From a virus, in the IMG/VR virus record IMGVR_UViG_3300008117_000004, positions 1-64,000 of that record: a stretch of DNA of 64,000 nt; one strand, given 5' to 3'. Below, in pieces: positions 1-64,000 of the stretch. Both the position numbers and the translations under genes were made by a program. Below the pieces are notes generated by a model that saw only the letters and a list, made by a program, of their open reading frames with translations, was not told the DNA's origin and did not search any database. The stretch's first letter is position 1. Each line of letters begins with the position of its first letter.

Positions 1-407
1 CCAGTAGGTAAAGTAGTGTTTGGATAATATCTATACATATAATGGTTACCTGATCCACTATTCTCTGAATAAAGATCAGCTGTCTGTGTTCCGTCAGGAG
101 CAGTTCCCTGATCTGCAGTTATCGTAACACCAGACTTAGCATATACTGCATTAGTAAAATCTTGTGAATATGATAATTGATTGTATGCTCCGACGAAATT
201 CATTAATGTAGTTTCATCTAGAACATTATTTAAAAAAGGTATATCCATTTCTGTATTATCTCCACTTCTTCTTACTCTAATGCATGCACCAGTGTAATTA
301 GTATTTAATTTTCTAAAGGAGTATGCTGCTAAAGAATTTGGAAATAGATCTAGTAGAAGAGCAGATTGATCTACGTATGTTCTCCATCCAACTTTTGTTT
401 GTGTCAT
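1..407 (-). CDS. Tail fibre / adhesin, ArabFuran-like N-terminal part (partial)
   Basis: The gene starts at 407 and runs off the left edge, so only about 135 N-terminal residues are visible. It opens with MTQTKVGW, the N-terminus shared with the fibres at 1247, 2895 and 4649. It continues with an AAYSFRKLN...YTGACIRVRRS block and a TAPDGTQTADLYSE segment that match the fibres at 2895 and 4649. The AYSxRKL..YxGxxxRVRRS pattern resembles the N-terminus of alpha-L-arabinofuranosidase B type jelly-roll domains, which are common in phage fibres; carbohydrate binding is inferred from that. It is probably the last visible member of the array of fibres and small proteins transcribed leftward from 8807. 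Function as a receptor-binding protein is likely but not proven. Confidence 0.75.
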   Translation of the reverse strand, partial: MTQTKVGWRTYVDQSALLLDLFPNSLAAYSFRKLNTNYTGACIRVRRSGDNTEMDIPFLNNVLDETTLMNFVGAYNQLSYSQDFTNAVYAKSGVTITADQGTAPDGTQTADLYSENSGSGNHYMYRYYPNTTLPT

Positions 408-426
408 AGTTTTTTTTTATTTTTTA

Positions 427-448
427 AAAGACCTCCGAAGAGGTCTTT
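427..448 (-). terminator. Hairpin terminator with UUCG tetraloop
   Basis: A perfect 9-bp inverted repeat (AAAGACCTC / GAGGTCTTT) encloses a 4-base loop. On the - strand the loop reads TTCG closed by C-G, the very stable cUUCGg tetraloop, and is followed by TTTT. It lies between the small gene at 451-678 and the next fibre gene. It probably attenuates or ends transcripts between adhesin cassettes. Confidence 0.7.
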
Positions 449-450
449 AT

Positions 451-678
451 TTATGGATTTACATCTCCAGGAAGCTCAACTTGAACCGGATTGTGATCGA
501 TTTCTGGTAAATCATGAACCCATTCAGTTACTCCTCCATGTGTACATTGATTAACTTCCTCATTTGAGATAAACCAATTTCCATCAGCATCTAATGTTGG
601 GTTGAAGAATTGAATTCCATCATAAGTTTGACCAACTAATAGGTCTTTTTGTTCTTGTGTTAAAAGTCTTACTTTCAT
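451..678 (-). CDS. Small fibre-associated protein, type A
   Basis: This 75 aa protein has no signal peptide or membrane segment. It is a clear duplicate of the gene at 733-957: both read MKVxxLTxEQKDxLVGQ, then FFNPTLDADGNWFIS.EEV, and end in HNPxxxELPG. Proteins of this pattern occur beside fibres in Bacteroidota phages, but I know no assigned function. The position between fibre genes suggests a fibre partner, such as an assembly chaperone, tip protein or capping subunit; that is inference. Hairpin terminators flank it on both sides, so it may be expressed as its own short cassette. Confidence 0.75.
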   Translation of the reverse strand: MKVRLLTQEQKDLLVGQTYDGIQFFNPTLDADGNWFISNEEVNQCTHGGVTEWVHDLPEIDHNPVQVELPGDVNP

Positions 679-706
679 CGTTTATTACTTATTTTTTATT
701 TTTTAG

Positions 707-730
707 AAAAGACCTCATAAGAGGTCTTTT
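707..730 (-). terminator. Hairpin terminator between the two type A small genes
   Basis: A perfect 10-bp stem (AAAAGACCTC / GAGGTCTTTT) carries a 4-base ATAA loop. Its stem is almost the same as that of the hairpin at 427-448, so the terminator seems to have been duplicated together with the gene. Confidence 0.65.
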
Positions 731-732
731 AT

Positions 733-957
733 TTATTCGGTTACTTCTCCCGGAAGTTCAGCAATGATCGGATTGTGAGGAATCTCAACCAACTCAGAAA
801 TCCAAGCGAATTCAGTTCCTGTATATCCTTGAACTTCTTCGATAGAGATAAACCAGTTACCGTCTGCATCTAAAGTTGGGTTGAAGAAAGTTTCACCATC
901 CCATTTTTGACCAACTAATTGATCTTTTTGTTCTAAAGTTAATTTATAGACTTTCAT
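733..957 (-). CDS. Small fibre-associated protein, type A (paralogue)
   Basis: This 74 aa protein is the tandem paralogue of the gene at 451-678. The block FFNPTLDADGNWFIS is identical in both and the C-termini HNPIIAELPG / HNPVQVELPG match. The middle segment differs (QGYTGTEFAWISELVEI against QCTHGGVTEWVHDLPEI), so variation is concentrated there. It follows the type B small gene at 974-1195 by 16 bases in the same transcriptional direction. Biochemical function is unknown. Confidence 0.75.
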   Translation of the reverse strand: MKVYKLTLEQKDQLVGQKWDGETFFNPTLDADGNWFISIEEVQGYTGTEFAWISELVEIPHNPIIAELPGEVTE

Positions 958-973
958 AATATTTTATTTTTTT

Positions 974-1195
974 TTATTTTAATTCTGGTTGAGTAATTTC
1001 AAATTCAATTGGGGCACCTAATATTGTCTCAATAGATTCGTCAAATGTGATGTACCAAAATCCATCTAATTCAGCATTTTGATAATCTACCCAGTGTTGA
1101 GTAACACATCCTTCTTTCGGATATCCGAAATGGGTGTCGCATTGTGTTCTAGCAGCAATTGCTTCTGCTTCTGTCATAAATTTGTAACCTTTCAT
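974..1195 (-). CDS. Small fibre-associated protein, type B
   Basis: This 73 aa protein is paralogous to the gene at 4411-4632. Both begin M(K/T)GYK(F/Y), have an EAxxAR segment, a central ELDGF(W/Y)YI, and end with G(A/E)PIEFE(I/V)TQPE. The LDG-W/Y-YI block is reminiscent of the LDADGNWFIS block of the type A proteins, so all four may be distantly related. It follows the LamG-type fibre at 1247-2878 by about 50 bases. Role unknown; a fibre accessory protein is the most reasonable guess from position. Confidence 0.72.
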   Translation of the reverse strand: MKGYKFMTEAEAIAARTQCDTHFGYPKEGCVTQHWVDYQNAELDGFWYITFDESIETILGAPIEFEITQPELK

Positions 1196-1246
1196 GTTAA
1201 TTTATTTTTTTATTTTATTTATCATAAAACTATAATTATGATAATT

Positions 1247-2878
1247 TTATACGTTGTATCTAACTCTTCCAGCATTGAAGTTTTGTAAAACTTCCGCTGC
1301 AGAAAGTTCTCGGTCATATATATGCATTGCTCCAAGAATACCTCTACCTGAACTTGTAGATGTAGCCGAATTAACACCCCATCCAGCATTTGATGCTCTA
1401 AGTCCAGAACATGTCATTGTATTTGTTGCCTGTAACACACCATTTACATACATTTTAACATACGAATTTGGCTTCCAAACTACATAAACATTATACCAAA
1501 CATCAGATTGTACAGTTGTTGTTGATTGAAATGTTCCTGAAATTGAACCAGACGTTGGAACAATGTTAATACCGAATTTAGAACCAATAGACATACTCAG
1601 AATAAAACTCCATCCACCACCATAAGAATCATGTCCTCTTGTTATAGCATAAAAACCATTATGTCTTGAAGAAACTTTAAACCATCCACCTACCGTAAAT
1701 GTACCTGTATCAGATCCTTTATAAAGTGTTTGTAAATAATCCGGCGAAGTACCAGATTGATACAGCTTAGTACCACCCGCAGTGTTATCAGAATTTCGAA
1801 ATCTAAGTTCAGGTATACCCAAATCAGATTTATTATATTCTATAAAACGATTTTGCCAATCATATTGATTTAATCTAATTACTGTACCATTATTACTATT
1901 ACCACTACTATCAACCAATACATCATTTTGATAGTAATATAATCCTGGTAGGTCAGATGTTAATGATCTTTCATTTGGTGGAGTTTGATTTTGAGCATCA
2001 ATATTAATTTTTAAACCATTTGTAACTAATACATCGGTTGATGTATTAGTATTAATTGTTAATGGTGCAATAGAAGTTCCAATTTGTCTTGATAGAGATG
2101 AATTAAATCTTTGAACTGCGATATACATTAAATATGATTCCATCGTATTTAAAGCACTTGTTATATAAGCAGTTGAATATCTATTCGTTGAAGAAGAAGA
2201 TCCAATTTTTACAGTTGAATTCGGATTTATTTTAGTTGTCGCAACTGTCTGTCTAGCACCTTGAACCTCTAAACCATCTTTAAACCAACAAAAATATGTA
2301 GTATTATATCTTTTTAATTCATTTAAACCAGTAACAGTTGTTGGACTAATATAAAATGAAAACCAATCATGTGATGGAATACTTCTAAAAAACATTAAAG
2401 TTGGACTCGAAACAAAAGAATCTATTGAACCGTTTGTAGAATCATACGCTGAAATATCAGATCTAAATCCTCTAACATTGGAAGATTGGATCGGATTATC
2501 ATTTATATAAATACCAAAATTATGTTCGGTACTATTTGCACCAAAAGCGCTTCTTAAATTTAATTGAGTATCAGCAATTGTGTTTGATCCATTTGATTTA
2601 ACACCATTTGAATCATGAATCCAACCGCCACTAAATGTTAAACTGTATATTTGTGTGTTAACTAAATTTAATCTATGAGATTCAGCATTTCCACCAACGA
2701 AAGGATAGAAAGCCTTTATTTTAGTCCAAAGACCATATCTTTTCAGATCTTTAACTAAAGTGTTAACTGCGGATTTTTGAGTTGTATCAGTAAGACCTGC
2801 AGCTAATGAAAAGGCTGTAGCGTCAGTATCTAGTCCTAAATCAACATAAGGTCTCCAACCTACTTTAATTTGTGTCAT
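1247..2878 (-). CDS. Fibre protein with C-terminal LamG / concanavalin-like domain
   Basis: This 543 aa protein starts MTQIKVGWRPYVD, sharing its first residues with three other fibres here. The N-terminal half carries a block (KRYGLWTKIKAFYPFVGG, then SGGWIHDSNGVKSNGS) that I associate with phage adhesins. The C-terminal 150 residues look like a LamG / concanavalin A-like jelly roll: GTFTVGGWFKV, a WYNVYVVW strand, YVNGVLQATNT, and the typical ending GAMHIYDRELSAAEVLQNF. Such domains usually bind glycans. It is probably a receptor-binding fibre, and its ligand cannot be read from the sequence. Confidence 0.8.
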   Translation of the reverse strand: MTQIKVGWRPYVDLGLDTDATAFSLAAGLTDTTQKSAVNTLVKDLKRYGLWTKIKAFYPFVGGNAESHRLNLVNTQIYSLTFSGGWIHDSNGVKSNGSNTIADTQLNLRSAFGANSTEHNFGIYINDNPIQSSNVRGFRSDISAYDSTNGSIDSFVSSPTLMFFRSIPSHDWFSFYISPTTVTGLNELKRYNTTYFCWFKDGLEVQGARQTVATTKINPNSTVKIGSSSSTNRYSTAYITSALNTMESYLMYIAVQRFNSSLSRQIGTSIAPLTINTNTSTDVLVTNGLKINIDAQNQTPPNERSLTSDLPGLYYYQNDVLVDSSGNSNNGTVIRLNQYDWQNRFIEYNKSDLGIPELRFRNSDNTAGGTKLYQSGTSPDYLQTLYKGSDTGTFTVGGWFKVSSRHNGFYAITRGHDSYGGGWSFILSMSIGSKFGINIVPTSGSISGTFQSTTTVQSDVWYNVYVVWKPNSYVKMYVNGVLQATNTMTCSGLRASNAGWGVNSATSTSSGRGILGAMHIYDRELSAAEVLQNFNAGRVRYNV

Positions 2879-2894
2879 AGTTTTTTATTATTTT

Positions 2895-4394
2895 TTAGTA
2901 TATTGAATAGAATGAATTAATACTTGATTCAATGATATTTCTATCAGAACTCACATCACCATTAAATAACACCATTTCTGATGCATAAAATTGACCGGAA
3001 TTACTTAAACCTAATTGTAGACCTTTCCAATTCGTAGTTGTAAGATTTTTACTATATGTTGAACCATTCTTACCAACTTTAGCACTATTTGAAGATATAT
3101 TCATAAAATGTAGTGTTTGGTTTGTATCTACAATATCTTCTCCGTTAATTAAATTATTGTCAGCTGTATATAGAGTATAAGCATATCTTCCTAAACCAAT
3201 AAAATATCTTATCCAGTAATTCCTATTGTTTTCTAATCCAGACAGTATTGGGAAGTCGTAGATACTTCCATATATTTTCATATTTATGAATATGCTAAAT
3301 GGTCTATTTAATGTTATCGAATTTAATGGTAAACCTAACCATTTTCTAGTAGTTCCAGAAAAAAGAAAAGAAAGAGTAGGTTTTCCATTTAGAGCTATCA
3401 ATGTGCTATCTTCAATAATTGATGGCTGATTTGCAGAAGTTGTTTGTGATATATTCATATTATTACCCGACTGGTCATACCATATTGATACAAACCCAGA
3501 ACCAGGAAGAGTATTAGTAGTTTTAGAATATGGTTTTAATTCTTGATAACTATCATCATCATTTTTAAGAGTTATTTGTAACCCCCACAATAAATACTTA
3601 CCATTCACATTACCATTCCAAGTTTGTCCATAACTAGGTGCGTTTACAATTGGAACACCACCATTGGTAGTTGCTGGAACTCTACCTATTGCTATAGGTG
3701 TTTTTGTTGATTGACTTTCAGTACCAGTTTTTGGTGGTCTTTTTCCCCACATAGAACATCTCCACCAACCATTACCTTCATCAGACATAGAAGCACCTAA
3801 AACTCCTAATGAACCTCCAAAAATATTAAGGTCAGCAATATAATCAACATTACCAGTTTCTAAATTAAAAACTACAGTTGAACCACCACTTGAATTACCA
3901 CTTCTTTGTTGACGGAGCATTATTTTATTTTCAGTAAGTGTATTATCTGGTGATTTCTTAACATAAAAACTCATATTCCAACTACCCCCTACGAGAAGAC
4001 CACTCTGAACATCTTCCCTATAGAAATAATGGTCCGTTGTTGTTGCTGTTTCAGTAAATAAATCAGCAGTTTGTGTACCATCTGGTGCTATACCAGCATT
4101 AGGTGTTATAGTAACTCCGTTTTTTGACCAGTACGCATTATCTAGGTCTTCTGAATAATAAAATTTATTATTTGAACCAACGAATGTTGTTAATGCTACC
4201 GTATCCAAATTACCATCATTATCAAAACCAATGTCTTGTGATTGATTATCACTGGACCTTCTAACTCTGACTGCCGGTCCTGTATAAGATCCATTTAATT
4301 TTCTCAGTGAGTATGCAGCAGCCGAACCCCCACTATAGATGTCTAATAAGTAAGGACTTACGTACTTTCTCCAGCCTACTCTTGATTGTGTCAT
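2895..4394 (-). CDS. Fibre protein, ArabFuran-like / jelly-roll type
   Basis: This 499 aa protein starts MTQSRVGWRKYV. It has an early AAAYSLRKLNGSYTGPAVRVRRS...QDIGFD block, then a carbohydrate-binding-like segment (APDGTQTADLFTE, GWWRCSMWG), and a GSGFVSIWYDQSGNN segment. YSLRxL...VRRS plus IWYDQSG is the layout of arabinofuranosidase-B-like domains. Catalytic activity is not shown, and in phages this fold mostly serves as a binding module. It ends SSINSFYSIY, nearly identical to the end of the fibre at 4649. It is separated from its neighbours by 16 bases on each side, within the adhesin operon. Confidence 0.8.
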   Translation of the reverse strand: MTQSRVGWRKYVSPYLLDIYSGGSAAAYSLRKLNGSYTGPAVRVRRSSDNQSQDIGFDNDGNLDTVALTTFVGSNNKFYYSEDLDNAYWSKNGVTITPNAGIAPDGTQTADLFTETATTTDHYFYREDVQSGLLVGGSWNMSFYVKKSPDNTLTENKIMLRQQRSGNSSGGSTVVFNLETGNVDYIADLNIFGGSLGVLGASMSDEGNGWWRCSMWGKRPPKTGTESQSTKTPIAIGRVPATTNGGVPIVNAPSYGQTWNGNVNGKYLLWGLQITLKNDDDSYQELKPYSKTTNTLPGSGFVSIWYDQSGNNMNISQTTSANQPSIIEDSTLIALNGKPTLSFLFSGTTRKWLGLPLNSITLNRPFSIFINMKIYGSIYDFPILSGLENNRNYWIRYFIGLGRYAYTLYTADNNLINGEDIVDTNQTLHFMNISSNSAKVGKNGSTYSKNLTTTNWKGLQLGLSNSGQFYASEMVLFNGDVSSDRNIIESSINSFYSIY

Positions 4395-4410
4395 AGTTTT
4401 TTATTATTTT

Positions 4411-4632
4411 TTAATTTATCTCCGGTTGAGTAACCTCGAATTCAATTGGTTCTCCTAAGACTTGTTCTAAACCTTCTACATGTTGAATGTAGTAGAACCC
4501 ATCTAATTCTGAATGGTTGTAGTTTACCCAATATAAGGTATCACCAGTTGGGTTTGGTAAACCCATATAAGTAGCGGCTTGACTTCTTGCCATAATTGCT
4601 TCTTCTTCTGTTGTGTATTTATATCCTGTCAT
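4411..4632 (-). CDS. Small fibre-associated protein, type B (paralogue)
   Basis: This 73 aa protein is paralogous to the one at 974-1195 (see there for the shared motifs). It lies between two ArabFuran-like fibres with 16-base spacers, so each fibre could be co-translated with a small partner. No membrane segment, signal peptide or known domain is visible. Confidence 0.72.
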   Translation of the reverse strand: MTGYKYTTEEEAIMARSQAATYMGLPNPTGDTLYWVNYNHSELDGFYYIQHVEGLEQVLGEPIEFEVTQPEIN

Positions 4633-4648
4633 AATTTATTTTATTTTT

Positions 4649-6151
4649 TTAGTAGATTGAGTAGTATGAGTTTATGTTTGATGAGATACCTGTTCGGTTA
4701 GATGATTGGTCAACATTATAATAAGCCACTATTTCTTGTATGTTACCTTTTAATTTAAAGTTTGTACCTATTTCATCAGCACCTATTGATAACGGTTGTG
4801 TAAATGTTGGTAGTGATGTGTTAGTTGTACCATCAAAACTCATAGTTTCTTGTACGTTATTTCTATAACTCTTTATACGTAAAGCACTTGTAACGTTTAA
4901 TAAATCGGTTTGTTGTTCGTAAAGATATTGAGTGTTAATATTATATACACCAAAATCATAAGTTTTACTAGTTGTTACATCTCTCACTGACATAATTGAC
5001 CTTGCATTACTACGGTACCCAGAAAAATATACAGACATGTTGAATTGTTTAAAATGTCCTATTACTTGAGATGTTATGTTATTTGTTTCAATACTTGACA
5101 CATGTGCTACATATACTTTATCAGTACTAGTAAATGGATAATTACTTGTAACTAAAAAGTCGTTCGAACCATCAAATTTTATTGTTGGTTTACCATTTGT
5201 AGTTATTAATGAACCATTACTTACTATTTGAGGTTGACTGGCAGATGCTTGTTGGGAAGCGTCATATGTTGATGATTGGTCATACCATATGGATACGAAT
5301 CCATTACCAGCTGTAGTTGTTGTTGTAGTTTTTGTATATGGTTGTGTTGTTAATACTGACGTATCGTTTAACGCTTTTTGAAATTGATAACCCCATATGT
5401 AAATGTTTGATTGTACGTTACCAGGGTATAGTGAAGTATTGAGCGTATTTAAATTATTATTAAATCTAATTACACCTACTTGAGAACGGTTTCCAGTTAC
5501 TGTTACTGTACCCCACACTGAACATCTCCACCAACCATTTCCAGCATCAACAATTGATGAACCAAAATTAGCATCATTAGATGCGTTCGAACTATCTAAT
5601 ACAGTACCTGATGATATATTAAATAGAACACAAGGAAGTGAAAAAACATTCCCCGTTGGGCTAGGAAATCCCAGAATAATTGTATCAGGTGCCGATGTTC
5701 CTGGTCCTTTTTTAACGTATACACTCACATTCCAACTTGTTCCAACAGCAAACGATAAAGATGTAGCGTTGTATAATGTGTGATAATTATTAGCTGTGCT
5801 TTCTGCTAATAAATCGGCAGTCATTGTACCATCAGGTGCCGTTGTTTGATTTGAGGTAATGGTTGTAATATATTTACTCCAATAAACATTATCAAATTCC
5901 TCAGAATATAATGCTTGGTTATTTGCACCGACAAAATTCAACATCGATGTTGTATCTAAATTACCATTTGCATCGAATCCGATGTCTTGGGATGTATTGT
6001 CAGACGAACGTCTAACACGAATTGCACTACCAGCGTATGCGTTTCTTAGTTTACGTAATGAGTAAGCTGCTGCCGCTCCATTATAAGTGTCTAAAAGGTA
6101 TGATACTGGTTGTAAATTACCTGACCTCCATCCAACTTTTGTTTGTGTCAT
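4649..6151 (-). CDS. Fibre protein, ArabFuran-like / jelly-roll type
   Basis: This 500 aa protein starts MTQTKVGWRSG. The N-terminal AAAYSLRKLRNAYAGSAIRVRRS and the ANGNLDTTSMLNFVGANNQ stretches match the fibres at 1 and 2895. The middle has PDGTMTADLLAE and GWWRCSVWG, then NGFVSIWYDQS. The C-terminal third is a separate beta-rich domain (TNGKPTIKFDGSNDFL..., SIGADEIGTNFKLKGNIQEIVAYYN) ending INSYYSIY. It looks like a modular adhesin with conserved ends and divergent cores. It is the first gene of this type after the terminator at 6173-6204. Confidence 0.8.
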   Translation of the reverse strand: MTQTKVGWRSGNLQPVSYLLDTYNGAAAAYSLRKLRNAYAGSAIRVRRSSDNTSQDIGFDANGNLDTTSMLNFVGANNQALYSEEFDNVYWSKYITTITSNQTTAPDGTMTADLLAESTANNYHTLYNATSLSFAVGTSWNVSVYVKKGPGTSAPDTIILGFPSPTGNVFSLPCVLFNISSGTVLDSSNASNDANFGSSIVDAGNGWWRCSVWGTVTVTGNRSQVGVIRFNNNLNTLNTSLYPGNVQSNIYIWGYQFQKALNDTSVLTTQPYTKTTTTTTAGNGFVSIWYDQSSTYDASQQASASQPQIVSNGSLITTNGKPTIKFDGSNDFLVTSNYPFTSTDKVYVAHVSSIETNNITSQVIGHFKQFNMSVYFSGYRSNARSIMSVRDVTTSKTYDFGVYNINTQYLYEQQTDLLNVTSALRIKSYRNNVQETMSFDGTTNTSLPTFTQPLSIGADEIGTNFKLKGNIQEIVAYYNVDQSSNRTGISSNINSYYSIY

Positions 6152-6172
6152 TATTTTTTATTTATTTTTTAG

Positions 6173-6204
6173 AAAAGAGTGTTCCTATTATGAAACACTC
6201 TTTT
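6173..6204 (-). terminator. Hairpin terminator after the 863 aa fibre gene
   Basis: A perfect 11-bp stem (AAAAGAGTGTT / AACACTCTTTT) encloses a 10-base loop just downstream of the gene ending at 6216. It separates the long repeat fibre from the following MTQxKVGW fibre array. Confidence 0.7.
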
Positions 6205-6215
6205 ATTTTTTATTT

Positions 6216-8807
6216 TTAAATTAATCCATAAACACCATAAGCTCTAACTTTTGATCCATTATCTGGAGCAATTTCAAAAGTTACGGATTCTACTTTGTTA
6301 TCGATATCAAAGTTAGGAGTATAATCTCCACTATCTTGTAATAGACCGTTAACATAGATTAACTCAGATCCACTTCTAACTGGAACACTCAATGTAAATG
6401 TTGTAATAATACCATTAGCAGATTCAACAATACTTACGTGTTTAGCATATATAGTTTCTAAGTCGTAAGCAATAGAAGCTTCTGCAGACTCAGCTCTTGA
6501 AATTTCTGAATCTAAGTTATCAACAACCTCAGCAAATGAGTCAATTGAAGTTAAGTCAGTGTTAGCAATAATGTAAGATACCTCAGTCGATAATACCGTA
6601 GCAATAGATCCCTCAGCAGCAGTAGCTCTCGAAATCTCAGCAGATAATGCACTATCTAGGGAATTATCAGCAGAAACTCTATTAGAAACTTCAGAAGATA
6701 AATCAGCACCTAATAAATTAGATAAAGATAACTCAGCTGATGTTGCTCTTGAAATTTCCGAAGAAAGACCAGTAGCAATTGAGTTATCAGCAGCTAATCT
6801 AATAGAAGCCTCAGCTGTATCAGCAGATGTTCTAGCAACTAATTCAGAAGAAAGATCAGCAGCTATTGATACATCACCAAGAACTCTTAAAGAAGCCTCT
6901 GTTGAAACCGCATCTGCTCTGTTAACTAATTCGGAAGAAAGATCAGCAGCTATTGAATTGTCAGCAGAAATTCTATTTGATAATTCAGTGGATAATGCAG
7001 CATCGTTTGATAATACATAAGATGCAAATGCTTGATCATTGGTTGTATCAACAGAGTTAATTAATGAAACAATTTCAGCAAATGAGTCTTTATCAGCATC
7101 TGAAGCTAATAAAATAGCATCAATTCGATCTTTTTCTATAGAAAGCTTAGTATCTAAAGAGGCATCACCAGCAACTCTTAAAGAGGTTTCAGTAGAAACC
7201 GCAGATGCTCTAGCAACTAATTCAGAAGAAAGACCAGCAGCTATTGAATTATCAGCAGAAGCTCTAGCAACTAATTCAGAAGAAAGACCAGCAGCTATTG
7301 AATTATCAGCAACTAATCTTGTAGAAGCCTCAGTAGAAATTTGAGCACTTGTATAAGCCTTAGTAACTAAAGATAAATCACCAAATCCAGCTAATGAAGC
7401 TGGTTGAGCAGCAACGTTAATTAAACCAGAGAAAGTACGAGTGCCACTTGCAGGCGCACCAACCGATTCCATCAATCTAACTGTGTTAGTAGTAGCATCA
7501 ACCTCAATTGTAGAACCATCAGTCATTGGAAAAGAGTTTATAACAGAAGCATCAGCAGAAATTCTAGCAACTAATTCAGCAGATAAGTTAGCAGCAATTG
7601 AAGCATCAGCAGAAGCTCTAGCAACTAATTCAGAAGAAAGACCAGCAGCAATTGAGTTATCAGCAGAAGCTCTAGCAACTAATTCAGAAGAAAGACCAGC
7701 AGCTATTGAATTATCAGCAGCTAATCTAATAGAAGCCTCAGCTGTATCAGCAGAAGCTCTAGCAACTAATTCAGAAGAAAGACCAGCAGCTATTGAATTA
7801 TCAGCAGCTAATCTAATAGAAGCCTCAGCAGATAAATCGGATGAGTTATTAACATTTAAATTACTAATTAAAGTAGCTAAAGATGAATCACCAGCAACTC
7901 TATTAGACAACTCAGTTGATAAATTTAAAGTTAACGAAAGCTCAGAGGATTCAGCTCTTGCTTGCTCAGCATCAACATCAGAAATACGAGCTTCAACTTC
8001 AGAAGAAAGATCTAAAGCAATAGAAGTATCTCCGGAAATCCTAGCTACGATTTCAGATGAGATAGCAGCAGCTCTATCAACTAATTCAGTTGATAAGTTA
8101 GCAGCTATTGAATCATCTGCAGCTAATCTTGTAGAAGCCTCAGCAGCGATTGCATTACTAGCTGATCCAGATAATAATGTGATGGCATTATTCATATCAC
8201 TATCAGCATTTTGGAATGCAGTAACGATTTCAGTTAAAGAGTCAATAGCTGAAGGATCTGTATTAGAAATAACAAAATCAACTTTTGTATTCAATGAAGC
8301 TTCTGCTTCAATTGCTCTAGATGCTTCTGAACTTAAATCTGTTGCTAATGATAATTCAGCAGCTTCGGCTCTTGATTGTTCAGCATCAACATCAGCTAAT
8401 CTAGCTGAAGATTCGATCGAAATGTTGTTTTGTAAAGATTGTTCAGCAACGATTCTAGTAGAAATCTCAGCAGACATAGCAGCAGTTACAGATAAATCCG
8501 CAATATCTCTATAATTTGCTTCATCAGCTAATGCGTTTTCTAAAGATAAATCACCAACAACTCTTAAAGATGCTTCAGAAGAAACAGCAGCAGTTCTTAA
8601 AGATTCCTCATTTGATAATGCAGTTTGTAAAGATAAATCACTGGAAACTCTTAAAGAAGCTTCAACACTCTCTTTAGTATCGATAGATGCGATAGTTGAA
8701 ACCAATCCATTAATATCATCAATAACGATACCAACAGGAGCGGTAATCTGTGCGTTGTCCAATATTAAATCGGACTGTCTATTTAATACAATTTTTGTAC
8801 TTGACAT
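6216..8807 (-). CDS. Long repeat-rich fibre protein
   Basis: This 863 aa protein consists mostly of imperfect repeats of about 18 residues, of the type SIAAGLSSELVARASADN and EASIRLAADN. They are Ala/Ser/Leu/Glu-rich with regular hydrophobic spacing, as in a long trimeric coiled-coil shaft. A non-repeat island around residues 420-490 (TNTVRLMESVGAPASGTRTF) interrupts the shaft. The last 80 residues form a globular cap with YVNGLLQDSGDYTPNFD, a motif shared with the proteins at 9302 and 10810. Tail or whisker fibre is the likely role. A possible -7 element lies 57 bases upstream at 8864-8871. Confidence 0.8.
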   Translation of the reverse strand: MSSTKIVLNRQSDLILDNAQITAPVGIVIDDINGLVSTIASIDTKESVEASLRVSSDLSLQTALSNEESLRTAAVSSEASLRVVGDLSLENALADEANYRDIADLSVTAAMSAEISTRIVAEQSLQNNISIESSARLADVDAEQSRAEAAELSLATDLSSEASRAIEAEASLNTKVDFVISNTDPSAIDSLTEIVTAFQNADSDMNNAITLLSGSASNAIAAEASTRLAADDSIAANLSTELVDRAAAISSEIVARISGDTSIALDLSSEVEARISDVDAEQARAESSELSLTLNLSTELSNRVAGDSSLATLISNLNVNNSSDLSAEASIRLAADNSIAAGLSSELVARASADTAEASIRLAADNSIAAGLSSELVARASADNSIAAGLSSELVARASADASIAANLSAELVARISADASVINSFPMTDGSTIEVDATTNTVRLMESVGAPASGTRTFSGLINVAAQPASLAGFGDLSLVTKAYTSAQISTEASTRLVADNSIAAGLSSELVARASADNSIAAGLSSELVARASAVSTETSLRVAGDASLDTKLSIEKDRIDAILLASDADKDSFAEIVSLINSVDTTNDQAFASYVLSNDAALSTELSNRISADNSIAADLSSELVNRADAVSTEASLRVLGDVSIAADLSSELVARTSADTAEASIRLAADNSIATGLSSEISRATSAELSLSNLLGADLSSEVSNRVSADNSLDSALSAEISRATAAEGSIATVLSTEVSYIIANTDLTSIDSFAEVVDNLDSEISRAESAEASIAYDLETIYAKHVSIVESANGIITTFTLSVPVRSGSELIYVNGLLQDSGDYTPNFDIDNKVESVTFEIAPDNGSKVRAYGVYGLI
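7207..7834. repeat. 54-bp direct repeats within the fibre shaft
   Basis: Near-identical 54-base units encoding 18 residues start at 7207 and 7261, and recur as a second cluster between about 7560 and 7834. Copies differ by only a few bases, far less than the rest of the shaft. This suggests recent repeat expansion or recombination within the gene. Confidence 0.8.
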
Positions 8808-8863
8808 AAAAAAAATTATTTGTTATTTGACAGTGTGTCGTCAATATTTTTTTCTGCTAAATA

Positions 8864-8871
8864 CAAATATA
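8864..8871 (-). promoter_or_regulatory. Possible Bacteroidota -7 element for the long fibre gene
   Basis: On the - strand this reads TATATTTG, an exact match to the Bacteroidota -7 consensus TAnnTTTG, 57 bases before the start codon at 8807. No TTTG is visible at the expected -33 spacing, so the call is weak. A short inverted repeat (TTGAC...GTCAA, 8827-8844) lies between it and the gene. The gene-free stretch 8808-8990 is otherwise featureless AT-rich DNA. Confidence 0.35.
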
Positions 8872-8990
8872 AATTTTAATAGTTTTTTGTGGATTTTATA
8901 TTATCCACGATTTTTAATATAAATATTTTATATGTTATATATTTAATAAAAATACTGTTTTTTTTTCAAACCCCTTTTTTTATTGAAAAA

Positions 8991-9221
8991 TTACATATTG
9001 TATAATAAATTTTTTATATTTTTTATAGAATTTGAATAATTTAATGGATCACAAGAACCATTTTCAGTTAAATACTCATTCACAACATCCATTAGATCAG
9101 GAGTTTGAATAAATATAAAGTTTGATTTGGATTTTACTTTTTCAACTATAAATTTGAATCCTTTTATTTTTAAATATGCTGTTAAATATAAATCCGATGT
9201 TGTGTATTTTTTTTCGTCCAT
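8991..9221 (-). CDS. Small protein resembling DUF5659
   Basis: This 76 aa protein begins MDEKKYTTSDLYLTAYLKIKG and ends with YSNSIKNIKNLLYNM. The opening YTTxDLYLxAYLxxxG and the tail NxYxxSIKxIKxLL resemble my memory of the small DUF5659 family of phage and bacterial proteins. Function unknown. It stands alone between two virion genes with A/T-rich flanks. Confidence 0.6.
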   Translation of the reverse strand: MDEKKYTTSDLYLTAYLKIKGFKFIVEKVKSKSNFIFIQTPDLMDVVNEYLTENGSCDPLNYSNSIKNIKNLLYNM

Positions 9222-9301
9222 TTTAATATTTTTTTTATTTATATCTTATATATTTATTTTTTTATTCAATAAATTGTATATTTCTATATTTTTTAATTTT
9301 T

Positions 9302-9868
9302 TTAAAAGTTTTTTTCAACACTCATATAACTACATCTAATTTTAGATTCGGGTAGTGGAGCTTCATCAAAAACAATTTGGTTACCAGTTATTATATAATC
9401 ACCTTCATCTTGTAATAATCCATTTAAATATAGATGATCACTTCCTATTATGGGGTTATATAAAAGAGTAAATACTCTATTAAAACCATCTATATCACCA
9501 ATTGGAACCTCTTTATTTATTACTGTTGATTCTATCTGTTTAATAATTCTATCAGCTGTCCAAATATCTTTATTTGTTAACCCAAAATCATTTATTTTAT
9601 AACCAGATGATATAACAGATTCGGAATTAGTAGTTAATAACTCACCTTCTATAAAATTAGAATTGTTTAAACCACCTCTTTCCATTGGTAGTTGACCTTG
9701 CCAACCAACAACAAAGGAATGTGTTGATGAGTTAGTAGATGTGACAATATCAAGTAAAATGTTAGAATCACTACTTGGAATAAGATATTGAGTGGATCCT
9801 GGTGACCCATTAATACTCCTTAAAACCGTATTACTTACAATTTGTTTACCATGAATTCTTCCCTCCAT
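9302..9868 (-). CDS. Probable virion protein with NGLLQ C-terminal domain
   Basis: This 188 aa protein starts MEGRIHGKQIVSNTVLRSI. The last 75 residues (NKEVPIGDIDGFNRVFTLL, YLNGLLQDEGDYIITGNQIVF, ending KIRCSYMS) form a beta-rich module. It recurs in the cap of the 863 aa fibre and more loosely in the protein at 10810-11739. This VPxGxIDGxNxxFTL...NGxLQxxGDY pattern is frequent in phage neck, tail or fibre proteins, where it probably mediates docking. The gene diverges from the + strand pair at 9983. Function is inferred from the module and its position. Confidence 0.65.
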   Translation of the reverse strand: MEGRIHGKQIVSNTVLRSINGSPGSTQYLIPSSDSNILLDIVTSTNSSTHSFVVGWQGQLPMERGGLNNSNFIEGELLTTNSESVISSGYKINDFGLTNKDIWTADRIIKQIESTVINKEVPIGDIDGFNRVFTLLYNPIIGSDHLYLNGLLQDEGDYIITGNQIVFDEAPLPESKIRCSYMSVEKNF

Positions 9869-9950
9869 TATAATTAATAATAATTAATTTATGTATATAT
9901 ATTATTAATTAATTTCTTTTTTAATTAAACATAAAAAAAGATAAAAAAAA

Positions 9951-9961
9951 TTAATATATAC
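9951..9961 (+). promoter_or_regulatory. Candidate late promoter motif TTAATATATAC
   Basis: This is an exact copy of an 11-base motif found near gene starts at six places on both strands of this window. Here it is 22 bases upstream of the start codon at 9983 and drives rightward. It heads the pair of probable virion genes 9983-11739. Confidence 0.55.
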
Positions 9962-9982
9962 TAGATAAATTAATTCACAAAA

Positions 9983-10795
9983 ATGAAGAATATTGGTAGA
10001 TATGATATAGAAACTTATAATGTTACAGTGAATGGTATTACTGAAACAAGAAAAAAAATACTTTATTATAACAATAATAATGAAGATTTCTTTGTAGAAA
10101 GATATTATGGTATAATACGTGATGGATACGAGCAAACCGAAATAATATTTAAAAATCTAAGATGGTTTGATATAAAAACAAATATTGTTGGTAAATCATT
10201 TTATATCAGTGATAGAGGAACACCACCAATTCCATATGTTTATTTTACAATTGCTGATATTGACTCTATACAAAGAGAAACCTCAACAAAATTAAAGGTA
10301 ATAGATACTACAAATAATCCGATTGCTTTAGTATTTGAAACAGAATTTGATTGTAATCAGGCTTACTCCTTAATAATTCTCCTATTGGATGATCCAAATG
10401 CTGATACTAATAATGTAACAGTCGATTCATCCGGTCCAATTATACATTTTAATAGTAATTTTTATAATGTTGATGTTTTGGATAATAATTTTCAAACCGG
10501 TACATTTTCATCAGATGCAACAACATCATTAATCTTAAATATAAATACTCATAGTTTTACAGGAACTTTACCAATTTCTAAAGGTGATATAAGAACTCAT
10601 TTAGTAAAGGGAGTTACTGATAATAGAGATATTAGTATAAATATGATGGATAATGATATAACTATTAATGCCGGGTCTATTACCGGAACTGAAGTAAGTA
10701 ATATCTCAACAACTGGTTTGTTTTTTATCAAATTTGAAATATCTGATCTAGTTAAAAATAAAACGGTATTTACTGTTTTAGCAAACTTAACTTAA
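9983..10795 (+). CDS. Probable virion protein, unknown family
   Basis: This 270 aa protein has no signal peptide or membrane segment. It is rich in Thr, Asn, Ile and Asp with alternating beta-strand patterning (VTVDSSGPIIHFNSNFYNVDVLDNNFQ, then TTSLILNINTHSFTGTLPIS), typical of beta-sandwich structural proteins. I do not recognise the family. It follows a late-type motif and is 14 bases upstream of another probable virion gene, which supports a structural role. Confidence 0.6.
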   Translation: MKNIGRYDIETYNVTVNGITETRKKILYYNNNNEDFFVERYYGIIRDGYEQTEIIFKNLRWFDIKTNIVGKSFYISDRGTPPIPYVYFTIADIDSIQRETSTKLKVIDTTNNPIALVFETEFDCNQAYSLIILLLDDPNADTNNVTVDSSGPIIHFNSNFYNVDVLDNNFQTGTFSSDATTSLILNINTHSFTGTLPISKGDIRTHLVKGVTDNRDISINMMDNDITINAGSITGTEVSNISTTGLFFIKFEISDLVKNKTVFTVLANLT

Positions 10796-10809
10796 ATAAT
10801 ATATAATAA

Positions 10810-11739
10810 ATGAGTAATTATAGTTTAAATAAATTTGTTAGGGAAGCAAAACCAACAGATAATTTAGTAACAATATATAATATCAATGGTTTACCAACCT
10901 ATACAGTTAACCCACTTTCTATAACTAGGGTTTTAGTTCAAAATAATTTAGTTGTTTTAACTACAAACAAAAACGTAGTTATAAATCTCGACTTTACTGA
11001 TAATAATGAAGCTAGATTAGCACTTGTTGAATTACAAAGACAATTCGATATAATCAGAAAAAGAATCACAACACAAGCTCAAGCTCAGGCTCAAGCAGTT
11101 GAAATAGTACAATCTGGTACCGACTTTACCCAAATTTATAATCAAATTATTTATGGTACACAAAGTGGTGGTACACAAAGTGGTGGTACACAAAGTAGTA
11201 TTGAGAGTAGAATAGTTGACTTGGTTAAAATGATCAGTCAAAGTATGAATACCCTACAACAAAATATCGGTATTACAGATGCTGGTCCCGATTTTATAAG
11301 TATGTATGATATAAAGAAATTAGAATATAATCCAATTCTATCAACATACTCAACAACTGATAGTTTAACACAAAGAATAAAAACACTTACAGAACATATA
11401 GCTCAGGATATTTACACATTAAATCAAAAACAAGAAAAAATTTCAAATTCATTTAACCCAGTAAACACTTTTAGTGGCAATGAACCTGTTGATATATTAA
11501 ACTTAACTTTTAATGAATTGAGTGAAGGACCTGTAACAATTTTAATAAATGGAATTTATTTAAAACCGAGTAATTCAATTCAGAATATCGCATTTTTTTC
11601 AAATGATGGTATGCAAACAGCTACTGATTATATACAAGAGGGATCTATACTCTATATAAATCCAAATAAATTAGGATATGATATTGATGAGAATGATACA
11701 ATTACAATAGAATATTTAACTAGAAATATTCTATTTTAA
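10810..11739 (+). CDS. Probable virion protein with coiled-coil middle and docking-type C-terminus
   Basis: This 309 aa protein has an N-terminal 70 residues with a PH-like beta pattern ending in an Ala/Leu helix (NNEARLALVELQRQFDIIRKR). The QAQAQAQA stretch and three tandem GTQSG units follow, then helical segments. The C-terminus (ILINGIYLKPSNS...DYIQEGSILYINPNKLG) resembles the NGLLQ module of the proteins at 6216 and 9302. Such architecture fits a tail or neck component. It ends in a 4-base overlap with the convergent methylase gene. Confidence 0.6.
   Translation: MSNYSLNKFVREAKPTDNLVTIYNINGLPTYTVNPLSITRVLVQNNLVVLTTNKNVVINLDFTDNNEARLALVELQRQFDIIRKRITTQAQAQAQAVEIVQSGTDFTQIYNQIIYGTQSGGTQSGGTQSSIESRIVDLVKMISQSMNTLQQNIGITDAGPDFISMYDIKKLEYNPILSTYSTTDSLTQRIKTLTEHIAQDIYTLNQKQEKISNSFNPVNTFSGNEPVDILNLTFNELSEGPVTILINGIYLKPSNSIQNIAFFSNDGMQTATDYIQEGSILYINPNKLGYDIDENDTITIEYLTRNILF
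11155..11199. repeat. Three tandem 15-bp repeats
   Basis: The unit GGTACACAAAGTGGT occurs three times in a row (last copy ending AGT) and encodes GTQSG. It lies at a probable hinge between the helical segments of the virion protein at 10810-11739. Confidence 0.85.
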
Positions 11740-12458
11740 TAATTCATTATTATAAATTCAGTACCCATAATTGTCATCTTTTTCTCAATTCTAAAGTTAT
11801 TATATAAATTCTCCAAATCATCAAATTGCCAATAACTTAAAACAAATCTACCTTTAATAGATTTTAATATATCAGATAACTCTTTATGAGATTCTTTATT
11901 AAAATTATGATTTATGTAGTAATTCTCTTTACCCATATAAGGTGGATCAATATAAAAAAATGTTGATTCTGAATCATATTCGGTAAAAATCTTTTTATAA
12001 TCCCAGTTATGTATTTTAGTTATTTTATCTAAAAGTGGTTTATAAGCCCTAAGTTTTAATTTGAATATCTCAAACTCACTATCACCTAACCAAGAATTTT
12101 TACCTATTTTATTTGTTGATGAACAAGTTAAAATTATTAACCACTGAATTGCCTTTTGTAATTCATCACCATCATTAAGTTTATTTAAAACATCAGAATA
12201 GTAGTTTTGATCTACTTTGATATTTTTTATTTCCGAAATAAAATCTTTGTTAAATTTTAGTTGATTAAATAAATTATAATTCAAATAATTAATATCATTA
12301 TAGATATAATCAACACCCTTAAACTTACTAAAGTTTAAAGAAAAGAAAACACCCATTGCCCCACCAAAAGGCTCAATATATGTTTTTATATCGGTTGGTA
12401 TATTTGGTGTTATAAAATTTGATAACCTACTTTTTTCACCTAAATACGGTATTAACAT
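11736..12458 (-). CDS. dam: DNA adenine N6-methyltransferase, Dam / D12 class
   Basis: This 240 aa protein carries the three diagnostic D12-class motifs. They are IPYLGEKSRL (residues 3-12), the SAM-binding EPFGGAMG (29-36) and the catalytic DPPY (171-174, in FFYIDPPYMG). It should transfer a methyl group from S-adenosylmethionine to adenine N6 in phage DNA, probably against host restriction or for timing. The target site cannot be predicted, and GATC is only the family default. It is the last gene of the five-gene operon; its ATG overlaps the stop of the cytochrome gene (TAATG). Length is close to the family norm. Confidence 0.88.
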   Translation of the reverse strand: MLIPYLGEKSRLSNFITPNIPTDIKTYIEPFGGAMGVFFSLNFSKFKGVDYIYNDINYLNYNLFNQLKFNKDFISEIKNIKVDQNYYSDVLNKLNDGDELQKAIQWLIILTCSSTNKIGKNSWLGDSEFEIFKLKLRAYKPLLDKITKIHNWDYKKIFTEYDSESTFFYIDPPYMGKENYYINHNFNKESHKELSDILKSIKGRFVLSYWQFDDLENLYNNFRIEKKMTIMGTEFIIMNY

Positions 12459-12928
12459 TAATCAGTTCTATATTTTATACTATATATTGTATATGACTTT
12501 ATATATTCAATTTGACTATCGTTCAATACTTCATTAAACTTTGGCATAATCATTGATTTTGGCATCCATTTATTAAATAATACTTCAGTATGTTTATATT
12601 TTTTTGATAAATCACTTATATCTTTAACACTTTCATTAAAGTATTTAAAAGAAATACTATCATTTAATTTTGGACCAGCAAAATCTTTATCAAAAGAGTG
12701 ACAACTAGCACAGTATCTAGAGAATAAAACTTTACCAGAATCAATATATTCTGGTAAAATATTTATCTCAGATAAAGTATCATCTTTATCTCTATAATCA
12801 GAAATATTTCCAGTTGTTGGTTTATTATAACTATTAATTTTTGGCTCAAGATAAGTTCTACAAAATGTGTGTATTAAAAACCAAATACCAAATATAACCA
12901 AAAACTCATATATTATTAGTTTTTTCAT
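12458..12928 (-). CDS. Membrane-anchored c-type cytochrome
   Basis: This 156 aa protein has an N-terminal hydrophobic helix (about residues 4-22) that could act as signal anchor, then a linker. It then has a class I cytochrome c-like domain. The haem attachment motif is CASCH (C73, C76, H77) in LFSRYCASCHSFDKDFAGPKL, and IMPKF supplies a plausible axial Met (M128), followed by a closing helix NDSQIEYIKSY. The haem would be attached outside the cytoplasmic membrane by the host maturation system. Electron partners are unknown. Its ATG overlaps the stop of the Tyr-rich gene (ATGA). Cytochromes are rare in phages, which makes this a notable host-derived gene. Confidence 0.8.
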   Translation of the reverse strand: MKKLIIYEFLVIFGIWFLIHTFCRTYLEPKINSYNKPTTGNISDYRDKDDTLSEINILPEYIDSGKVLFSRYCASCHSFDKDFAGPKLNDSISFKYFNESVKDISDLSKKYKHTEVLFNKWMPKSMIMPKFNEVLNDSQIEYIKSYTIYSIKYRTD

Positions 12929-13284
12929 CTATTCCAATAATAGTATTGATAATTGTAGTTATAATTATAGTTTTGTCTTGGGTAATAGTAATTTTCATAA
13001 TACCAATTAGACCAATAACAATACCAAGCATAAGAATTCCAATATTGTGCTAACCAACCATTTACAGTCCAAACATAAATATATCCAGAATACTGCTGTT
13101 GTTCCCATTGTAAAATTCTGTATCTTTTTTGATAACCACCTTGAAAATTATATTGATAATAATAGTCATATTCTTTAACTCTTTGACCTTGATATTGGTA
13201 ATAATTACCAGATTGCCAACCTGATTGTGAAAAAGAAAATAAAGTTGTTAATGTTATTAATAATGTTAGTAAAAATTTTCTCAT
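12925..13284 (-). CDS. Secreted Tyr/Trp-rich protein
   Basis: This 119 aa protein has a clear signal peptide (MRKFLLTLLITLTTLFSFSQ), the end of which is typical of flavobacterial exported proteins. The roughly 100-residue mature part is extreme in composition: I count about 29 Tyr and 9 Trp, with runs such as NYNYNYNYQYYYW at the C-terminus and a single Cys. No known domain is visible. It might be a surface-coating, adhesive or amyloid-like protein, or one whose tyrosines undergo redox cross-linking; all of these are guesses. It sits between the M16 peptidase and the cytochrome c gene with near-zero spacing, so the three are probably co-translated. Confidence 0.75.
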   Translation of the reverse strand: MRKFLLTLLITLTTLFSFSQSGWQSGNYYQYQGQRVKEYDYYYQYNFQGGYQKRYRILQWEQQQYSGYIYVWTVNGWLAQYWNSYAWYCYWSNWYYENYYYPRQNYNYNYNYQYYYWNR

Positions 13285-13286
13285 AA

Positions 13287-14396
13287 TTATTTCTTAAATT
13301 CATTTTTGTCATTTGATACATAAAAATTATCAAATTGATAGTACTTATCATAAACTTCTTTAACCTTCATAAAGTTAACTTCATCTAAGATGTCATAAAC
13401 ACTCCAACCTTCTGGATTTATGAATTGATTTACGTTTTTATATCTTAAAATTTCATCTTTCTTTTGTCTAACTGAGTAGAAATCTTTAACTAAGTCAAAT
13501 CTGTCTTTTGTTAAATACTTTTTAGGATTGTCTAAAACCAATTTAGTAGCATCTACAACAGCATTAAAGTTTTTATTAGATGTTTGAGTTGCGATAGCAT
13601 TGATTCCTTGTTGATTCATTCTTGATTGATAGCAGTGTACATAATAAACTAAACCTCTTTTTTCTCTAATTTCTTGATAAAGTGGAGATTTTAATCCTAA
13701 TGATAACATTGCGTTGATATAATGAACATAAGCAAAGTCTTCATTGATAATAGGTGATAACATAATTAAAGATGATTTATCTTTAAAATCATTATTTAAC
13801 TCAAATGGTACTTTGTAGTCACCATACTCAACATTTTTAATGATTTCTCTTTCAGCAAAATCTAAAGTCTTGTTCTTATAAGGATTGTTTTTAGAAACAT
13901 TAATTACTTTAGTTGGTTTAGCATATTGTAGTTCCCAAAAGTTTATTATGTCTAAAAATTTTAAACTTTCTAAATCTTCTTTTAAACCGATAGGGCCATA
14001 GTCATTAAATAATTTTCTAGAAAGATTTAACATATGAGATTCACTTAAATCTGTGAAGCTATCCATATATTCTTCCATTACAATCTTTCTCTCATTCTCA
14101 AAATCTTCTTTTGTTATTTTAAAATCGAAAATTAAATCTACTATAATATGTTTCCATTTATTTACTTTTTCATCAAGCCCTTGGATATACATACATATAT
14201 CATTAGAACTTGTCCATAAATTCCATTCGACACCGTCTCGGTCAAAATCTTCTTGTAAGTGATCAATCATTTTTGTTTGCAAATGTTCTACCAAATGAGA
14301 TATCCCGAAATTTCCTTTCTTTTCAAGGTTAGTTGAGCCTTCCCATAGTATGTAAAATGAACTTAGATCATTTTCACTCTTTAAATTAATTATCAT
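13287..14396 (-). CDS. M16-family zinc metallopeptidase
   Basis: This 369 aa protein has the inverted zinc motif HxxEH (H34, E37, H38 in GISHLVEHLQ). The distal glutamate region ENERKIVMEEY (E108/E109) lies about 70 residues on. The C-terminal half carries the M16 signature SPLYQEIREKRGLVYYV, whose Arg and Tyr normally contact substrate. It is therefore a single-unit M16 enzyme, slightly shorter than the roughly 420 aa bacterial forms. No signal peptide is visible, so it probably acts in the cytoplasm. Processing of phage virion or host proteins is possible. Its ATG lies inside the end of the ribbon-helix-helix gene, and it leads into the secreted Tyr-rich gene two bases after its stop. Confidence 0.85.
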   Translation of the reverse strand: MIINLKSENDLSSFYILWEGSTNLEKKGNFGISHLVEHLQTKMIDHLQEDFDRDGVEWNLWTSSNDICMYIQGLDEKVNKWKHIIVDLIFDFKITKEDFENERKIVMEEYMDSFTDLSESHMLNLSRKLFNDYGPIGLKEDLESLKFLDIINFWELQYAKPTKVINVSKNNPYKNKTLDFAEREIIKNVEYGDYKVPFELNNDFKDKSSLIMLSPIINEDFAYVHYINAMLSLGLKSPLYQEIREKRGLVYYVHCYQSRMNQQGINAIATQTSNKNFNAVVDATKLVLDNPKKYLTKDRFDLVKDFYSVRQKKDEILRYKNVNQFINPEGWSVYDILDEVNFMKVKEVYDKYYQFDNFYVSNDKNEFKK

Positions 14397-14550
14397 TTTC
14401 TTCTAAATATTTTTTTATTAAATACTCTACAAATCTAGATTTTTTATAAAACTTAGATTTTAGTAGTTCATCTATTTTTTGATTTAGTTTAGGATCAATA
14501 CTTATTGAAATTTTAATCCTTTTTTCATCATCGGGTATTTTATTATTCAT
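14386..14550 (-). CDS. Ribbon-helix-helix DNA-binding protein
   Basis: This 54 aa protein was found by reading the - strand: MNNKIPDDEKRIKISISIDP, then KLNQKIDELLKSK..KKSRFVEYLIKKYLEE. A short beta strand (RIKISISID) followed by two amphipathic helices is the ribbon-helix-helix fold of CopG/Arc-type repressors, which bind operators as dimers. Its end overlaps the M16 start by 11 bases (ATGATAATTAA). It is the first gene of the five-gene operon and is the obvious candidate for its autoregulator. The start is chosen as the only ATG that gives the complete fold. Confidence 0.75.
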   Translation of the reverse strand: MNNKIPDDEKRIKISISIDPKLNQKIDELLKSKFYKKSRFVEYLIKKYLEENDN

Positions 14551-14625
14551 AATTACTTATAAAAAAAATTTTAAAAAAGTTTATAAAAAGTATGTAGGAA
14601 AGTGGTAAGTTTTTATATATAAATT

Positions 14626-15426
14626 ATGTTATTAAATAAATTTATAAAAGTTAAAGTTTCCAATAGAACTAAAAAATATTTCCTTGAAAAGGGATATATT
14701 GAAGATAATGGTTATTTTATGGTTTTACCAGAGGATATGAATGATTCTAATAGAACAAAAGTAAAATGTGAATGTGAATATTGTGGAGTAATAAATGATG
14801 TAACTTGGTCAAATTATATATTACAAATGAATAAAGCGGAAGAGAAAATATATTCATGTCATAAATGTCATTTTAATAAGACAAAAATCATCTTTATGAA
14901 AAATTATGGGGTAGATAATATTCAAATTTTAGATCAAGTTAAAAATAAAATTAAAAAAACTTGTATGGAAAAATATGGTGTTGATTGTGTTTTAAAATCA
15001 AAAAAGATAAAAGATAAAATTAAAAATATTTTTATAGAGAAGTATGGTGTAGATCACCCTATGAAAAATGAAAAAATTTTTAATAAAGCTCAGAAAAACT
15101 CATATAGAACTATAAAATATAAAGAAACTGAATTATATTATAAAGGAACGTATGAATTAGATTTTATAGAATATTGTATAAAAAATGAAATTAATATAGA
15201 AAATGGTCCAACTATAAAATATAAATTGTGTGAAAAAGAAAGAGTTTATTATTCGGATTTCTTAATAAGAGATATTAATCTAATTGTTGAAGTAAAGTCA
15301 ACTTATACTTATTGTGATTATGATGAAAATATAGCAAAAATGAAATACACAATAGAGAATGGTTATAACTTTATTTTCATTATAGATAAGGACTATACTG
15401 ATTTTGAAAAAATAATAAATTCTTAA
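14626..15426 (+). CDS. Homing-type endonuclease, PD-(D/E)XK-like with YGVD repeats
   Basis: This 266 aa protein has an N-terminal zinc-ribbon-like part with two Cys pairs (CECEYCG and CHKC). Repeats containing KYGVD, as in DUF723-type putative homing endonucleases, follow (three copies between about residues 88 and 147). The C-terminal domain reads YYSDFLIRDINLIVEVKSTYTY, a PD-(D/E)XK-like nuclease core (D...EVKS). It is a + strand gene inserted between - strand genes, separating the late-type motif at 15443 from the operon that starts at 14550. I infer a free-standing homing endonuclease. Confidence 0.72.
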   Translation: MLLNKFIKVKVSNRTKKYFLEKGYIEDNGYFMVLPEDMNDSNRTKVKCECEYCGVINDVTWSNYILQMNKAEEKIYSCHKCHFNKTKIIFMKNYGVDNIQILDQVKNKIKKTCMEKYGVDCVLKSKKIKDKIKNIFIEKYGVDHPMKNEKIFNKAQKNSYRTIKYKETELYYKGTYELDFIEYCIKNEINIENGPTIKYKLCEKERVYYSDFLIRDINLIVEVKSTYTYCDYDENIAKMKYTIENGYNFIFIIDKDYTDFEKIINS

Positions 15427-15442
15427 TACTCTTTTTCATAAA

Positions 15443-15453
15443 GTATATATTAA
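15443..15453 (-). promoter_or_regulatory. Candidate late promoter motif, displaced by the endonuclease gene
   Basis: On the - strand this is an exact TTAATATATAC. Unlike the other copies it has no gene immediately downstream: leftward lies the opposite-strand endonuclease 14626-15426 and only then the operon starting at 14550. It could still drive that operon with a leader of about 890 bases, or have become nonfunctional. Confidence 0.45.
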
Positions 15454-15454
15454 A

Positions 15455-16429
15455 TTAAAATACTCTACTCTTTAGGTGTTTTATAAAGTCAAAACTAACT
15501 TCATGTGAATTTACAATCATATCATCATTTATATCAATTTCGATAAAATCATCCATATTTCTCATTTTCTGAAAATAGTGCTCAGCAGCGTCTTTAGCAA
15601 ACTTACTTACCACAACTTTGGTTGGTATTAAATAATAATCAAAAAGATCTCTTAGAATACAAGCTGTTCTTAAACCAACCGGATCATTATCAGCCACAAT
15701 AGTTATTTTACTAGGCTTCTTTTTAAGAACTTGGTATAATTGAATTCCACTCCACATAGCACTTGAACAAGAAACGGCATTCCTACCCATATTATTAATG
15801 GCTACCATATCAAATATACCTTCGGTTATCCATATTTCACTTCCTTCTAAAATAGTATCTAATCCCCAAACAGGCACATCAGGACAAGCTAAAGAGTATT
15901 TTAAAGTTTTAGTATCGTTATTTTCTATTGAAATTTTTCTGATAGCACAATTCACTAATTCACCACCTTCAAAAAGTGGAATAACTATTCCACCAACATT
16001 TAAACCATCATCTAAAAACTTTCTAAGAACTGGATGTACGGTTGCTCCTAAAATCTCCAAGTGTTCTTTACTTTCAACAGATGATAAACCGAATAATTGA
16101 TATTTAAGAATTGTTTGTTCGCCAATTCCTCTATTAACTAAATACTCATATTCTAAGTCATTAAAAGAACCAATCAAGTTGGATACTAATGGTGTTAATT
16201 CAGTAATCTGTTGTTTTGTAACATAAACATCACCTGAACTTAAATCTAGTTCTTTTGAATTAACCTCAATGAACCTTTGTGAGTTATACATACTCTTAAT
16301 CTTTGATAGATTCTCTTCTAACTCAATTAGTTTATAAGGATTGATGTTACTTGGTAGGAAATTTTTAACCACTCCATTAACAGAGCGATTATTAAATAAA
16401 ATAAAACTCAAATCTTCTTTAGAATACAT
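15455..16429 (-). CDS. TOPRIM-domain DNA primase-like protein
   Basis: This 324 aa protein has YLVNRGIGEQTILKYQLFGL (about residues 96-115), the pattern before the catalytic core of DnaG and T7 gp4-type primases. A TOPRIM domain follows, with the glutamate motif ITEGIFD (E203) and the metal-binding ADND (246-249) in ITIVADNDPVG. No N-terminal zinc finger is visible, so template recognition must differ or be supplied by a partner. It probably makes RNA primers with a replicative helicase not present in the window. It diverges from the kinase gene at 16503 across 73 bases. Confidence 0.82.
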   Translation of the reverse strand: MYSKEDLSFILFNNRSVNGVVKNFLPSNINPYKLIELEENLSKIKSMYNSQRFIEVNSKELDLSSGDVYVTKQQITELTPLVSNLIGSFNDLEYEYLVNRGIGEQTILKYQLFGLSSVESKEHLEILGATVHPVLRKFLDDGLNVGGIVIPLFEGGELVNCAIRKISIENNDTKTLKYSLACPDVPVWGLDTILEGSEIWITEGIFDMVAINNMGRNAVSCSSAMWSGIQLYQVLKKKPSKITIVADNDPVGLRTACILRDLFDYYLIPTKVVVSKFAKDAAEHYFQKMRNMDDFIEIDINDDMIVNSHEVSFDFIKHLKSRVF

Positions 16430-16462
16430 AAATAATTTTTATGTTAAATTTTATATATTTTT

Positions 16463-16493
16463 TTTGAAATGTTTAATAAAATCTATATATTTG
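16463..16493 (+). promoter_or_regulatory. Host-type Bacteroidota promoter (TTTG - 19 - TATATTTG)
   Basis: TTTG at 16463-16466 and TATATTTG at 16486-16493 are 19 bases apart, matching both elements of the Bacteroidota vegetative promoter (-33 TTTG, -7 TAnnTTTG). The start codon at 16503 lies 10 bases after the -7 box, so the transcript would have a very short leader. It heads the + strand gene string 16503-18622. Confidence 0.7.
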
Positions 16494-16502
16494 TATTATA
16501 AA

Positions 16503-17153
16503 ATGAAAAATATGATAAAAGTAGGCTTATCAGGTAATAGATATTCAGGTAAAGATGTTTGTTGTAGAATATTTGAACAAATCGGTGTTCCGGTATTTAA
16601 TGCAGATGTTGTACTTAAATTTATTCTTAATTATAATTATGAGATTAATTATAAAATCAGAAGTGCGTTTGGTGATGTTTTTTCACTAAAAGGTGATTTA
16701 CTTGATTTGAATAAGTTTTCAGAAAAGAGAAAGTTTGATGATTTACTTGATATTGTCGAGTATGAATTGTTAAATGCTTATGACGAGTTCAATAAACGTC
16801 ATAAACAAAAAGTCTATACTATCTTCCACTCTTCTATTTTATATGAAAGAGAATGGCATAAAGTAATGGATTATAACATTACTGTTTTCTCTTCAAGAGA
16901 CGAAAGAATAGATCGTTGTAAAAAATCAACAAAGTTAGAAGAGCATAAAATCAAACAATTGATAAGTTCTGAGTTAGACGAGTTATGTAAAAACTCTTAT
17001 GGAGACTTTGTATTAAGTAATTACTTAGGAGCAGTTCCATCTTATGGTGATATTATAGACCAAATAAGTAGAGTTGATCAAAAAATTGTTGATAAGTACT
17101 TATTGAAAGAACAAACAACTTACGGAGAAGATTTTAATCCTAATTTATTATAA
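16503..17153 (+). CDS. Dephospho-CoA-kinase-like P-loop kinase
   Basis: This 216 aa protein resembles CoaE. It has an N-terminal P-loop GLSGNRYSGKD (residues 8-18), then VPVFNADVV, FGDVF...LDLNKFSE, HSSILYEREW, and the lid and base regions DERIDRCKK. The P-loop ends in GKD where GKS/GKT is normal, so either the substrate or the phosphate contact is changed. Phage deoxynucleoside monophosphate kinases of the T4 gp1 type share this fold, so it may phosphorylate dNMPs rather than dephospho-CoA. Start 16503 is chosen because it follows the promoter; upstream in-frame codons overlap the divergent primase gene. Its stop overlaps the next ATG (TAATG). Confidence 0.75.
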   Translation: MKNMIKVGLSGNRYSGKDVCCRIFEQIGVPVFNADVVLKFILNYNYEINYKIRSAFGDVFSLKGDLLDLNKFSEKRKFDDLLDIVEYELLNAYDEFNKRHKQKVYTIFHSSILYEREWHKVMDYNITVFSSRDERIDRCKKSTKLEEHKIKQLISSELDELCKNSYGDFVLSNYLGAVPSYGDIIDQISRVDQKIVDKYLLKEQTTYGEDFNPNLL

Positions 17154-17482
17154 TGAGAAAAAAAATATATTTAGCAATCGCATACACGGGTTATGAGGAT
17201 CTTAGTTTCGACTTGGCTAATAAAGAAGCAGCGAAACTAATTAATGAGGGTCACTTTGTATTTTCACCAATTAGTATGTCACATCCAATATCAAAACTTG
17301 GTGGTTTGGATGGATCATGGGACACTTGGAAAGAATTAGATATGGAGTTTATCAGATGGTGTGATGAAGTCCATGTTATAAACTTTAATGATTTAGCAAC
17401 TAAAAATTCAGTCGGTGTTAATGACGAGATTAAATACGCTAAAGAAATAGGAAAAGAAGTTATTTATATTCAAAAATTTTAA
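17153..17482 (+). CDS. DUF1937-like protein (nucleoside 2-deoxyribosyltransferase fold)
   Basis: This 109 aa protein reads IYLAIAYTGYEDLS...AAKLINEGHFVFSPISMSHPISK, then WKELDMEFIRWCDEVHVINF and GVNDEIKYAKEIGKEVIYI. This is the DUF1937 / DUF4406 pattern, small phage proteins with the Rossmann-like fold of nucleoside 2-deoxyribosyltransferases. FSP...HP and the paired acidic residues would form the nucleotide pocket. A role in nucleotide or modified-base metabolism is plausible, and adjacency to the P-loop kinase (one-base overlap) supports it. The exact reaction is unknown. Confidence 0.78.
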   Translation: MRKKIYLAIAYTGYEDLSFDLANKEAAKLINEGHFVFSPISMSHPISKLGGLDGSWDTWKELDMEFIRWCDEVHVINFNDLATKNSVGVNDEIKYAKEIGKEVIYIQKF

Positions 17483-17484
17483 TT

Positions 17485-17880
17485 ATGGCAAACGCTTATG
17501 TACATTCAAAATCTTCAGCTAGAAAGTTCGGTGGTGAAGTAGAAGATTATTTACCAATTCATATCAAAATGGATTGCTCAAAGGCTTATATTTCAGATAA
17601 TCGACACAGATGCTTGACGCATAATTCATTCTGGATTCATGAAGTTATGATTCCAATTTTTGGATATACTATTACAAACTCTGTTGGTAAAGTAGTTTCT
17701 GTAAAAGATATTTGTGAACAACATATTTTAGAAGATTTTGGTATGAGATTTATTCCAACTGCTCAAGACTATTTAGAAAATATGGAGTTTCAAGATTGGA
17801 TGCAAAATGGTATTAAAGGTAGCCCATCATCATTTAAAAAATTAAGTGAAAAGGGCAATATTAAAGTAAATATGGATTAA
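17485..17880 (+). CDS. DUF6915-like conserved protein
   Basis: This 131 aa protein starts MANAYVHSKSSARKFGGEVEDYLPIH. It has DCSKAYISDNRHRCLTHNSFWI, VKDICEQHILEDFG and IPTAQDYLENMEFQDWM. This His-rich pattern (HS.SA.KFGG...DxxK...RHR...HNS.......EQHxxEDxG) is what I remember for the DUF6915 family found in bacteria and phages. Several conserved His and Asp residues suggest a metal site, but no function is known to me. It is in the 16503 operon, 2 bases after the preceding stop. Confidence 0.65.
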   Translation: MANAYVHSKSSARKFGGEVEDYLPIHIKMDCSKAYISDNRHRCLTHNSFWIHEVMIPIFGYTITNSVGKVVSVKDICEQHILEDFGMRFIPTAQDYLENMEFQDWMQNGIKGSPSSFKKLSEKGNIKVNMD

Positions 17881-17881
17881 T

Positions 17882-18622
17882 ATGTATGTAATAGCCAAAT
17901 CTACGTCAAAACGTTTAATTAAAGGTTCTACTTATGAAGTTGATAAACTTTTCAATAGTGGTACTAACCAAAATCGTTGGATGGAGGGTAGAATAGTCTT
18001 AAAAGAAGTTAAAGGATGGTTTAGAGTAACTCAATTTACTGATGTTAATGGTAATGATGTTCCAAGAACAGATATCAATAACGTTATGACTACTTTTATC
18101 AGTGATAGTGCAAAGTTTGAAGAATTAAAAGTTGGTGATATACTTGTTTGTAAAACAGATAACTATAAAACTATTGTAAACGGTGGTTATTATAAAATTG
18201 AAAGTTTAGATACTAAAACTAAACAAGTACAAAGTTGGACTGGTAACAATTACACAAGTAGTGAGAATAAAATTAAGTTTGTTGGAGTTAAGAGAGTTAT
18301 GAAATATAACTCTTGGAATTTCAGAAAAATGACTACTCAGGAGTTAAGAGATGCTAACTTAAATGAATTATTAAATAATGAGAAACTTAATGTTTTTGAT
18401 AAACCGATTTCAAGAAAATTAGACTACTCGGAAAATCCTGATTTAGATTTAATTAAATCATTAGCAATGTCAATTTTAGATCCTAATAGACATAAATTAT
18501 CAATTATTGATTGGGCATGTGAAAAACATGATCGAAAATTAGGAATACAAAATAAAGATTTTGAAAGATTATTGGAGTTGCCTCTTAAAGATTTATTAGA
18601 ATTAATAGAAACAAACAAATAA
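17882..18622 (+). CDS. Conserved unknown with two SH3-like repeats
   Basis: This 246 aa protein is not of a family I recognise. It appears to hold two related beta-rich segments, about residues 1-65 (YVIAKSTSKRLIKGSTYEV...WFRVTQFTDVNG) and 75-150 (LKVGDILVCKTDNYKTIVNGGYYKIES). Each resembles a small SH3-like barrel with a GxxY(K/E)(I/V) turn. A helical C-terminus follows, ending KDLLELIETNK. It starts one base after the previous stop, so it belongs to the 16503 operon. Confidence 0.7.
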   Translation: MYVIAKSTSKRLIKGSTYEVDKLFNSGTNQNRWMEGRIVLKEVKGWFRVTQFTDVNGNDVPRTDINNVMTTFISDSAKFEELKVGDILVCKTDNYKTIVNGGYYKIESLDTKTKQVQSWTGNNYTSSENKIKFVGVKRVMKYNSWNFRKMTTQELRDANLNELLNNEKLNVFDKPISRKLDYSENPDLDLIKSLAMSILDPNRHKLSIIDWACEKHDRKLGIQNKDFERLLELPLKDLLELIETNK

Positions 18623-18685
18623 CAACACACACCCTACGATAAAAGGGAGTATCTTGTATTTTATATATAAAAATAAAATACTAAT

Positions 18686-19264
18686 ATGAAGTGGAAAGAT
18701 AATGATGTTATAAATGGATTTAAATTATTAGAAAGATCTGAAAAGAAAGGTTATTGGAAAGCTGAACATAAATGTGGTAGAGTATATGAGTTCAGAACAT
18801 CACAAATAAGATCACAAAGTCATTGCAAAGGATGTATAAATGAGTATCATATTGAAAATAGAGGTAAAAATCACAAATCATGGAAAGGATGTGGTGAGTT
18901 ATCATCAGATCTTTTTACAACAATAAAATTAAATGCTAGAGATAGAAAATTGACTTTTGATTTGACTATTGAATTTCTTTGGGATTTATTTTTAAAACAA
19001 GATGGAAAGTGTGCTTTATCAAAGATACCAATTTATTTAAATGAAAAGTGTAGTGATAAAAAATACAAAACCGCGACTTTAGATAGAATTGATAGTAATA
19101 AAGGATATATAGTCGGTAATGTTCAATGGTTACATAGAGATATAAATAAAATGAAGAATAACTTTCCAGAGGATTATTTTTTCAAAATGTGTGAATTAGT
19201 AAGTTCAAACAACAAAAATGAGAATTTTGATATAAAACCTGGATATTTTTTTAACAACAATTAA
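18686..19264 (+). CDS. HNH homing endonuclease
   Basis: This 192 aa protein has an N-terminal zinc-ribbon-like part with Cys pairs (HKCG, CKGC; residues 28-50). A C-terminal HNH nuclease core follows: CALSKIPIYL (109-118), TLDRIDSNKGYIVGNVQW (131-148) and HRDINKMKN (150-158). This is the usual layout of phage free-standing HNH endonucleases. It is preceded by about 60 bases including an AT-rich TTTTATATATAAAA stretch. It interrupts an otherwise contiguous string of small + strand genes, which fits a mobile insertion. Confidence 0.85.
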   Translation: MKWKDNDVINGFKLLERSEKKGYWKAEHKCGRVYEFRTSQIRSQSHCKGCINEYHIENRGKNHKSWKGCGELSSDLFTTIKLNARDRKLTFDLTIEFLWDLFLKQDGKCALSKIPIYLNEKCSDKKYKTATLDRIDSNKGYIVGNVQWLHRDINKMKNNFPEDYFFKMCELVSSNNKNENFDIKPGYFFNNN

Positions 19265-19274
19265 ATAATATAAT

Positions 19275-19769
19275 ATGGAAATAAACGAAAAACTAGAAAA
19301 CCTTAAAAAACTTAAAAAGGAGTTAAGGTCTAAAAGAACTGAATTGGATGATGCTTCATCAGATCTTTTTGACTCTTGGTGTAAAGATTTTTTTACTAAA
19401 AACTCAGATGTGATTGAGTCATTCGCTTGGAACCAATACACACCCTATTTTAACGACGGGGACGCGACAGTGTTCTCAGCAAACACAGATTACATAAAAG
19501 TAAATGATGTTTATTGTGATGAATTGGAAAATATTCAAAAAATAAAAGTAACAAATTGGGGTACTTGGAACAGAGTAACTAAAAAGTATGATAATCGAGT
19601 AGAGTTTGAAAATCCAAACTATGATGAAAGATTGGATAATTTAGTTACTGAGATTAAAGATTTTTTACAATTATTTGATGATGATTTTTATCTAAGTAAA
19701 TATGGAGATCATACAGAAATAACAGTAACTAAAAATGGTGTTGATGTTGATGAATACGATCACGATTAA
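19275..19769 (+). CDS. Unknown phage protein
   Basis: This 164 aa acidic protein begins with a predicted helix EKLENLKKLKKELRSKRTELDD. A mixed segment follows with FAWNQYTPYFNDGDATVF, and the tail is ITVTKNGVDVDEYDHD. I recognise it only as a commonly seen phage hypothetical type, in which an N-terminal coiled helix is followed by a QYTPYFNDGD core. It ends in a 4-base convergent overlap with the GIY-YIG gene. Confidence 0.7.
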   Translation: MEINEKLENLKKLKKELRSKRTELDDASSDLFDSWCKDFFTKNSDVIESFAWNQYTPYFNDGDATVFSANTDYIKVNDVYCDELENIQKIKVTNWGTWNRVTKKYDNRVEFENPNYDERLDNLVTEIKDFLQLFDDDFYLSKYGDHTEITVTKNGVDVDEYDHD

Positions 19770-20647
19770 TAGAATTTTCTACCCAATGACCAACCATCAT
19801 TTAAGTATAGATCTAATTGGTCCAAACTAACTTGTTTTGATTTTTTTAATATATCATTCTTAATCCACTTGGTGTTTAATTGGTTATTTGTTTTTTCTTT
19901 TGGGCGACCTAGGTAAAATCCATTTTGTAAATAGGTTGATAGGTCGTCTTTAGATACAGCTATAGTTTTCCCATCTTCTATATTAGTAACAAATGTTCTG
20001 TTATACATTGGATTTTTCCCACCACCTTTTGGAATTTTCTTAAATTTTTCTCTTGTCTCTTCGCTTATTACTCGATCCTTTGTTATATGCTTGTATTCAC
20101 CATTTAAGAATTTTGGGTCATTTACTGAAACCCATTTTTTAATTCCATTTTTGTCAATTATTAAAGTCTTTCCTTTAATTTTTGAGAATATCTCACCTGA
20201 TATAATTCTTGGATCGTCTTTTTTAACGCGATAATTATTACCATCTGAGTCAACTGCCATTATAAAGTCACTCAATGTTGATTTTAATTTACCAGATATA
20301 AAATCTGGATCATCTTTTGAAACTCTAAATCTTTTACCAATCTCATTTTCTACTAAAATAGAACCATTATTTGGTCTCCACCCACCACCTAGTATAATAT
20401 TATATGTGTCTTTTCGTTCTATGAATTCCCTATTAACAATTTTCTTTTCCATTAATATCATGTCATCTCTATTATCAAAAATGTATAATACCTCTTTTGT
20501 GAAATTTTCTCGTCCATATAACTTTAAGTCTAATTTTAAATTTTTACCGGATCCCATATAGGAATCGTTTATATCATAGGTCTTATGTATTCCCACATAA
20601 ATTTTACCATTCAATATATTTTTTATTTTATATACAATATAATACAT
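19766..20647 (-). CDS. GIY-YIG homing endonuclease
   Basis: This roughly 293 aa protein has an N-terminal GIY-YIG nuclease (YYIVYKIKN..NGKIYVGIHKT, then YGRENFTKEVLYIF and a catalytic-type Glu in MEKKIVN). The rest carries repeated modules of the form (V/I)SKDDPxFxSGxxK (at least four, e.g. FRVSKDDPDFISGKL and VSVNDPKFLNGEY) that probably read DNA. I chose ATG at 20647; a TTG two codons upstream also keeps frame. A TATATTTG element lies directly before the ATG. It sits on the strand opposite to both flanking genes. Confidence 0.82.
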   Translation of the reverse strand: MYYIVYKIKNILNGKIYVGIHKTYDINDSYMGSGKNLKLDLKLYGRENFTKEVLYIFDNRDDMILMEKKIVNREFIERKDTYNIILGGGWRPNNGSILVENEIGKRFRVSKDDPDFISGKLKSTLSDFIMAVDSDGNNYRVKKDDPRIISGEIFSKIKGKTLIIDKNGIKKWVSVNDPKFLNGEYKHITKDRVISEETREKFKKIPKGGGKNPMYNRTFVTNIEDGKTIAVSKDDLSTYLQNGFYLGRPKEKTNNQLNTKWIKNDILKKSKQVSLDQLDLYLNDGWSLGRKFY

Positions 20648-20650
20648 TTT

Positions 20651-20658
20651 CAAATATA
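20651..20658 (-). promoter_or_regulatory. Possible -7 element of the GIY-YIG gene
   Basis: On the - strand this reads TATATTTG, followed by AAA and the ATG at 20647. If functional, the mRNA would be leaderless or nearly so. No clear -33 element is visible. Confidence 0.4.
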
Positions 20659-20727
20659 CTTTTTATTGTATATATAAAATAGTCTTAGGTCTCCGAACCT
20701 ACTTATGGATAAAAAAAGTAAATTGAG

Positions 20728-20749
20728 TTCTTAATATATACATTAAGAA
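20728..20749 (+). promoter_or_regulatory. Late promoter motif within an inverted repeat
   Basis: An exact TTAATATATAC at 20731-20741 lies inside a perfect 8-bp inverted repeat (TTCTTAAT / ATTAAGAA), 21 bases before the start codon at 20763. A run of T follows the repeat, so a weak terminator is an alternative reading. The repetition of the 11-mer at other gene starts favours a promoter. Confidence 0.5.
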
Positions 20750-20762
20750 TTTTTTTTATTTT

Positions 20763-21227
20763 ATGAAACATATTAAATTATTTGAAGCATTTAAAGGTAG
20801 ACCTTATATAGACAGAAGAGCTATGGCTGCTAGAAAACCTGTTGAGATTGGCTATTTAAAACAACCAGTTGAGATTAGAGTTGAGATTGAAAAACCAACA
20901 CACACATCAGATCGTCAATGGAGACATGGTGTGGATGATAAGATAACAGATGATGATATAGTAGAAACTATTGAAAAGGCTATTGAGCAACTTACTATTG
21001 ATTTAATGCAGGATGAATTTGATATCTATCAAAATGAGGATGATTATCCAACAAGAGGTGTTAAAGCTGGTGATTTTAATAGATTTGTTATAAAAAACAA
21101 AGAGAATAACTTAAATATTGTTTGTATTCTTCAACCAGGAGAATGGGAATTTACATTAACTATAATAACTATAATGACTAAACCGAATTTCACAACATAT
21201 CCAGGTCAGCATGTTATTGTGGTTTAA
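20763..21227 (+). CDS. Unknown protein with MKHIKLFEAF N-terminus
   Basis: This 154 aa protein begins MKHIKLFEAFKGRPYIDRRA, is acidic in the middle (DDDIVETIEKAIEQLTIDLMQDEFD), and has a C-terminal beta-rich part. The N-terminal MK(H/Y)-x-K-x-F-E-x-F pattern recurs loosely in the proteins at 43813 and 61471. It also recalls the capsid-targeting N-termini of T4 internal proteins. It follows a late-type motif. Packaging into the capsid is only a hypothesis. Confidence 0.65.
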   Translation: MKHIKLFEAFKGRPYIDRRAMAARKPVEIGYLKQPVEIRVEIEKPTHTSDRQWRHGVDDKITDDDIVETIEKAIEQLTIDLMQDEFDIYQNEDDYPTRGVKAGDFNRFVIKNKENNLNIVCILQPGEWEFTLTIITIMTKPNFTTYPGQHVIVV

Positions 21228-21577
21228 TCTAGTAAATCTCTAAGTATTCTATCTCTTTTTTGTCTTTTTGATTCTTTACCGGATTCAATAATTTCAACTT
21301 CAATATATGAATTATTAGTTGGTGTGAAATTACTACGCTCCCACTTACCAAACTTACCAACTAATAAAGATTTTTTATATTTAACACCACATTTTTGACA
21401 TTGACAAAATACATCTTTCCAGACTTTACCATTAAATCTATCATAGAAGTATGATGTTTCATCTTCTACAAACCACTTCATATCCCAACCTCTCATTTGA
21501 TGACGACAAAATAATATTTTAATAGACTTTTTAATTTCTATTAAGGATGATTTTATAATTTCTATTGTACTAATCAT
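21224..21577 (-). CDS. Small unknown with CxxC zinc-binding pair
   Basis: This 117 aa protein contains CRHQMRGWDMKW, VFCQCQKCGVKYKKSL and a basic C-terminal helix SKRQKRDRILRDLLD. The CxC..C cluster could bind zinc together with the upstream Cys/His. I know no family for it. Its start overlaps the end of the gene at 21570, so the two are probably co-translated. It meets the + strand gene 20763 tail to tail with a 4-base overlap. Confidence 0.6.
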   Translation of the reverse strand: MISTIEIIKSSLIEIKKSIKILFCRHQMRGWDMKWFVEDETSYFYDRFNGKVWKDVFCQCQKCGVKYKKSLLVGKFGKWERSNFTPTNNSYIEVEIIESGKESKRQKRDRILRDLLD

Positions 21578-21956
21578 TTATTTGAAGCCACATCCCATCA
21601 GTTAGTAATTGATACTTACCAATGAATACATATTTATTTTTCCATTCTTCTGGTGATATAATAGATAAAAATTCATATTCACCATTCGAATAAAGATAAT
21701 AATTATTTCCAACAATTGGTTGAAAGTTATACTTAGATTTATAAATACGTTCATTTAAATTTATACTATTCATCAAATCTTCATATTGAGATTTAATTTC
21801 GTTAAATCTTTGAGTATAATGATGTTTTAATCTATTGGATTTATCAAGTTTAAACAACTCAATATTATCGGGTTCAAATGGTTGTGAACCAATTTCAGTT
21901 GGATATGCTTTAGAATACCTATCAGGTACATAACTATCGGGTAACTTTTTTTCCAT
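21570..21956 (-). CDS. Unknown small protein
   Basis: This 128 aa protein starts MEKKLPDSYVPDRYSKAYP and has a helical middle (NRLKHHYTQRFNEIKSQYEDLMNSI). The C-terminus is a beta-rich PIVGNNYYLYSNGEYEFLSIISPEEW...GKYQLLTDGMWLQ that looks like a small SH3-like barrel. No family recognised. It is transcribed after the S1 gene but separated from it by the strong terminator at 21969-21999. Confidence 0.6.
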   Translation of the reverse strand: MEKKLPDSYVPDRYSKAYPTEIGSQPFEPDNIELFKLDKSNRLKHHYTQRFNEIKSQYEDLMNSINLNERIYKSKYNFQPIVGNNYYLYSNGEYEFLSIISPEEWKNKYVFIGKYQLLTDGMWLQIND

Positions 21957-21968
21957 AAATTTTATATA

Positions 21969-21999
21969 AAAAAACCTCTGAAAGTTTCAGAGGTTTTTT
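21969..21999 (-). terminator. Strong hairpin terminator after the S1 gene
   Basis: An inverted repeat with a stem of about 14 bp (AAAAAACCTCTGAA / TTCAGAGGTTTTTT) and 3-base loop is flanked by A and T runs, so it can act on both strands. It lies 19 bases after the stop of the S1-domain gene. Confidence 0.8.
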
Positions 22000-22017
22000 A
22001 AAGAGTTTTAAATAATC

Positions 22018-23130
22018 TTAAGCTAATGTTAAGAATATTTTTCTACTTGAACGATCAACAGATAAAACTTTTACGTTTAAATCTTGACCAACATTGAATT
22101 TCTTATTCAATTTCTCCATTTCTGAAGTGTGAATTAATCCAACTGTCTCATCATCAAGATTAATTAAAGTACCAAATTGTTTAGTATCTTTAACAGAACC
22201 TTTTAATGTTTGACCATTTTTGATAGTGTCCCAAAGAGTTTCTCTTAAAATCTGAGTTAAGATGATTTTATCTCTTGTAGGGTCTCCTTTAGCATCTTTA
22301 ACGATCTCTTTGATATAAAAATCAATTTCAAAACCAGGTTTAATATCGTTAAGTTTTTCTTGCCAGTCTGGGTGTACATTTGCTTTGTGAATCATACCAG
22401 TTAAACACTCGTTAAATTCAACAAACACACCAAATGGAGCTGTTCCTGTAACGTTTCCTGTGTAAACAGTTTCGTTATTAAGTTCTTTAATAGCTGCTGG
22501 GATAAGTGATTGTAAGAATTTTCTTCTACTAACAATATAAGTACCTTCATGGTCTGAGTAAGACTCAATTGCTACTTCAAATGTTTCACCAACAATAGAA
22601 TTTGGATCAAATAATTTGTTGATACCAGCCAACGTATTTGGCATAAATCCAGGAAGAGTAACACCACCGTGGAATACATCAACATCATATCCCGCTGGAT
22701 TAAGTGATTTAATATAGGCTGTTACCGATTCTCCTTCCTCAAGAGATTTCAAGTTAGCGTGAGCTCTTGACTCGTATAAGTTCGCGATAGATCCTTTGAT
22801 CATGAAGTTTTTATCACTAATATCATAGATTAAGACATCAACTACATCACCAAATTCAGCATTTTTAAGGTATTTTTCTTCATTACCCTTGTTATCAATT
22901 CTGATGAAGTCTTTATAACCAGAAACTTCAAATAAAAATTGTTCTGATGTTTTACCAACATAAACTGCTGATACCACAGAATTCTTTTTAGGTACATTAA
23001 TTTCAATAGAATCGTAAAGTGCTGATAATTTACTGTCTATTTTTCTGTTTTTGTTTTTTCTTGGTGAAAACGTATTGTCTTCGAAGAGATAATCTAACTC
23101 TTCATTACCGATTTTGTTTATCATATTCAT
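22018..23130 (-). CDS. S1-domain RNA-binding protein, ribosomal protein S1-like
   Basis: This 370 aa protein has an acidic N-terminus, then four consecutive S1 OB-fold segments at about residues 50-115, 130-205, 220-295 and 305-370. The last two are the clearest (TGNVTGTAPFGVFVEFNECLTGMIHKA; GQTLKGSVKDTKQFGTLINLDDETVGLIHTSE). Cellular S1 has four to six such domains and brings mRNA to the 30S subunit. A phage copy could favour phage mRNAs, especially in a host that relies on A/U-rich leaders instead of Shine-Dalgarno pairing. An RNA-degradation or antitermination role is also possible. It ends at a strong terminator. Confidence 0.85.
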   Translation of the reverse strand: MNMINKIGNEELDYLFEDNTFSPRKNKNRKIDSKLSALYDSIEINVPKKNSVVSAVYVGKTSEQFLFEVSGYKDFIRIDNKGNEEKYLKNAEFGDVVDVLIYDISDKNFMIKGSIANLYESRAHANLKSLEEGESVTAYIKSLNPAGYDVDVFHGGVTLPGFMPNTLAGINKLFDPNSIVGETFEVAIESYSDHEGTYIVSRRKFLQSLIPAAIKELNNETVYTGNVTGTAPFGVFVEFNECLTGMIHKANVHPDWQEKLNDIKPGFEIDFYIKEIVKDAKGDPTRDKIILTQILRETLWDTIKNGQTLKGSVKDTKQFGTLINLDDETVGLIHTSEMEKLNKKFNVGQDLNVKVLSVDRSSRKIFLTLA

Positions 23131-23189
23131 AAATTTAAAAGTTACTAACTAATGATTATATTGACTAACTTATATAAAAGTTTAAAAAA

Positions 23190-23576
23190 TTATTTTATTC
23201 TTTTAATATTATTTTTAATCATATAATCTCTCAATCTCGCAGCATCTTCGTATCTCTCTTCATTTATAAGAGTTTCTAACTTTTCATTAAGTGCTGCTGC
23301 AATTTCTTCCGGATTCTTAGAATTACCAATTCTTTTAATATCATCTGTTAATGAATTAAAATATTTGTTCATTTGATTTATATCCAAAAAAAGATTTTTT
23401 TGTTTAGGATCATTTGAATCTATAAGTTCTTTTAAAGAAGAGCTATTCATTACTTTTTTAATAAAATCCTCTGTTAAAGCAGAATTCTCTATTAAATATT
23501 TAGCTAAATGAAAAGGTCTATTTTTGAACATCTTTAATAAGATTACAAAATTTCTATATAAATCTTCATTTTCCAT
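23190..23576 (-). CDS. UVR-motif protein (McsA/UvrB-type C-terminal helix pair)
   Basis: This 128 aa protein is helical throughout. Its C-terminal segment NEKLETLINEERYEDAARLRDYMIKNN (about residues 95-121) matches the UVR motif that links UvrB to UvrC and also occurs in McsA and ClpC-type proteins. The N-terminal 90 residues have no recognisable domain. It may tether a host UVR partner, for example the Clp protease system or excision repair; this is inference. It lies just upstream of the S1 gene in the same direction. Confidence 0.7.
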   Translation of the reverse strand: MENEDLYRNFVILLKMFKNRPFHLAKYLIENSALTEDFIKKVMNSSSLKELIDSNDPKQKNLFLDINQMNKYFNSLTDDIKRIGNSKNPEEIAAALNEKLETLINEERYEDAARLRDYMIKNNIKRIK

Positions 23577-23610
23577 ACTTAAATATTATATTTTGGGTAC
23601 TTAGTAAGTT

Positions 23611-24300
23611 TTATATTTTAGTGAATAATAAATTAAAATAGTAGTTAAAGTTATATAGTGTACTAGGTACTTCTTGATTAAAGAATAATTTTATTGATGT
23701 TCCGTCGAATTTAGTTTCAGTTTGAAGTTTCTTCATTTGAAATTCGGGTTTGAACGCTGATGAATTCCAATTATTTTTAAATCTAAGTAGATTTTGACTT
23801 CTCAAATCTTTATTCTCAACATATAAGTCAACTCTATTGATCTTGTATCTATCAAGTACATTATTATTTATGTAATTTTTAAGAGATGAATTAACATCAT
23901 TATTCAATGTCATATTATTTTTAATGCCTTCAAAAGTTCTCCATCTCTTCATTTCTGCAAAAATATAATCTATTAAAATATTTCTTAAATCAATAGTTAT
24001 GATCCAACGGGTTGCATTATCTCTAGTATATGTAGATTGAGTTTGATCTAGCTCCAATAAGTGATAATTTTTTTTTGAAGTTGATGAAGAGTAGATGTTT
24101 GAATCCAATATTTGTTCTGATGATAAGTCAATCTGCTCACCATTTGAGTTTTGAAAATAGATAATATCTTGTACATCAATATAGATTGAGTCTTCTATTT
24201 CAAGCATTTTGGATCCAAAGAAATTACTTTCTTCAACCATATTAAGACTACCATTTATATCTTTGTGTGTAAACTCAGGACTTATGTAACTTCTTCTCAT
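23611..24300 (-). CDS. Probable virion protein (tail/baseplate region)
   Basis: This 229 aa protein has no recognised domain. Its composition is mixed alpha/beta and Asn/Tyr/Phe-rich, with a conserved-looking WIITIDLRNILIDYIFAEMKRWRTFEG block and a C-terminal YNFNYYFNLLFTKI. It overlaps the next upstream gene (24297) by 4 bases and terminates a string of four co-directional genes that includes the 1531 and 1080 aa proteins. I infer a structural, probably tail-associated role from that context alone. Confidence 0.6.
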   Translation of the reverse strand: MRRSYISPEFTHKDINGSLNMVEESNFFGSKMLEIEDSIYIDVQDIIYFQNSNGEQIDLSSEQILDSNIYSSSTSKKNYHLLELDQTQSTYTRDNATRWIITIDLRNILIDYIFAEMKRWRTFEGIKNNMTLNNDVNSSLKNYINNNVLDRYKINRVDLYVENKDLRSQNLLRFKNNWNSSAFKPEFQMKKLQTETKFDGTSIKLFFNQEVPSTLYNFNYYFNLLFTKI

Positions 24301-24776
24301 ATATAATCATTTCTATTTATATTAAAACTTCTAATTGGTCTACCAATATCAATAGTTTCGGTTGGGATAATACCAGTATTTATTTCAAAATTATCTCTCC
24401 AATCTATTAAAACTCTCTCATAATTATTTCTATTTTTATTATAGAATTTTAGATTACTTAAATCATAAGTATATGATGGATTCGTAGATTCAAATGTTTC
24501 TAAATGATATTCATAATCCCAAGTAGATTTAAATATAAAAAAATCAGTTACTGAATATCCAAATTCATCTAACATTGGATAAATTGATTTAATATCCTTA
24601 TCATCTTTTAATTTTAAAACACTCTGTATTCTATTTATTTTTCTAAATTTTCTTTCTTTTACAACACCAAATGCTGTTAGATCTGTATCAAAAGAATAAT
24701 TACCATAAATAGGGTTATAGTAAGAGTTTTCTTTTTTTAAATAATTACTTTGACTGAAAAAAACAGGTGCTGACAT
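24297..24776 (-). CDS. Probable virion protein, unknown family
   Basis: This 159 aa protein starts MSAPVFFSQSNYLKKENSYYNPIYG. It has FRKINRIQSVLKLKDDKDIKSIYPMLDEFGYSVTDFFIFKSTWDYEYHLET, and ends SFNINRNDYI. No family recognised. It is translationally coupled to the gene at 23611 (4-base overlap) and 16 bases after the 1531 aa gene, so it is probably part of the same virion substructure. Confidence 0.6.
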   Translation of the reverse strand: MSAPVFFSQSNYLKKENSYYNPIYGNYSFDTDLTAFGVVKERKFRKINRIQSVLKLKDDKDIKSIYPMLDEFGYSVTDFFIFKSTWDYEYHLETFESTNPSYTYDLSNLKFYNKNRNNYERVLIDWRDNFEINTGIIPTETIDIGRPIRSFNINRNDYI

Positions 24777-24792
24777 AATCTATATATTTATT

Positions 24793-27700
24793 TTAAAAGA
24801 ACTCATAATAAAAAGTACTATCAACTGTTGTTGTTTCAGTATTTGAGTTTATTGTATATATTGACTTAGAAGAAGTTATACCATAAAAATCTTTGGTATA
24901 AATCTCAAAGTAAATCTTAGTATCATTACTATTTTGAGCAAATGTTTTATCAGCTGTATAAGTAACAGTACTAGTAAATGATGATAATGCTGAGCTATAA
25001 GTACCAGATTTGTAACCAAAAGCATACTCGTATGGTGGATGACCAGAAGTTGCTGATAAAACAAAAGTAATATTTGAATCGGAATAACTATTTGAAATAT
25101 CAAATAACAAAGTAGGAACCGTTTGTTTTGCTGAAATCTTCAAATTCCCAAATGATGACTTATATTTAACTGATAAAACATCATAATTCTGATTAGTAGT
25201 ATTATCAATATAACTATCATCTTTTTTTAGAACTTCAAATATAAATCCAGCTCCTGAAAAAAGACTTTGGTTATACAAAATATTCATAATATCATTATAA
25301 TATGAATTAGCTTTAATATTATAGTTTTGTTCAACAATAGTTCCGTCTTTTTCAAATGTAAATGTAAACTCATCATCTATTTCAGTATAGAATATGAATT
25401 GTATCTCATTATAATTTGTACTATTATCCTTCTTAAACAACTCAATATCATAAAATAGTGGCATATAATTACCACTAAATCTATAAACATAACTATTAAC
25501 TTGATTTCTAATACCGTGCATAAAAGATAATACCGGTGTCTCACTCAAATTCTCTACTATTGTCGTTGCAACTGGTGTTTGATTATAGTAATTTAAATTA
25601 TATAAATTATCTATAAATCCATTATTTAAATTCTTTTTTGATTTTAACTTTTCGACATTTATAGGATATTTTAATAAAGAATTCATTTTAAAATAAGTTG
25701 ATCTTGGTTTATCAGCAAATATAATTAATGGTAACTGTTCAATATTATTATAGTCATATTCCTTAATATTTAAATTCTCATCAATAACAATATATTTAAC
25801 ATAGTCGGTAAAATCATATTTATTTGTTAAATTATTTATAGAATCTATAAAGTTTTTAGCAGATAATTTAGAATAGATAGATTTATAAAGATCATCTCTA
25901 TCAGTATTTTCTAAATTTGATAGTGTATTATCATTTACAACAATATTTACTAAAACATTTTTCCATTTTTTATTAACATAAATTCTGATACCATTTTCTA
26001 ATGTACTTTTATTTGGATTTGACTTAATTTTATATATTTCATCATTCATTATTATATAAGGATTTGATGAGGTTCCATAAACAAAATTAGTATCAGGTTC
26101 CATACTATAAACTCTTTTCCAATATAGAGATATACCAGGCTCTTCATTATTTTTAATAAATTGATTTTCTGGATTTGAAAAAGTACCAACAAAAACAATA
26201 TCATCATGAACAACATATGAGTTATAATCATATACTGTTCCTGGATTCCAAACTGATATTTTTAACCATTTAGGATTTATAGATGTTGGAAGAGATTCAA
26301 TTTTCTTCCAATTTGTTGTCCAGGTCATACCACTTTTAGAGACCGGACTTATAAAATCTTCATTTATCTCATATTCAAAATATTGATTTGAATAGACTCT
26401 TATTTCTTGATTAAAATCAGGTTTTTGAAAGTTATAGTCAATTAATGATTCATAATAATCACCCTTATAAATAACAATAGAACCTTTGTTGTATCCATTT
26501 AAAGTACCATATTGTGTTTTTTGTTCATCACCAACAAAATCATTAGCATGACTACCAGTTCCACCAAATAGTAAACTCTTATAAGGATTCCAAAAGTCAA
26601 CACTTGAGAATGTATTTGAATTTATTATATACCACTCACCACTATTATAAATAATTGTATTGTCAGTATATTTAGAAACTCCATTAACATCGGGACTTAA
26701 TCCAGATAATAAAGATCTATAAGGATTCCAAAATGGGGAATTTTCATTTGAATAATATGACCAATATTGATCTCTTTTTGAATCGGTTAAAATATTAGTT
26801 ACTTTAACACCATTTGTATTTATTAAAGTTGAGTAAGGACTAGATTTAATATTTACACTACCAGAAGTTTGTAATGTAGAATATCTATATGTATAAGATG
26901 GTTCATTTATTTGATTATAACCCAAAGATTGATATAATATATCATCATAAATGACTATCGATCCGGTAGCATAAGCTTTTTCCATTTCCCAATTCTCTAT
27001 AATATCCCACTCCATGTTATTACTATCCGAAGTTAGTAAAATACTAAATTTATAGTCTTCATAATTATTTGTATTTCTAGTATTTATAACATCAATATTA
27101 CCGTCATTATTCTTTTTGATATCCTGAACATCATATAAACTAAATTTAATACCCTTGAATAAAGTTGAGTTTGGATAATCTTCACTACCTCTATTAAATA
27201 AAGAATACTTAACAACATTTTTCTTTAACGTATTATTTAAGAATGATGTTTTTCTTTCAAAAAACCACTTAAAGTAATCAAAATTGTATAGATTTACAGA
27301 ATTTGTACCAGTTACATACGTATCTTTTCCTAAATATTTATCAAAATCAAAAAAGAAATTTAAATCAATACCATTATTATTATTGTTCTCAACATGTAAT
27401 GTATGATGTAGATAAGAAAAGGTAGATGAATTTATTGTATAAAAATAATCTAATGTTCTTTCACTTCTAATTAAGTCAGCATCATAAGTATTTGCAGTTC
27501 TATTAAATCTTTCAAATAATTTAGAATTATTTAATAGATATGGATAGTCATTAGCTGATAATGAGTTATTGTAAACCCATCTACAATATACAGAGTTTTT
27601 TCGCCAAAGAGGTGTTAAGTCATTGTCTTGTATTTTAAATGTCTCATGATTAGCCGTATATTCAGATGAGATTGGTATATTCTCAGTTTCATTTTTATAC

Positions 27701-29388
27701 ACAAAGTCTTCTGGAGAAGCCGGACTCTCGTTTAGATTGATAAAATACATTTTTGTTTCATCAGTGTTTGTGATCTCATCTCTCTTCTCATACTCAAATT
27801 TAGAATATTCAGTATCAACAATCCTATCATCAAAATCTTTAATATCAGTAAAATTAAGTCTATAAATATTAAACTTTTTAGGAGTTTCTCCTATATTTAA
27901 TATAAAACTAACTTCTTTAGTATAAGAAGGATCGTTTTTATTAATCCAATAAGTATAAGTATTTTCTTTAAAATTAAATTCATAATCAGTATTCAATTTT
28001 AAATAACCATCTTCTTTTATTATATTATGATAAACCCCATCAATTTCTATAATCCAAACATCTGCTAGTTCAAAATCATCTATTTCTATCTTATTACCAC
28101 TATAATCAACTATTCTTTTGTTGGAATCAATTATAGCAGTATTTTTATTTAGTAAATTTTCTTTTCCCGATAGATCCACTGAAGATATTATTCTCCACTT
28201 ATCAACAATTGGTGTAATTATTTCATCGGTGAATAAATTTCTCGAAACTGGAATTGAATTAACTGTTCTACCAAATAAGCCTGATCCACGTGATCCAACT
28301 TTTGGTAAAAATCTAAAGTTTAAAGGAATTCTAACTCTAGAGTTAAAAAGACTATATCTAATATCTTGTGTAAATTTTTCAACTTTATAGTATTGACCTA
28401 AATACTCAATGTAATATTCTTTATTGGAATCCCATCCATCTATAAAAGGTGATAGGTTATCAACACTTTCTAAAACATTACCAATTAATACTTTAACTCC
28501 GTTTTTTAATTTTGGTGTAGAATATGGAGAAATAGTTTTAACTAAATCCATTCCATTTAAATAAAATCCATAGTATCTATTAATAGACCATTTTCTCAAT
28601 AAATCACCAGTCGCTGGGGTATCATCAAATAAGAATGAAAAGTTCAATATATTAGGAAATATAGTACCTGATTCTTTATAGTTATCAAATACGAATTTTT
28701 CAAATTCAAAAATCTCATTTTCCTTTTCTAAAAAATCATCTAAAAACAAAGATCTAGTTGTATATCCACCAGATTTATAATCTATACCATTCCACTCACT
28801 GAATTCAAGTCTATCAAAACTCATTTCAAATGGAGATTCAGGAAAAAAATCGTTATCAACAAAGTTATTATTTAACCACTCTCCTAAATTTGTCTTTTTA
28901 CTAAAGTCAAATAATTTAACAGTTTTAAATTTATTAATAATTTCTCTTTTAAAATTAAATCTATCTAAGTCTAAAAGACCAGGACCATCAACTCTAAATA
29001 TTATAAATCCATTTGGTAATTTATCTTTTATTAAATAAAGTGGTGCAAAATACTCAAACTCTTCTGAGTAATTTTTATTATCTATAATATTTCTGGCGCC
29101 ATATTGATATATCTCATCGTATTGATTGGAAAAATCATTACTCATTGTGCTATTATCATTATCATATTTAATAGAGTATGCTATTTGAGATGGTAAATCT
29201 TTCCATAAATATGGAACTAATTCATCATAATAATTATTCTTATTAAATGATAATTTTTTATATTTAGAATTTTTCAATTCTGGAACAGAATCAATACTAT
29301 CTAATGAAAGATTATATTGACTATCAACCATTATTTTAACATTTGTTGTTAAACCCACATTTGTTCTTAAAATACCAAAACTCTTCAT
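24793..29388 (-). CDS. 1531 aa virion protein (probable tail or baseplate component)
   Basis: The largest protein in the window begins MKSFGILRTNVGLTTNVKIMVDS and soon has YFAPLYLIKDKLPNGFIIFRVDGPG, a combination I associate with very large virion proteins of Bacteroidota phages. Around residues 880-980 there are two copies of a module containing FWNPY(R/K)SLL. Further on, short segments of the form VYDYNSYVVHDDIVFVGT and GSIVIYKGDYYESL look like carbohydrate-binding-type hairpins. The last 130 residues resemble an Ig/SprB-like beta-sandwich (SATSGHPPYEYAFGYKSG). It is expressed after the 1080 aa gene. Confidence 0.75.
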   Translation of the reverse strand: MKSFGILRTNVGLTTNVKIMVDSQYNLSLDSIDSVPELKNSKYKKLSFNKNNYYDELVPYLWKDLPSQIAYSIKYDNDNSTMSNDFSNQYDEIYQYGARNIIDNKNYSEEFEYFAPLYLIKDKLPNGFIIFRVDGPGLLDLDRFNFKREIINKFKTVKLFDFSKKTNLGEWLNNNFVDNDFFPESPFEMSFDRLEFSEWNGIDYKSGGYTTRSLFLDDFLEKENEIFEFEKFVFDNYKESGTIFPNILNFSFLFDDTPATGDLLRKWSINRYYGFYLNGMDLVKTISPYSTPKLKNGVKVLIGNVLESVDNLSPFIDGWDSNKEYYIEYLGQYYKVEKFTQDIRYSLFNSRVRIPLNFRFLPKVGSRGSGLFGRTVNSIPVSRNLFTDEIITPIVDKWRIISSVDLSGKENLLNKNTAIIDSNKRIVDYSGNKIEIDDFELADVWIIEIDGVYHNIIKEDGYLKLNTDYEFNFKENTYTYWINKNDPSYTKEVSFILNIGETPKKFNIYRLNFTDIKDFDDRIVDTEYSKFEYEKRDEITNTDETKMYFINLNESPASPEDFVYKNETENIPISSEYTANHETFKIQDNDLTPLWRKNSVYCRWVYNNSLSANDYPYLLNNSKLFERFNRTANTYDADLIRSERTLDYFYTINSSTFSYLHHTLHVENNNNNGIDLNFFFDFDKYLGKDTYVTGTNSVNLYNFDYFKWFFERKTSFLNNTLKKNVVKYSLFNRGSEDYPNSTLFKGIKFSLYDVQDIKKNNDGNIDVINTRNTNNYEDYKFSILLTSDSNNMEWDIIENWEMEKAYATGSIVIYDDILYQSLGYNQINEPSYTYRYSTLQTSGSVNIKSSPYSTLINTNGVKVTNILTDSKRDQYWSYYSNENSPFWNPYRSLLSGLSPDVNGVSKYTDNTIIYNSGEWYIINSNTFSSVDFWNPYKSLLFGGTGSHANDFVGDEQKTQYGTLNGYNKGSIVIYKGDYYESLIDYNFQKPDFNQEIRVYSNQYFEYEINEDFISPVSKSGMTWTTNWKKIESLPTSINPKWLKISVWNPGTVYDYNSYVVHDDIVFVGTFSNPENQFIKNNEEPGISLYWKRVYSMEPDTNFVYGTSSNPYIIMNDEIYKIKSNPNKSTLENGIRIYVNKKWKNVLVNIVVNDNTLSNLENTDRDDLYKSIYSKLSAKNFIDSINNLTNKYDFTDYVKYIVIDENLNIKEYDYNNIEQLPLIIFADKPRSTYFKMNSLLKYPINVEKLKSKKNLNNGFIDNLYNLNYYNQTPVATTIVENLSETPVLSFMHGIRNQVNSYVYRFSGNYMPLFYDIELFKKDNSTNYNEIQFIFYTEIDDEFTFTFEKDGTIVEQNYNIKANSYYNDIMNILYNQSLFSGAGFIFEVLKKDDSYIDNTTNQNYDVLSVKYKSSFGNLKISAKQTVPTLLFDISNSYSDSNITFVLSATSGHPPYEYAFGYKSGTYSSALSSFTSTVTYTADKTFAQNSNDTKIYFEIYTKDFYGITSSKSIYTINSNTETTTVDSTFYYEFF

Positions 29389-29405
29389 TTATTATAAATT
29401 TTTTA

Positions 29406-32400
29406 TTATATGAAATTTGTATTTGTAAAATCAGTAAATCTAGCTGCTTTACTTGATAATATATCAAAATCTGTATTTACACCTCTTTGTATATAAGGAG
29501 CGATGTTTAAGTCTGGTTGATAATTAATTACTTTACTTCTGTTTATATTAAACTTAATTGTAAACGTAAACTCTTTACCATCAGCCTCATTATCAAGTAA
29601 AAATTTAACTTTTTTAACGTGTTTAACAGTATTTCTTGTTTTGTTCAAATTTATGTATTGGTAATTTAAACCAGGTTGGTTGTTATCCAAAGCATTCATT
29701 TTAAAATAAATATTAATTGGTATTATAACAGAATTAGCTTCTCCAGGTGAAATACTTTTAACTTGATCAGAATTTGTTTCAACAATGTTTTCTAATTTTT
29801 TAATAACTGGATGAACAGATGTTAATAATTTAGTTGTTGAGTTAACCGATACCGCTCTATCTATCCACTTAGATCTATCTAAAACAGATTTATTATTACC
29901 AACAAAATTCAAAGGTGTTGTTTCATAATATCCTAAGTTAAATTCAGTAGATCCCAAAACAGATGTTAAAGAGTTATTACCAATATTATTAAATGTATTA
30001 CCAATATTTTCAGAAAGCTTTTGAACGGAGTTTGATGTAATTGAATCGTAATTAACACTCCAAAGATACTGATAGTTTAACTGAGTTCTTGTTTGTCCTG
30101 TTGTTTCAGTTGTAATCAACTCATCTCTATCATTTACCCAAAATATTTGTGGTGCACTTGAGTTATAAACAGAAGCATTATTCAAATATGTTTTATTTGA
30201 AAGTAATCCAAGTGGTGAGTCAGCTGATTTATTTCTTAATTTAACAAGAAAATCTTTAATAACATAAATATTATTAGCATAAACTCTACCAGTTGGTATA
30301 CCAGTTCCTTTAAATAATTGTAAATAATCTTCACACTCAATATTGAATGTTATTTCTGTACCATTTTTAACAGGATATTCTTGGTTATTTCTAAGTACAA
30401 CAACTTCAAGTTCACCCTTAGCTCTTGTAATTTTTTCTTCAAGTGTTTTAATTCTATTTTCAAGTTTTTGTAAATACTCAAATAAATCTAAAGCTACTCC
30501 ATTCTCATCTTTAAATCCAGATAATATTTTATCAGAATCGTGATGAAAGATTTTATTATTTATAGTAACTGTATCAGAAAGGTGTTCATCTAAACCTTTA
30601 GCTGATAACTCTCTATTCATAGAAACTTTTAAATCTTCTTTGGTAGCCTCTTGTAAAATAAATTGATTTTCATTTAAAACATTATTTAAATCATCCGGAA
30701 AATCAACAGTTAATACTTCCGACCATTCAGACTCAACTGGTGATTCAGGCCATCCAACTTCTGAAATAGATTTAACTCTAATTTCTACTCTCTCATTAGC
30801 TCTAATTGGAATATCTATTTGGTTAATATTTGGTGTATCAGCACTTGTAACATCTTCTATTTGCCAAGTATATCCACCAGTAGCAGCGTCAAAAACTCGT
30901 TTTCTAGCATCTGTTTTAAACTCATTCCAATTTGAGAAAGCTGCTGTTGTTTGTGTATTATCTAATGAGAAAGTTTCAACCGGTGTTTCTTTACCATCCT
31001 TACTTAAATATCTATATTGAACTCTAAATTGTACAATTTCTTGTGGTTTAGTACTTCTAGTGATTACAGCTTCTGGTATACTCCAAAAACCTCTAATTCT
31101 AAATACAGGTTGAACTTCACTAAAACTTGTTCTACTAAGATCTAAAATTTCTCTCGTAGTGGAATTTAATAAGTTAGATATACTATCTCTTTTTCTACCC
31201 AATTCTTCTATTTCAAATTGAGCTTCTACTCTTAGAGATTCTGATTTAAATCTTGATACTTTAGAAGTTCTATTTCTAGATATAATACCTTTAGATATTT
31301 GCTCTAATTGAGATTTTAAACTTTGTTGATAATTATGTTTTTGTTTAATCAAATTAGCATCTGGTGTATCAGTTAAATGTTTATTTATTTGAACTACTTT
31401 AAAGTTAGTCGCATTAAGAGTAGGTGATACCGGAGTACCAGCCAATTTATTAGGTGTTTTCTTAGCAACTAAATCTTGTAAAACTGTTCCATAATCATAA
31501 ACATAGTCAATATAAAACTGCTCCATTGTTATACCATCATCTGGTGAATTAGCACTTAATCTTAAATCATTTGACCAATATCCAGTTCCAAAAGACCATT
31601 CTCTCGAAAGTAAATGATTTTCAGTATTTATTGGTTTAGCAAATATTATATTTCTTTCATTATAACCAATACTAACTCTAACAGACTTTTTATAAACAAT
31701 TGGTGAATATATCTTCATAGTTCCAACACCAATTGGAATAGCCTCTAAACCTTCAACTCTCTCAACTCTTATTCTTGGACTAGTATCAGCTGTTGATATC
31801 TCAGTAACTCTATACTTTGTTGATGTTTGAGCTCTGTTAACAATAAGTTCACTACCAATTTTTAATTGTTGAATTTGATTCAGAGAAATATCAAGATAAT
31901 CTAATGTGTTTAAAACATACCAAAGTTTTCTATTAATTCTATCCTCATCAACTCTTAAAACCGAGAATTGACCTTCATACAATAATTCATTAGGATCTAA
32001 ATCAAATACTTGCTCATCAATACGTGGATTTAATGGATCCACAACACCAGGTGTTGTTCTATGCCAATTTTCAAAATCAGTAATATTAATATTTGTATTA
32101 CCTCTAAATAAAGTATTAAAACTATTTAAAGCTGATTGACCTAAGTTAGTAAAGTTTCCAGCACTATCTTTAGCAAATTCAACAATATATCTTCTTATTT
32201 GTACTTTTCTAACATTATCTTCAATTTGACCAGTTAAGTCTAATTCAATATTTAACATCGGATTTAACATAGAGTCAAAAAACCAATTATTTGTTGTATT
32301 AAAAGTTGTTATTGAACCTAAACTACTAATTGGATTAGGCTCTCTATTTAAGTCAACTGTTATAACTCGTTTAAATGAGTTAGGTGAAGTTTGAATTAGT

Positions 32401-32648
32401 GAACCAGTTACATCAATACTATAAAGTGAATTGATATTATTATTTAGTCTATCAATTTCAGATTTAAGTGAATTAATACTAGGTAGTGTATAGTTTTTTA
32501 ATACACCATTTTCATTAAATATTTGAAGACTTACAGTAGGATCAGTTGTTGTAGTTATCGAATTTATCTTTGATAATATATCAACAATATTTTTATTAAA
32601 GTTTAATATCTGATCAGCTACTTTAGGAAAAGAACTTTGAATTGGCAT
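29406..32648 (-). CDS. 1080 aa virion protein (probable baseplate/tail component)
   Basis: This long protein has an N-terminal helical part (MPIQSSFPKVADQILNFNKN), then beta-rich segments. A coiled region around residues 440-500 (KQKHNYQQSLKSQLEQISKG) is followed by one or two fibronectin-III-like segments (QEIVQFRVQYRYLSKDG..., RANERVEIRVKSISEVGWPESPVESEWSEV). Another coiled coil (LFEYLQKLENRIKTLEEKI) precedes the C-terminal domain. Fn3 modules plus coiled coils fit a tail hub, wedge or fibre-attachment protein. A late-type motif lies 21 bases upstream of its start, and it heads the operon that includes the 1531 aa gene. Confidence 0.72.
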   Translation of the reverse strand: MPIQSSFPKVADQILNFNKNIVDILSKINSITTTTDPTVSLQIFNENGVLKNYTLPSINSLKSEIDRLNNNINSLYSIDVTGSLIQTSPNSFKRVITVDLNREPNPISSLGSITTFNTTNNWFFDSMLNPMLNIELDLTGQIEDNVRKVQIRRYIVEFAKDSAGNFTNLGQSALNSFNTLFRGNTNINITDFENWHRTTPGVVDPLNPRIDEQVFDLDPNELLYEGQFSVLRVDEDRINRKLWYVLNTLDYLDISLNQIQQLKIGSELIVNRAQTSTKYRVTEISTADTSPRIRVERVEGLEAIPIGVGTMKIYSPIVYKKSVRVSIGYNERNIIFAKPINTENHLLSREWSFGTGYWSNDLRLSANSPDDGITMEQFYIDYVYDYGTVLQDLVAKKTPNKLAGTPVSPTLNATNFKVVQINKHLTDTPDANLIKQKHNYQQSLKSQLEQISKGIISRNRTSKVSRFKSESLRVEAQFEIEELGRKRDSISNLLNSTTREILDLSRTSFSEVQPVFRIRGFWSIPEAVITRSTKPQEIVQFRVQYRYLSKDGKETPVETFSLDNTQTTAAFSNWNEFKTDARKRVFDAATGGYTWQIEDVTSADTPNINQIDIPIRANERVEIRVKSISEVGWPESPVESEWSEVLTVDFPDDLNNVLNENQFILQEATKEDLKVSMNRELSAKGLDEHLSDTVTINNKIFHHDSDKILSGFKDENGVALDLFEYLQKLENRIKTLEEKITRAKGELEVVVLRNNQEYPVKNGTEITFNIECEDYLQLFKGTGIPTGRVYANNIYVIKDFLVKLRNKSADSPLGLLSNKTYLNNASVYNSSAPQIFWVNDRDELITTETTGQTRTQLNYQYLWSVNYDSITSNSVQKLSENIGNTFNNIGNNSLTSVLGSTEFNLGYYETTPLNFVGNNKSVLDRSKWIDRAVSVNSTTKLLTSVHPVIKKLENIVETNSDQVKSISPGEANSVIIPINIYFKMNALDNNQPGLNYQYINLNKTRNTVKHVKKVKFLLDNEADGKEFTFTIKFNINRSKVINYQPDLNIAPYIQRGVNTDFDILSSKAARFTDFTNTNFI

Positions 32649-32669
32649 CTTATTCTATTTGATTTTTTA

Positions 32670-32680
32670 GTATATATTAA
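32670..32680 (-). promoter_or_regulatory. Candidate late promoter motif TTAATATATAC
   Basis: The exact 11-mer on the - strand lies 21 bases upstream of the start of the 1080 aa virion gene. This is the cleanest association of the motif with structural genes in the window. Confidence 0.6.
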
Positions 32681-32711
32681 AAAAATGCTTTCTTTCATGT
32701 AAAATTTTTCA

Positions 32712-32719
32712 TATATTTG
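32712..32719 (+). promoter_or_regulatory. Host-type -7 element TATATTTG
   Basis: An exact TAnnTTTG match ends 4 bases before the ATG at 32724. TTTC, a 3/4 match to the -33 TTTG, lies 19 bases upstream at 32689-32692. The mRNA would be nearly leaderless. Confidence 0.55.
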
Positions 32720-32723
32720 TAGA

Positions 32724-32945
32724 ATGAAGAATTTATTTGATAAAGCTAAAAGTAAAAAAGAAGAGTCATTCTGTCTTTATTGTAAATCTAGTTTTATACC
32801 AGATAAAAGAAATTTGAAAAGAGGATGGGGGCTTTGTTGTTCAAAGTCTTGCGCAGCTTCATATAAAACTAAACTAAAACACTTAAAAGGAGTAGAAAAG
32901 ATTAGAGAAACTAGAGATTATAAATTAAATCAATTAAGAATTTAA
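32724..32945 (+). CDS. Small zinc-ribbon protein
   Basis: This 73 aa basic protein has FCLYCKSSFIPDKRNLKRGWGLCCSKSCAASYKTK, that is CxxC...C-x3-C, a treble-clef-like zinc ribbon, then a charged helical tail. The same pattern is seen in the 44 aa protein at 42832-42966. Similar fingers occur at the ends of homing endonucleases. DNA or RNA binding is likely, function unknown. It is the first gene of the block containing the DNA ligase. Confidence 0.7.
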   Translation: MKNLFDKAKSKKEESFCLYCKSSFIPDKRNLKRGWGLCCSKSCAASYKTKLKHLKGVEKIRETRDYKLNQLRI

Positions 32946-32957
32946 TAATAATTTTAT

Positions 32958-32965
32958 TATATTTG
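32958..32965 (+). promoter_or_regulatory. Host-type -7 element before the DNA ligase gene
   Basis: TATATTTG is followed by TATT and the ATG at 32970. There is no clear -33 element. The short spacing implies a leaderless or nearly leaderless ligase mRNA. Confidence 0.5.
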
Positions 32966-32969
32966 TATT

Positions 32970-34838
32970 ATGATAGAACAATTAAAGAATAAGATTAAAG
33001 AAGCAAACGAGGCATATAGAATTGGAAAACCAATTATGTCTGATAAAGAATATGATATTCTTGTAGAAGAGTTATCTGATATGTCACCAGATGATGAATT
33101 GTTATCTGTTGTAGGACATGAAATTCTTGACGAAACGAGAAAAACTCGTCTACCTATTCCAATGGCTTCTATGAACAAAATTAAGTCTTTAGAAGAAATT
33201 AAAGACTGGCAACGTCTTAAACTTATCCCAAACTCTGTTGAAATTATCTGTACACCTAAATATGATGGTCTTTCTTTATGTAAAGATGAAGAAAACAACG
33301 GTGATGCTATCACTCGTGGAGATGGTGTTTATGGTCAAAAATCAAATGAACACTATAAACTTATAGGAAACAAGTTATATGACATTGAAAATGATATAGA
33401 TCCTTTCGCACCTATTACTTTCTCACATAGTTATGGTGAAGTTATTATGCCTAAACGAGTATTTATCGATAAATACTCAAATGATTATGCTAACCCAAGA
33501 AACTTCGTGGCTGGTCTTATCAACTCACCAGATGCGAGAGAAGCTTTAAAAGATTGTAACTTTATTAAATATGGTGCTATTCCATCATCAAAATTCAGAA
33601 ATCATTTCACCACTAAACAACAAATATTAGATGAATTAAATGAGAATCAAAAAGTAAAAGTACCTTATCATGTTTGTGGCATTTTAGATTTAACAGAAGA
33701 ATTACTTATCTCTTTATTTAAAGAATGGTCTGAAGAATATGAGATTGATGGTATTATCTTAGAGGTAAATAACTTAGCAACACAATCATCATTAGGTCGT
33801 GAAACTTCATCAGGTAACCCAGTATTCGCAAGAGCATTCAAACACCCAAGTTTCGAGCAATCAGCTGAAACAGAAGTAATTGGTATTACTTGGAATATTT
33901 CTAAACAAGGTTTATTAAAACCGGTATTACATATCAAACCTGTTAAATTAGACGGAGTTACTGTATCTAATGTAACTGGTAATAACGCTCGTTTCGTAAA
34001 AGATATGGGATTGGGAGTTGGTGCTAAAGTTGTTGTTAAACGTAGTGGTATGGTTATTCCAATTATTGCTGACGTATTAGAAACAGTTGAATTTGTTTTA
34101 CCAACTATCGAAGGTGTTGAGATTGATTGGAATGAGGCTGGTATTGAGTTAATCACATTAACTGAAACAGAAGAGCAAAAATTAAAAAAGAATATCGCTT
34201 TCTTTGAGATATTAGAAGCTGATAATGTTTCAGAAGGTGTTATCACACAATTGTGGGATGCTGGTTATAAAACTATTAAAGATATTTTAAATCTTAAAGT
34301 AGAAAACTTAGAAAAGATTGATCGTTTTGGTAAACGTAAAGCTAAAATTGTTTATGACTCAATTCAAAAGTCTATCACTGGTGTTCAATTATCTAAATTA
34401 CAACACGCTACTGGCATCTTCTCTGGATTAGGAAGTAAAAAGTTAGCTCTGTTAGAACACTTCAATGAAAAACCTACTGTTGGAAAAGTTATGGAAATTG
34501 AAGGATTTGCTGAGATTTCTGCTAAAACTTATGTTGATAATTATGATAAGTTCTTCGAGTTTATTTCTGATTTACCAGTTACTATTTCTGAGAAAGTTGA
34601 AGTAGTACAAGTTTCTAATGACTTAGAAGGTAAGCAGTTTGTATTCACAGGAGTTCGTCGAAAAGAATTAGAAGAGGTTATTGAATCTCGTGGTGGTAAA
34701 ATTGGTGGTAGTGTTAGTAAAAACACAACACACTTAGTTATGAAAGCGATTGGTTCTGGTTCTTCTAAAGAGAAAAAGGCTCTTGATTTGGGAGTAGAAG
34801 TTATTACTGTTGAACAATTAGAGGATCTATTAAAATAA
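32970..34838 (+). CDS. ligA: NAD+-dependent DNA ligase
   Basis: This 622 aa protein follows LigA order. Domain Ia is YRIGKPIMSDKEYDILVEEL (NMN pocket, but only one of the usual two tyrosines). The adenylation site is KYDG with K97, followed by AITRGDGVYGQ. An OB fold (GVGAKVVVKRSGMVIPII), helix-hairpin-helix repeats (NLEKIDRFGKRKAKIV; GLGSKKLALL) and a C-terminal BRCT domain (about 545-622, KQFVFTGVRRKELEEVIESRGGKI) complete it. No Cys4 zinc finger is visible between OB and HhH, where cellular LigA has one, and the protein is correspondingly shorter than about 670 aa. It seals nicks during phage replication and repair. Confidence 0.93.
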   Translation: MIEQLKNKIKEANEAYRIGKPIMSDKEYDILVEELSDMSPDDELLSVVGHEILDETRKTRLPIPMASMNKIKSLEEIKDWQRLKLIPNSVEIICTPKYDGLSLCKDEENNGDAITRGDGVYGQKSNEHYKLIGNKLYDIENDIDPFAPITFSHSYGEVIMPKRVFIDKYSNDYANPRNFVAGLINSPDAREALKDCNFIKYGAIPSSKFRNHFTTKQQILDELNENQKVKVPYHVCGILDLTEELLISLFKEWSEEYEIDGIILEVNNLATQSSLGRETSSGNPVFARAFKHPSFEQSAETEVIGITWNISKQGLLKPVLHIKPVKLDGVTVSNVTGNNARFVKDMGLGVGAKVVVKRSGMVIPIIADVLETVEFVLPTIEGVEIDWNEAGIELITLTETEEQKLKKNIAFFEILEADNVSEGVITQLWDAGYKTIKDILNLKVENLEKIDRFGKRKAKIVYDSIQKSITGVQLSKLQHATGIFSGLGSKKLALLEHFNEKPTVGKVMEIEGFAEISAKTYVDNYDKFFEFISDLPVTISEKVEVVQVSNDLEGKQFVFTGVRRKELEEVIESRGGKIGGSVSKNTTHLVMKAIGSGSSKEKKALDLGVEVITVEQLEDLLK

Positions 34839-34884
34839 TAGATAGTATCAAATAGATAATTCTAAGGTAAGGTGAAATGAACAA

Positions 34885-34911
34885 CCCATATCTTAATATA
34901 TAAGATATGGG
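34885..34911 (+). promoter_or_regulatory. Perfect 11-bp inverted repeat covering the LAGLIDADG start codon
   Basis: CCCATATCTTA (34885-34895) and TAAGATATGGG (34901-34911) are exact inverted repeats around a 5-base ATATA centre. The ATG at 34907-34909 is inside the right arm. In a transcript starting upstream, the start codon would be buried in the stem. TTAATATATA, ten of the eleven bases of the late motif, lies inside the hairpin. This could allow translation only from a late transcript that begins within it. Confidence 0.6.
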
Positions 34912-35698
34912 AAAGAAAAAACAAATTGATGAAAAAGAGATTATTAGACTTTATACCGAAGAGAATTTTAGTGCTAGTAAAATAGGAAGACTTTTTAATG
35001 TTGATGTCGCTACTATAACAAACAGGTTAAAAGTTAATAATATTGAGGTTAAAAAGACTCATAGAAAATATTTGATAAACAAAGATTATTTTGAAGTAAT
35101 AGATTCGGAAGATAAAGCTTATTGGTTGGGTTTTTTGATGGCTGATGGTTATAATAGTGGTAAGTTTATTAGAGTGGATATACAAGATGAGGGACATTTG
35201 GAAAAATTGAGAGATAAAATTTATGTAAATTGTGATATGCCGGTTAGAAAAAAGAAAAATATAATAAACGGTAAAGATATTTTTTATCTAACAATACAAG
35301 ATAAAAAGTTATTATCTGATGTTGATTGTTTAGGATTAGTTAAGAGAAAAAGCAAAATTGTTACTTATCCAAATATAGATTCGGAATTTGATAGATTTTT
35401 TATAAAAGGTATTTTTGATGGTGATGGTTGTTTGACTTACTCAATGGATAAAAATTATAGAAGATATACTTTTTCCATTGTTGGTTCTTATGATTTGATG
35501 AAGACTTTACAATTAATACTTTCTAAAAATAATGTTAATATTAAATTAAGAAAAATGAAGTCGATATATTCAGTTTATCTAAGAGGTAATAGACAAATAA
35601 TTAAGGTTTTAGATTGGTTGTATGATGAAACAACCACTCATTTAGATAGAAAATATGAAAAATATCAAGATATGTTAAATTACTATAAAAATAAATAA
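34907..35698 (+). CDS. LAGLIDADG homing endonuclease with N-terminal HTH
   Basis: This 263 aa protein begins with a resolvase-like helix-turn-helix (EIIRLYTEENFSASKIGRLFNVDVATITNRLK, residues 11-42). It has two LAGLIDADG helices, YWLGFLMADG (72-81) and RFFIKGIFDGDG (163-174), whose terminal Asp residues form the double active site. It is thus a monomeric, free-standing enzyme. It sits in the metabolic block directly after the ligase gene. Its expression may be restricted by the inverted repeat over its start codon. Confidence 0.88.
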   Translation: MGKKKQIDEKEIIRLYTEENFSASKIGRLFNVDVATITNRLKVNNIEVKKTHRKYLINKDYFEVIDSEDKAYWLGFLMADGYNSGKFIRVDIQDEGHLEKLRDKIYVNCDMPVRKKKNIINGKDIFYLTIQDKKLLSDVDCLGLVKRKSKIVTYPNIDSEFDRFFIKGIFDGDGCLTYSMDKNYRRYTFSIVGSYDLMKTLQLILSKNNVNIKLRKMKSIYSVYLRGNRQIIKVLDWLYDETTTHLDRKYEKYQDMLNYYKNK

Positions 35699-35699
35699 T

Positions 35700-36200
35700 G
35701 TGGGGTGTGATTGTCATTTTTTTGTAGAGAGGTGGACAGATTCTAATGATTATGAAGGTCCAAGAGATCTTTCAGAAGAAAGAGATTTGAGATTAAATCA
35801 GATTTTAGATGAAAGTCCATCTCATTTTAGATGGGTATCTGCTGATAGTTGGGAGATAGAAACTGATGGATTTAATGAGTATTGGAACACCTTATATGAA
35901 GAACGTTTTTATTCTGGTAGAAACTACTCTTTATTTTCAATATTAGCTGATGTTAGAGGTTACGGAGAATATAATGCTATCTCAGATCCAAGAGGAATTC
36001 CAAAAGATGCTTCTTTTGGATATAAGTATATGTGTGAACAATGGAATGGTGACGGTCACTCACACTCATACTTTACTTTAAAAGAGTTATTAGAGTATGA
36101 TTGGACTGATTTTCCAAATTTTAAATCCACTTTGGATAAAATGAGTAAGTTGGATACAAATCCATCTTTTGTTAGATGTTGTTTCTTTTTTGATAATTAG
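35700..36200 (+). CDS. MGCD-type conserved phage protein
   Basis: This 166 aa protein starts with GTG: MGCDCHFFVERW. The MGCDxH...E opening, then RFYSGRNYSLFSILADVRG, SDPRGIP and GDGHSHSYFTLKELLEYDW define a family common in phages and some bacteria, so the GTG start is supported by homology. An ATG two bases upstream is in another frame. Conserved Cys, Asp and His residues at the start and in the DGHSHS motif suggest metal binding. Function is unknown to me. It follows the endonuclease stop immediately. Confidence 0.78.
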   Translation: MGCDCHFFVERWTDSNDYEGPRDLSEERDLRLNQILDESPSHFRWVSADSWEIETDGFNEYWNTLYEERFYSGRNYSLFSILADVRGYGEYNAISDPRGIPKDASFGYKYMCEQWNGDGHSHSYFTLKELLEYDWTDFPNFKSTLDKMSKLDTNPSFVRCCFFFDN

Positions 36201-36201
36201 T

Positions 36202-36783
36202 ATGAAATTTAAAATTGAAAATAATCAAGAGTTTAGGATCTTACCGATATGGAACGGTCAGAGTTTTGACTTGAATATATCGACAAGATACGTCTATATT
36301 GATAGTAAAATATACTATGATTTAGATGGTAAACTATCAAATAAAATTTGGCTTTACAAAAGAGAATTTGATAATTCTAAAATCGCATCTAAAGTTAAGA
36401 GTATTGGAACTAGATATTTCTATTCAGTTATTCTTAATGGTGAGATTGGTTATATAGAAGTTGGTAAGTCACTAAATGATATAATAACAAACGAGTTTGT
36501 GAATAAAAGTCCACAAGATGTTATAACTGGTAGAAAATTGAGTATATCAGAAAAATATGTAAATAATATTTATCCAGATTATAAAAATTCATTTTTTTCG
36601 GATTGTGATAAATTAGATATAGACTTAGAAGATATTAAGAGAAATCAGTTTAATTTCTTTGAATATATAAATAAAATGAGTATTTTATCGAACCGACATC
36701 TTATTGACTCGGATATAAATACTATGCTTTCTCATTTCATTGGTGAGATAAGAGACGAAAAAATAGATAAAATTTTAAATTAA
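36202..36783 (+). CDS. Unknown protein
   Basis: This 193 aa protein starts MKFKIENNQEFRILPIW; I chose the ATG one base after the previous stop rather than the longer reading frame that overlaps it. The first half is beta-rich (TRYVYIDSKIYYDLDGKLSNKIWLY), the second helical (FFEYINKMSILSNRHLI...LSHFIGEIRDEKIDKIL). No family recognised. It is part of a run of small co-directional genes up to the sigma factor. Confidence 0.65.
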   Translation: MKFKIENNQEFRILPIWNGQSFDLNISTRYVYIDSKIYYDLDGKLSNKIWLYKREFDNSKIASKVKSIGTRYFYSVILNGEIGYIEVGKSLNDIITNEFVNKSPQDVITGRKLSISEKYVNNIYPDYKNSFFSDCDKLDIDLEDIKRNQFNFFEYINKMSILSNRHLIDSDINTMLSHFIGEIRDEKIDKILN

Positions 36784-36788
36784 GTAAT

Positions 36789-37010
36789 ATGACACACAAT
36801 GAGTACACGGTTGCTATCAATGTAGTTGAGGAGCACCACCAATTAGGAACAATTGAAAAATATTCGACCGTTGTTTTAGTTGAGGCTGATGGGATTGGAC
36901 AAGCTGAACAACTTGTTTTCGACCATTTTGAACACATGGATAATGAGAACATCATCACTCACACAGTAGAGATTATCAAAACAATACCAAAAATACATTT
37001 TCATAAATAA
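36789..37010 (+). CDS. Small unknown protein
   Basis: This 73 aa protein is His- and Glu-rich (VVEEHHQLGTIEKYSTVVLVEADGIGQAEQLVFDHFEHMDNENIITHTVEI). Its beta-alpha-beta look suggests a small ferredoxin-like fold. Its last base is the first base of the next ATG. No function known. Confidence 0.65.
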   Translation: MTHNEYTVAINVVEEHHQLGTIEKYSTVVLVEADGIGQAEQLVFDHFEHMDNENIITHTVEIIKTIPKIHFHK

Positions 37011-37396
37011 TGAGTGTAAATCCACCAAATATCAATATAAACATTGATGAGCTTAATAAACTCAAAAATGGTCCTCATGAGGTAACAGTACAATCATATA
37101 CTAGATCTGAAATAAGATTAATTGAGACCGTTGATGAATTGGTTGAGTTAATAGTGGATAAAAAGTATGATATTGAATCCAAAATAAAAGAGATTGGATA
37201 TGATATAAATAATCTTACAGATATTGATATTTATGACGTTATAGATCTTATTATGAAAATGGAAAAAGATTTAGATGTATCTATATCTGATGGAGTAATG
37301 GAAGATGATCATTTTGATGACTTTTTACGAAAAGTTTATTCAATGATTATTTCAAAAAGAAGAGATGAAAAATTAGGTGATTTAGGAATTAATTAA
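37010..37396 (+). CDS. Small acidic unknown protein
   Basis: This 128 aa, strongly acidic and helical protein has the segments TRSEIRLIETVDELVELIVDKKYDIE and IDIYDVIDLIMKMEKDLDVSI. It ends with a basic tail KRRDEKLGDLGIN. No domain recognised. It overlaps the preceding gene by one base, so coupled translation is likely. Confidence 0.65.
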   Translation: MSVNPPNININIDELNKLKNGPHEVTVQSYTRSEIRLIETVDELVELIVDKKYDIESKIKEIGYDINNLTDIDIYDVIDLIMKMEKDLDVSISDGVMEDDHFDDFLRKVYSMIISKRRDEKLGDLGIN

Positions 37397-37408
37397 AAAC
37401 AAAATAAA

Positions 37409-37822
37409 ATGGAGCTAGATTTTGATAGTTGGGATGATTATGTCCCAGTTGGTGATAATGCTATTACACCAAAAGAAGTGAACAACCCAAATATTATCAA
37501 CTTGAAAAAAGATGATAATATTAATTTATTGGAAATTGAAAAAGACTCATTTAATGAGATTTTTGATTATCAAAAAGAATATGATTTCAATGAAAATGAA
37601 ATTATGAGATTTAAGAAAGTTGAAACTCTCGATAATGGTATTGAAGTTTTTGAAAATGAAGACTCTTTCTTAATTAAGAAAGATGAGAAAATTTACTTTC
37701 TAAACGTTTATCAGTCAAATGGATACTATGAAGATGATAATAAATTAACCTTTACTGGTTGGGATTATAATATAATTGTGAATTTAAACACAATGACTGC
37801 TAAGACTAAATATGTCCGTTAA
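37409..37822 (+). CDS. Small acidic unknown protein
   Basis: This 137 aa protein starts MELDFDSWDDYVPVGDNAITP and is rich in Asp, Glu and Asn. Its C-terminal half is beta-rich (GIEVFENEDSFLIKKDEKIYFLNVYQ...GWDYNIIVNLNTMTAKTKYVR). The strong negative charge would suit a DNA-mimic or an interaction protein, but nothing specific is visible. It lies just before the sigma factor gene. Confidence 0.62.
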   Translation: MELDFDSWDDYVPVGDNAITPKEVNNPNIINLKKDDNINLLEIEKDSFNEIFDYQKEYDFNENEIMRFKKVETLDNGIEVFENEDSFLIKKDEKIYFLNVYQSNGYYEDDNKLTFTGWDYNIIVNLNTMTAKTKYVR

Positions 37823-37909
37823 TATACAAAAAAATTTATAAAAGTAGTAAACTTTTTATAAATAAATAAGTATAATATTACTTGGTCTTCTCATAGAGGG
37901 GATTAAGTT

Positions 37910-38596
37910 ATGAATAAATATAAGGCAATGACGGCAGTCAATAAAATTTTAACGGCAATTATGAAAGAAAACATTTTATTCTCAGAACAAGAAAAGTTTT
38001 TCGTAGAAAAAACAGGTAAAGATTTTTCAACTCTTTACAAAAAGTATTATCCAAAATTAATTTATTACACTTCTAAAATGTGTAATGATCCTCAAAAAAC
38101 AGAAGACATAGCAACAGATTCGTTCTTAACAGCTTTTGAAAAGATTGATAAGTATGATGATGAAAAAGCTCAATTTTCAACTTGGCTATTCACTATAGCT
38201 AAAAATCTTGCTCTTCAAGCAATCAAAAATGATAAAAGAAATGTATCTCTTGATACAGAGTATGATGATGAAGGTACAACAATGAAAGATTTTATACCTG
38301 AAGATTATCAAACTAATTTAGAATTATATGAGTCTAATGATATTAAGGCTTCTATTATGATAGAACAAATATCTAAATTAAAAGAACCATATAAAACAGT
38401 CATTGAAATGAGAGAGATTAGAAAAATGTCTTACAAAGAAATCTCTGATCAATTAGGTAAAAACCTAAGTACAATCAAATCACAAATAAGAAATGGTAGG
38501 TCAATTCTTATTGGTGAAACTAAAAACGACTTTAAGAAAATTGATGAAGTTTATGAAGGTCGTAGATGGAGAAATTGTATTGATACAGTTAAATAA
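37910..38596 (+). CDS. Sigma-70 family (ECF-like) RNA polymerase sigma factor
   Basis: This 228 aa protein has region 2 at about residues 38-110 (FSTLYKKYYPKLIYYTSKM, EDIATDSFLTAFEKIDKYD, AQFSTWLFTIAKNLALQAIKNDKR). Region 4 is at about 150-205 (LKEPYKTVIEMREIRKMSYKEISDQLGKNLSTIKSQIRNGRSIL). Region 3 is absent, as in ECF sigmas. It should redirect host RNA polymerase to phage promoters; the repeated TTAATATATAC motif is a candidate target. The C-terminal 25 residues (DEVYEGRRWRNCIDTVK) are extra. An 87-base leader precedes it, and its stop overlaps the next ATG. Confidence 0.88.
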   Translation: MNKYKAMTAVNKILTAIMKENILFSEQEKFFVEKTGKDFSTLYKKYYPKLIYYTSKMCNDPQKTEDIATDSFLTAFEKIDKYDDEKAQFSTWLFTIAKNLALQAIKNDKRNVSLDTEYDDEGTTMKDFIPEDYQTNLELYESNDIKASIMIEQISKLKEPYKTVIEMREIRKMSYKEISDQLGKNLSTIKSQIRNGRSILIGETKNDFKKIDEVYEGRRWRNCIDTVK

Positions 38597-38859
38597 TGGA
38601 TTTTAATATTGGTGATATAGTTATCTGTACTGGTTTTGACCGTCTTTTCAAAAAGGACAGTCAAAATCTTTTAGAGTCATTTGGTATTGATAGAAATCAA
38701 AAATTAATGGTTTTGGATACTTTTGAAGATGGTGAAGAAAAACTTCTGATATTTGAAAACCCTTCTAAAATCCATGCTGATAAATTTTGTATAGATAAAA
38801 GTTTCTTCACAAAAGTAGAAGAAATAAGAGATAGTAAACTCATAAAACTTTTAAAATGA
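38596..38859 (+). CDS. Small SH3-like unknown protein
   Basis: This 87 aa protein starts MDFNIGDIVICTGFD, with a beta-barrel-like pattern (QKLMVLDTFEDGEEKLLIFENPSKIHADKFCI). The same opening GD(I/L)VxC occurs in small SH3-like phage proteins, including segments of the protein at 17882. It is wedged between the sigma factor and the nucleotidyltransferase, overlapping both by 1-4 bases. Function unknown. Confidence 0.65.
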   Translation: MDFNIGDIVICTGFDRLFKKDSQNLLESFGIDRNQKLMVLDTFEDGEEKLLIFENPSKIHADKFCIDKSFFTKVEEIRDSKLIKLLK

Positions 38860-40130
38860 ATATAGAAAGTCTTTGTAGATCAGCTCTACAAATAATTAAA
38901 GATACTTGGGGTATTCCAAAAACAGGATTTATTGCTGGTGGTTCTATTGCTAATATTGCGTGGGAATTAGTTTCCGGTAAAAAAGCAGTTGTAAATGATA
39001 TTGATGTTTTTATTTTTAGAAATAAAATAGATAAATTCTCTAATGTTGATAGAGATAGTCTTTATAGATATAAAGTTGATGATATTAAAGCTTATGAAGA
39101 TTATACTGGTATAAACTGGAGTACTTACACAAAAAATTTCTATTCAATCGCATCGTCTGAAAAAGACGGAATATTTAATATTATAGAATACGATTCAAAT
39201 ATCGAAGATCCAAAGTTTATTATAGACTCATTTGATATAAATTGTACAGCAGTTGGTTATTCAATTGATGAAGATAAATTTTATTGGACTAAAGAGTTTG
39301 AGAATTTCTTGAAAACCGGTGAATTGAAGATAGTTAACTTAACCACACCATCACATACTGCTATCAGAATAATTAAAAAGTCTGATGAATTAGGTTGTGA
39401 ATTAGATGAATTTGAGTATAAGATCCTGTCTTATGTAATCAGTAATAGTTACTATTTCTCAGATGTTTCAAAAAGAATGTTTAAAGAAAGATATTATGAA
39501 ATATTTGAAAAATACTCAGATAAGTTAAGTAATTACTTTAATATAGTTAGGTGTTTAGATGATGAGATGTATATAAAAACTATGTTTAATTCTGATGATA
39601 AGTTATATAAATTGATACCAGTTAAATATGTTAAAGAAGAAAAAGTATTATTTGATGTTATAAACATGGTTGATAAAGGATTTGAATATTGGAGTGACTC
39701 TGATATAACATCTATTCAAACTTGTAAGAACTTCTTATTCTATATAAGAAATGTTTATGAAAATGAAGAGATTAAAAAAATATGGAAGTCTTATAATTTT
39801 AACACAGAAGATTATATAGATTGTCAACCGAGTAAAGAAGATTTAGATTTACTTAAAAGACTTGTTGAGAACACAAGAGCAATAAACTCACTCAATGGTT
39901 ACACTCTATCAGAACAATTAAATATAATTAAAACTTTATTTAATGAGTTTTCTGATGATCCAATTATAGCAATTTCTCTATTAGAAAAAGAGGGGTTTAA
40001 AATGCCTGATATTATTGATGATAGTGAGAAATTATTATTGGAATTATCGGTTAGAAAAGAAATTGTTAATGATACTAAAGGTAAAGTTAGAAAAGTTCTA
40101 AACTTAGAGAATAAAATTAAAGAAATTTAA
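38856..40130 (+). CDS. Pol-beta-superfamily nucleotidyltransferase
   Basis: This 424 aa protein has the minimal nucleotidyltransferase signature. GFIAGGS (GGS at 28-30) is followed by NDIDVFIF (D48, D50), and SFDINCTAVGY supplies a third Asp (D127). This is the hG[GS]...DhDh...hDh pattern of CCA-adding enzymes, poly(A) polymerases and MNT-type enzymes. The remaining 290 residues are helical and have no close match that I know. The substrate could be tRNA, another RNA, or a protein. Position next to the sigma factor suggests a role in host takeover. Confidence 0.72.
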   Translation: MNIESLCRSALQIIKDTWGIPKTGFIAGGSIANIAWELVSGKKAVVNDIDVFIFRNKIDKFSNVDRDSLYRYKVDDIKAYEDYTGINWSTYTKNFYSIASSEKDGIFNIIEYDSNIEDPKFIIDSFDINCTAVGYSIDEDKFYWTKEFENFLKTGELKIVNLTTPSHTAIRIIKKSDELGCELDEFEYKILSYVISNSYYFSDVSKRMFKERYYEIFEKYSDKLSNYFNIVRCLDDEMYIKTMFNSDDKLYKLIPVKYVKEEKVLFDVINMVDKGFEYWSDSDITSIQTCKNFLFYIRNVYENEEIKKIWKSYNFNTEDYIDCQPSKEDLDLLKRLVENTRAINSLNGYTLSEQLNIIKTLFNEFSDDPIIAISLLEKEGFKMPDIIDDSEKLLLELSVRKEIVNDTKGKVRKVLNLENKIKEI

Positions 40131-40833
40131 AAAATCTACCTTTAATACTTCTTAATTTATTATTACAAACTCTACTAATATTACCCTGATCTAATTTTGT
40201 ATCTCTTGAACAATCCATAATAGATAACCATCTATTAATTTCCAATCCATTATAATCAACCTCAATGACTATTTTTTTAACAGCATTGGGGTTTTCTAAT
40301 TTTATATCACTATTCATTTCATATCTAAAAATATATCCCCCTGTGTGTTTAAACTTACCATTACAACATCTTGATATATTACCATGATTTAGATTTAATT
40401 CAGAAGCGGCTGTTCTCGCACTTCTAAACTCCTTTATGAAATTACCATCTAAATCATATTGATATACTTTTTTACCAGAGTTTTCAGATTGTCTATCTAA
40501 AACTTCTCTCTTGCGATTTGTATTGCCTTGTCCAGTTTCATCAGAGTTAGTTAATCTATTACAAGAATAAATTTTTATATACTCAGTCTCATACTTCTCA
40601 TATTCATGAGATGGACATGTTCTTAAAAAGGTTATTTTGGGATGTAAACCAATTGATGTTAATTTTCTCAACCAGTTAACTCTATAATTTTTTTTATTTA
40701 TATCTTTAGACTCTATTAAATGACTTTCTAATCTGGAATGTGGATTAATTGTTTTACCAATATACCTTATCTCATCATTTCTAGGATCAACCAATCCATA
40801 GATATAAGCAACTTCACAAGTTAAATTTTCCAT
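40117..40833 (-). CDS. GIY-YIG homing endonuclease with NUMOD repeats
   Basis: This 238 aa protein has an N-terminal GIY-YIG nuclease (AYIYGLVDPRNDEIRYIGKTINPHSRLESHL, residues 9-40). A linker follows, then two NUMOD1-type DNA-binding modules: YQYDLDGNFIKEF..ARTAASELNLNHGNISRCCNGK, and a second with DYNGLEINRW..MDCSRDTKLDQGNISRVCNNK. It is a typical SegA-like mobile endonuclease, inserted on the opposite strand between the nucleotidyltransferase and thioredoxin genes and overlapping the former by 14 bases. Confidence 0.88.
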   Translation of the reverse strand: MENLTCEVAYIYGLVDPRNDEIRYIGKTINPHSRLESHLIESKDINKKNYRVNWLRKLTSIGLHPKITFLRTCPSHEYEKYETEYIKIYSCNRLTNSDETGQGNTNRKREVLDRQSENSGKKVYQYDLDGNFIKEFRSARTAASELNLNHGNISRCCNGKFKHTGGYIFRYEMNSDIKLENPNAVKKIVIEVDYNGLEINRWLSIMDCSRDTKLDQGNISRVCNNKLRSIKGRFFKFL

Positions 40834-40929
40834 ATTTTATAAACTGGTAGTTATTAAAATGGTGGTGCTTCCCTTGTATAATAAACTTTTTTATATTTAA
40901 ATGATATAAATAAAAAATAAAATAAAATT

Positions 40930-41256
40930 ATGATAGCTTATATTACTGAATTAAATGAACAAAACTATGAGTCTTTTACTAAAAATGGTTTGGTATTAGT
41001 TGACGTTCTAGCGACGTGGTGTGGACCGTGTCGGGTTGTTGGTCCTTTAGTAGATCAAATTTCTTCAGAGTACAAAGAAAAGGGTTTAAGTGTTGGTAAA
41101 TTAGATGCTGATGGAGCCAAAGACTTAATTAGAGAATTAGGAATAAGAAATATTCCAACTTTACTTGTCTATAAAGATGGTGAAATAGTTGAGAGAAATA
41201 CAGGAAATGTAACAAAAGAAAAAATAGAAGAATTAATTAATAACCATTTAAATTAA
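40930..41256 (+). CDS. trxA: Thioredoxin
   Basis: This 108 aa protein is a complete thioredoxin. The active site is WCGPC (C31, C34) in LATWCGPCRVVGPL, and NIPTLLVYKDGEIV supplies the cis-Pro. It reduces protein disulphides and could serve ribonucleotide reductase or, as in T7, a polymerase; no such partner lies in the window. The preceding 96 bases are AT-rich, with TTATATTTA as an imperfect -7 box. It is followed after 5 bases by the RecA-fold protein. Confidence 0.93.
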   Translation: MIAYITELNEQNYESFTKNGLVLVDVLATWCGPCRVVGPLVDQISSEYKEKGLSVGKLDADGAKDLIRELGIRNIPTLLVYKDGEIVERNTGNVTKEKIEELINNHLN

Positions 41257-41261
41257 TTTTT

Positions 41262-41798
41262 ATGAAATCAATTGAGTATTTATATAGTTTAGTAGATCAA
41301 TCTAACTTTACTACAATTGGATATACTTCAAATGATAAAAATTTAAAAAATGAATTTATTTCTAAATTATCATATATTGATTTAAGAGAAATAGATCCAT
41401 CTTTTTCTTTTAATGGTAGTCTTAAACAAAAGATAAGAGATATTAGATTAGATTCTATTCTAAATGATTCGGAAGATTTATCAAAAATAAACTTTAAATA
41501 CATATTGATTGATTACAACGATTTACCACATTTACAAAAAAGTGATGTATATAAATCAATACAATTAAATCAAATAGTTGAAAAGTTAAGAAGTGAGTGT
41601 GTAGAATGTGGATTAAAAGTAATTTTTACTGCACCAACATACACTTCATTAGAAGTAACACCATCTCAAAATTTAAAGGGAGGGAGTGGAAGTATGTATA
41701 TTGCTGATTTGGCTTTTATGATTGATAAGGGAGTTGCTAAACTAATGAAAAATAGATTTGGAGCGGATAACGAAACATTTTCATTAAATGAATTATAA
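41262..41798 (+). CDS. RecA-fold protein lacking the P-loop
   Basis: This 178 aa protein ends like a RecA/DnaB-type ATPase. A Walker-B-like FKYILIDYNDLP is followed by a helix and strand (KLRSECVECGLKVIFTAPTY). The C-terminal element KGGSGSMYIADLAFMIDKGVAKLMKNRFGADNETFSL resembles the DNA-binding-loop region and closing strands of RecA-family motors. Where the P-loop should be there is TIGYTSNDKNLKNEF, without GxxxxGK[ST], so it is unlikely to hydrolyse ATP. It may be a regulatory or decoy subunit. The alternative is a truncated gene whose N-terminus was lost next to the endonuclease insertions. Confidence 0.6.
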   Translation: MKSIEYLYSLVDQSNFTTIGYTSNDKNLKNEFISKLSYIDLREIDPSFSFNGSLKQKIRDIRLDSILNDSEDLSKINFKYILIDYNDLPHLQKSDVYKSIQLNQIVEKLRSECVECGLKVIFTAPTYTSLEVTPSQNLKGGSGSMYIADLAFMIDKGVAKLMKNRFGADNETFSLNEL

Positions 41799-42857
41799 TG
41801 ATATATAATTACTAATTATGTTAGATATATTTTCAAAATCTGTATATTTTATCACTATTAAATTTATATTCATATTATTACAATAATTAACTTTTATATT
41901 ATCCTTAGTTTTAATATCTAATAAATAAGAATGTCCTCCAAAAGCTTTAACTTCTCCATAATGTTGAATACCATTATATTCTATACAAGTATTATATTCG
42001 GGTAAATAGAAGTCAAATCTTAATTTTTTCTTATAAACACAATCATCAAAAGTTTTTTGTGTTTCATATTTTATACCTTTTTTAGTCAAAAACCAAGATA
42101 TAATCTTTTCACCTTTTGACTCATTACATTTAGCACAACCTGATCCAGATGTATGTAAATAAGGTTTTTGTTTAAAAATTCCGTGTTTTTTACATATTAT
42201 ATTAACATCAGTTTTGAAGTTTTTATATACTGATAAACTATAATCATATTTATCACCATGTACTTTAATCGATTTATCTACAAAATCATCATTATCATAT
42301 ACAAATCCACCACATTTCTGGCAACCAGATACAAGATGGTTTGATATTCTTTGTGTAAACACACCATGAATTTCACACTTGATATCTATAAAGTCCGACA
42401 ATTTATATCTTTCTTCACAGAGGAGATAAGTATAAGAACCATTATGTTTATCATTAAATCTTTTTATTAATTCATCATTTTTTATACATTTCACATTACA
42501 CATTGAGCATCCACTACCATTTAAGTGTGATTGTGGAGTTTGGTTAAAAATTCCGTGTTTAGTACAAATTATCTCGACTTTAGTCCTATTATTAATATAA
42601 TTCACCAATGAGTAATCATATAAATTACCATGTTTACTAACCGACTTTTTGATAAAATCATCCTTTGATAAAGATGGCGCACCCTTTGTACATTTACCAC
42701 AACCACCACCTCGTTTATGATGATGTGGTGTTTGTTCAAAAACGCCATGAATCTTACATATTATCTCTATTTTTGTTATATTGTTAATATAATTAACTAA
42801 TGAGTAGTCATAAGCATCACCGTGTATAGACTTAAACTTTTCTATCTCTTTTTTCAT
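41793..42857 (-). CDS. Homing-type endonuclease with zinc-ribbon repeats and Vsr-like core
   Basis: This 354 aa protein has four repeats of about 65 residues, each HGDxYDYSLVxYxNxxTKxxIICxxHGxFxQxPxxHxxGxGCxxC or a variant, ending in a zinc-ribbon-type C/H set. The C-terminal domain (KGEKIISWFLTKKG..., RFDFYLPEYNTCIEYNGIQHY, VNYCNNMNINLIVIKY) is a Vsr/PD-(D/E)XK-like nuclease. The repeats presumably read DNA. Similar proteins are found as phage homing endonucleases. It overlaps the end of the RecA-fold gene by 6 bases and, at its 5' end, a tiny zinc-finger gene. Confidence 0.75.
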   Translation of the reverse strand: MKKEIEKFKSIHGDAYDYSLVNYINNITKIEIICKIHGVFEQTPHHHKRGGGCGKCTKGAPSLSKDDFIKKSVSKHGNLYDYSLVNYINNRTKVEIICTKHGIFNQTPQSHLNGSGCSMCNVKCIKNDELIKRFNDKHNGSYTYLLCEERYKLSDFIDIKCEIHGVFTQRISNHLVSGCQKCGGFVYDNDDFVDKSIKVHGDKYDYSLSVYKNFKTDVNIICKKHGIFKQKPYLHTSGSGCAKCNESKGEKIISWFLTKKGIKYETQKTFDDCVYKKKLRFDFYLPEYNTCIEYNGIQHYGEVKAFGGHSYLLDIKTKDNIKVNYCNNMNINLIVIKYTDFENISNIISNYISL

Positions 42858-42966
42858 TTTCTATTTTTTTCTTTCTACTGAACATTCCTTTACAAGATCT
42901 TCTACAAAAAAGAGAGTCAGATCTTTTATCAACCAATTCTTTATTACACCATTTACACTTTTTCAT
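42832..42966 (-). CDS. Tiny zinc-finger protein
   Basis: This 44 aa protein, read from the - strand, is MKKCKWCNKELVDKRSDSLF then CRRSCKGMFSRKKKIENEKR and DRKV. The pattern is CxxC-x13-CxxxC with a basic tail, a zinc finger like that at 32724-32945. Its last codons overlap the start of the downstream endonuclease by 26 bases, so the two are likely co-translated. TTTAATATATAA, close to the late motif, lies just upstream. It may be a detached DNA-binding finger of the endonuclease; that is inference. Confidence 0.6.
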   Translation of the reverse strand: MKKCKWCNKELVDKRSDSLFCRRSCKGMFSRKKKIENEKRDRKV

Positions 42967-43009
42967 TATTTATATATTAAATAATGTAGCCCCTTATAAA
43001 ACTTTTGTT

Positions 43010-43017
43010 TATTTTTG
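43010..43017 (+). promoter_or_regulatory. Host-type -7 element before smpB
   Basis: TATTTTTG fits TAnnTTTG and ends 12 bases before the ATG at 43030. No convincing -33 TTTG is visible at 19 bases. Confidence 0.45.
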
Positions 43018-43029
43018 TATAAAAAATAT

Positions 43030-43470
43030 ATGATAGTAAGTAATAGAAAGGCTCGATATTCGTTTGATGTAATTGAAGAATTTGATTGCGGTATTATTTT
43101 AACAGGTAGTGAAGTTAAATCTATCAGAAGAGGTGATGTTACCTTAGTTGATTCGTATGCTTACTTTAAGTCTGGTGAGTTATGGATTAAAAACTTAAAA
43201 GTTTCTCGTTACAAATGGTCTCATAAAATTGAAGTTCATGATGAAAATCGTGAAAAGAAATTATTATTACATAAGAAAGAGATCGCTAAAATAGATAGAC
43301 TTATACAAGATAAAGGAACTACTATTATACCATTAGGTATTTTCATTCAAAATAACAGATTGAAATTGAAAATTGGTGTTTGTAAAGGTAAGAAACTTTG
43401 GAATAAAAAGCAAGATATCAAACAAAGGGATATTGATAGAGATGCTAAAAGAGAAATGAATTTTAGATAA
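43030..43470 (+). CDS. smpB: SmpB, tmRNA-binding protein
   Basis: This 146 aa protein carries the SmpB signature throughout: NRKARYSFDVIEEFDCGIILTGSEVKSIRRGDVTLVDSYAYF. The most diagnostic part is LKIGVCKGKKLWNKKQDIKQRDIDRDAKREM, including the basic C-terminal tail that enters the mRNA channel. SmpB delivers tmRNA to stalled ribosomes. I chose ATG at 43030; a TTG five codons upstream is in frame but overlaps the -7 box. No tmRNA gene is evident in the window, so it may use host tmRNA or interfere with host rescue. The last base is shared with the next ATG. Confidence 0.93.
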   Translation: MIVSNRKARYSFDVIEEFDCGIILTGSEVKSIRRGDVTLVDSYAYFKSGELWIKNLKVSRYKWSHKIEVHDENREKKLLLHKKEIAKIDRLIQDKGTTIIPLGIFIQNNRLKLKIGVCKGKKLWNKKQDIKQRDIDRDAKREMNFR

Positions 43471-43820
43471 TGGGTAAAAACTTTGATGAATATCAAAAAA
43501 TACTTAAAGAATTAAATCAGTCTAATACTGAGGAAGATATCATTTCAAATATTGAAAAGATAGTTAAAGGATTTAGTGTTGATTTTTACAGAGAAGATTT
43601 AACAAAAAATCCTTTTTATAAATCTATCTTATTAGAGATAAAGGAAGATGTATTAGAAGATCTTTATAAGATTAGACAAACTATTTTAGATGAAATGGAA
43701 TCAATAAGTAGGTCTATATTAGAAGAGGTTGATGTAGATAAACTAATTCAATTAAAAGTTGAATGTCAGTTACTTTTAATTGAATTAGATTATAAAATAG
43801 AAGATATTAAATCTATATAA
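43470..43820 (+). CDS. Small helical unknown protein
   Basis: This 116 aa protein is nearly all helical and acidic, with coiled-coil-like heptads (YKIRQTILDEMESISRSILEEVDVDKLIQLKVECQLLLIEL). No family recognised. It overlaps smpB by one base and is presumably co-expressed with it. It converges with the 590 aa gene, overlapping 8 bases. Confidence 0.65.
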   Translation: MGKNFDEYQKILKELNQSNTEEDIISNIEKIVKGFSVDFYREDLTKNPFYKSILLEIKEDVLEDLYKIRQTILDEMESISRSILEEVDVDKLIQLKVECQLLLIELDYKIEDIKSI

Positions 43821-45585
43821 GATCAATCATTCTTTCCATGAATTTAATACCTTTCATTGATTTATTATAATCATCATCATCAAAATTACGCATCATATTC
43901 TCAACTTCATCGCTGTATCTAAATTCCTCCATAATTCTTATGGTTCTGTATGATAATCTATTAGTATCATGTATATTGTGAATATTTTGAAGATTACTAA
44001 TAATAATTGAAATATCATAAAGATTTACTATTTCTCTGGATCTAATTTTAGTTGTAAATTTTTTACCAATTCTCAATATATTTTCAAATACTTCTTTTAA
44101 CTTTTCGTTATCAGATTTCATTATTAACTCATATGAATTCTTAAACTTAGGAGTGGTTGATTGATAATCCTCTAATAATTTTCTATATTGTTCTTTAATT
44201 GATTGAAGTGAACTCTCAACATAATTTTTCAGTTGTTCTTCATTTTGCAGTTTTTCAATACTTTCAAGACCATCAAAAAAGTAATAAAATCCACTTATAA
44301 TACTCGCATTAAAACCTCTAAATAGTGTAATAATAACATAATCATCTTTCAATATTTTCAACAAGATTGATTTTAGATTAGACATTTCATCGATTTTAAG
44401 ATTTTGATCTATTTTCATTTTGTCAACTAAATAATCAAGTCTTTTATCAACATTAATCTTTTTAATTTCTTCATTACTCATTAAAGCAGTAGCTCCGGAT
44501 TTACTCTCAATTCTTTCTTTTCTAATACTTGTTAAGTCTCCTTCCATCTGTGGGAGAAACTCATCTATGTAAAATATTATAGCAAAATCTGAATCTTCTA
44601 AATCTTCTTTATAAATAGATTTGTTTTTTTCATCACTTCTATCATACTTTTGTATTTCAAAAGTTCTAAGACTATTAATATCTTTACGAACACTCAAGTT
44701 CCAAGTATTAGGATCTTCATTCTCAGCTTTTTTGGGAGAATCACCAACAACATGTAAATCTTCACTTGTATGTTTATAAAGATGTACTTTGTAATTATCA
44801 CTTTGTAAACCAACACCACTCTCAGATAAAATCCAAGATCCTATATAATTACGTTCTCTATCACTTACATTACTATATAAATGATCAATTACACTAGCAT
44901 ATTCTACACCGTTTTCATCATAATAATAATCAGCAGATCCACCACTAAGATTTTTACCATAAGCAACATATGATCTAAAACGACCATATTCATCATGAGA
45001 TGAGAAAATTTTAGCCCAATTTAAGTGATAAGAATAGTCTCTACTATAATTTATATCACCACTACAACTATAAAAGGCTATAATATCACCTGTTTTTAAA
45101 TGTAGATTTTTAACATAATCATTATCAACTATACTTAATTCTCCTTTTGTTAAATCGACACCTATTAACTGGGAAGCGGAGTCAACCGCTTTCTCCTTTA
45201 ATAGAGAAATTTCTTCTGGTTCAAATGGTTCAAATTTTCTACTCTCACTTTTACTTTTAACTCTTTCTCCACTTCTATTCGGAGTAACACTAAATCCTTT
45301 ATAACCATCAGTTGCGGAAAACCAAAATTTAATAGCCCAAGTATGATTAACCGAATCTTCTGGTGCTCTCATCTTAATAGCTTTATTGGCTAATATATTA
45401 ACATCAAAAAAGTTATCAGTTATAGAACTTAAAGGAATTGAATTATTTTCACATATTTTCTTTAAATCTTCAATAAAAGGTTTGCTATTTAATTTCATTT
45501 TAGATAACCACCCAGTTGTCTTTGTTAAAAATTGAGATTCAAATTTCTCATTTAAAAAACTTTGTCTATATTTAAGGTATTTCAT
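43813..45585 (-). CDS. Unknown 590 aa protein, possible internal virion protein
   Basis: The protein starts MKYLKYRQSFLNEKFESQF, loosely like the N-termini at 20763 and 61471. The first 290 residues are mixed (SVNHTWAIKFWFSATDGYKGF, HLKTGDIIAFYSCSG), and the rest mainly helical with long charged segments. No enzyme motif recognised. An exact late-type motif lies only four bases before the ATG, so it is expected to be a late gene with a very short or absent leader. An internal or head-associated protein is a hypothesis only. Confidence 0.65.
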   Translation of the reverse strand: MKYLKYRQSFLNEKFESQFLTKTTGWLSKMKLNSKPFIEDLKKICENNSIPLSSITDNFFDVNILANKAIKMRAPEDSVNHTWAIKFWFSATDGYKGFSVTPNRSGERVKSKSESRKFEPFEPEEISLLKEKAVDSASQLIGVDLTKGELSIVDNDYVKNLHLKTGDIIAFYSCSGDINYSRDYSYHLNWAKIFSSHDEYGRFRSYVAYGKNLSGGSADYYYDENGVEYASVIDHLYSNVSDRERNYIGSWILSESGVGLQSDNYKVHLYKHTSEDLHVVGDSPKKAENEDPNTWNLSVRKDINSLRTFEIQKYDRSDEKNKSIYKEDLEDSDFAIIFYIDEFLPQMEGDLTSIRKERIESKSGATALMSNEEIKKINVDKRLDYLVDKMKIDQNLKIDEMSNLKSILLKILKDDYVIITLFRGFNASIISGFYYFFDGLESIEKLQNEEQLKNYVESSLQSIKEQYRKLLEDYQSTTPKFKNSYELIMKSDNEKLKEVFENILRIGKKFTTKIRSREIVNLYDISIIISNLQNIHNIHDTNRLSYRTIRIMEEFRYSDEVENMMRNFDDDDYNKSMKGIKFMERMIDLI

Positions 45586-45589
45586 AAAA

Positions 45590-45600
45590 GTATATATTAA
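45590..45600 (-). promoter_or_regulatory. Candidate late promoter motif directly before the 590 aa gene
   Basis: The exact TTAATATATAC on the - strand is followed by TTTT and the ATG at 45585. If transcription starts some 6 bases downstream of this box, as with T4 late promoters, the mRNA would begin at or inside the start codon. Confidence 0.5.
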
Positions 45601-45660
45601 ACTTATACTCTCATTTTTTATATAATTTTTATTGTAGTAAGTAGCTAATAAATAAATTTT

Positions 45661-45742
45661 AGTCTTTAATAAAGTTAGTGAAATTCAAATTCTACCTTGA
45701 GATAATATATATGATAACAAAGACTATTTATTATATAATAAA
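45661..45742. other. Structured untranslated segment in the largest intergenic region
   Basis: The 231 bases 45586-45816 carry no gene that I can support. AGTCTTT (45661-45667) is complementary to AAAGACT (45719-45725), and a perfect 16-base palindrome TTTATTATATAATAAA follows at 45727-45742. These could be protein-binding sites or fold as a small RNA ended by the hairpin at 45749. No tRNA T-arm or tmRNA elements are recognisable. Confidence 0.35.
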
Positions 45743-45748
45743 TGATAA

Positions 45749-45774
45749 AAAACCACCAAAAAATTGGTGGTTTT
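45749..45774 (+). terminator. Hairpin terminator upstream of the YqeY-like gene
   Basis: A perfect 11-bp stem (AAAACCACCAA / TTGGTGGTTTT) with AAAA loop is followed by ATTTTTT. No + strand gene ends here, so it terminates either an untranslated RNA or read-through from earlier. It may also insulate the - strand. Confidence 0.7.
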
Positions 45775-45786
45775 ATTTTTTATCCT

Positions 45787-45794
45787 TAATTTTG
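45787..45794 (+). promoter_or_regulatory. Host-type -7 element before the YqeY-like gene
   Basis: TAATTTTG fits TAnnTTTG and ends 22 bases before the ATG at 45817. TTGG at 45764-45767 is a poor -33 match at the right 19-base spacing. Confidence 0.45.
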
Positions 45795-45816
45795 TCTAAA
45801 TTAAAAAATAAGTATT

Positions 45817-46215
45817 ATGACACTAAAACAAAAAATCAGTACTGATTACATGACTGCGTTTAAAGCAAAAGACGTAGTATCAAAAAACTTACTTTCTGTA
45901 ATCAAAGGTGAAATTCAAACTCTTGAAAAGAATACCGGTGTCGATTCTTTATCTGATGAAGAAGTGACAAAAATTCTTAACAAAACAGTTAAATCACTAA
46001 AAGAAACTATCGAAAAAGGTGGTGAAATTGCTAAAATGGAATTAGCTATTATCGAAGCTTATTTACCAAAACAGTTATCTAAAGAAGATATTGTTGCTAA
46101 GGTAACTGAGTTGAAATTAGCGGGTATCACTAATATCGGACAAATTATGAAAGAGTTCTCTACTCTACCAGTAGATAGAAAACTTGTCAGTGAAGTAATT
46201 AAAGAAGTTATCTAA
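45817..46215 (+). CDS. GatB/YqeY-domain protein
   Basis: This 132 aa protein matches YqeY: LKQKISTDYMTAFKAKDVVSKNLLSVIKGEIQ, GGEIAKMELAIIEAYLPKQLS, and ITNIGQIMKEFS. The fold is the tRNA-interacting helical domain found at the end of GatB, the amidotransferase that converts Glu-tRNA(Gln). Bacterial YqeY is usually about 148 aa, so the C-terminus is slightly shortened. Its exact role is not established. Together with SmpB and the S1 protein it suggests a translation-related set. It has its own promoter-like box and terminator. Confidence 0.85.
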   Translation: MTLKQKISTDYMTAFKAKDVVSKNLLSVIKGEIQTLEKNTGVDSLSDEEVTKILNKTVKSLKETIEKGGEIAKMELAIIEAYLPKQLSKEDIVAKVTELKLAGITNIGQIMKEFSTLPVDRKLVSEVIKEVI

Positions 46216-46218
46216 TAA

Positions 46219-46246
46219 AAAAACCTCAACTATTGTTGAGGTTTTT
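46219..46246. terminator. Bidirectional hairpin terminator
   Basis: A perfect 12-bp stem (AAAAACCTCAAC / GTTGAGGTTTTT) with a TATT loop lies just after the YqeY-like stop at 46215. It overlaps the last codons of the convergent membrane-protein gene, so one hairpin serves both. Confidence 0.85.
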
Positions 46247-46502
46247 CGTTTTTAATATCTGCTATATTTTTAAACTTTTCTCTGATTGTATCAGCATCAA
46301 CTCCTCTTGAAAGAAGTATAACTGCCCATCCAAAAAAGAAAAGAAAAGCAAATAAAAATACAATAAGTACAATACAAACTGGTATCCAAATTGGTGAAGT
46401 AACCCACCACCAAGACCAATCAATATTATTAGTCAATTTCAAAGTTAAGAATATTAAAAATAAAATTGACGTTACACCAATACCACCTTTACTTTTTTCC
46501 AT
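46230..46502 (-). CDS. Small inner-membrane protein with two TM helices
   Basis: This 90 aa protein starts MEKSKGGIGVTSILFLIFLTLKLTNNIDWSWWWVTSPIW. The start at 46502 is one base after the previous stop; a longer reading frame would overlap the glycosyltransferase. There are two hydrophobic segments (about residues 11-24 and 35-62) separated by the DWSWWWVTSPIWIP motif, and a charged cytoplasmic tail. I recognise this W-rich two-helix layout as common in phages, without known function. Confidence 0.75.
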   Translation of the reverse strand: MEKSKGGIGVTSILFLIFLTLKLTNNIDWSWWWVTSPIWIPVCIVLIVFLFAFLFFFGWAVILLSRGVDADTIREKFKNIADIKNEKPQQ

Positions 46503-46503
46503 A

Positions 46504-47250
46504 TTAACTAATTTCACCGTTAACTTGCCATACTGACCAGTCAACTAACATTTCTTTTTTATGTAGAAATCTCGCATCTAATACAGCTTCTACTTTATAA
46601 CCTAATTCTTTAGCTCTCCAAACAAAATCAATATCTTCTGATCTTTCTTCTGAACCATTTGCTTTAGAAAGAGTTCTAAAAATTGGAAGTGCCTCATCAT
46701 CACCCAATTCGGTTGGTTTACCATCAGCTGAAACATACTTCTTACTCAACATCATTCTTTGATCTTCAGCAACTTTTCTACTAATTAGTAGTGAACCAGT
46801 ACCAGCCGCATCAATTGGAATAATTTGACTTTGGCCTTTATAGTTTTTTGGATTAATTGCTTGAAATCCTTTTGGGTTATTTTCATCACCATCTTTTTGA
46901 TAAATGGCTGAACTAAGTGTAGGTCTTGAGCCTTCCATTAAAAGAAGATAGTAAAGTCCTGAAACAATATCAGCATCTGAATTAAAAATATTTAGAGCTG
47001 TTTCGGTTGGTACTAAATCATCATCAATAAACCACAATTTATCAGCAGTCTTATTATTTAAGAAGTTTGTAATTGCCACGTTTCTAGCGTAAGCAACTGG
47101 TCTTAAACCAGGGACATACATAACTTCATATGTTCTTGGATGGTTTGGATCATTATTTAACTTTCTTATGTTATCTAACCACCATAAGAAACTAACATTA
47201 ACCGAATCTCTAAATGTTAATAAGGCTATTAATATTACTTCTTTTTTCAT
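46504..47250 (-). CDS. GT-A-fold glycosyltransferase
   Basis: This 248 aa protein has ARNVAITNFLNNKTADKLWFIDDDLVP, with the metal-binding D-x-D type motif in DDD (76-78). DAAGTGSLLISRK and SEDIDFVWRAKELGYKVEAVLDARFLHKK are typical acceptor and base regions of family-2-like GT-A enzymes. The sugar donor cannot be predicted. It is the last of three overlapping glycosyltransferase genes, and its ATG overlaps the upstream stop (GTATGA). A virion or DNA glycosylation role is inferred from the neighbouring fibres. Confidence 0.8.
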   Translation of the reverse strand: MKKEVILIALLTFRDSVNVSFLWWLDNIRKLNNDPNHPRTYEVMYVPGLRPVAYARNVAITNFLNNKTADKLWFIDDDLVPTETALNIFNSDADIVSGLYYLLLMEGSRPTLSSAIYQKDGDENNPKGFQAINPKNYKGQSQIIPIDAAGTGSLLISRKVAEDQRMMLSKKYVSADGKPTELGDDEALPIFRTLSKANGSEERSEDIDFVWRAKELGYKVEAVLDARFLHKKEMLVDWSVWQVNGEIS

Positions 47251-48164
47251 ACGTTTTCTAATTCTTTTTTATGTTCAACTTCTAATAGTGTAGTGTCAAA
47301 GTTAAGTGCTTTTAATATTTGTTGTTTATCAAACATCACACCAGGTGGTGTAGCTAATTGAATAGGATCACCTGATATATCATAAGCTTCATATAAAGAA
47401 TTTTTTAAACTAGCAGCTTGAAATTTAGAAGAGATATTTGTGTGTATTTTATACCCAAATACTTTTGGTGAATTACAACTCCAAAGTACAACAGATGGTA
47501 GATTTAAAGAAGCTGCCGCATGTTGTAAATAAGAATCAATTAATAATCTCTTATCAGATTGAAGAAGTGCTAAAGCTAATTGTCTAATACTTAATGATAA
47601 ATATTCACAATTTTTAAGAGCAATTTGATCTTCTCTTCTTACTTGAATAACTCTATAATATTTAGATGCCTCATCAACAATATCTTGTGCTAAAACTGGT
47701 GGAATATCTCTCGCCCAAGAGTACTTATGTTGTTGATTAACAGCTCCACCAAAAGCATTGATTAAGAATATTGGTTTATCTTTATTGATAAGTGTTTGAA
47801 CAAACTCAGCTTCTAATTGTGTAAAGTAAAGTTCTGGTTGTTCTCCATCCCATTCAATACCATACATATCACACCAGATTTGAGAAAGATGTTTTTTTCG
47901 GTAAATATAATCACTTTCTCTATAAGGATCATGTGACATAACAATAGTGTCTTTATTTTCAATATACTCTTGGTAAAAATATTGAGTTTGACCAAATTGA
48001 TATGCTCTATGAACTCTTGGGTTTAATTCAAAAATATCTGGATAAGCAGTTAAAACGATTATCTTTCTATTTTTATACTTTTTTTGAATTGCTCTAATAA
48101 CAGCTGTAGCAATTACATTTTTTCCAATACCACCTTCAATATGAAGTACAACGTATTTATCCAT
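47247..48164 (-). CDS. GT-B-fold glycosyltransferase (GT9 / heptosyltransferase-like)
   Basis: This 305 aa protein starts DKYVVLHIEGGIGKNVIATAVIRAIQKKYKNRKIIVLTAYPDIFELNP, the N-terminal GT-B pattern of ADP-heptose:LPS heptosyltransferase-like proteins (GxGxx...T...K..yP...i..lt). The C-terminal half has LLQSDKRLLIDSYLQHAAASLNLPSVVLWSC, the donor-binding region in which S/D and H-A-A precede a conserved strand. The substrate is unknown. It shares bases with the genes on both sides, showing tight operon structure. Confidence 0.78.
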   Translation of the reverse strand: MDKYVVLHIEGGIGKNVIATAVIRAIQKKYKNRKIIVLTAYPDIFELNPRVHRAYQFGQTQYFYQEYIENKDTIVMSHDPYRESDYIYRKKHLSQIWCDMYGIEWDGEQPELYFTQLEAEFVQTLINKDKPIFLINAFGGAVNQQHKYSWARDIPPVLAQDIVDEASKYYRVIQVRREDQIALKNCEYLSLSIRQLALALLQSDKRLLIDSYLQHAAASLNLPSVVLWSCNSPKVFGYKIHTNISSKFQAASLKNSLYEAYDISGDPIQLATPPGVMFDKQQILKALNFDTTLLEVEHKKELENV

Positions 48165-49693
48165 TATAACAAATTATTTTTTATGAAAAGAACATTATCT
48201 TGTATATGAGCTCCTGTTTCTGGATGATTTATAGATTCAATAATAGAAACTTTAGTAAATCCTATATTATTCATGTATTCGATAACTTCTTCTGACAATG
48301 GAGAACCATCATTATATTGAGAATATGAAACTTCCATAATGATTCCCTTAGCTAAATTAACCAAATCTTTACCACCTTTTAAAATATCTAATTCAGAACC
48401 TTGTGTATCAATTTTAATTAAATCAAATGATTTATTTTCAAATAATGAGTCCAATGTTTTTGTTTGTTTTTTAACTGATAAAGAATTATTATAATACTGA
48501 GTATTTTCTTTATAGATTGAATTACCAGTTGCGTATGGATCATCAGTTCTCATCCAAAAGTCAACTTCTTTAACATCATCACTTAAAAGTACAATTGAAT
48601 AATCTTCACCAAACTCTTTTATTTTACTTTCACACATTGGATTACCTTCTACTAAATGATATTTAGCTTCAGGATAAATACTTTTACAATTTAAATAAAA
48701 TTGCCCAACGTTAGCACCAATATCAAGTATAGATTGTGGTGTAAAATAATTAGAAATTTGTTTCAGTGAATTATCATTTTGTTCTTTCCAACCAATTGAT
48801 TTGAAAAAGTTATTCCAATCTTTAATTCTTGTTTCCCAACTCCAGTTTTTAGAATAAACTTCTTGTTGAGTTTTTAGGTGTTCTACTAAATCACCAGATT
48901 TCATTTTTTCAATCTCTTCTGCTAAAACTTTAGCAAAAAATTGACCGTGTTGTTCTCTATCTTCAATATAAGAGTACATTCTAGCCCAACCTTCACAAGT
49001 TTCTGGAAGAGCACCAATTGATGATGTAACAACTCTTAAACCAGTTGCTAAAGCTTCAATAACAGCAACACAAGAAGTTTCTTCAAATGTTGACGGATAA
49101 GCTAGAATGTCAAATTCCGGTAATTCTTTTCTTAATTCATCATTCGGTATAGACCCTCTATAAACTACATTTGGCAATCTTTTACACCAATCATAAAGAA
49201 ATTCATACTGATTATCATTTTTAGAAAAATCAGTACCATAAATTTTACAAGAAGAAAAAACGTGTAATTCACAATCTTGTGGATTTAAGATCTCCCACGC
49301 TAAAAGCAAAACATCTAATCCTCTCCAAGGTGTTGATGTATAACAAATTTTTAATTTTTCTTTTTTTGTTATTTTTTTTGGAAAAACACCTAAGTGTGCA
49401 TTTTTTAAGACATGAGTTTTTTGACCAGGAACTTTGAAAATTTTTCTAAATTGTTCTGCTTGCCAATTACTCACAAAAATAAAATTATTAATTAAATTAA
49501 TATTTTGTTCATGTTGAAGAAATTGAACAGCTTCTTGGTCATAAGAAAGCTGATTCCAGTAAACCATATGTTTACTGGGATCAGCATTTGGAACATAATT
49601 AAATATGCTTATTTTATCTAATAATTCTTTGGGTACTCTTGATATCAACTCATTATACATCAATTCTGTACCACCTAATGGTTTCTCAAACAT
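48164..49693 (-). CDS. Fusion of GT4-type glycosyltransferase and FkbM methyltransferase
   Basis: This 509 aa protein has two enzymes. Residues 1 to about 300 are a GT-B glycosyltransferase of family 4 type (FEKPLGGTELMYNEL, KLKICYTSTPWRGLDVLLLAWEIL, ELPEFDILAYPSTFEETSCVAVIEALATGLRVVTS). From about 315 an FkbM SAM methyltransferase follows (SILDIGANVGQFYLNCKSIYPEAKYHLVEGNP, DLIKIDTQGSELDILKGGKDLV). It could add a sugar and O-methylate it. It heads the three-gene glycosylation operon downstream of fibre genes. Confidence 0.85.
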   Translation of the reverse strand: MFEKPLGGTELMYNELISRVPKELLDKISIFNYVPNADPSKHMVYWNQLSYDQEAVQFLQHEQNINLINNFIFVSNWQAEQFRKIFKVPGQKTHVLKNAHLGVFPKKITKKEKLKICYTSTPWRGLDVLLLAWEILNPQDCELHVFSSCKIYGTDFSKNDNQYEFLYDWCKRLPNVVYRGSIPNDELRKELPEFDILAYPSTFEETSCVAVIEALATGLRVVTSSIGALPETCEGWARMYSYIEDREQHGQFFAKVLAEEIEKMKSGDLVEHLKTQQEVYSKNWSWETRIKDWNNFFKSIGWKEQNDNSLKQISNYFTPQSILDIGANVGQFYLNCKSIYPEAKYHLVEGNPMCESKIKEFGEDYSIVLLSDDVKEVDFWMRTDDPYATGNSIYKENTQYYNNSLSVKKQTKTLDSLFENKSFDLIKIDTQGSELDILKGGKDLVNLAKGIIMEVSYSQYNDGSPLSEEVIEYMNNIGFTKVSIIESINHPETGAHIQDNVLFIKNNLL

Positions 49694-49726
49694 ATTACTT
49701 ATATGTTGAGTAGTTTAAAATGTTTA

Positions 49727-49978
49727 TTAAACTGAAGCTGTTAATCCCAAAGTAGTTAAAACTAAGTTATTGATATAAGTATCATCAGTTCCCCAAGATG
49801 CGTAATCATCACCAGAAACTTCAACAAACTCAATACTAATTAATTTTGAACTCGCATCCAATAATTTAACAGGAAATCTAACTGATTGACCTAATTGAAT
49901 ATTTCCTTCTAAAATTTCAACTTGTGAAATTGTTTGAGTAGTTACTACTTCTTTGTTTTGTACATTAATAATTGACAT
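49727..49978 (-). CDS. Small probable virion-associated protein
   Basis: This 83 aa protein starts MSIINVQNKEVVTTQTISQVEILEGNIQLGQSVRFPVKLLD and is beta-rich, with SGDDYASWGTDDTYINNLVLTTLGL at the end. Small proteins with the SGDDYxxWGxDDxYI ending occur next to fibres in Bacteroidota phages, as far as I recall, but no role is known. It lies 26 bases after the 1211 aa fibre, in the same direction, and may decorate or cap it. Confidence 0.65.
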   Translation of the reverse strand: MSIINVQNKEVVTTQTISQVEILEGNIQLGQSVRFPVKLLDASSKLISIEFVEVSGDDYASWGTDDTYINNLVLTTLGLTASV

Positions 49979-50004
49979 AATTTATTTTTATTTTTTTTTA
50001 TTTA

Positions 50005-53000
50005 TTAAACTGCATAATAAGGTATCTTATAGTTAGTACCATTTATATTTGTACATATGTAACCAGCAATCGCACCAGCCGAAACAGCTGTGGCTAATGG
50101 ATAAAGTGATGAACCTAAAGCTAATTGACCATCTACACTTGGTTGAGCTCTCATACCAATTGCAATAGCACATGAGTAATTACCACTGATACCAGCACAC
50201 GTACCAATAAATGTATTAAACCTACCCGTTGTTTGATTTAGACCAGTACATTCACCAATAAATATGTTGTTACCACCGGTTGTATTATAGTAACCAGCCG
50301 CTCTACCCAAGAATGTGTTGTTTGCTCCAGTTGTATTACAATAACCAGCTGCATATCCAACAAATGTGTGAGCACAAGAGAATAAATTATTTTTACCAGC
50401 TTCACCACCAACAAATGTATTAAAATTAGCATCATTACAATTACAATATCCGGCATTGTTTCCAATAAATACGTTTCCACGACCACTTGTATTATTATAA
50501 CCAGAACTATTACCAATAAATGTATTACCTACACCAGTTGTGTTGGATAAACCAGAAAAAGCACCAACAAATGTGTTACCGGTTGTTGTATTTGCTCTAC
50601 CAGCAGCATATCCTACAAATGTATTATTACATCCGTCTGTATTAACACAACCAGTATTAACACCTACAAATGTATTATAATCACCAGTTTCACTAACAAA
50701 ACCAGAGCAATATCCGATAAATGTATTATAAATACCACTTGTATTACCATAACCAGATGATTCACCAATAAATGTATTACCTTGACCCGAAACATTTGAT
50801 GCACCCGATGCCCAACCTATATATGTGTTTGATATACCAGTTGTATTTTGCCATCCAGCATAAACACCAAAGAATGAGTTATAATTTCCAATTGTGTTAT
50901 ACTGTCCTGCTTGTACACCAACAATAGTATTTTCAAAACCAGTGGTATTTTCAAAACCAGCATTAGTACCTAAGAATGTATTTAATCTACCTGATGTATT
51001 TGAATAACCAGTACCAGAACCAATGAATGTATTTAATTCACCAGTTGTATTAACTGGACCTGTACAAGATCCTACAAATGTGTTATCAGTACCACAACCA
51101 CCATTATTTATCGCTGACTTACCAGAATGATATCCAATAAACGTATTATCAAGTCCATTAGCACAACATCCTGCACAAGTACCTATAAATGTATTTCTTC
51201 GACCAGTAGTATTACAATAACCAGCATCTGCTCCAATAAAAGTATTACATTCACCAGAAACATTATAGTAACCACTCGATTTACCAACAAATGTATTTTC
51301 ATGTCCAGTTGTATTACTGAAACCCGCTTGATTACCAACAAATGTATTATTTGAACCAGTTACGTTAGTAGAACCACTAAGATTACCAATGAATGTATTA
51401 TTTGAACCTGATGTGTTGGAAGATCCGGAGCAAAATCCAACGAATGTATTGGTACTAGTTTTGTTATTATAACCAGAGCAAACACCAATAAATGTATTTT
51501 GAGACGATTGGGTTCCACTGAAACCGGATAATTTTCCAATATATACATTACTAAAACCAATATTATTATCATAACCAGAGCAATTACCTATAAATATATT
51601 ATCAGAACCAGATGTAAAATACCCAGCTCTAACACCCATTGATATCGTATTTGACGCACCATTACTAGAAAAACCGGATAATGTACCAATATAGATATTT
51701 TCGCTAGTTGTTGTATTACTATAACCAGCACCTTGACCAATATAAGTATTACAAATTCCGACCGTATTAGAAACTCCAGCGTTAACGCCAATAAATGTAT
51801 TTCTTTCACCTGCTGTGTTACTACCACCAGTACAGTGTCCTATAAATACATTAGCAATCCCGGTTAAATTACACATACCTGATTGATATCCAATGAAAGT
51901 GTTGAAAGATCCTGTTGTGTTTTCACTCCCAGATTTATAACCGATAAATGAATTAGAAGATCCAATTGTATTTTTATTACCCGATAGATATCCAATAAAT
52001 GTATTACTGTTTATAATATTGGAATATCCTGAACAAAAACCTATAAATGTATTAAATGATGATTGTGTTCCCGAATAACCAGATCTAAATCCCAAATATG
52101 TATTATCACAGGAATAAAAACTTAAAAAACCAGATTGATGACCAAATATCACGTTGCATTTTTGTGAATTTGTTGCATTCTGTGAATTAGGATTTGGGTT
52201 AAAAGATCCACCGGTTTGATATCCTACAAATGTATTTAGACATGAATACTTATTACCACCCCCACTATAAGCACCTATAAATAAATTTGTTGATGATACA
52301 CCAGTACAAGCACCTGAACAAAATCCAATCATGACACTTGAAAATCCATATGAATCTGAGTATCCAGCAAAAGATCCAATATATGTATTTTGACCAATAC
52401 CATATGATATAGATCCACCAGACGCTGCACCTAGTGATGTGTTGTAAGAACTAGTGGCGTTTATTAACCCCCCACCTCCACCAGAAATATATCCAACTAA
52501 AGTATTGAATTGACCTTGTAATTCAGCACCAGTAAAAGCACCAATATAAGTGTTAGCTATTTGTACTGTGTTGCAATTAGCTGAGTAATTACCTATAAAT
52601 GTGTTATAACTACCAGTTGTGTTACTACAACCAGAATTACTACCAATGAATAAGTTATTATCACCAAAGGTATTACTACAACCTGACTTAGTACCAATAA
52701 ATATATTTTCAAAACCGGTTATATTATTAGAACCAGATAGAGATCCGATGAATATATTACTAAATCCGGTTGTGTTACCACAACCAGATTGATGTCCTAT
52801 AAATGTATTATCCAATCCGGTTGTGTTTATTGGACTACTATTGTTTATAAGAATTGAACCCCTAGTCGAATCCATCAATCCAAATTGACCCAATCCACCT
52901 AAACCATTATTAATCTGTATTTGATTTTGAACACCGGCTACTAATAAGGAGGTTCCTGAAGTACCAGAAGTACCTTTAACTCCAGATGTTCCGGATGTTC

Positions 53001-53640
53001 CTTGGCTACCAGATGTACCGGAAAATTGTATAGATATAGAACATAAGTATGATGAGTTTAAATTCCAATTACCGGATATAACACTAACACCAAAATCCCA
53101 ATAAGATCCAACATCAGTTTTTGATGTTACATATAATATCCCAAAGTTTGTTGTTGAGTTATCATTACCTCTTATAATTATATAATCGCCTACACCTATA
53201 CCAAATAAATAAGATGTTTGTATAACAGATAAATTATCAATCTCATTTATATAAATATTAGTAACATTTGAGAATGATGATGTTCTTATTAGTTTAAAAT
53301 TACTAACACCTGGATCAGCCATTGTACCAGATGAAATAAAGTTATAAAGAAGACCGGAAGAAGGCCCTTGTGATCCGGATGTACCGGATGTACCACGAGT
53401 ACCGGATGTACCTTGAATACCGGATGTACCGGATGTACCACGAGTACCGGATGTACCTTGAATACCGGATGTACCGGATGTACCACGAGTACCGGATGTA
53501 CCGGATGTACCCGTACCTGATATATCAGTTCTATATTTTAGAACACCATCAGCACCATATATTAATATTCGGTTATCTGTTGCTGTTTCGGAAGCTGTAC
53601 CAAGCGCTAGACCTTTTCTAGCAAAGAATTCATTACCCAT
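50005..53640 (-). CDS. 1211 aa fibre with about fifty FIG-type repeats
   Basis: The N-terminus MGNEFFARKGLALGTASETATDNRILIYGADGVLKYRTD leads into a collagen-like GTSGTSG region (residues 43-92). After a 100-residue insert and a second short Gly-Thr-Ser segment, residues about 260-1150 hold repeats of 14-18 residues of the type NTFIGxxSGxxNTTG. They resemble the YadA-head or left-handed beta-roll class, which stacks into a long trimeric rod. Many repeats carry Cys (SGCSN, GYCN). The C-terminus CAIAIGMRAQPSVDGQLALG...INGTNYKIPYYAV looks like a trimerisation tip. A late motif lies 41 bases upstream. Confidence 0.82.
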   Translation of the reverse strand: MGNEFFARKGLALGTASETATDNRILIYGADGVLKYRTDISGTGTSGTSGTRGTSGTSGIQGTSGTRGTSGTSGIQGTSGTRGTSGTSGSQGPSSGLLYNFISSGTMADPGVSNFKLIRTSSFSNVTNIYINEIDNLSVIQTSYLFGIGVGDYIIIRGNDNSTTNFGILYVTSKTDVGSYWDFGVSVISGNWNLNSSYLCSISIQFSGTSGSQGTSGTSGVKGTSGTSGTSLLVAGVQNQIQINNGLGGLGQFGLMDSTRGSILINNSSPINTTGLDNTFIGHQSGCGNTTGFSNIFIGSLSGSNNITGFENIFIGTKSGCSNTFGDNNLFIGSNSGCSNTTGSYNTFIGNYSANCNTVQIANTYIGAFTGAELQGQFNTLVGYISGGGGGLINATSSYNTSLGAASGGSISYGIGQNTYIGSFAGYSDSYGFSSVMIGFCSGACTGVSSTNLFIGAYSGGGNKYSCLNTFVGYQTGGSFNPNPNSQNATNSQKCNVIFGHQSGFLSFYSCDNTYLGFRSGYSGTQSSFNTFIGFCSGYSNIINSNTFIGYLSGNKNTIGSSNSFIGYKSGSENTTGSFNTFIGYQSGMCNLTGIANVFIGHCTGGSNTAGERNTFIGVNAGVSNTVGICNTYIGQGAGYSNTTTSENIYIGTLSGFSSNGASNTISMGVRAGYFTSGSDNIFIGNCSGYDNNIGFSNVYIGKLSGFSGTQSSQNTFIGVCSGYNNKTSTNTFVGFCSGSSNTSGSNNTFIGNLSGSTNVTGSNNTFVGNQAGFSNTTGHENTFVGKSSGYYNVSGECNTFIGADAGYCNTTGRRNTFIGTCAGCCANGLDNTFIGYHSGKSAINNGGCGTDNTFVGSCTGPVNTTGELNTFIGSGTGYSNTSGRLNTFLGTNAGFENTTGFENTIVGVQAGQYNTIGNYNSFFGVYAGWQNTTGISNTYIGWASGASNVSGQGNTFIGESSGYGNTSGIYNTFIGYCSGFVSETGDYNTFVGVNTGCVNTDGCNNTFVGYAAGRANTTTGNTFVGAFSGLSNTTGVGNTFIGNSSGYNNTSGRGNVFIGNNAGYCNCNDANFNTFVGGEAGKNNLFSCAHTFVGYAAGYCNTTGANNTFLGRAAGYYNTTGGNNIFIGECTGLNQTTGRFNTFIGTCAGISGNYSCAIAIGMRAQPSVDGQLALGSSLYPLATAVSAGAIAGYICTNINGTNYKIPYYAV
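50240..52850. repeat. Long array of FIG-coding repeats
   Basis: About 2.6 kb of imperfect repeats of about 45-55 bases each encode (N/S)TFIG-x-x-(S/A)G-x-x-N-x-x-G. The core CCAATAAATGTATT (or close variants, - strand coding) recurs dozens of times. The spacing and inter-copy divergence indicate old expansion followed by drift, with insertions of longer units around 52100-52500. Confidence 0.85.
53375..53510. repeat. 45-bp tandem repeats coding collagen-like GTS triplets
   Basis: Three copies start at 53375, 53420 and 53465 with a 45-base period, the first two nearly identical. Each encodes five Gly-x-Thr/Ser-type triplets (GIQGTSGTRGTSGTS). They form the N-terminal collagen-like stalk of the 1211 aa fibre. 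Confidence 0.9.
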
Positions 53641-53681
53641 TTACAATAACTCAATTTTTTCACTTTCCAAAATAAGTTAAA

Positions 53682-53692
53682 GTATATATTAA
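53682..53692 (-). promoter_or_regulatory. Candidate late promoter motif before the 1211 aa fibre
   Basis: The exact TTAATATATAC on the - strand lies 41 bases upstream of the start codon at 53640, in the 81-base gap between two giant fibre genes. Confidence 0.55.
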
Positions 53693-53721
53693 ATTCATAA
53701 ACTTCTTTTATTCCAAAATGT

Positions 53722-56700
53722 TTAAATTGCTCTAATTATTGTTCTAATTTCCCAATTTGTCAATGATGAAATTCCTTGTAAAACTGCATTTGGTGTTGAT
53801 AATACAGCTGAGAATGTAAAAGCATTTACACCAGTTGTGGTATTACCTATATCCATAGTTGATGTTTCGGTGAATTGAATACTACTTCCTGTCCAAACCG
53901 CTACTATATTACCCGCTCTTAAATTAGTTCCATTTTTAATATAATATTCATAAAACATACTAGTATATGATGCTGTTGCGACAGAAAAGATATTTGTAGT
54001 ACCAACTCCTATAACAGTTCCTTTAGTAGCATATAAAGATGGTGTTAGACCTATTATAATTGTATCATTACCAGCTTGGAAAAAATTACCACTTGCATTA
54101 CCAACCGTGAATGTAGTTCCGTCATATTTTAAATACTGTTCTACTGTAGCATTTGGTTGAGTACCATTTAATGTAATAATACCATTATCGGTAGATCCAG
54201 TCAATAATAATAAACCACTTGTACCAGCAGATCCACCACCACTTGTACCGGATGTTCCACGTGTACCAGCAGATCCACCACCACTTGTACCGGATGTTCC
54301 ACGTGTACCAGCAGATCCACCACCACTTGTACCAGATGTTCCTTGATTTCCAGATGATCCAGAAGTACCATTTGTCCCAGCTGAGCCACTTAAGCCACTT
54401 GTTCCAGCAGAACCACTTGTTCCTGATGTACCATCACCAGTTTTAGAAAAGTTTAAAACAACAATATCAGTTGAGGCGAAATTCCAATTACCAGATGTAT
54501 ATGTAGTATCAACTGTCAATGAGTAGTAGTTAAATGGTGAACTAGTCTGTAAAGAAACATTTGATATATAAAAAACCGCTGAATTTGTAGAATCATTTGA
54601 GTTACCTCTAATAGTTAAATAACCAGTTGTCATAGAAGATAACCAAGCAGACTCATCTATTGAATTTAAATCAATAATACTTATTAATATAGTTCCAACT
54701 GTTGGTAGTGAGTTACTCAAAAGTCTCAAATTGGTTACGCCTGGATTTGAGTTTGTGGTGCTAGTAGCATAGTTATATTGAATACCAGCTGAATTACCTT
54801 GTGACCCAGATGATCCACTTGTTCCTGATGAACCTCTTGTTCCACTTGTTCCTTTTGTTCCAGATGTTCCTTGTGTTCCAGCAGATCCGTTTAAACCAGA
54901 TGTTCCGGATGTTCCTTGAGTCCCACTTGTTCCTTGAGTTCCAGATGTTCCTTGAGTTCCAGATGTTCCTTGAGTTCCAGATGTACCAGTAGATCCATGT
55001 AAACCAGAAGTTCCACTTGTTCCATTCTCACCACTTGTACCGGATGTACCTTGAGTTCCGGATGTTCCAGATGTTCCATTAGAACCTGATGTTCCAGATG
55101 TACCCTGACTACCACTTGTACCTGAAGTTCCAGCAGATCCATCTAAACCAGCTGGACCTTGAATTGAACCCATATCAACCCAACCTTCTGAGTTAGCCGC
55201 TGTTGAAGTTGGATCATAAATCCATAAACTAGCAGTATCTTGTACAATGTAAGTATCTAGAAATCCAGGTGTTGGTATTGTATTTACAGTACCAACACTT
55301 TGAGTTAATGACGAATATGAAGCCTCGACACCTTGAGGACTTAAAGTCTCTCCGGGAGCACCAGTTGTACCTGATGTTCCAGATGATCCTAAGGCTGAAG
55401 TACCTGATGTACCAGCAGATCCACCACCACTTGTACCTGATGTACCTTGTTCACCACTTGTACCTGATGTTCCAGATGTTCCGGATGACCCGGTAGCTCC
55501 CGTAGCTCCTGGGAAAGATGCCGTCCATGTACCAATTCCATTAGAATCTGATACTAAGAAGTATCCTTCAGTACCACCGTTTTTTAATTGAAATCCAAAA
55601 GTCGAAACGGTTCCAAATATTTCTAATTTGTTATTTGTTGATTGAGTACCAACACCAACATTTCCATTTGAATCAATTACAAATGTTGAGTTATTTGAAT
55701 TAACTATTAATGAATCACCTGATCCATTTTGAGTTATATTAATTAGTGTGTCAGTTGATGATGCTGAAGCATATATTAAATTACCAGATATATTAGACCC
55801 AGTTATACCCAATGTAGTACCATCAAAAGTTAAGTTTGAGTTTGCTATTGCTTGATTATTAGATGTACCAGTAGCTGTTAAAATTCTATAATCACCTGGA
55901 TTTTCGATAAAACTACCTACACCACCACCACCTAAATTAACTTGGAAATAAGTACCATCATAACTAACACTATAAACACCACCAACTTTTAAATCGTTAG
56001 GCTCAAGATTTACAACACCAGAAGTAGCAGCAATTTTTTTAAGTGTAACGTGTTCTAAATTGTTAACTGATAAAGAAGCCGTTCCAATTGAATTAGTTGC
56101 ACCAAAAGAAATAAGATAAATCATTTCTTTGTTATATGCGTCAAATAAAGGTGTAGATGTTGCTGAATAGCTTAAACCAGCATTTGATGTAGTAGCATCT
56201 AAATATCTTATTTGAGCTAATAATTCTTTAATCCAAGAACCAGTATTATAATCACCTTCATATCTATAAATAGAGTTGTCTTCATTATCAACTCTTATTG
56301 ATGTTCCATTAGTTGGTATAGTAAAAGACCAAGTTGCTGCTAATCCATCAAATTCGGCAATTTGATCTTCCATTCCGGTAAATATATCATTAGCAGTTGG
56401 TATAATTAAATATCTATCACCAGCAGTTGGACCACTCGGCACACTATTTGTTCTACCAAAAACAGATTTTAACCATTCATTACTTTGTTGAACTATATAA
56501 GAAAATGAACCACCAGTTGAAGAAGGATCAGGTTCTCCCATATATTCATCATAAGGCGCTCCACTTTGAAAGTAAATATTGTCTAATTTCCAATTATGAT
56601 TTGAATTTGGTGAACCACCAATTAATCTAAATGATATATTTTTAGCATTGGTAATTACCGAACCAAACTTAGACATAGGAACAACAATATGTTGCCATTG

Positions 56701-57510
56701 ATTAATAACATCTCTATCAACACCGTATGACATTAAGTTAATAACACTACTAGATGCAGTTCCAGTAAATTGAGAAGATGTACCTTGTATTTGAGCAACT
56801 AATGATCTATTACCAGGTACTCTTTCAGAAAATCTAACTCTTAAACTCAAAGAACCGTATGTTGAAAGTGGTATAGTTCCAATTGCTTTTGTAAACCTAA
56901 CACCTGTTCTATAATCAGATGTAACATCGACACAAAAGTCACCACCACCATCGAAAGGATTATCAGTACTCGTAAAACTTACTGTACCAGAATAAGTACC
57001 AGAAACTAAATAAGAGCTTGATTGCCATTGAGCATCTGTTAAATAAACAGGAACTTTACTTCCAATAGTTGTAGCAGATGCTGGTATATAAGCGTATTGT
57101 ATTAAAATCTCATCTTCATTTAGAGGGGTTTTAACTGGAGTTGCTGAGGGAACACCTCTTTTAACTCTAATTGTTCTATCCTCTGTAATTACTATTGAGT
57201 CAATTCTAGGATATGATGAATCACCATTACTAATTGTTAATCCGGGATAACTAGCAGAGTATGATAGTATTTCACCAGAAAAAGAATACCATATATCAGT
57301 TAAACTAAAAGTCATACCAGATGACCACTCAGCCCCACCACTTATCAATCTTTTAGTATTTTTAACTAGTGAATCTACATAATATTTATCAATTATTGAA
57401 TATTTAGAAAAAGTCCCACTATAATTATAGTTGTAGTTTAATGGTCCATTAAATGGATACCTTAAATATTCATCTGTTATATTTGTTCTTCCGTATCTTG
57501 ATTCTTGCAT
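53722..57510 (-). CDS. 1262 aa collagen-like fibre
   Basis: The protein starts MQESRYGRTNITDEYLRYPFNGPLNYNYNYSG. Residues about 165-335 look like a carbohydrate-binding jelly roll (GGDFCVDVTSDYRTGVRFTKAI, ending NHNWKLDNIYFQSG). A DUF2793-like segment (AGDRYLIIPTANDIFTGMEDQIAEFDG...WSFTIPTNGTSIRV) and a domain with GVYSVSYDGTYFQVNLGGGG follow. Then come several collagen-like stretches of (GTSGTSG)n separated by two similar inserts of about 90 residues. The C-terminal domain is TGSTDNGIITLNGTQPNATVEQYLKYDG. Gly-Thr-Ser triplets form triple-helix-like stalks and are potential O-glycosylation sites. It is co-directional with the beta-helix fibre. Confidence 0.82.
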   Translation of the reverse strand: MQESRYGRTNITDEYLRYPFNGPLNYNYNYSGTFSKYSIIDKYYVDSLVKNTKRLISGGAEWSSGMTFSLTDIWYSFSGEILSYSASYPGLTISNGDSSYPRIDSIVITEDRTIRVKRGVPSATPVKTPLNEDEILIQYAYIPASATTIGSKVPVYLTDAQWQSSSYLVSGTYSGTVSFTSTDNPFDGGGDFCVDVTSDYRTGVRFTKAIGTIPLSTYGSLSLRVRFSERVPGNRSLVAQIQGTSSQFTGTASSSVINLMSYGVDRDVINQWQHIVVPMSKFGSVITNAKNISFRLIGGSPNSNHNWKLDNIYFQSGAPYDEYMGEPDPSSTGGSFSYIVQQSNEWLKSVFGRTNSVPSGPTAGDRYLIIPTANDIFTGMEDQIAEFDGLAATWSFTIPTNGTSIRVDNEDNSIYRYEGDYNTGSWIKELLAQIRYLDATTSNAGLSYSATSTPLFDAYNKEMIYLISFGATNSIGTASLSVNNLEHVTLKKIAATSGVVNLEPNDLKVGGVYSVSYDGTYFQVNLGGGGVGSFIENPGDYRILTATGTSNNQAIANSNLTFDGTTLGITGSNISGNLIYASASSTDTLINITQNGSGDSLIVNSNNSTFVIDSNGNVGVGTQSTNNKLEIFGTVSTFGFQLKNGGTEGYFLVSDSNGIGTWTASFPGATGATGSSGTSGTSGTSGEQGTSGTSGGGSAGTSGTSALGSSGTSGTTGAPGETLSPQGVEASYSSLTQSVGTVNTIPTPGFLDTYIVQDTASLWIYDPTSTAANSEGWVDMGSIQGPAGLDGSAGTSGTSGSQGTSGTSGSNGTSGTSGTQGTSGTSGENGTSGTSGLHGSTGTSGTQGTSGTQGTSGTQGTSGTQGTSGTSGLNGSAGTQGTSGTKGTSGTRGSSGTSGSSGSQGNSAGIQYNYATSTTNSNPGVTNLRLLSNSLPTVGTILISIIDLNSIDESAWLSSMTTGYLTIRGNSNDSTNSAVFYISNVSLQTSSPFNYYSLTVDTTYTSGNWNFASTDIVVLNFSKTGDGTSGTSGSAGTSGLSGSAGTNGTSGSSGNQGTSGTSGGGSAGTRGTSGTSGGGSAGTRGTSGTSGGGSAGTSGLLLLTGSTDNGIITLNGTQPNATVEQYLKYDGTTFTVGNASGNFFQAGNDTIIIGLTPSLYATKGTVIGVGTTNIFSVATASYTSMFYEYYIKNGTNLRAGNIVAVWTGSSIQFTETSTMDIGNTTTGVNAFTFSAVLSTPNAVLQGISSLTNWEIRTIIRAI
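54221..54346. repeat. 42-bp tandem repeats in the collagen-like fibre
   Basis: Three copies start at 54221, 54263 and 54305 with an exact 42-base period and almost no divergence. They encode GTSGGGSAGTRGTS-type units. The low divergence points to recent expansion. Confidence 0.9.
54911..54984. repeat. 18-bp repeats coding GTQGTS
   Basis: Four near-identical 18-base units (CCTTGAGTTCCAGATGTT type) lie in tandem and encode Gly-Thr-Gln-Gly-Thr-Ser on the - strand, within the main collagen-like stalk. Confidence 0.85.
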
Positions 57511-57527
57511 CTCATATTAAAATCTTT

Positions 57528-59897
57528 TTAAAATATAGGTAAATATAAATTTGTATCATAAATAAACCCACTAGGTGAGAATATATCATTCACAGCTTCA
57601 AAATTGTCCTTATTACTTCTAGTATTATGTATACCAACATTAAATGAAGGTGTTCCGTAAATAAAATATCCGGATGATGTACCAACACTATAAGCAAGTG
57701 AATTGTAAGATCCAAATTGTGAATTTGTTCCTTGTATATAAATAAGACTTGAATTAGTTAATCCATTATAAATTGTAGTGTTATATAAATAAGTACTTGA
57801 TTGACTACCACTATTTATATGAATAGAGTAAGTACTCGTACCTAATCCCATTGATTTAATCAATGAATTATTTACTTTTAGTTTTATTAAGTCTCCTAAA
57901 TGTTTAATAGCCTCTCTATTACTATTAATATCACCATTAACGGTAACATCACCGGTTTGACCATTGGTTAAATAAAGCCCAATTTCATCATTACCATTTA
58001 AATTACCATTTATTGTAACATAACCCGACCCTATTTTAGCAGCTGAATTATTACCACCTATATAAGTTGATGAATTTAATAAATTAGAATTTACAATAAC
58101 ATATCCAGATGTTGACTCATGTACATTAAGTGCATGTCCATAGTCAGCAACCGCACCAGATGCGTTTAAAGAAGAATCACATACTATATTTGGTGATGTA
58201 ACTGAGAAAGTACCAGTAAATCCAGATTTTATATAAACAACATCATAAGCTCCTATTATACCATCTCTAATATCAAAATGAAATTTACCACCACCTTCAA
58301 CTGAAATAACACTACCATAGTCAGTTTGTGACTTAATATATCTACCTTTTACATTAATATTTCCAGTTGATGAATTAATTTTAAAACCAACTTGTAAATT
58401 GTTAATTGAGTCAAATTCAAAATTAATATTTGAGTTATTCTGAACATCCAAAGCAACTAAAGTAGCATCAGTGCCGTTGAATTGTGAATATCCATAGATA
58501 TTACAATTCACATCACCACCACCATCGTTAAAACCATTTTGAGAGAATACAACTCCTGGTTCACAATAATAATCAGTATTATCCAATAGTTCACAAGCCT
58601 CTGTGTAAAGTCCCTTCTTAATATAAATTAAACCACCTGATGGATAAGTATCTGTTATAGCTTGGGATGCTGATGCGAATGTTAAATAAGGTAAATCAAT
58701 TCTATTTAATTTAGCAGTTGAGTTAACACCATATTGTGAGTCAACATAAGCGGTTTTAAAGTTTTCGTAAGAACCGTTACTCAAACTATCAACATATCCT
58801 TTAGTAACCAAGGAGTGTGTAACAAATGTTCCTGTATAATCATCGGTATATTGAAGTCCTAATCCATTAGTTATAGTAACTAAACCATTTGTAGCTCCAA
58901 TATATAAAACATCTTCAGATAACTGTATATATGATTGTGTTACCGATATATTATTTGTTAAATATAAATTATTAGAAATACCATCATAATCTAAATATAT
59001 TGCTGAATCTCCATTTTCACTTTTTATAGACTGTGATGTACCCATAAAAATTGAGTAAGTACCAGAGTAAGCACTAGCAGCTAAAACTTGATACAAACCA
59101 GGCGTTGATCCTGATGAGTCAGACCAGTATAAATTTCCAACTCCATCAGTTCTCATAACTTGATCAATGGTACCATCTGTATTAGGTAAGGTATAAGCAT
59201 TGTTTATATTAACATTATTACCTAAATAAACAAAATTAGACTGTGTTGCTAATATGTTCTCTCCACCAATAATAACCGTATTATAAACTCCATTACTTGT
59301 AGTAGATCCATTTGTATTCAAGTGTAGATATGATTTAACCAAACCATCACTACCATCCGAAATATTACCTATTTTGATAGGTTCAACGAAACCAGGACCT
59401 AATCCTAATTGATTAACCAATAAAGAAATGGTATTTTTATTATTTCTTATTGTAGTTGAGTAGGTTAAACTTCCAACATTTATAGATGATGTACTCGAAA
59501 ATAGATCTAATTTGGTAAATTGATTTGTAGTGCTTTTATTTATAGATATAAAATCTGGTGTTAAATTAACAGAAGATGTAGATGTTGATAAATCACCATT
59601 CATTATGTATGTACTATAAGTATTACCATAACTTAAATAAAGTCTACCATTTCCGACTGATGTTTTAATATAACTTGTCGTACCTAAATTAATTGAATAT
59701 GTACCTGAGTCATTACCAATAGACAAAGTCTGTTTTAGTGATTGTGAACCACCTCCTCCACCAATTGGTGTTATGACACCACTAGAGTCTTTTTGTTTTA
59801 TTACGTTATCTAGATCATATGCGACAGCAAAACCACTCGAAGGAGTTCCTAAAATGTTTTGCATATCTACCGTGGTATTGAAAATTATTTGACTCAT
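57528..59897 (-). CDS. Fibre with right-handed beta-helix (pectate-lyase-like) domain
   Basis: This 789 aa protein starts MSQIIFNTTVDMQNILGTPSSGFAVAYDLDNVIKQKDSSG. The N-terminal half is beta-rich with GTxSYIKT repeats. From about residue 390, YVDSQYGVNSTAKLNRIDLPYLTFASASQAI and GLIYIKKGLYTEACELLDNTDYYCEPGVVF mark the usual entry into a DUF1565/pectate-lyase-type parallel beta-helix. Rungs such as GYVTINGNLNGNDEIGLYLTNGQTGDVTVNGDI follow. Such helices bind or cleave surface polysaccharides; catalytic residues cannot be assigned. It is the first gene of the giant fibre block. Confidence 0.8.
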   Translation of the reverse strand: MSQIIFNTTVDMQNILGTPSSGFAVAYDLDNVIKQKDSSGVITPIGGGGGSQSLKQTLSIGNDSGTYSINLGTTSYIKTSVGNGRLYLSYGNTYSTYIMNGDLSTSTSSVNLTPDFISINKSTTNQFTKLDLFSSTSSINVGSLTYSTTIRNNKNTISLLVNQLGLGPGFVEPIKIGNISDGSDGLVKSYLHLNTNGSTTSNGVYNTVIIGGENILATQSNFVYLGNNVNINNAYTLPNTDGTIDQVMRTDGVGNLYWSDSSGSTPGLYQVLAASAYSGTYSIFMGTSQSIKSENGDSAIYLDYDGISNNLYLTNNISVTQSYIQLSEDVLYIGATNGLVTITNGLGLQYTDDYTGTFVTHSLVTKGYVDSLSNGSYENFKTAYVDSQYGVNSTAKLNRIDLPYLTFASASQAITDTYPSGGLIYIKKGLYTEACELLDNTDYYCEPGVVFSQNGFNDGGGDVNCNIYGYSQFNGTDATLVALDVQNNSNINFEFDSINNLQVGFKINSSTGNINVKGRYIKSQTDYGSVISVEGGGKFHFDIRDGIIGAYDVVYIKSGFTGTFSVTSPNIVCDSSLNASGAVADYGHALNVHESTSGYVIVNSNLLNSSTYIGGNNSAAKIGSGYVTINGNLNGNDEIGLYLTNGQTGDVTVNGDINSNREAIKHLGDLIKLKVNNSLIKSMGLGTSTYSIHINSGSQSSTYLYNTTIYNGLTNSSLIYIQGTNSQFGSYNSLAYSVGTSSGYFIYGTPSFNVGIHNTRSNKDNFEAVNDIFSPSGFIYDTNLYLPIF

Positions 59898-59982
59898 TTA
59901 GACAATTTATTTTATTTACTATATATATTATTTTTAAATTATCCTTTTTTAAAACAAACCTACTTATTTGAATAAAATTCAA

Positions 59983-60762
59983 ATGAAATCAACATTTAGA
60001 ATAGAAGCAATATCAAATAAAAGAGATAATTTAGAAAAAAGGTATTTATTATTTCCGAATGATAATGCAGTAACATCAACTCTTCTTAATAATACCTTAT
60101 ACGAACCTTGGATATATCAATTTTTGGTTGATAACAACTTAGATATATCTGGATCAAATGTAGTTGATATTGGTGCAAATAATGGACAAATAACTGTGGA
60201 ATTTGCAAATTTAGTTGGTGATAATGGAAAAGTCTTTTCATTTGAACCACAAAGAATTATTTACTATCAATTATGCGGAAATGTTTTTTTCAATGGATTA
60301 GATAATGTACATTGTTTTAATGTAGCATTAGGTGATAATGAGGGTTTTATAAGTATAGAAAAACCCAATTACTTTGATAAAGGTCCTGTTAATTTCGGAA
60401 ATATTCATGTTGGTGTTGAAGAAAATTATGAATTAGTTCAACTACATAAATTAGATTCTTATAATATAGAAAATATATCTATAATTAAGATAGATGTACA
60501 AGGTTATGAAAAAAGAGTTTTATTGGGTGCTAAAGAAACTATAATGAAAAATCGTCCTATAATTTATATAGAAATCGAAGAAGATCAATTACAAAATTAC
60601 GGTGAGGATGAAAATAGTGTAGTTAATTTATTAAATGATTATGGTTATTTTACTAAAAGATTTAATGAAGGCATATCTTTTCAAACCGTATCTGGTCTGT
60701 GTTTAGATTTTGTTGCCATACCAAATGAATTATATAATAGTAGAGAATGGATAATAAAATAA
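59983..60762 (+). CDS. FkbM-family SAM methyltransferase
   Basis: This roughly 259 aa protein has the SAM-binding VVDIGANNGQITVEFANLVGDNGKVFSFEPQ, then VALGDNEGFISIEK. It also has the FkbM signature IIKIDVQGYEKRVLLGAKETI, followed by RPIIYIEIEE. It probably O-methylates a sugar, as FkbM-domain enzymes often do, and pairs logically with the glycosyltransferase operon and its fused FkbM domain. I chose ATG at 59983 because the longer reading begins with TTG. It diverges from the beta-helix fibre gene across 85 AT-rich bases. Confidence 0.87.
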   Translation: MKSTFRIEAISNKRDNLEKRYLLFPNDNAVTSTLLNNTLYEPWIYQFLVDNNLDISGSNVVDIGANNGQITVEFANLVGDNGKVFSFEPQRIIYYQLCGNVFFNGLDNVHCFNVALGDNEGFISIEKPNYFDKGPVNFGNIHVGVEENYELVQLHKLDSYNIENISIIKIDVQGYEKRVLLGAKETIMKNRPIIYIEIEEDQLQNYGEDENSVVNLLNDYGYFTKRFNEGISFQTVSGLCLDFVAIPNELYNSREWIIK

Positions 60763-61100
60763 CATTAAGTGATAAAAACTATTTGGTATTAAAAATACTA
60801 AATGAAAATGAGTTATCTGAATATGAATTCAATAATGATTTAGAATATCTTATGAAAAAATGGTTTGGATTTATTAACGGATTTTATGACTTGTGTTCGT
60901 TATCACATCTACAAGAGTCTTTTAAAAAGGGAATTTACCACTTTGATTTATCAAAATCAGATTATAAAGAAACTACAATAATTTTAAACTTTAAAAAGTT
61001 TTTAAATGAAGAAGTCCCAAATCACTATTTTCCATTCAGAACATCTCCTATACTAATTCAGTTATTAAGAGAATTAAAATTAAGTCAGATATTAAATTAG
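60747..61100 (+). CDS. Small unknown protein
   Basis: This 117 aa protein starts MDNKITLSDKNYLVLKILNE and has LEYLMKKWFGFINGFYDLCSLSHLQ and HYFPFRTSPILIQLLRELKLSQIL. It is mostly helical; no family recognised. It overlaps the methyltransferase by 16 bases and is probably co-translated. It meets the convergent gene at 61097 with a 4-base overlap. Confidence 0.62.
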   Translation: MDNKITLSDKNYLVLKILNENELSEYEFNNDLEYLMKKWFGFINGFYDLCSLSHLQESFKKGIYHFDLSKSDYKETTIILNFKKFLNEEVPNHYFPFRTSPILIQLLRELKLSQILN

Positions 61101-61468
61101 TAATTTTTAGGAATATTCATATCACTAGTAACTTCAATCTTGAATGAAAATCCAGAATCACTATCAGTACCATATGAAGTTTGTGAATAATAACCATTTC
61201 TACCATCAAATGAAACTGGTTTAGGACCTCTCATTTGTTGTTCCATTCTCATTCGTTCTTGATTTCTTCTATTTTCTTCTTGAGCAATCATTTCCTCAAA
61301 TGTCATCCCAGGTTGTTCAATTTGTTCAGGTTGTTGAAAAGTATTGGAATTTTCCGGTTTATATCCATACTTTCTTAATAATTGTTCAGCTTCCCAATTA
61401 TCAATGTTAGGATTTTGATTAGTTTCAATCTCTTGATTTTGAACTATTCTTACTTCTGGACGGTTCAT
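61097..61468 (-). CDS. Unknown protein with Gln/Glu/Arg-rich linker
   Basis: This 123 aa protein has WEAEQLLRKYGYKPE, then a low-complexity Gln/Glu/Pro segment and a charged helix MTFEEMIAQEENRRNQERMRMEQQMRG. It ends with a beta-rich GFSFKIEVTSDMNIPKNY. It looks intrinsically disordered with short ordered ends, as in scaffold-like or adaptor proteins. It follows the 61471 gene by two bases. Confidence 0.62.
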   Translation of the reverse strand: MNRPEVRIVQNQEIETNQNPNIDNWEAEQLLRKYGYKPENSNTFQQPEQIEQPGMTFEEMIAQEENRRNQERMRMEQQMRGPKPVSFDGRNGYYSQTSYGTDSDSGFSFKIEVTSDMNIPKNY

Positions 61469-61470
61469 GT

Positions 61471-61959
61471 TTAAATTTTATTTTTTATTAGTGTTATTCT
61501 ATTATTTCCAAAATTCTCAACACTAAAGTTTGGAACTGGATTGTTTCTTAAATGTCTTAAATAAGCTTTCGTTCTTTGTGTAACATATTCTCTTTCTTGT
61601 TCTTTTGCTAGTCCCTCAAATCTAATTCTTGTGACCCAAGGTTTTCTTTTAATAAAGTCATTTAGTATTGTTCCAAATACCGTAACTAAAACTTTATAAA
61701 GATTTGTGTTTACTAACTTATTAACATTCCAATTGTTGATTTCCTCATCCCAAACATAATATGTTAATTCATAACATTTACCTAAAACTGGATTAGACTT
61801 TGGACCAACAGTATCATTCTTGAATTGTACTAAATATCTATTATCATTTAAATCAGTAAATTCATAATTAACTAAAAAATCATCACTATCCATTCTTTTA
61901 TCAATAGAATAGCCTTCAATACTTTCATTCATCATAATAAAATTCATTAAATATTTCAT
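61471..61959 (-). CDS. Unknown protein, possible virion-associated
   Basis: This 162 aa protein starts MKYLMNFIMMNESIEGYSID, then VNYEFTDLNDNRYLVQFKND, CYELTYYVWDEE, FGTILNDFIKRKPWVTRIRFEGLAKE, and REYVTQRTKAYLRHLR. The combination of a beta-sheet with a DFI...P..I.F.G...EQER..Y..R...Y segment looks like a family I have seen in large phages, function unknown. TTAATATATATTAC, close to the late motif, stands directly before its ATG. Confidence 0.62.
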   Translation of the reverse strand: MKYLMNFIMMNESIEGYSIDKRMDSDDFLVNYEFTDLNDNRYLVQFKNDTVGPKSNPVLGKCYELTYYVWDEEINNWNVNKLVNTNLYKVLVTVFGTILNDFIKRKPWVTRIRFEGLAKEQEREYVTQRTKAYLRHLRNNPVPNFSVENFGNNRITLIKNKI

Positions 61960-62008
61960 AGTAATATATATTAAAAAATAGAAGACATATTTTTTGATAT
62001 ATATTCAC

Positions 62009-62728
62009 ATGGAGTATAATATAGTAGCAATAGACCCCTCACTTATATCAACAGCACTAGTGGTAAGTTCTGGAAATACATTCAAAATTTACAACTATTG
62101 TAGAGAAAGTAAAGTGATGGGTAAGAAAGGAATGACTAAATGGTTTAAGTTAGCTGAACAATATGTTAGTTATAAGTATGTTGAATATAGAGATTTTAAA
62201 GACTATTCAGAAGGTGAATTGGTAAAATTAAAAGACTATGATAAAATAACTGATCAAATCATTGAAGATATTTTAGAAAATATAGACATCAAAAAACCAA
62301 CTAAAGTTGGTATCGAAGGTTATAACTTTGGTGCTCAAGTTGGTGACTTAATAGACCTTGTTACATTCTCAACACTTTTAAGAAAAAAATTGTTTGATAG
62401 GATAACAAAAGATATTTTAGTTCTTTCACCATCGTCTTTAAAGTTGGAATCTTGTAAATTAACTTACAAACCAATCATAACAGAGGTTGGTAAGAAAAAG
62501 AAAACGATAAAAGAAGAATGGAGAAATAATATAGGTATAGCGGGTGGAAAATTCACAAAATCTGATGTTTTTTTATCAATAATAGAAAATAGTAATTGGA
62601 ACGATTTTTGGTCTAAACATTGTAAGTTAGTTAAAGATGATATTATAGGTTTATCGACTATTCCGAAACCATACGAGGATATTTGTGATAGTTTTATCAT
62701 ATTCAAATATCTAAGTGGTCTCTCTTGA
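62009..62728 (+). CDS. RuvC-like RNase H-fold nuclease (probable Holliday junction resolvase)
   Basis: This 239 aa protein has the RuvC-type acidic set: VAIDPSLISTALVV (D9), TKVGIEGYNFG (E103), and a C-terminal PYEDICDSFIIFKY with two Asp. This geometry is that of RuvC and related phage resolvases, which resolve branched DNA before packaging. A 35-residue insert with KKKKTIKEEW lies before the last motif. I chose ATG at 62009; the longer frame begins with TTG. It overlaps the convergent HNH gene by 26 bases. Confidence 0.78.
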   Translation: MEYNIVAIDPSLISTALVVSSGNTFKIYNYCRESKVMGKKGMTKWFKLAEQYVSYKYVEYRDFKDYSEGELVKLKDYDKITDQIIEDILENIDIKKPTKVGIEGYNFGAQVGDLIDLVTFSTLLRKKLFDRITKDILVLSPSSLKLESCKLTYKPIITEVGKKKKTIKEEWRNNIGIAGGKFTKSDVFLSIIENSNWNDFWSKHCKLVKDDIIGLSTIPKPYEDICDSFIIFKYLSGLS

Positions 62729-63482
62729 TATATCTATTAGTGTAGCTACATAGGGGTTGTAGGTTTGTATAGTGATTTAGTTTAATTATATCCTCCTCTG
62801 TTTCTGCTGTGGATAATGGTATTATATGATCTATATCCCAACCATAATTCAATTCACCATTATACAATCCTCTATTCTCCCATGTCATCCAATCTTCAAA
62901 TTTTGCCTCTAAATGTAATTTTAATTCTTCAAAAGAGCATCCTAATATATTATAGGTTCTTGATGATTTTTTATAACCATTTTTTTTAAAGCATTCATAT
63001 ATGTAATTTCTTATACTTTTTTCCAATGAAAATAAAATATCAGTTTTTAATCTTTCTCTTCTTTTGTAATTTTTTATATTTTTATAATTAGATTGATAAT
63101 CTTTTATTTTATCTTTGTTATTCTCTCTATATTTTTTGGATTTTAGTAAAAACTCTTCTCTGTTGTTTTGATAGTATTCTTGTTTTTTTAACTTTTGTTC
63201 ATCTTCGTTTTCATCTCTCCATTTTTTATTATACTCGGATATTTTTAATTTATCCTCTTGTGTGAGATTATTTCTTCGTATTTGATCTTTTTCTAAAATT
63301 GAATCAATATTTTTATTTCTCCAATCCTTTTTATATTGTTTTATAACATCTTTATTTATCTCATGATATAATTTTGATTGATCATTATGACATTTTTTAC
63401 AAATACTTCTATAACCATTTTTCTTCTTATAAAAATCAGTTATATCTTTCATTTCTTTACATTTACTACATTCTTTTTCCAT
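62703..63482 (-). CDS. HNH homing-type endonuclease
   Basis: This 259 aa protein has an N-terminal zinc ribbon (CSKCKEMKDITDFYKKKNGYRSICKKCHN) and a long, highly charged helical middle (DEQKLKKQEYYQNNREEFLLKSKKYRENNKDKIKDYQSNYK). The C-terminal HNH core is GWDIDHIIPLSTAETEEDIIKLNHYTNLQPL. This zinc-ribbon plus WDIDHIIP layout is common among mobile HNH enzymes of phages. A TAATATATAGT box, a weak relative of the late motif, precedes its start. Confidence 0.85.
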   Translation of the reverse strand: MEKECSKCKEMKDITDFYKKKNGYRSICKKCHNDQSKLYHEINKDVIKQYKKDWRNKNIDSILEKDQIRRNNLTQEDKLKISEYNKKWRDENEDEQKLKKQEYYQNNREEFLLKSKKYRENNKDKIKDYQSNYKNIKNYKRRERLKTDILFSLEKSIRNYIYECFKKNGYKKSSRTYNILGCSFEELKLHLEAKFEDWMTWENRGLYNGELNYGWDIDHIIPLSTAETEEDIIKLNHYTNLQPLCSYTNRYIKRDHLDI

Positions 63483-63544
63483 AAACTATATATTAGTTTA
63501 CTAAAATGGAAATGTTTTCAAATACTCTAATTGAGTGACTTTTT

Positions 63545-64000
63545 TTATAACATATCGTCTAATCCAACCAACATCTCACAAGTAAGACCTTTTCTATTTC
63601 TTAGGTTAACATTAGTTTTTATTACTCTACCATTATAACTTAATTGTACTGGAACAAAAGCTCTAATAGAAACACCTGATGAAGATTTAACTATCTTAAC
63701 ATAAGATATATCACCTGGGAATTCTTTTTTAAGTTTATTAGTATAGAAAAACTCTATTTTACTTTTCTCAAGTTTACCAACAGTAAGTGGTATACTATCA
63801 ATTTTTTCTAATTCTTTACATTTTTCTAATAACTCTTTTGATATACCCAATTTCTCAGCAACACCAAAATCAATACTTGATGACTTAGCACCGGTATCAA
63901 ATTTTGCGGTTACTTCAACACTTCTACCATTATGAGTTAAGGTAACTTTGTGACTATTATAGTAAATCTTATCTTTACTTGTATATTCAAGATTTACATC
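63545..64000 (-). CDS. Retropepsin-like aspartic protease (partial, N-terminus outside the window)
   Basis: The frame stays open to the right edge, giving at least 151 residues and missing the start. The active-site motif AKFDTGAKSSSID (DTGA) and the distal VQLSYNGRVIKTNVNLRNRKGLTCEMLVGLDDML fit the single-domain retropepsin-like family that includes RimB and the so-called ATP-dependent zinc proteases. In bacteria these occur with RimK-type ligases. In phages a role in virion maturation is imaginable. The internal methionine-like start at 63850 is not real, because the DTGA motif lies upstream of it. Confidence 0.8.
   Translation of the reverse strand, partial: DVNLEYTSKDKIYYNSHKVTLTHNGRSVEVTAKFDTGAKSSSIDFGVAEKLGISKELLEKCKELEKIDSIPLTVGKLEKSKIEFFYTNKLKKEFPGDISYVKIVKSSSGVSIRAFVPVQLSYNGRVIKTNVNLRNRKGLTCEMLVGLDDML

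Follow-up and report, generated by a model that had tools for sequence, protein, structure and literature searches.

A variable gene slot between M16 peptidase and D12 methylase genes in a megaphage fragment holds a rare pair of genes for predicted exported proteins, one of them a cytochrome c

The five-gene unit and its cytosolic members

The window, by which we mean the whole 64,000-nucleotide stretch of DNA analysed here, is a genome fragment from a relative of the 634-735 kb 'huge phages', whose hosts are predicted in PMC7162821 to be Bacteroidetes. Five minus-strand genes (Table 1) were found to be joined, in order of transcription, by an 11-nt overlap, a 2-nt gap, a 4-nt overlap and a 1-nt overlap, confirming from the ORF coordinates the arrangement of 1-11-nt overlaps and a 2-nt gap described in an earlier note; this packing, like that of one transcription unit, also supports its suggestion that the five are expressed together. 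Such close spacing is not unusual in the 135.8 kb record, where 32 of 93 same-strand junctions fell between -20 and +5 nt and four runs of four tightly packed genes were counted (ORFs of at least 80 aa, a threshold that leaves out the RHH-like gene).

Table 1. Features of the minus-strand unit, in order of transcription, and of the block upstream of it.
Feature	Product length	Position in window	Strand	Remark
24-nt block		14585-14608	-	upstream of RHH gene; common to L135, with one variable base
RHH-like gene	54 aa	14386-14550	-	first gene of unit
M16 peptidase gene	369 aa	13287-14396	-	
Tyr-rich protein gene	119 aa	12925-13284	-	
Cytochrome c gene	156 aa	12458-12928	-	
D12 methylase gene	240 aa	11736-12458	-	

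The RHH label is the weakest of the five. The first protein scored 13 bits against Pfam RHH_3, below the cut-off of 21.6, and its best PHROG was a family without assigned function (E 4e-6), with a CopG-like repressor at E 0.0045. Its AlphaFold (AF2) model (mean pLDDT 66.5) contained the two expected helices, and the region expected to form a strand lay below 50 pLDDT and was partly drawn as helix. The protein is possibly DNA-binding (CopG/Arc-like). The 24-nt block upstream of its gene gave a single match in the window, with 0 expected, and may be a promoter/operator or else belong to the leader of the divergent gene.

The second gene encodes, as judged from its sequence, a predicted M16 (M16B-like) zinc metallopeptidase: both Pfam domains were present (PF05193, 43 bits, cut-off 23; PF00675, 26 bits, cut-off 22.3), H34, E37, H38 and E109 were invariant in an alignment of seven, and HxxEH was kept, which together with the distal Glu we take to be the catalytic motif. 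The best solved relative in profile searches was 3hdi (E 7.9e-43), presumably a processing protease of Bacillus. M16 is a widely kept megaphage gene, present also in phages of 634, 636, 642 and 735 kb and in phage G. A morphogenesis protease was considered and set aside, as a PHROGs scan of 11 neighbouring proteins from seven distant or other loci (a minority of the loci) revealed no consistent link: six were without a PHROG match, one was a terminase (L171, two genes ahead of the nearer M16 neighbours), and others were SbcC-like (L164), an ATPase (L167), and an RNA polymerase subunit and a helicase (L170).

The last gene of the unit had been called Dam-like. Its product matched PF02086 at 80.3 bits (cut-off 22) and kept the motifs EPFxG and DPPY, the latter invariant in four sequences, features of a predicted D12-class adenine-N6 DNA methyltransferase; as it scored 70.8 bits against the Dam subfamily TIGR00571, below the cut-off of 114.85, membership of the D12 class is supported and the narrower Dam assignment is not. 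GATC was not depleted in the 135.8 kb record (386 sites versus 351 expected from base composition). In PADLOC only the methylase was matched, by models for methylases and by one for a component of PD-Lambda-5; the other four proteins gave nothing. Neither the M16 protein nor the methylase displayed an N-terminal hydrophobic segment or export signal by hydropathy.

The interval between M16 and methylase in related loci

The window was compared with 47 other M16-bearing loci, several of which are copies of one virus. A conserved five-gene module was rejected, with none of the 47 holding all five genes, nine holding M16 with a D12 methylase, and two holding an RHH homologue ahead of M16 (80% identical with the same 11-nt overlap in L135; 35% identical with a 20-nt gap in L146). 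The envelope-directed module of five genes put forward in the earlier note is thus not upheld, the M16 and methylase proteins also being without export signals.

In all nine pair-keeping loci (L005, L006, L131-L137) M16 is followed by the methylase on the same strand, with methylases 58-63% identical in the three relatives that were aligned. The slot between the two genes was empty in three, held a small Lys-rich gene in five (accompanied in L006 by a second D12 methylase), and held an IS605-type TnpB in one (L133); a Tyr-rich or cytochrome gene was found there in none of the nine. M16 identity of at least 68% was observed in ten non-window loci, nine of which keep the pair, the exception being L138, which is cut at the contig start. 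The M16-methylase neighbourhoods closest to that of the window are those of LR745206.1, LR756502.1 and L131-L137. M16 is 69-73% identical there and the methylase has the same order and strand, and the slot is empty or taken up by TnpB, a Lys-rich gene or an additional D12 methylase. Variable presence between conserved genes, by which auxiliary or moron cargo is recognised, was therefore found at this slot, and the M16-methylase interval is very probably a variable cargo slot between old neighbours in megaphages. This corrects a likely error, since tightly packed neighbours in huge phages are not necessarily one system. The earlier note had counted non-adjacency, or absence of the cytochrome and Tyr-rich genes from close relatives, against its reading; the outcome goes half against it, as both are absent from the slot in 9/9 relatives that keep M16 and methylase together, though one of these phages, LR756502, has a cytochrome elsewhere.

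Records bearing the Tyr-rich/cytochrome cassette numbered four, of which two match the window at 100% identity across 13.1 kb and one has lost 60 nt from the end of the methylase; as all four are one virus, conservation of the cassette is not to be read from them. No convincing insertion repeats were found flanking the cassette, and with G+C of 0.227 and 0.258 for its two genes against a gene mean of 0.279 (sd 0.039), it is not clearly marked as foreign by base composition.

The Tyr-rich protein, the cytochrome and their pairing

The Tyr-rich protein has a predicted signal peptide at about residues 1-21 (cleavage site read by hand), leaving a mature protein of about 98 aa with 29 Tyr, 9 Trp and 1 Phe. 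Low third-position G+C (0.175) together with tight junctions on either side indicates that the ORF is a real gene. No family match was obtained in Pfam, PHROGs, further profile sets or PADLOC, and no relatives were confirmed in phages or genome_contigs. The AF2 model was of low confidence, with strands at residues 21-74 and residues 72-119 below 50 pLDDT. Cellular homologues were proposed by the A5 two-row profile, which matched 10 of 395 Bacteroidota genomes at E <=0.01, and were rejected, the six of these ten that were read all looking like signal-peptide or unrelated matches. A 128-aa exported-type ORF of LR756504 (at about 471.4 kb; E 0.043, z 3.4, 6 of 500 shuffles as high) is suggestive yet not accepted as a relative, because it was chosen from the search.

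The adjoining gene encodes a predicted mono-haem c-type cytochrome with an N-terminal membrane anchor. It exceeded the cut-off for PF00034 (26.4 bits versus 21.3), was borderline for PF13442 (26.8-27 bits versus 27; short in one scan, over in another), and contained a single CxxCH, the haem motif CASCH at residues 73-77, with Met128, invariant in an alignment of three phage cytochromes, as candidate distal ligand and an anchor marked by a hydropathy peak of 2.44 over 15 residues from residue 5. Mono-haem class I cytochromes c are by family electron carriers and not peroxidases. The nearest viral cytochrome, in the 642 kb phage LR756502, is 37% identical over 69% of the query; PF13442 was above cut-off there and in LR756501, each of these cytochromes having an N-terminus that by eye resembles a lipobox, and two further IMG/VR contigs encode a 228-aa cytochrome (PF00034, 43.5 and 47.8 bits) with, by eye, a signal peptide and a C-terminal anchor. 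The cytochrome is rare among M16-bearing phages, PF13442 being found in 0 of 22 further records, most of them fragments, and a search of viral contigs for more copies of the cytochromes of LR756502 and LR756501 confirmed none. Cytochrom_C_asm gave no match in eight phage records, three of which belong to this virus, and matched 11 of 14 control genomes, so that maturation of the cytochrome would depend on the host.

By a crude home-made rule, only three of about 145 ORFs in the 135.8 kb record were called exported, and two of these are the Tyr-rich protein and the cytochrome; random gene pairs are same-strand neighbours in 1.1% of cases. The adjacency of the two and the export or anchor signals on both support this part of the earlier reading, and the pair is real but rare. 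In LR756502, which is rich in exported-type ORFs (46 of 924), a cytochrome with an exported-type N-terminus likewise begins 1 nt after a gene for a small exported protein (57.3-58.1 kb). This second pair differs in its genome site, its lipobox-type anchor, its unrelated lipoprotein-like partner and the non-adjacency of M16 and methylase, and the partner is not similar to the Tyr-rich protein, their alignment score being equalled in 383 of 500 shuffles, so the two cases have a common arrangement and not a common partner family. Pairing of cytochrome and exported gene is thus seen in LR756502 and missing in LR756501, where the cytochrome gene is solitary.

These comparisons bear on two readings in which the genes have no joint role. 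The Tyr-rich and cytochrome genes may be unrelated cargo, with slot and transcript in common only via a slot that accepts insertions, as the unrelated genes in the slots of relatives, the solitary LR756501 cytochrome and the dissimilar exported neighbours would suggest; we consider this unlikely, as both proteins look exported where such ORFs are scarce, their genes overlap, and the nearest viral cytochrome also lies behind an exported-protein gene. Similarly doubtful is a respiration-directed cytochrome acting alone as an auxiliary metabolic gene, beside a structural or surface Tyr-rich protein without redox link. Phage cytochromes without a Tyr-rich partner in LR756502, LR756501, L126 and L127, and the virus-linked 'cytochrome C' listed in Microcystis virus work (PMC12542629), are consistent with it, but it leaves unexplained the adjacency of the record's only two well-supported exported ORFs. 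These two readings overlap, and the likelihoods do not sum to one.

A possible role in the envelope and in host respiration, and known systems

The best explanation as a whole, to which we give a probability of about one half, is an envelope cargo pair in the slot, with the cytochrome serving host respiration. Here the slot holds two genes, for a Tyr/Trp-rich signal-peptide protein and a predicted membrane-anchored mono-haem cytochrome c. The haem would be attached outside the membrane by the machinery with which the host matures its own c-type cytochromes. Tethered there, the cytochrome may act during infection as a one-electron carrier from host quinol-oxidising complexes to terminal oxidases or another periplasmic acceptor, a step for which we judge the odds a little short of even. 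The Tyr-rich protein, partly beta sheet, would be co-exported and have its role in the envelope, perhaps also a redox one linked to that of the cytochrome. Separate jobs in the cytosol would fall to the neighbouring M16 and methylase, and regulation of the unit may be the part of the RHH protein.

The earlier note had instead suggested that the cytochrome oxidises Tyr/Trp of the exported protein, cross-linking it at the surface and so blocking superinfection or aiding lysis. Tyr or Trp make up 38 of the 98 mature residues, both proteins look extracytoplasmic and are encoded by overlapping genes, and it has been suggested (PMC7162821) that huge phages affect infection by other phages through proteins of the membrane and surface. 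Profile searches detected no peroxidase domain in the unit, the pair was found in no other virus, and neither M16 nor the methylase looks exported. Without peroxide, moreover, class I cytochromes c oxidise Tyr poorly, and we regard cross-linking as improbable. Still more improbable is a virus-encoded extracytoplasmic redox cassette in which the cytochrome exchanges electrons with the Tyr/Trp-dense protein as an oxidatively cross-linked layer of the envelope or a hole-hopping conduit; if true, it would remodel the infected cell's surface or electron flow, and the exported partner would differ between the variants found in different megaphages.

The exported-type c cytochromes found here and in two phages of 642 and 735 kb point to very large phages as possible modulators of respiration or envelope chemistry in Bacteroidota hosts. 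A literature search found no described phage system of such make-up, as had been claimed, and individual parts have known counterparts. M16B peptidases (3hdi, Bacillus phage G gp2) resemble the window M16 in both domains and the catalytic motif, with gp2 just 24-26% identical to it; in phage G an annotated terminase adjoins the M16 gene. Bacteroidota class I cytochromes c (PF00034/PF13442) have, like the window cytochrome, one CxxCH and a candidate distal Met, whereas the three cellular matches confirmed by pattern scan, Bacteroidota cytochrome domains of 28-30% identity, lie inside larger proteins of 405-584 aa. The best-described phage electron-transfer genes are those of cyanophages (PMC10452541) (plastocyanin, ferredoxin, PTOX), whose plastocyanin is proposed to hand electrons to host cytochrome c oxidase, a precedent for the carrier model; viral reads of cbb3 cytochrome oxidase subunit I are described in PMC3474794, and the Microcystis virus 'cytochrome C' is placed among photosynthesis genes (PMC12542629). 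Although these genes belong, in the portions of the sources available, to photosynthetic or proteobacterial settings and are presented there without pairing to an aromatic-rich exported protein, they are, like the window cytochrome, virus-borne parts of electron transport.

The interval between the M16 and methylase genes

The earlier note had described an operon of five genes (an RHH regulator, an M16 peptidase, a Tyr-rich secreted protein, a cytochrome c and a Dam-like methylase), and the five minus-strand open reading frames, their junctions and their general identities all matched that description. The methylase was found to be of the D12 class, its score for the Dam subfamily lying under the curated cut-off, so that the narrower label was not upheld, and the RHH label of the first gene is plausible only.

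The window belongs to a virus record of 135,802 bases, which is a fragment of the viral genome. By a simple ORF comparison, 82/145 of its ORFs had a match in LR756502, a 642 kb uncultured phage (median 49% identity), and 77/145 were matched in LR745206 and likewise in the compared record G004. The M16 protein was 70.7%, 69.8%, 47.7% and 39.2% identical to those of uncultured phages of 634, 642, 735 and 636 kb, respectively, with Bacillus phage G gp2 as a distant match (25.7%); the peptidase is common to these four phages and, distantly, phage G, and it also occurs in many IMG/VR contigs. Complete genomes of these four sizes are described in the available excerpts of PMC7162821, where Bacteroidetes hosts are predicted for genomes >634 kb.

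Fifty M16 loci were compared (45 from viral_contigs and 5 from phages), with at most three genes viewed before M16 and at most five after. Three (L128-L130) are the window virus, leaving 47 others, not all of them distinct viruses (apparent copies: L141/L142/L148/L154, L157/L158, L165/L166, L162/L008 and L168/L009; L013 is the same contig as L132 and was counted with it). The proposed five-gene adjacency was complete in none of these 47: a methylase gene lay downstream of M16 on the same strand in 9/47 loci, a Tyr-rich or cytochrome gene lay between them in none of these nine (Table), and an RHH gene preceded M16 in two of the 47, L135 (11-nt overlap, as in the window) and L146 (20-nt gap). 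Within this view, no methylase was seen at L138 (68% M16 identity, at a contig edge) or at any locus below 68% identity.

Features of the window virus and compared loci (L numbers)
Locus	Feature	Position	Strand	Remarks
Window	RHH-like gene	14386-14550	-	
Window	M16 gene	13287-14396	-	
Window	Tyr-rich gene	12925-13284	-	
Window	Cytochrome c gene	12458-12928	-	
Window	D12 methylase gene	11736-12458	-	
Window	DUF7487/homing-endonuclease-like gene	14626-15426	+	divergent, adjoins RHH gene; relative adjoins RHH-M16 in L135
L005 (LR745206.1), L132, L137	empty slot			0, 17 and 3 nt between M16 and methylase
L131, L134, L135, L136, L006 (LR756502.1)	small Lys-rich gene in slot			
L006	second D12 methylase in slot			beside Lys-rich gene; PF02086, 87.8 bits
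L133	TnpB, IS605-type, in slot	6145-7350	-	Pfam OrfB_IS605 and Cas12f1-like_TNB
L005	exported-type 172-aa protein	9847-10365	+	directly past methylase; HELGHWFGLKH zincin-like motif; Pfam peptidase matches under cut-off
L078 (LR756504.1, near 471392)	exported-type Trp-rich 128-aa ORF	1498-1884		weakly similar to Tyr-rich protein
L191 (LR756502.1, 150950-153001)	683-aa TonB-dependent receptor	954-3002	-	signal-peptide-like N-terminus; Plug 50.4 bits, barrel 78.5 bits, each above Pfam cut-off
L127	228-aa c-type cytochrome	3941-4627		C-terminal membrane segment
L126	228-aa c-type cytochrome	3212-3898		C-terminal membrane segment

Contig L011 (19.7 kb), which comes from the window virus, lacks 60 nt corresponding approximately to window 11738-11797, where the ends of the methylase gene and gene 10810-11739 converge, and the last residues of the methylase are altered; the gap may be a true allelic difference or an error of assembly.

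The pair with predicted export

Past its predicted signal peptide, 39 of the 98 residues of the Tyr-rich protein are aromatic (40%), and searches of Pfam, PHROGs, NCBIfam, PADLOC and the PDB sequence set gave no match to it at the limits used. Its low-confidence model (pLDDT 55.4) has a beta-meander and a disordered Tyr/Asn-rich tail.

By 15-residue hydropathy maxima, an N-terminal hydrophobic segment was present in the cytochrome (2.44) and the Tyr-rich protein (2.14) and absent from M16 and the methylase (0.17 and 0.19). A crude export rule selected three of the ~145 ORFs of the record, two being this pair and the third (133077-133454) looking like a false call. In LR756502, 46/924 ORFs pass the rule, among them the gene preceding its cytochrome; the cytochrome gene of LR756501, another huge phage, is solitary. 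The putative link between the Tyr-rich protein and the cytochrome is based only on adjacency, gene overlap and shared predicted export. As a separate observation, the TonB-dependent receptor of LR756502 is an outer-membrane receptor gene carried by a phage.

Distribution and proposed role of the cytochrome

PF13442 scored above cut-off in 6/10 records (LR756502, LR756501 and four records of the window virus) and matched none of 22 further records at E 0.1. PF00034 exceeded its cut-off in 5/8, three of the five being the window virus. When the cytochromes of the window, L127 and LR756501 were searched by tblastn against 50,697 phage records, hits were confined to LR756502, LR756501 and LR756503, the equally long twin record of LR756501. 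The cytochrome of IMG/VR contigs L127 and L126 is a different one; L127 also carries GCTD...NYD...GSC repeats resembling those in the protein beside the LR756502 cytochrome.

The one maturation family searched, the haem-attachment family Cytochrom_C_asm, matched none of eight phage records; maturation of the phage cytochrome would thus probably fall to the host. Tethered mono-haem class I cytochromes are electron carriers by family, so the predicted cytochrome is read most economically as serving host respiration or some other redox step in the periplasm.

In the literature searched (mostly open-access journal papers), no report of this gene arrangement was found. Neither the exported aromatic-rich partner nor the megaphage slot appears in the available excerpts of PMC7162821, PMC8115048, PMC10159854, PMC11480375, PMC10452541, PMC3474794 and PMC12542629; the main text of PMC7162821 contains neither 'cytochrome' nor 'peptidase', and none of the sought terms is present in PMC12607003. 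Electron-transport genes borne by viruses are already known: the excerpted sources describe cyanophage plastocyanin, a proposed precedent for such a respiratory or redox role, with PTOX (PMC10452541), viral reads of cbb3 oxidase subunit I (PMC3474794) and 'cytochrome C' in Microcystis-virus work (PMC12542629). As far as these excerpts reach, the arrangement is phage cargo of a known kind, and what is new within the literature searched is the exported aromatic-rich partner and the megaphage slot.
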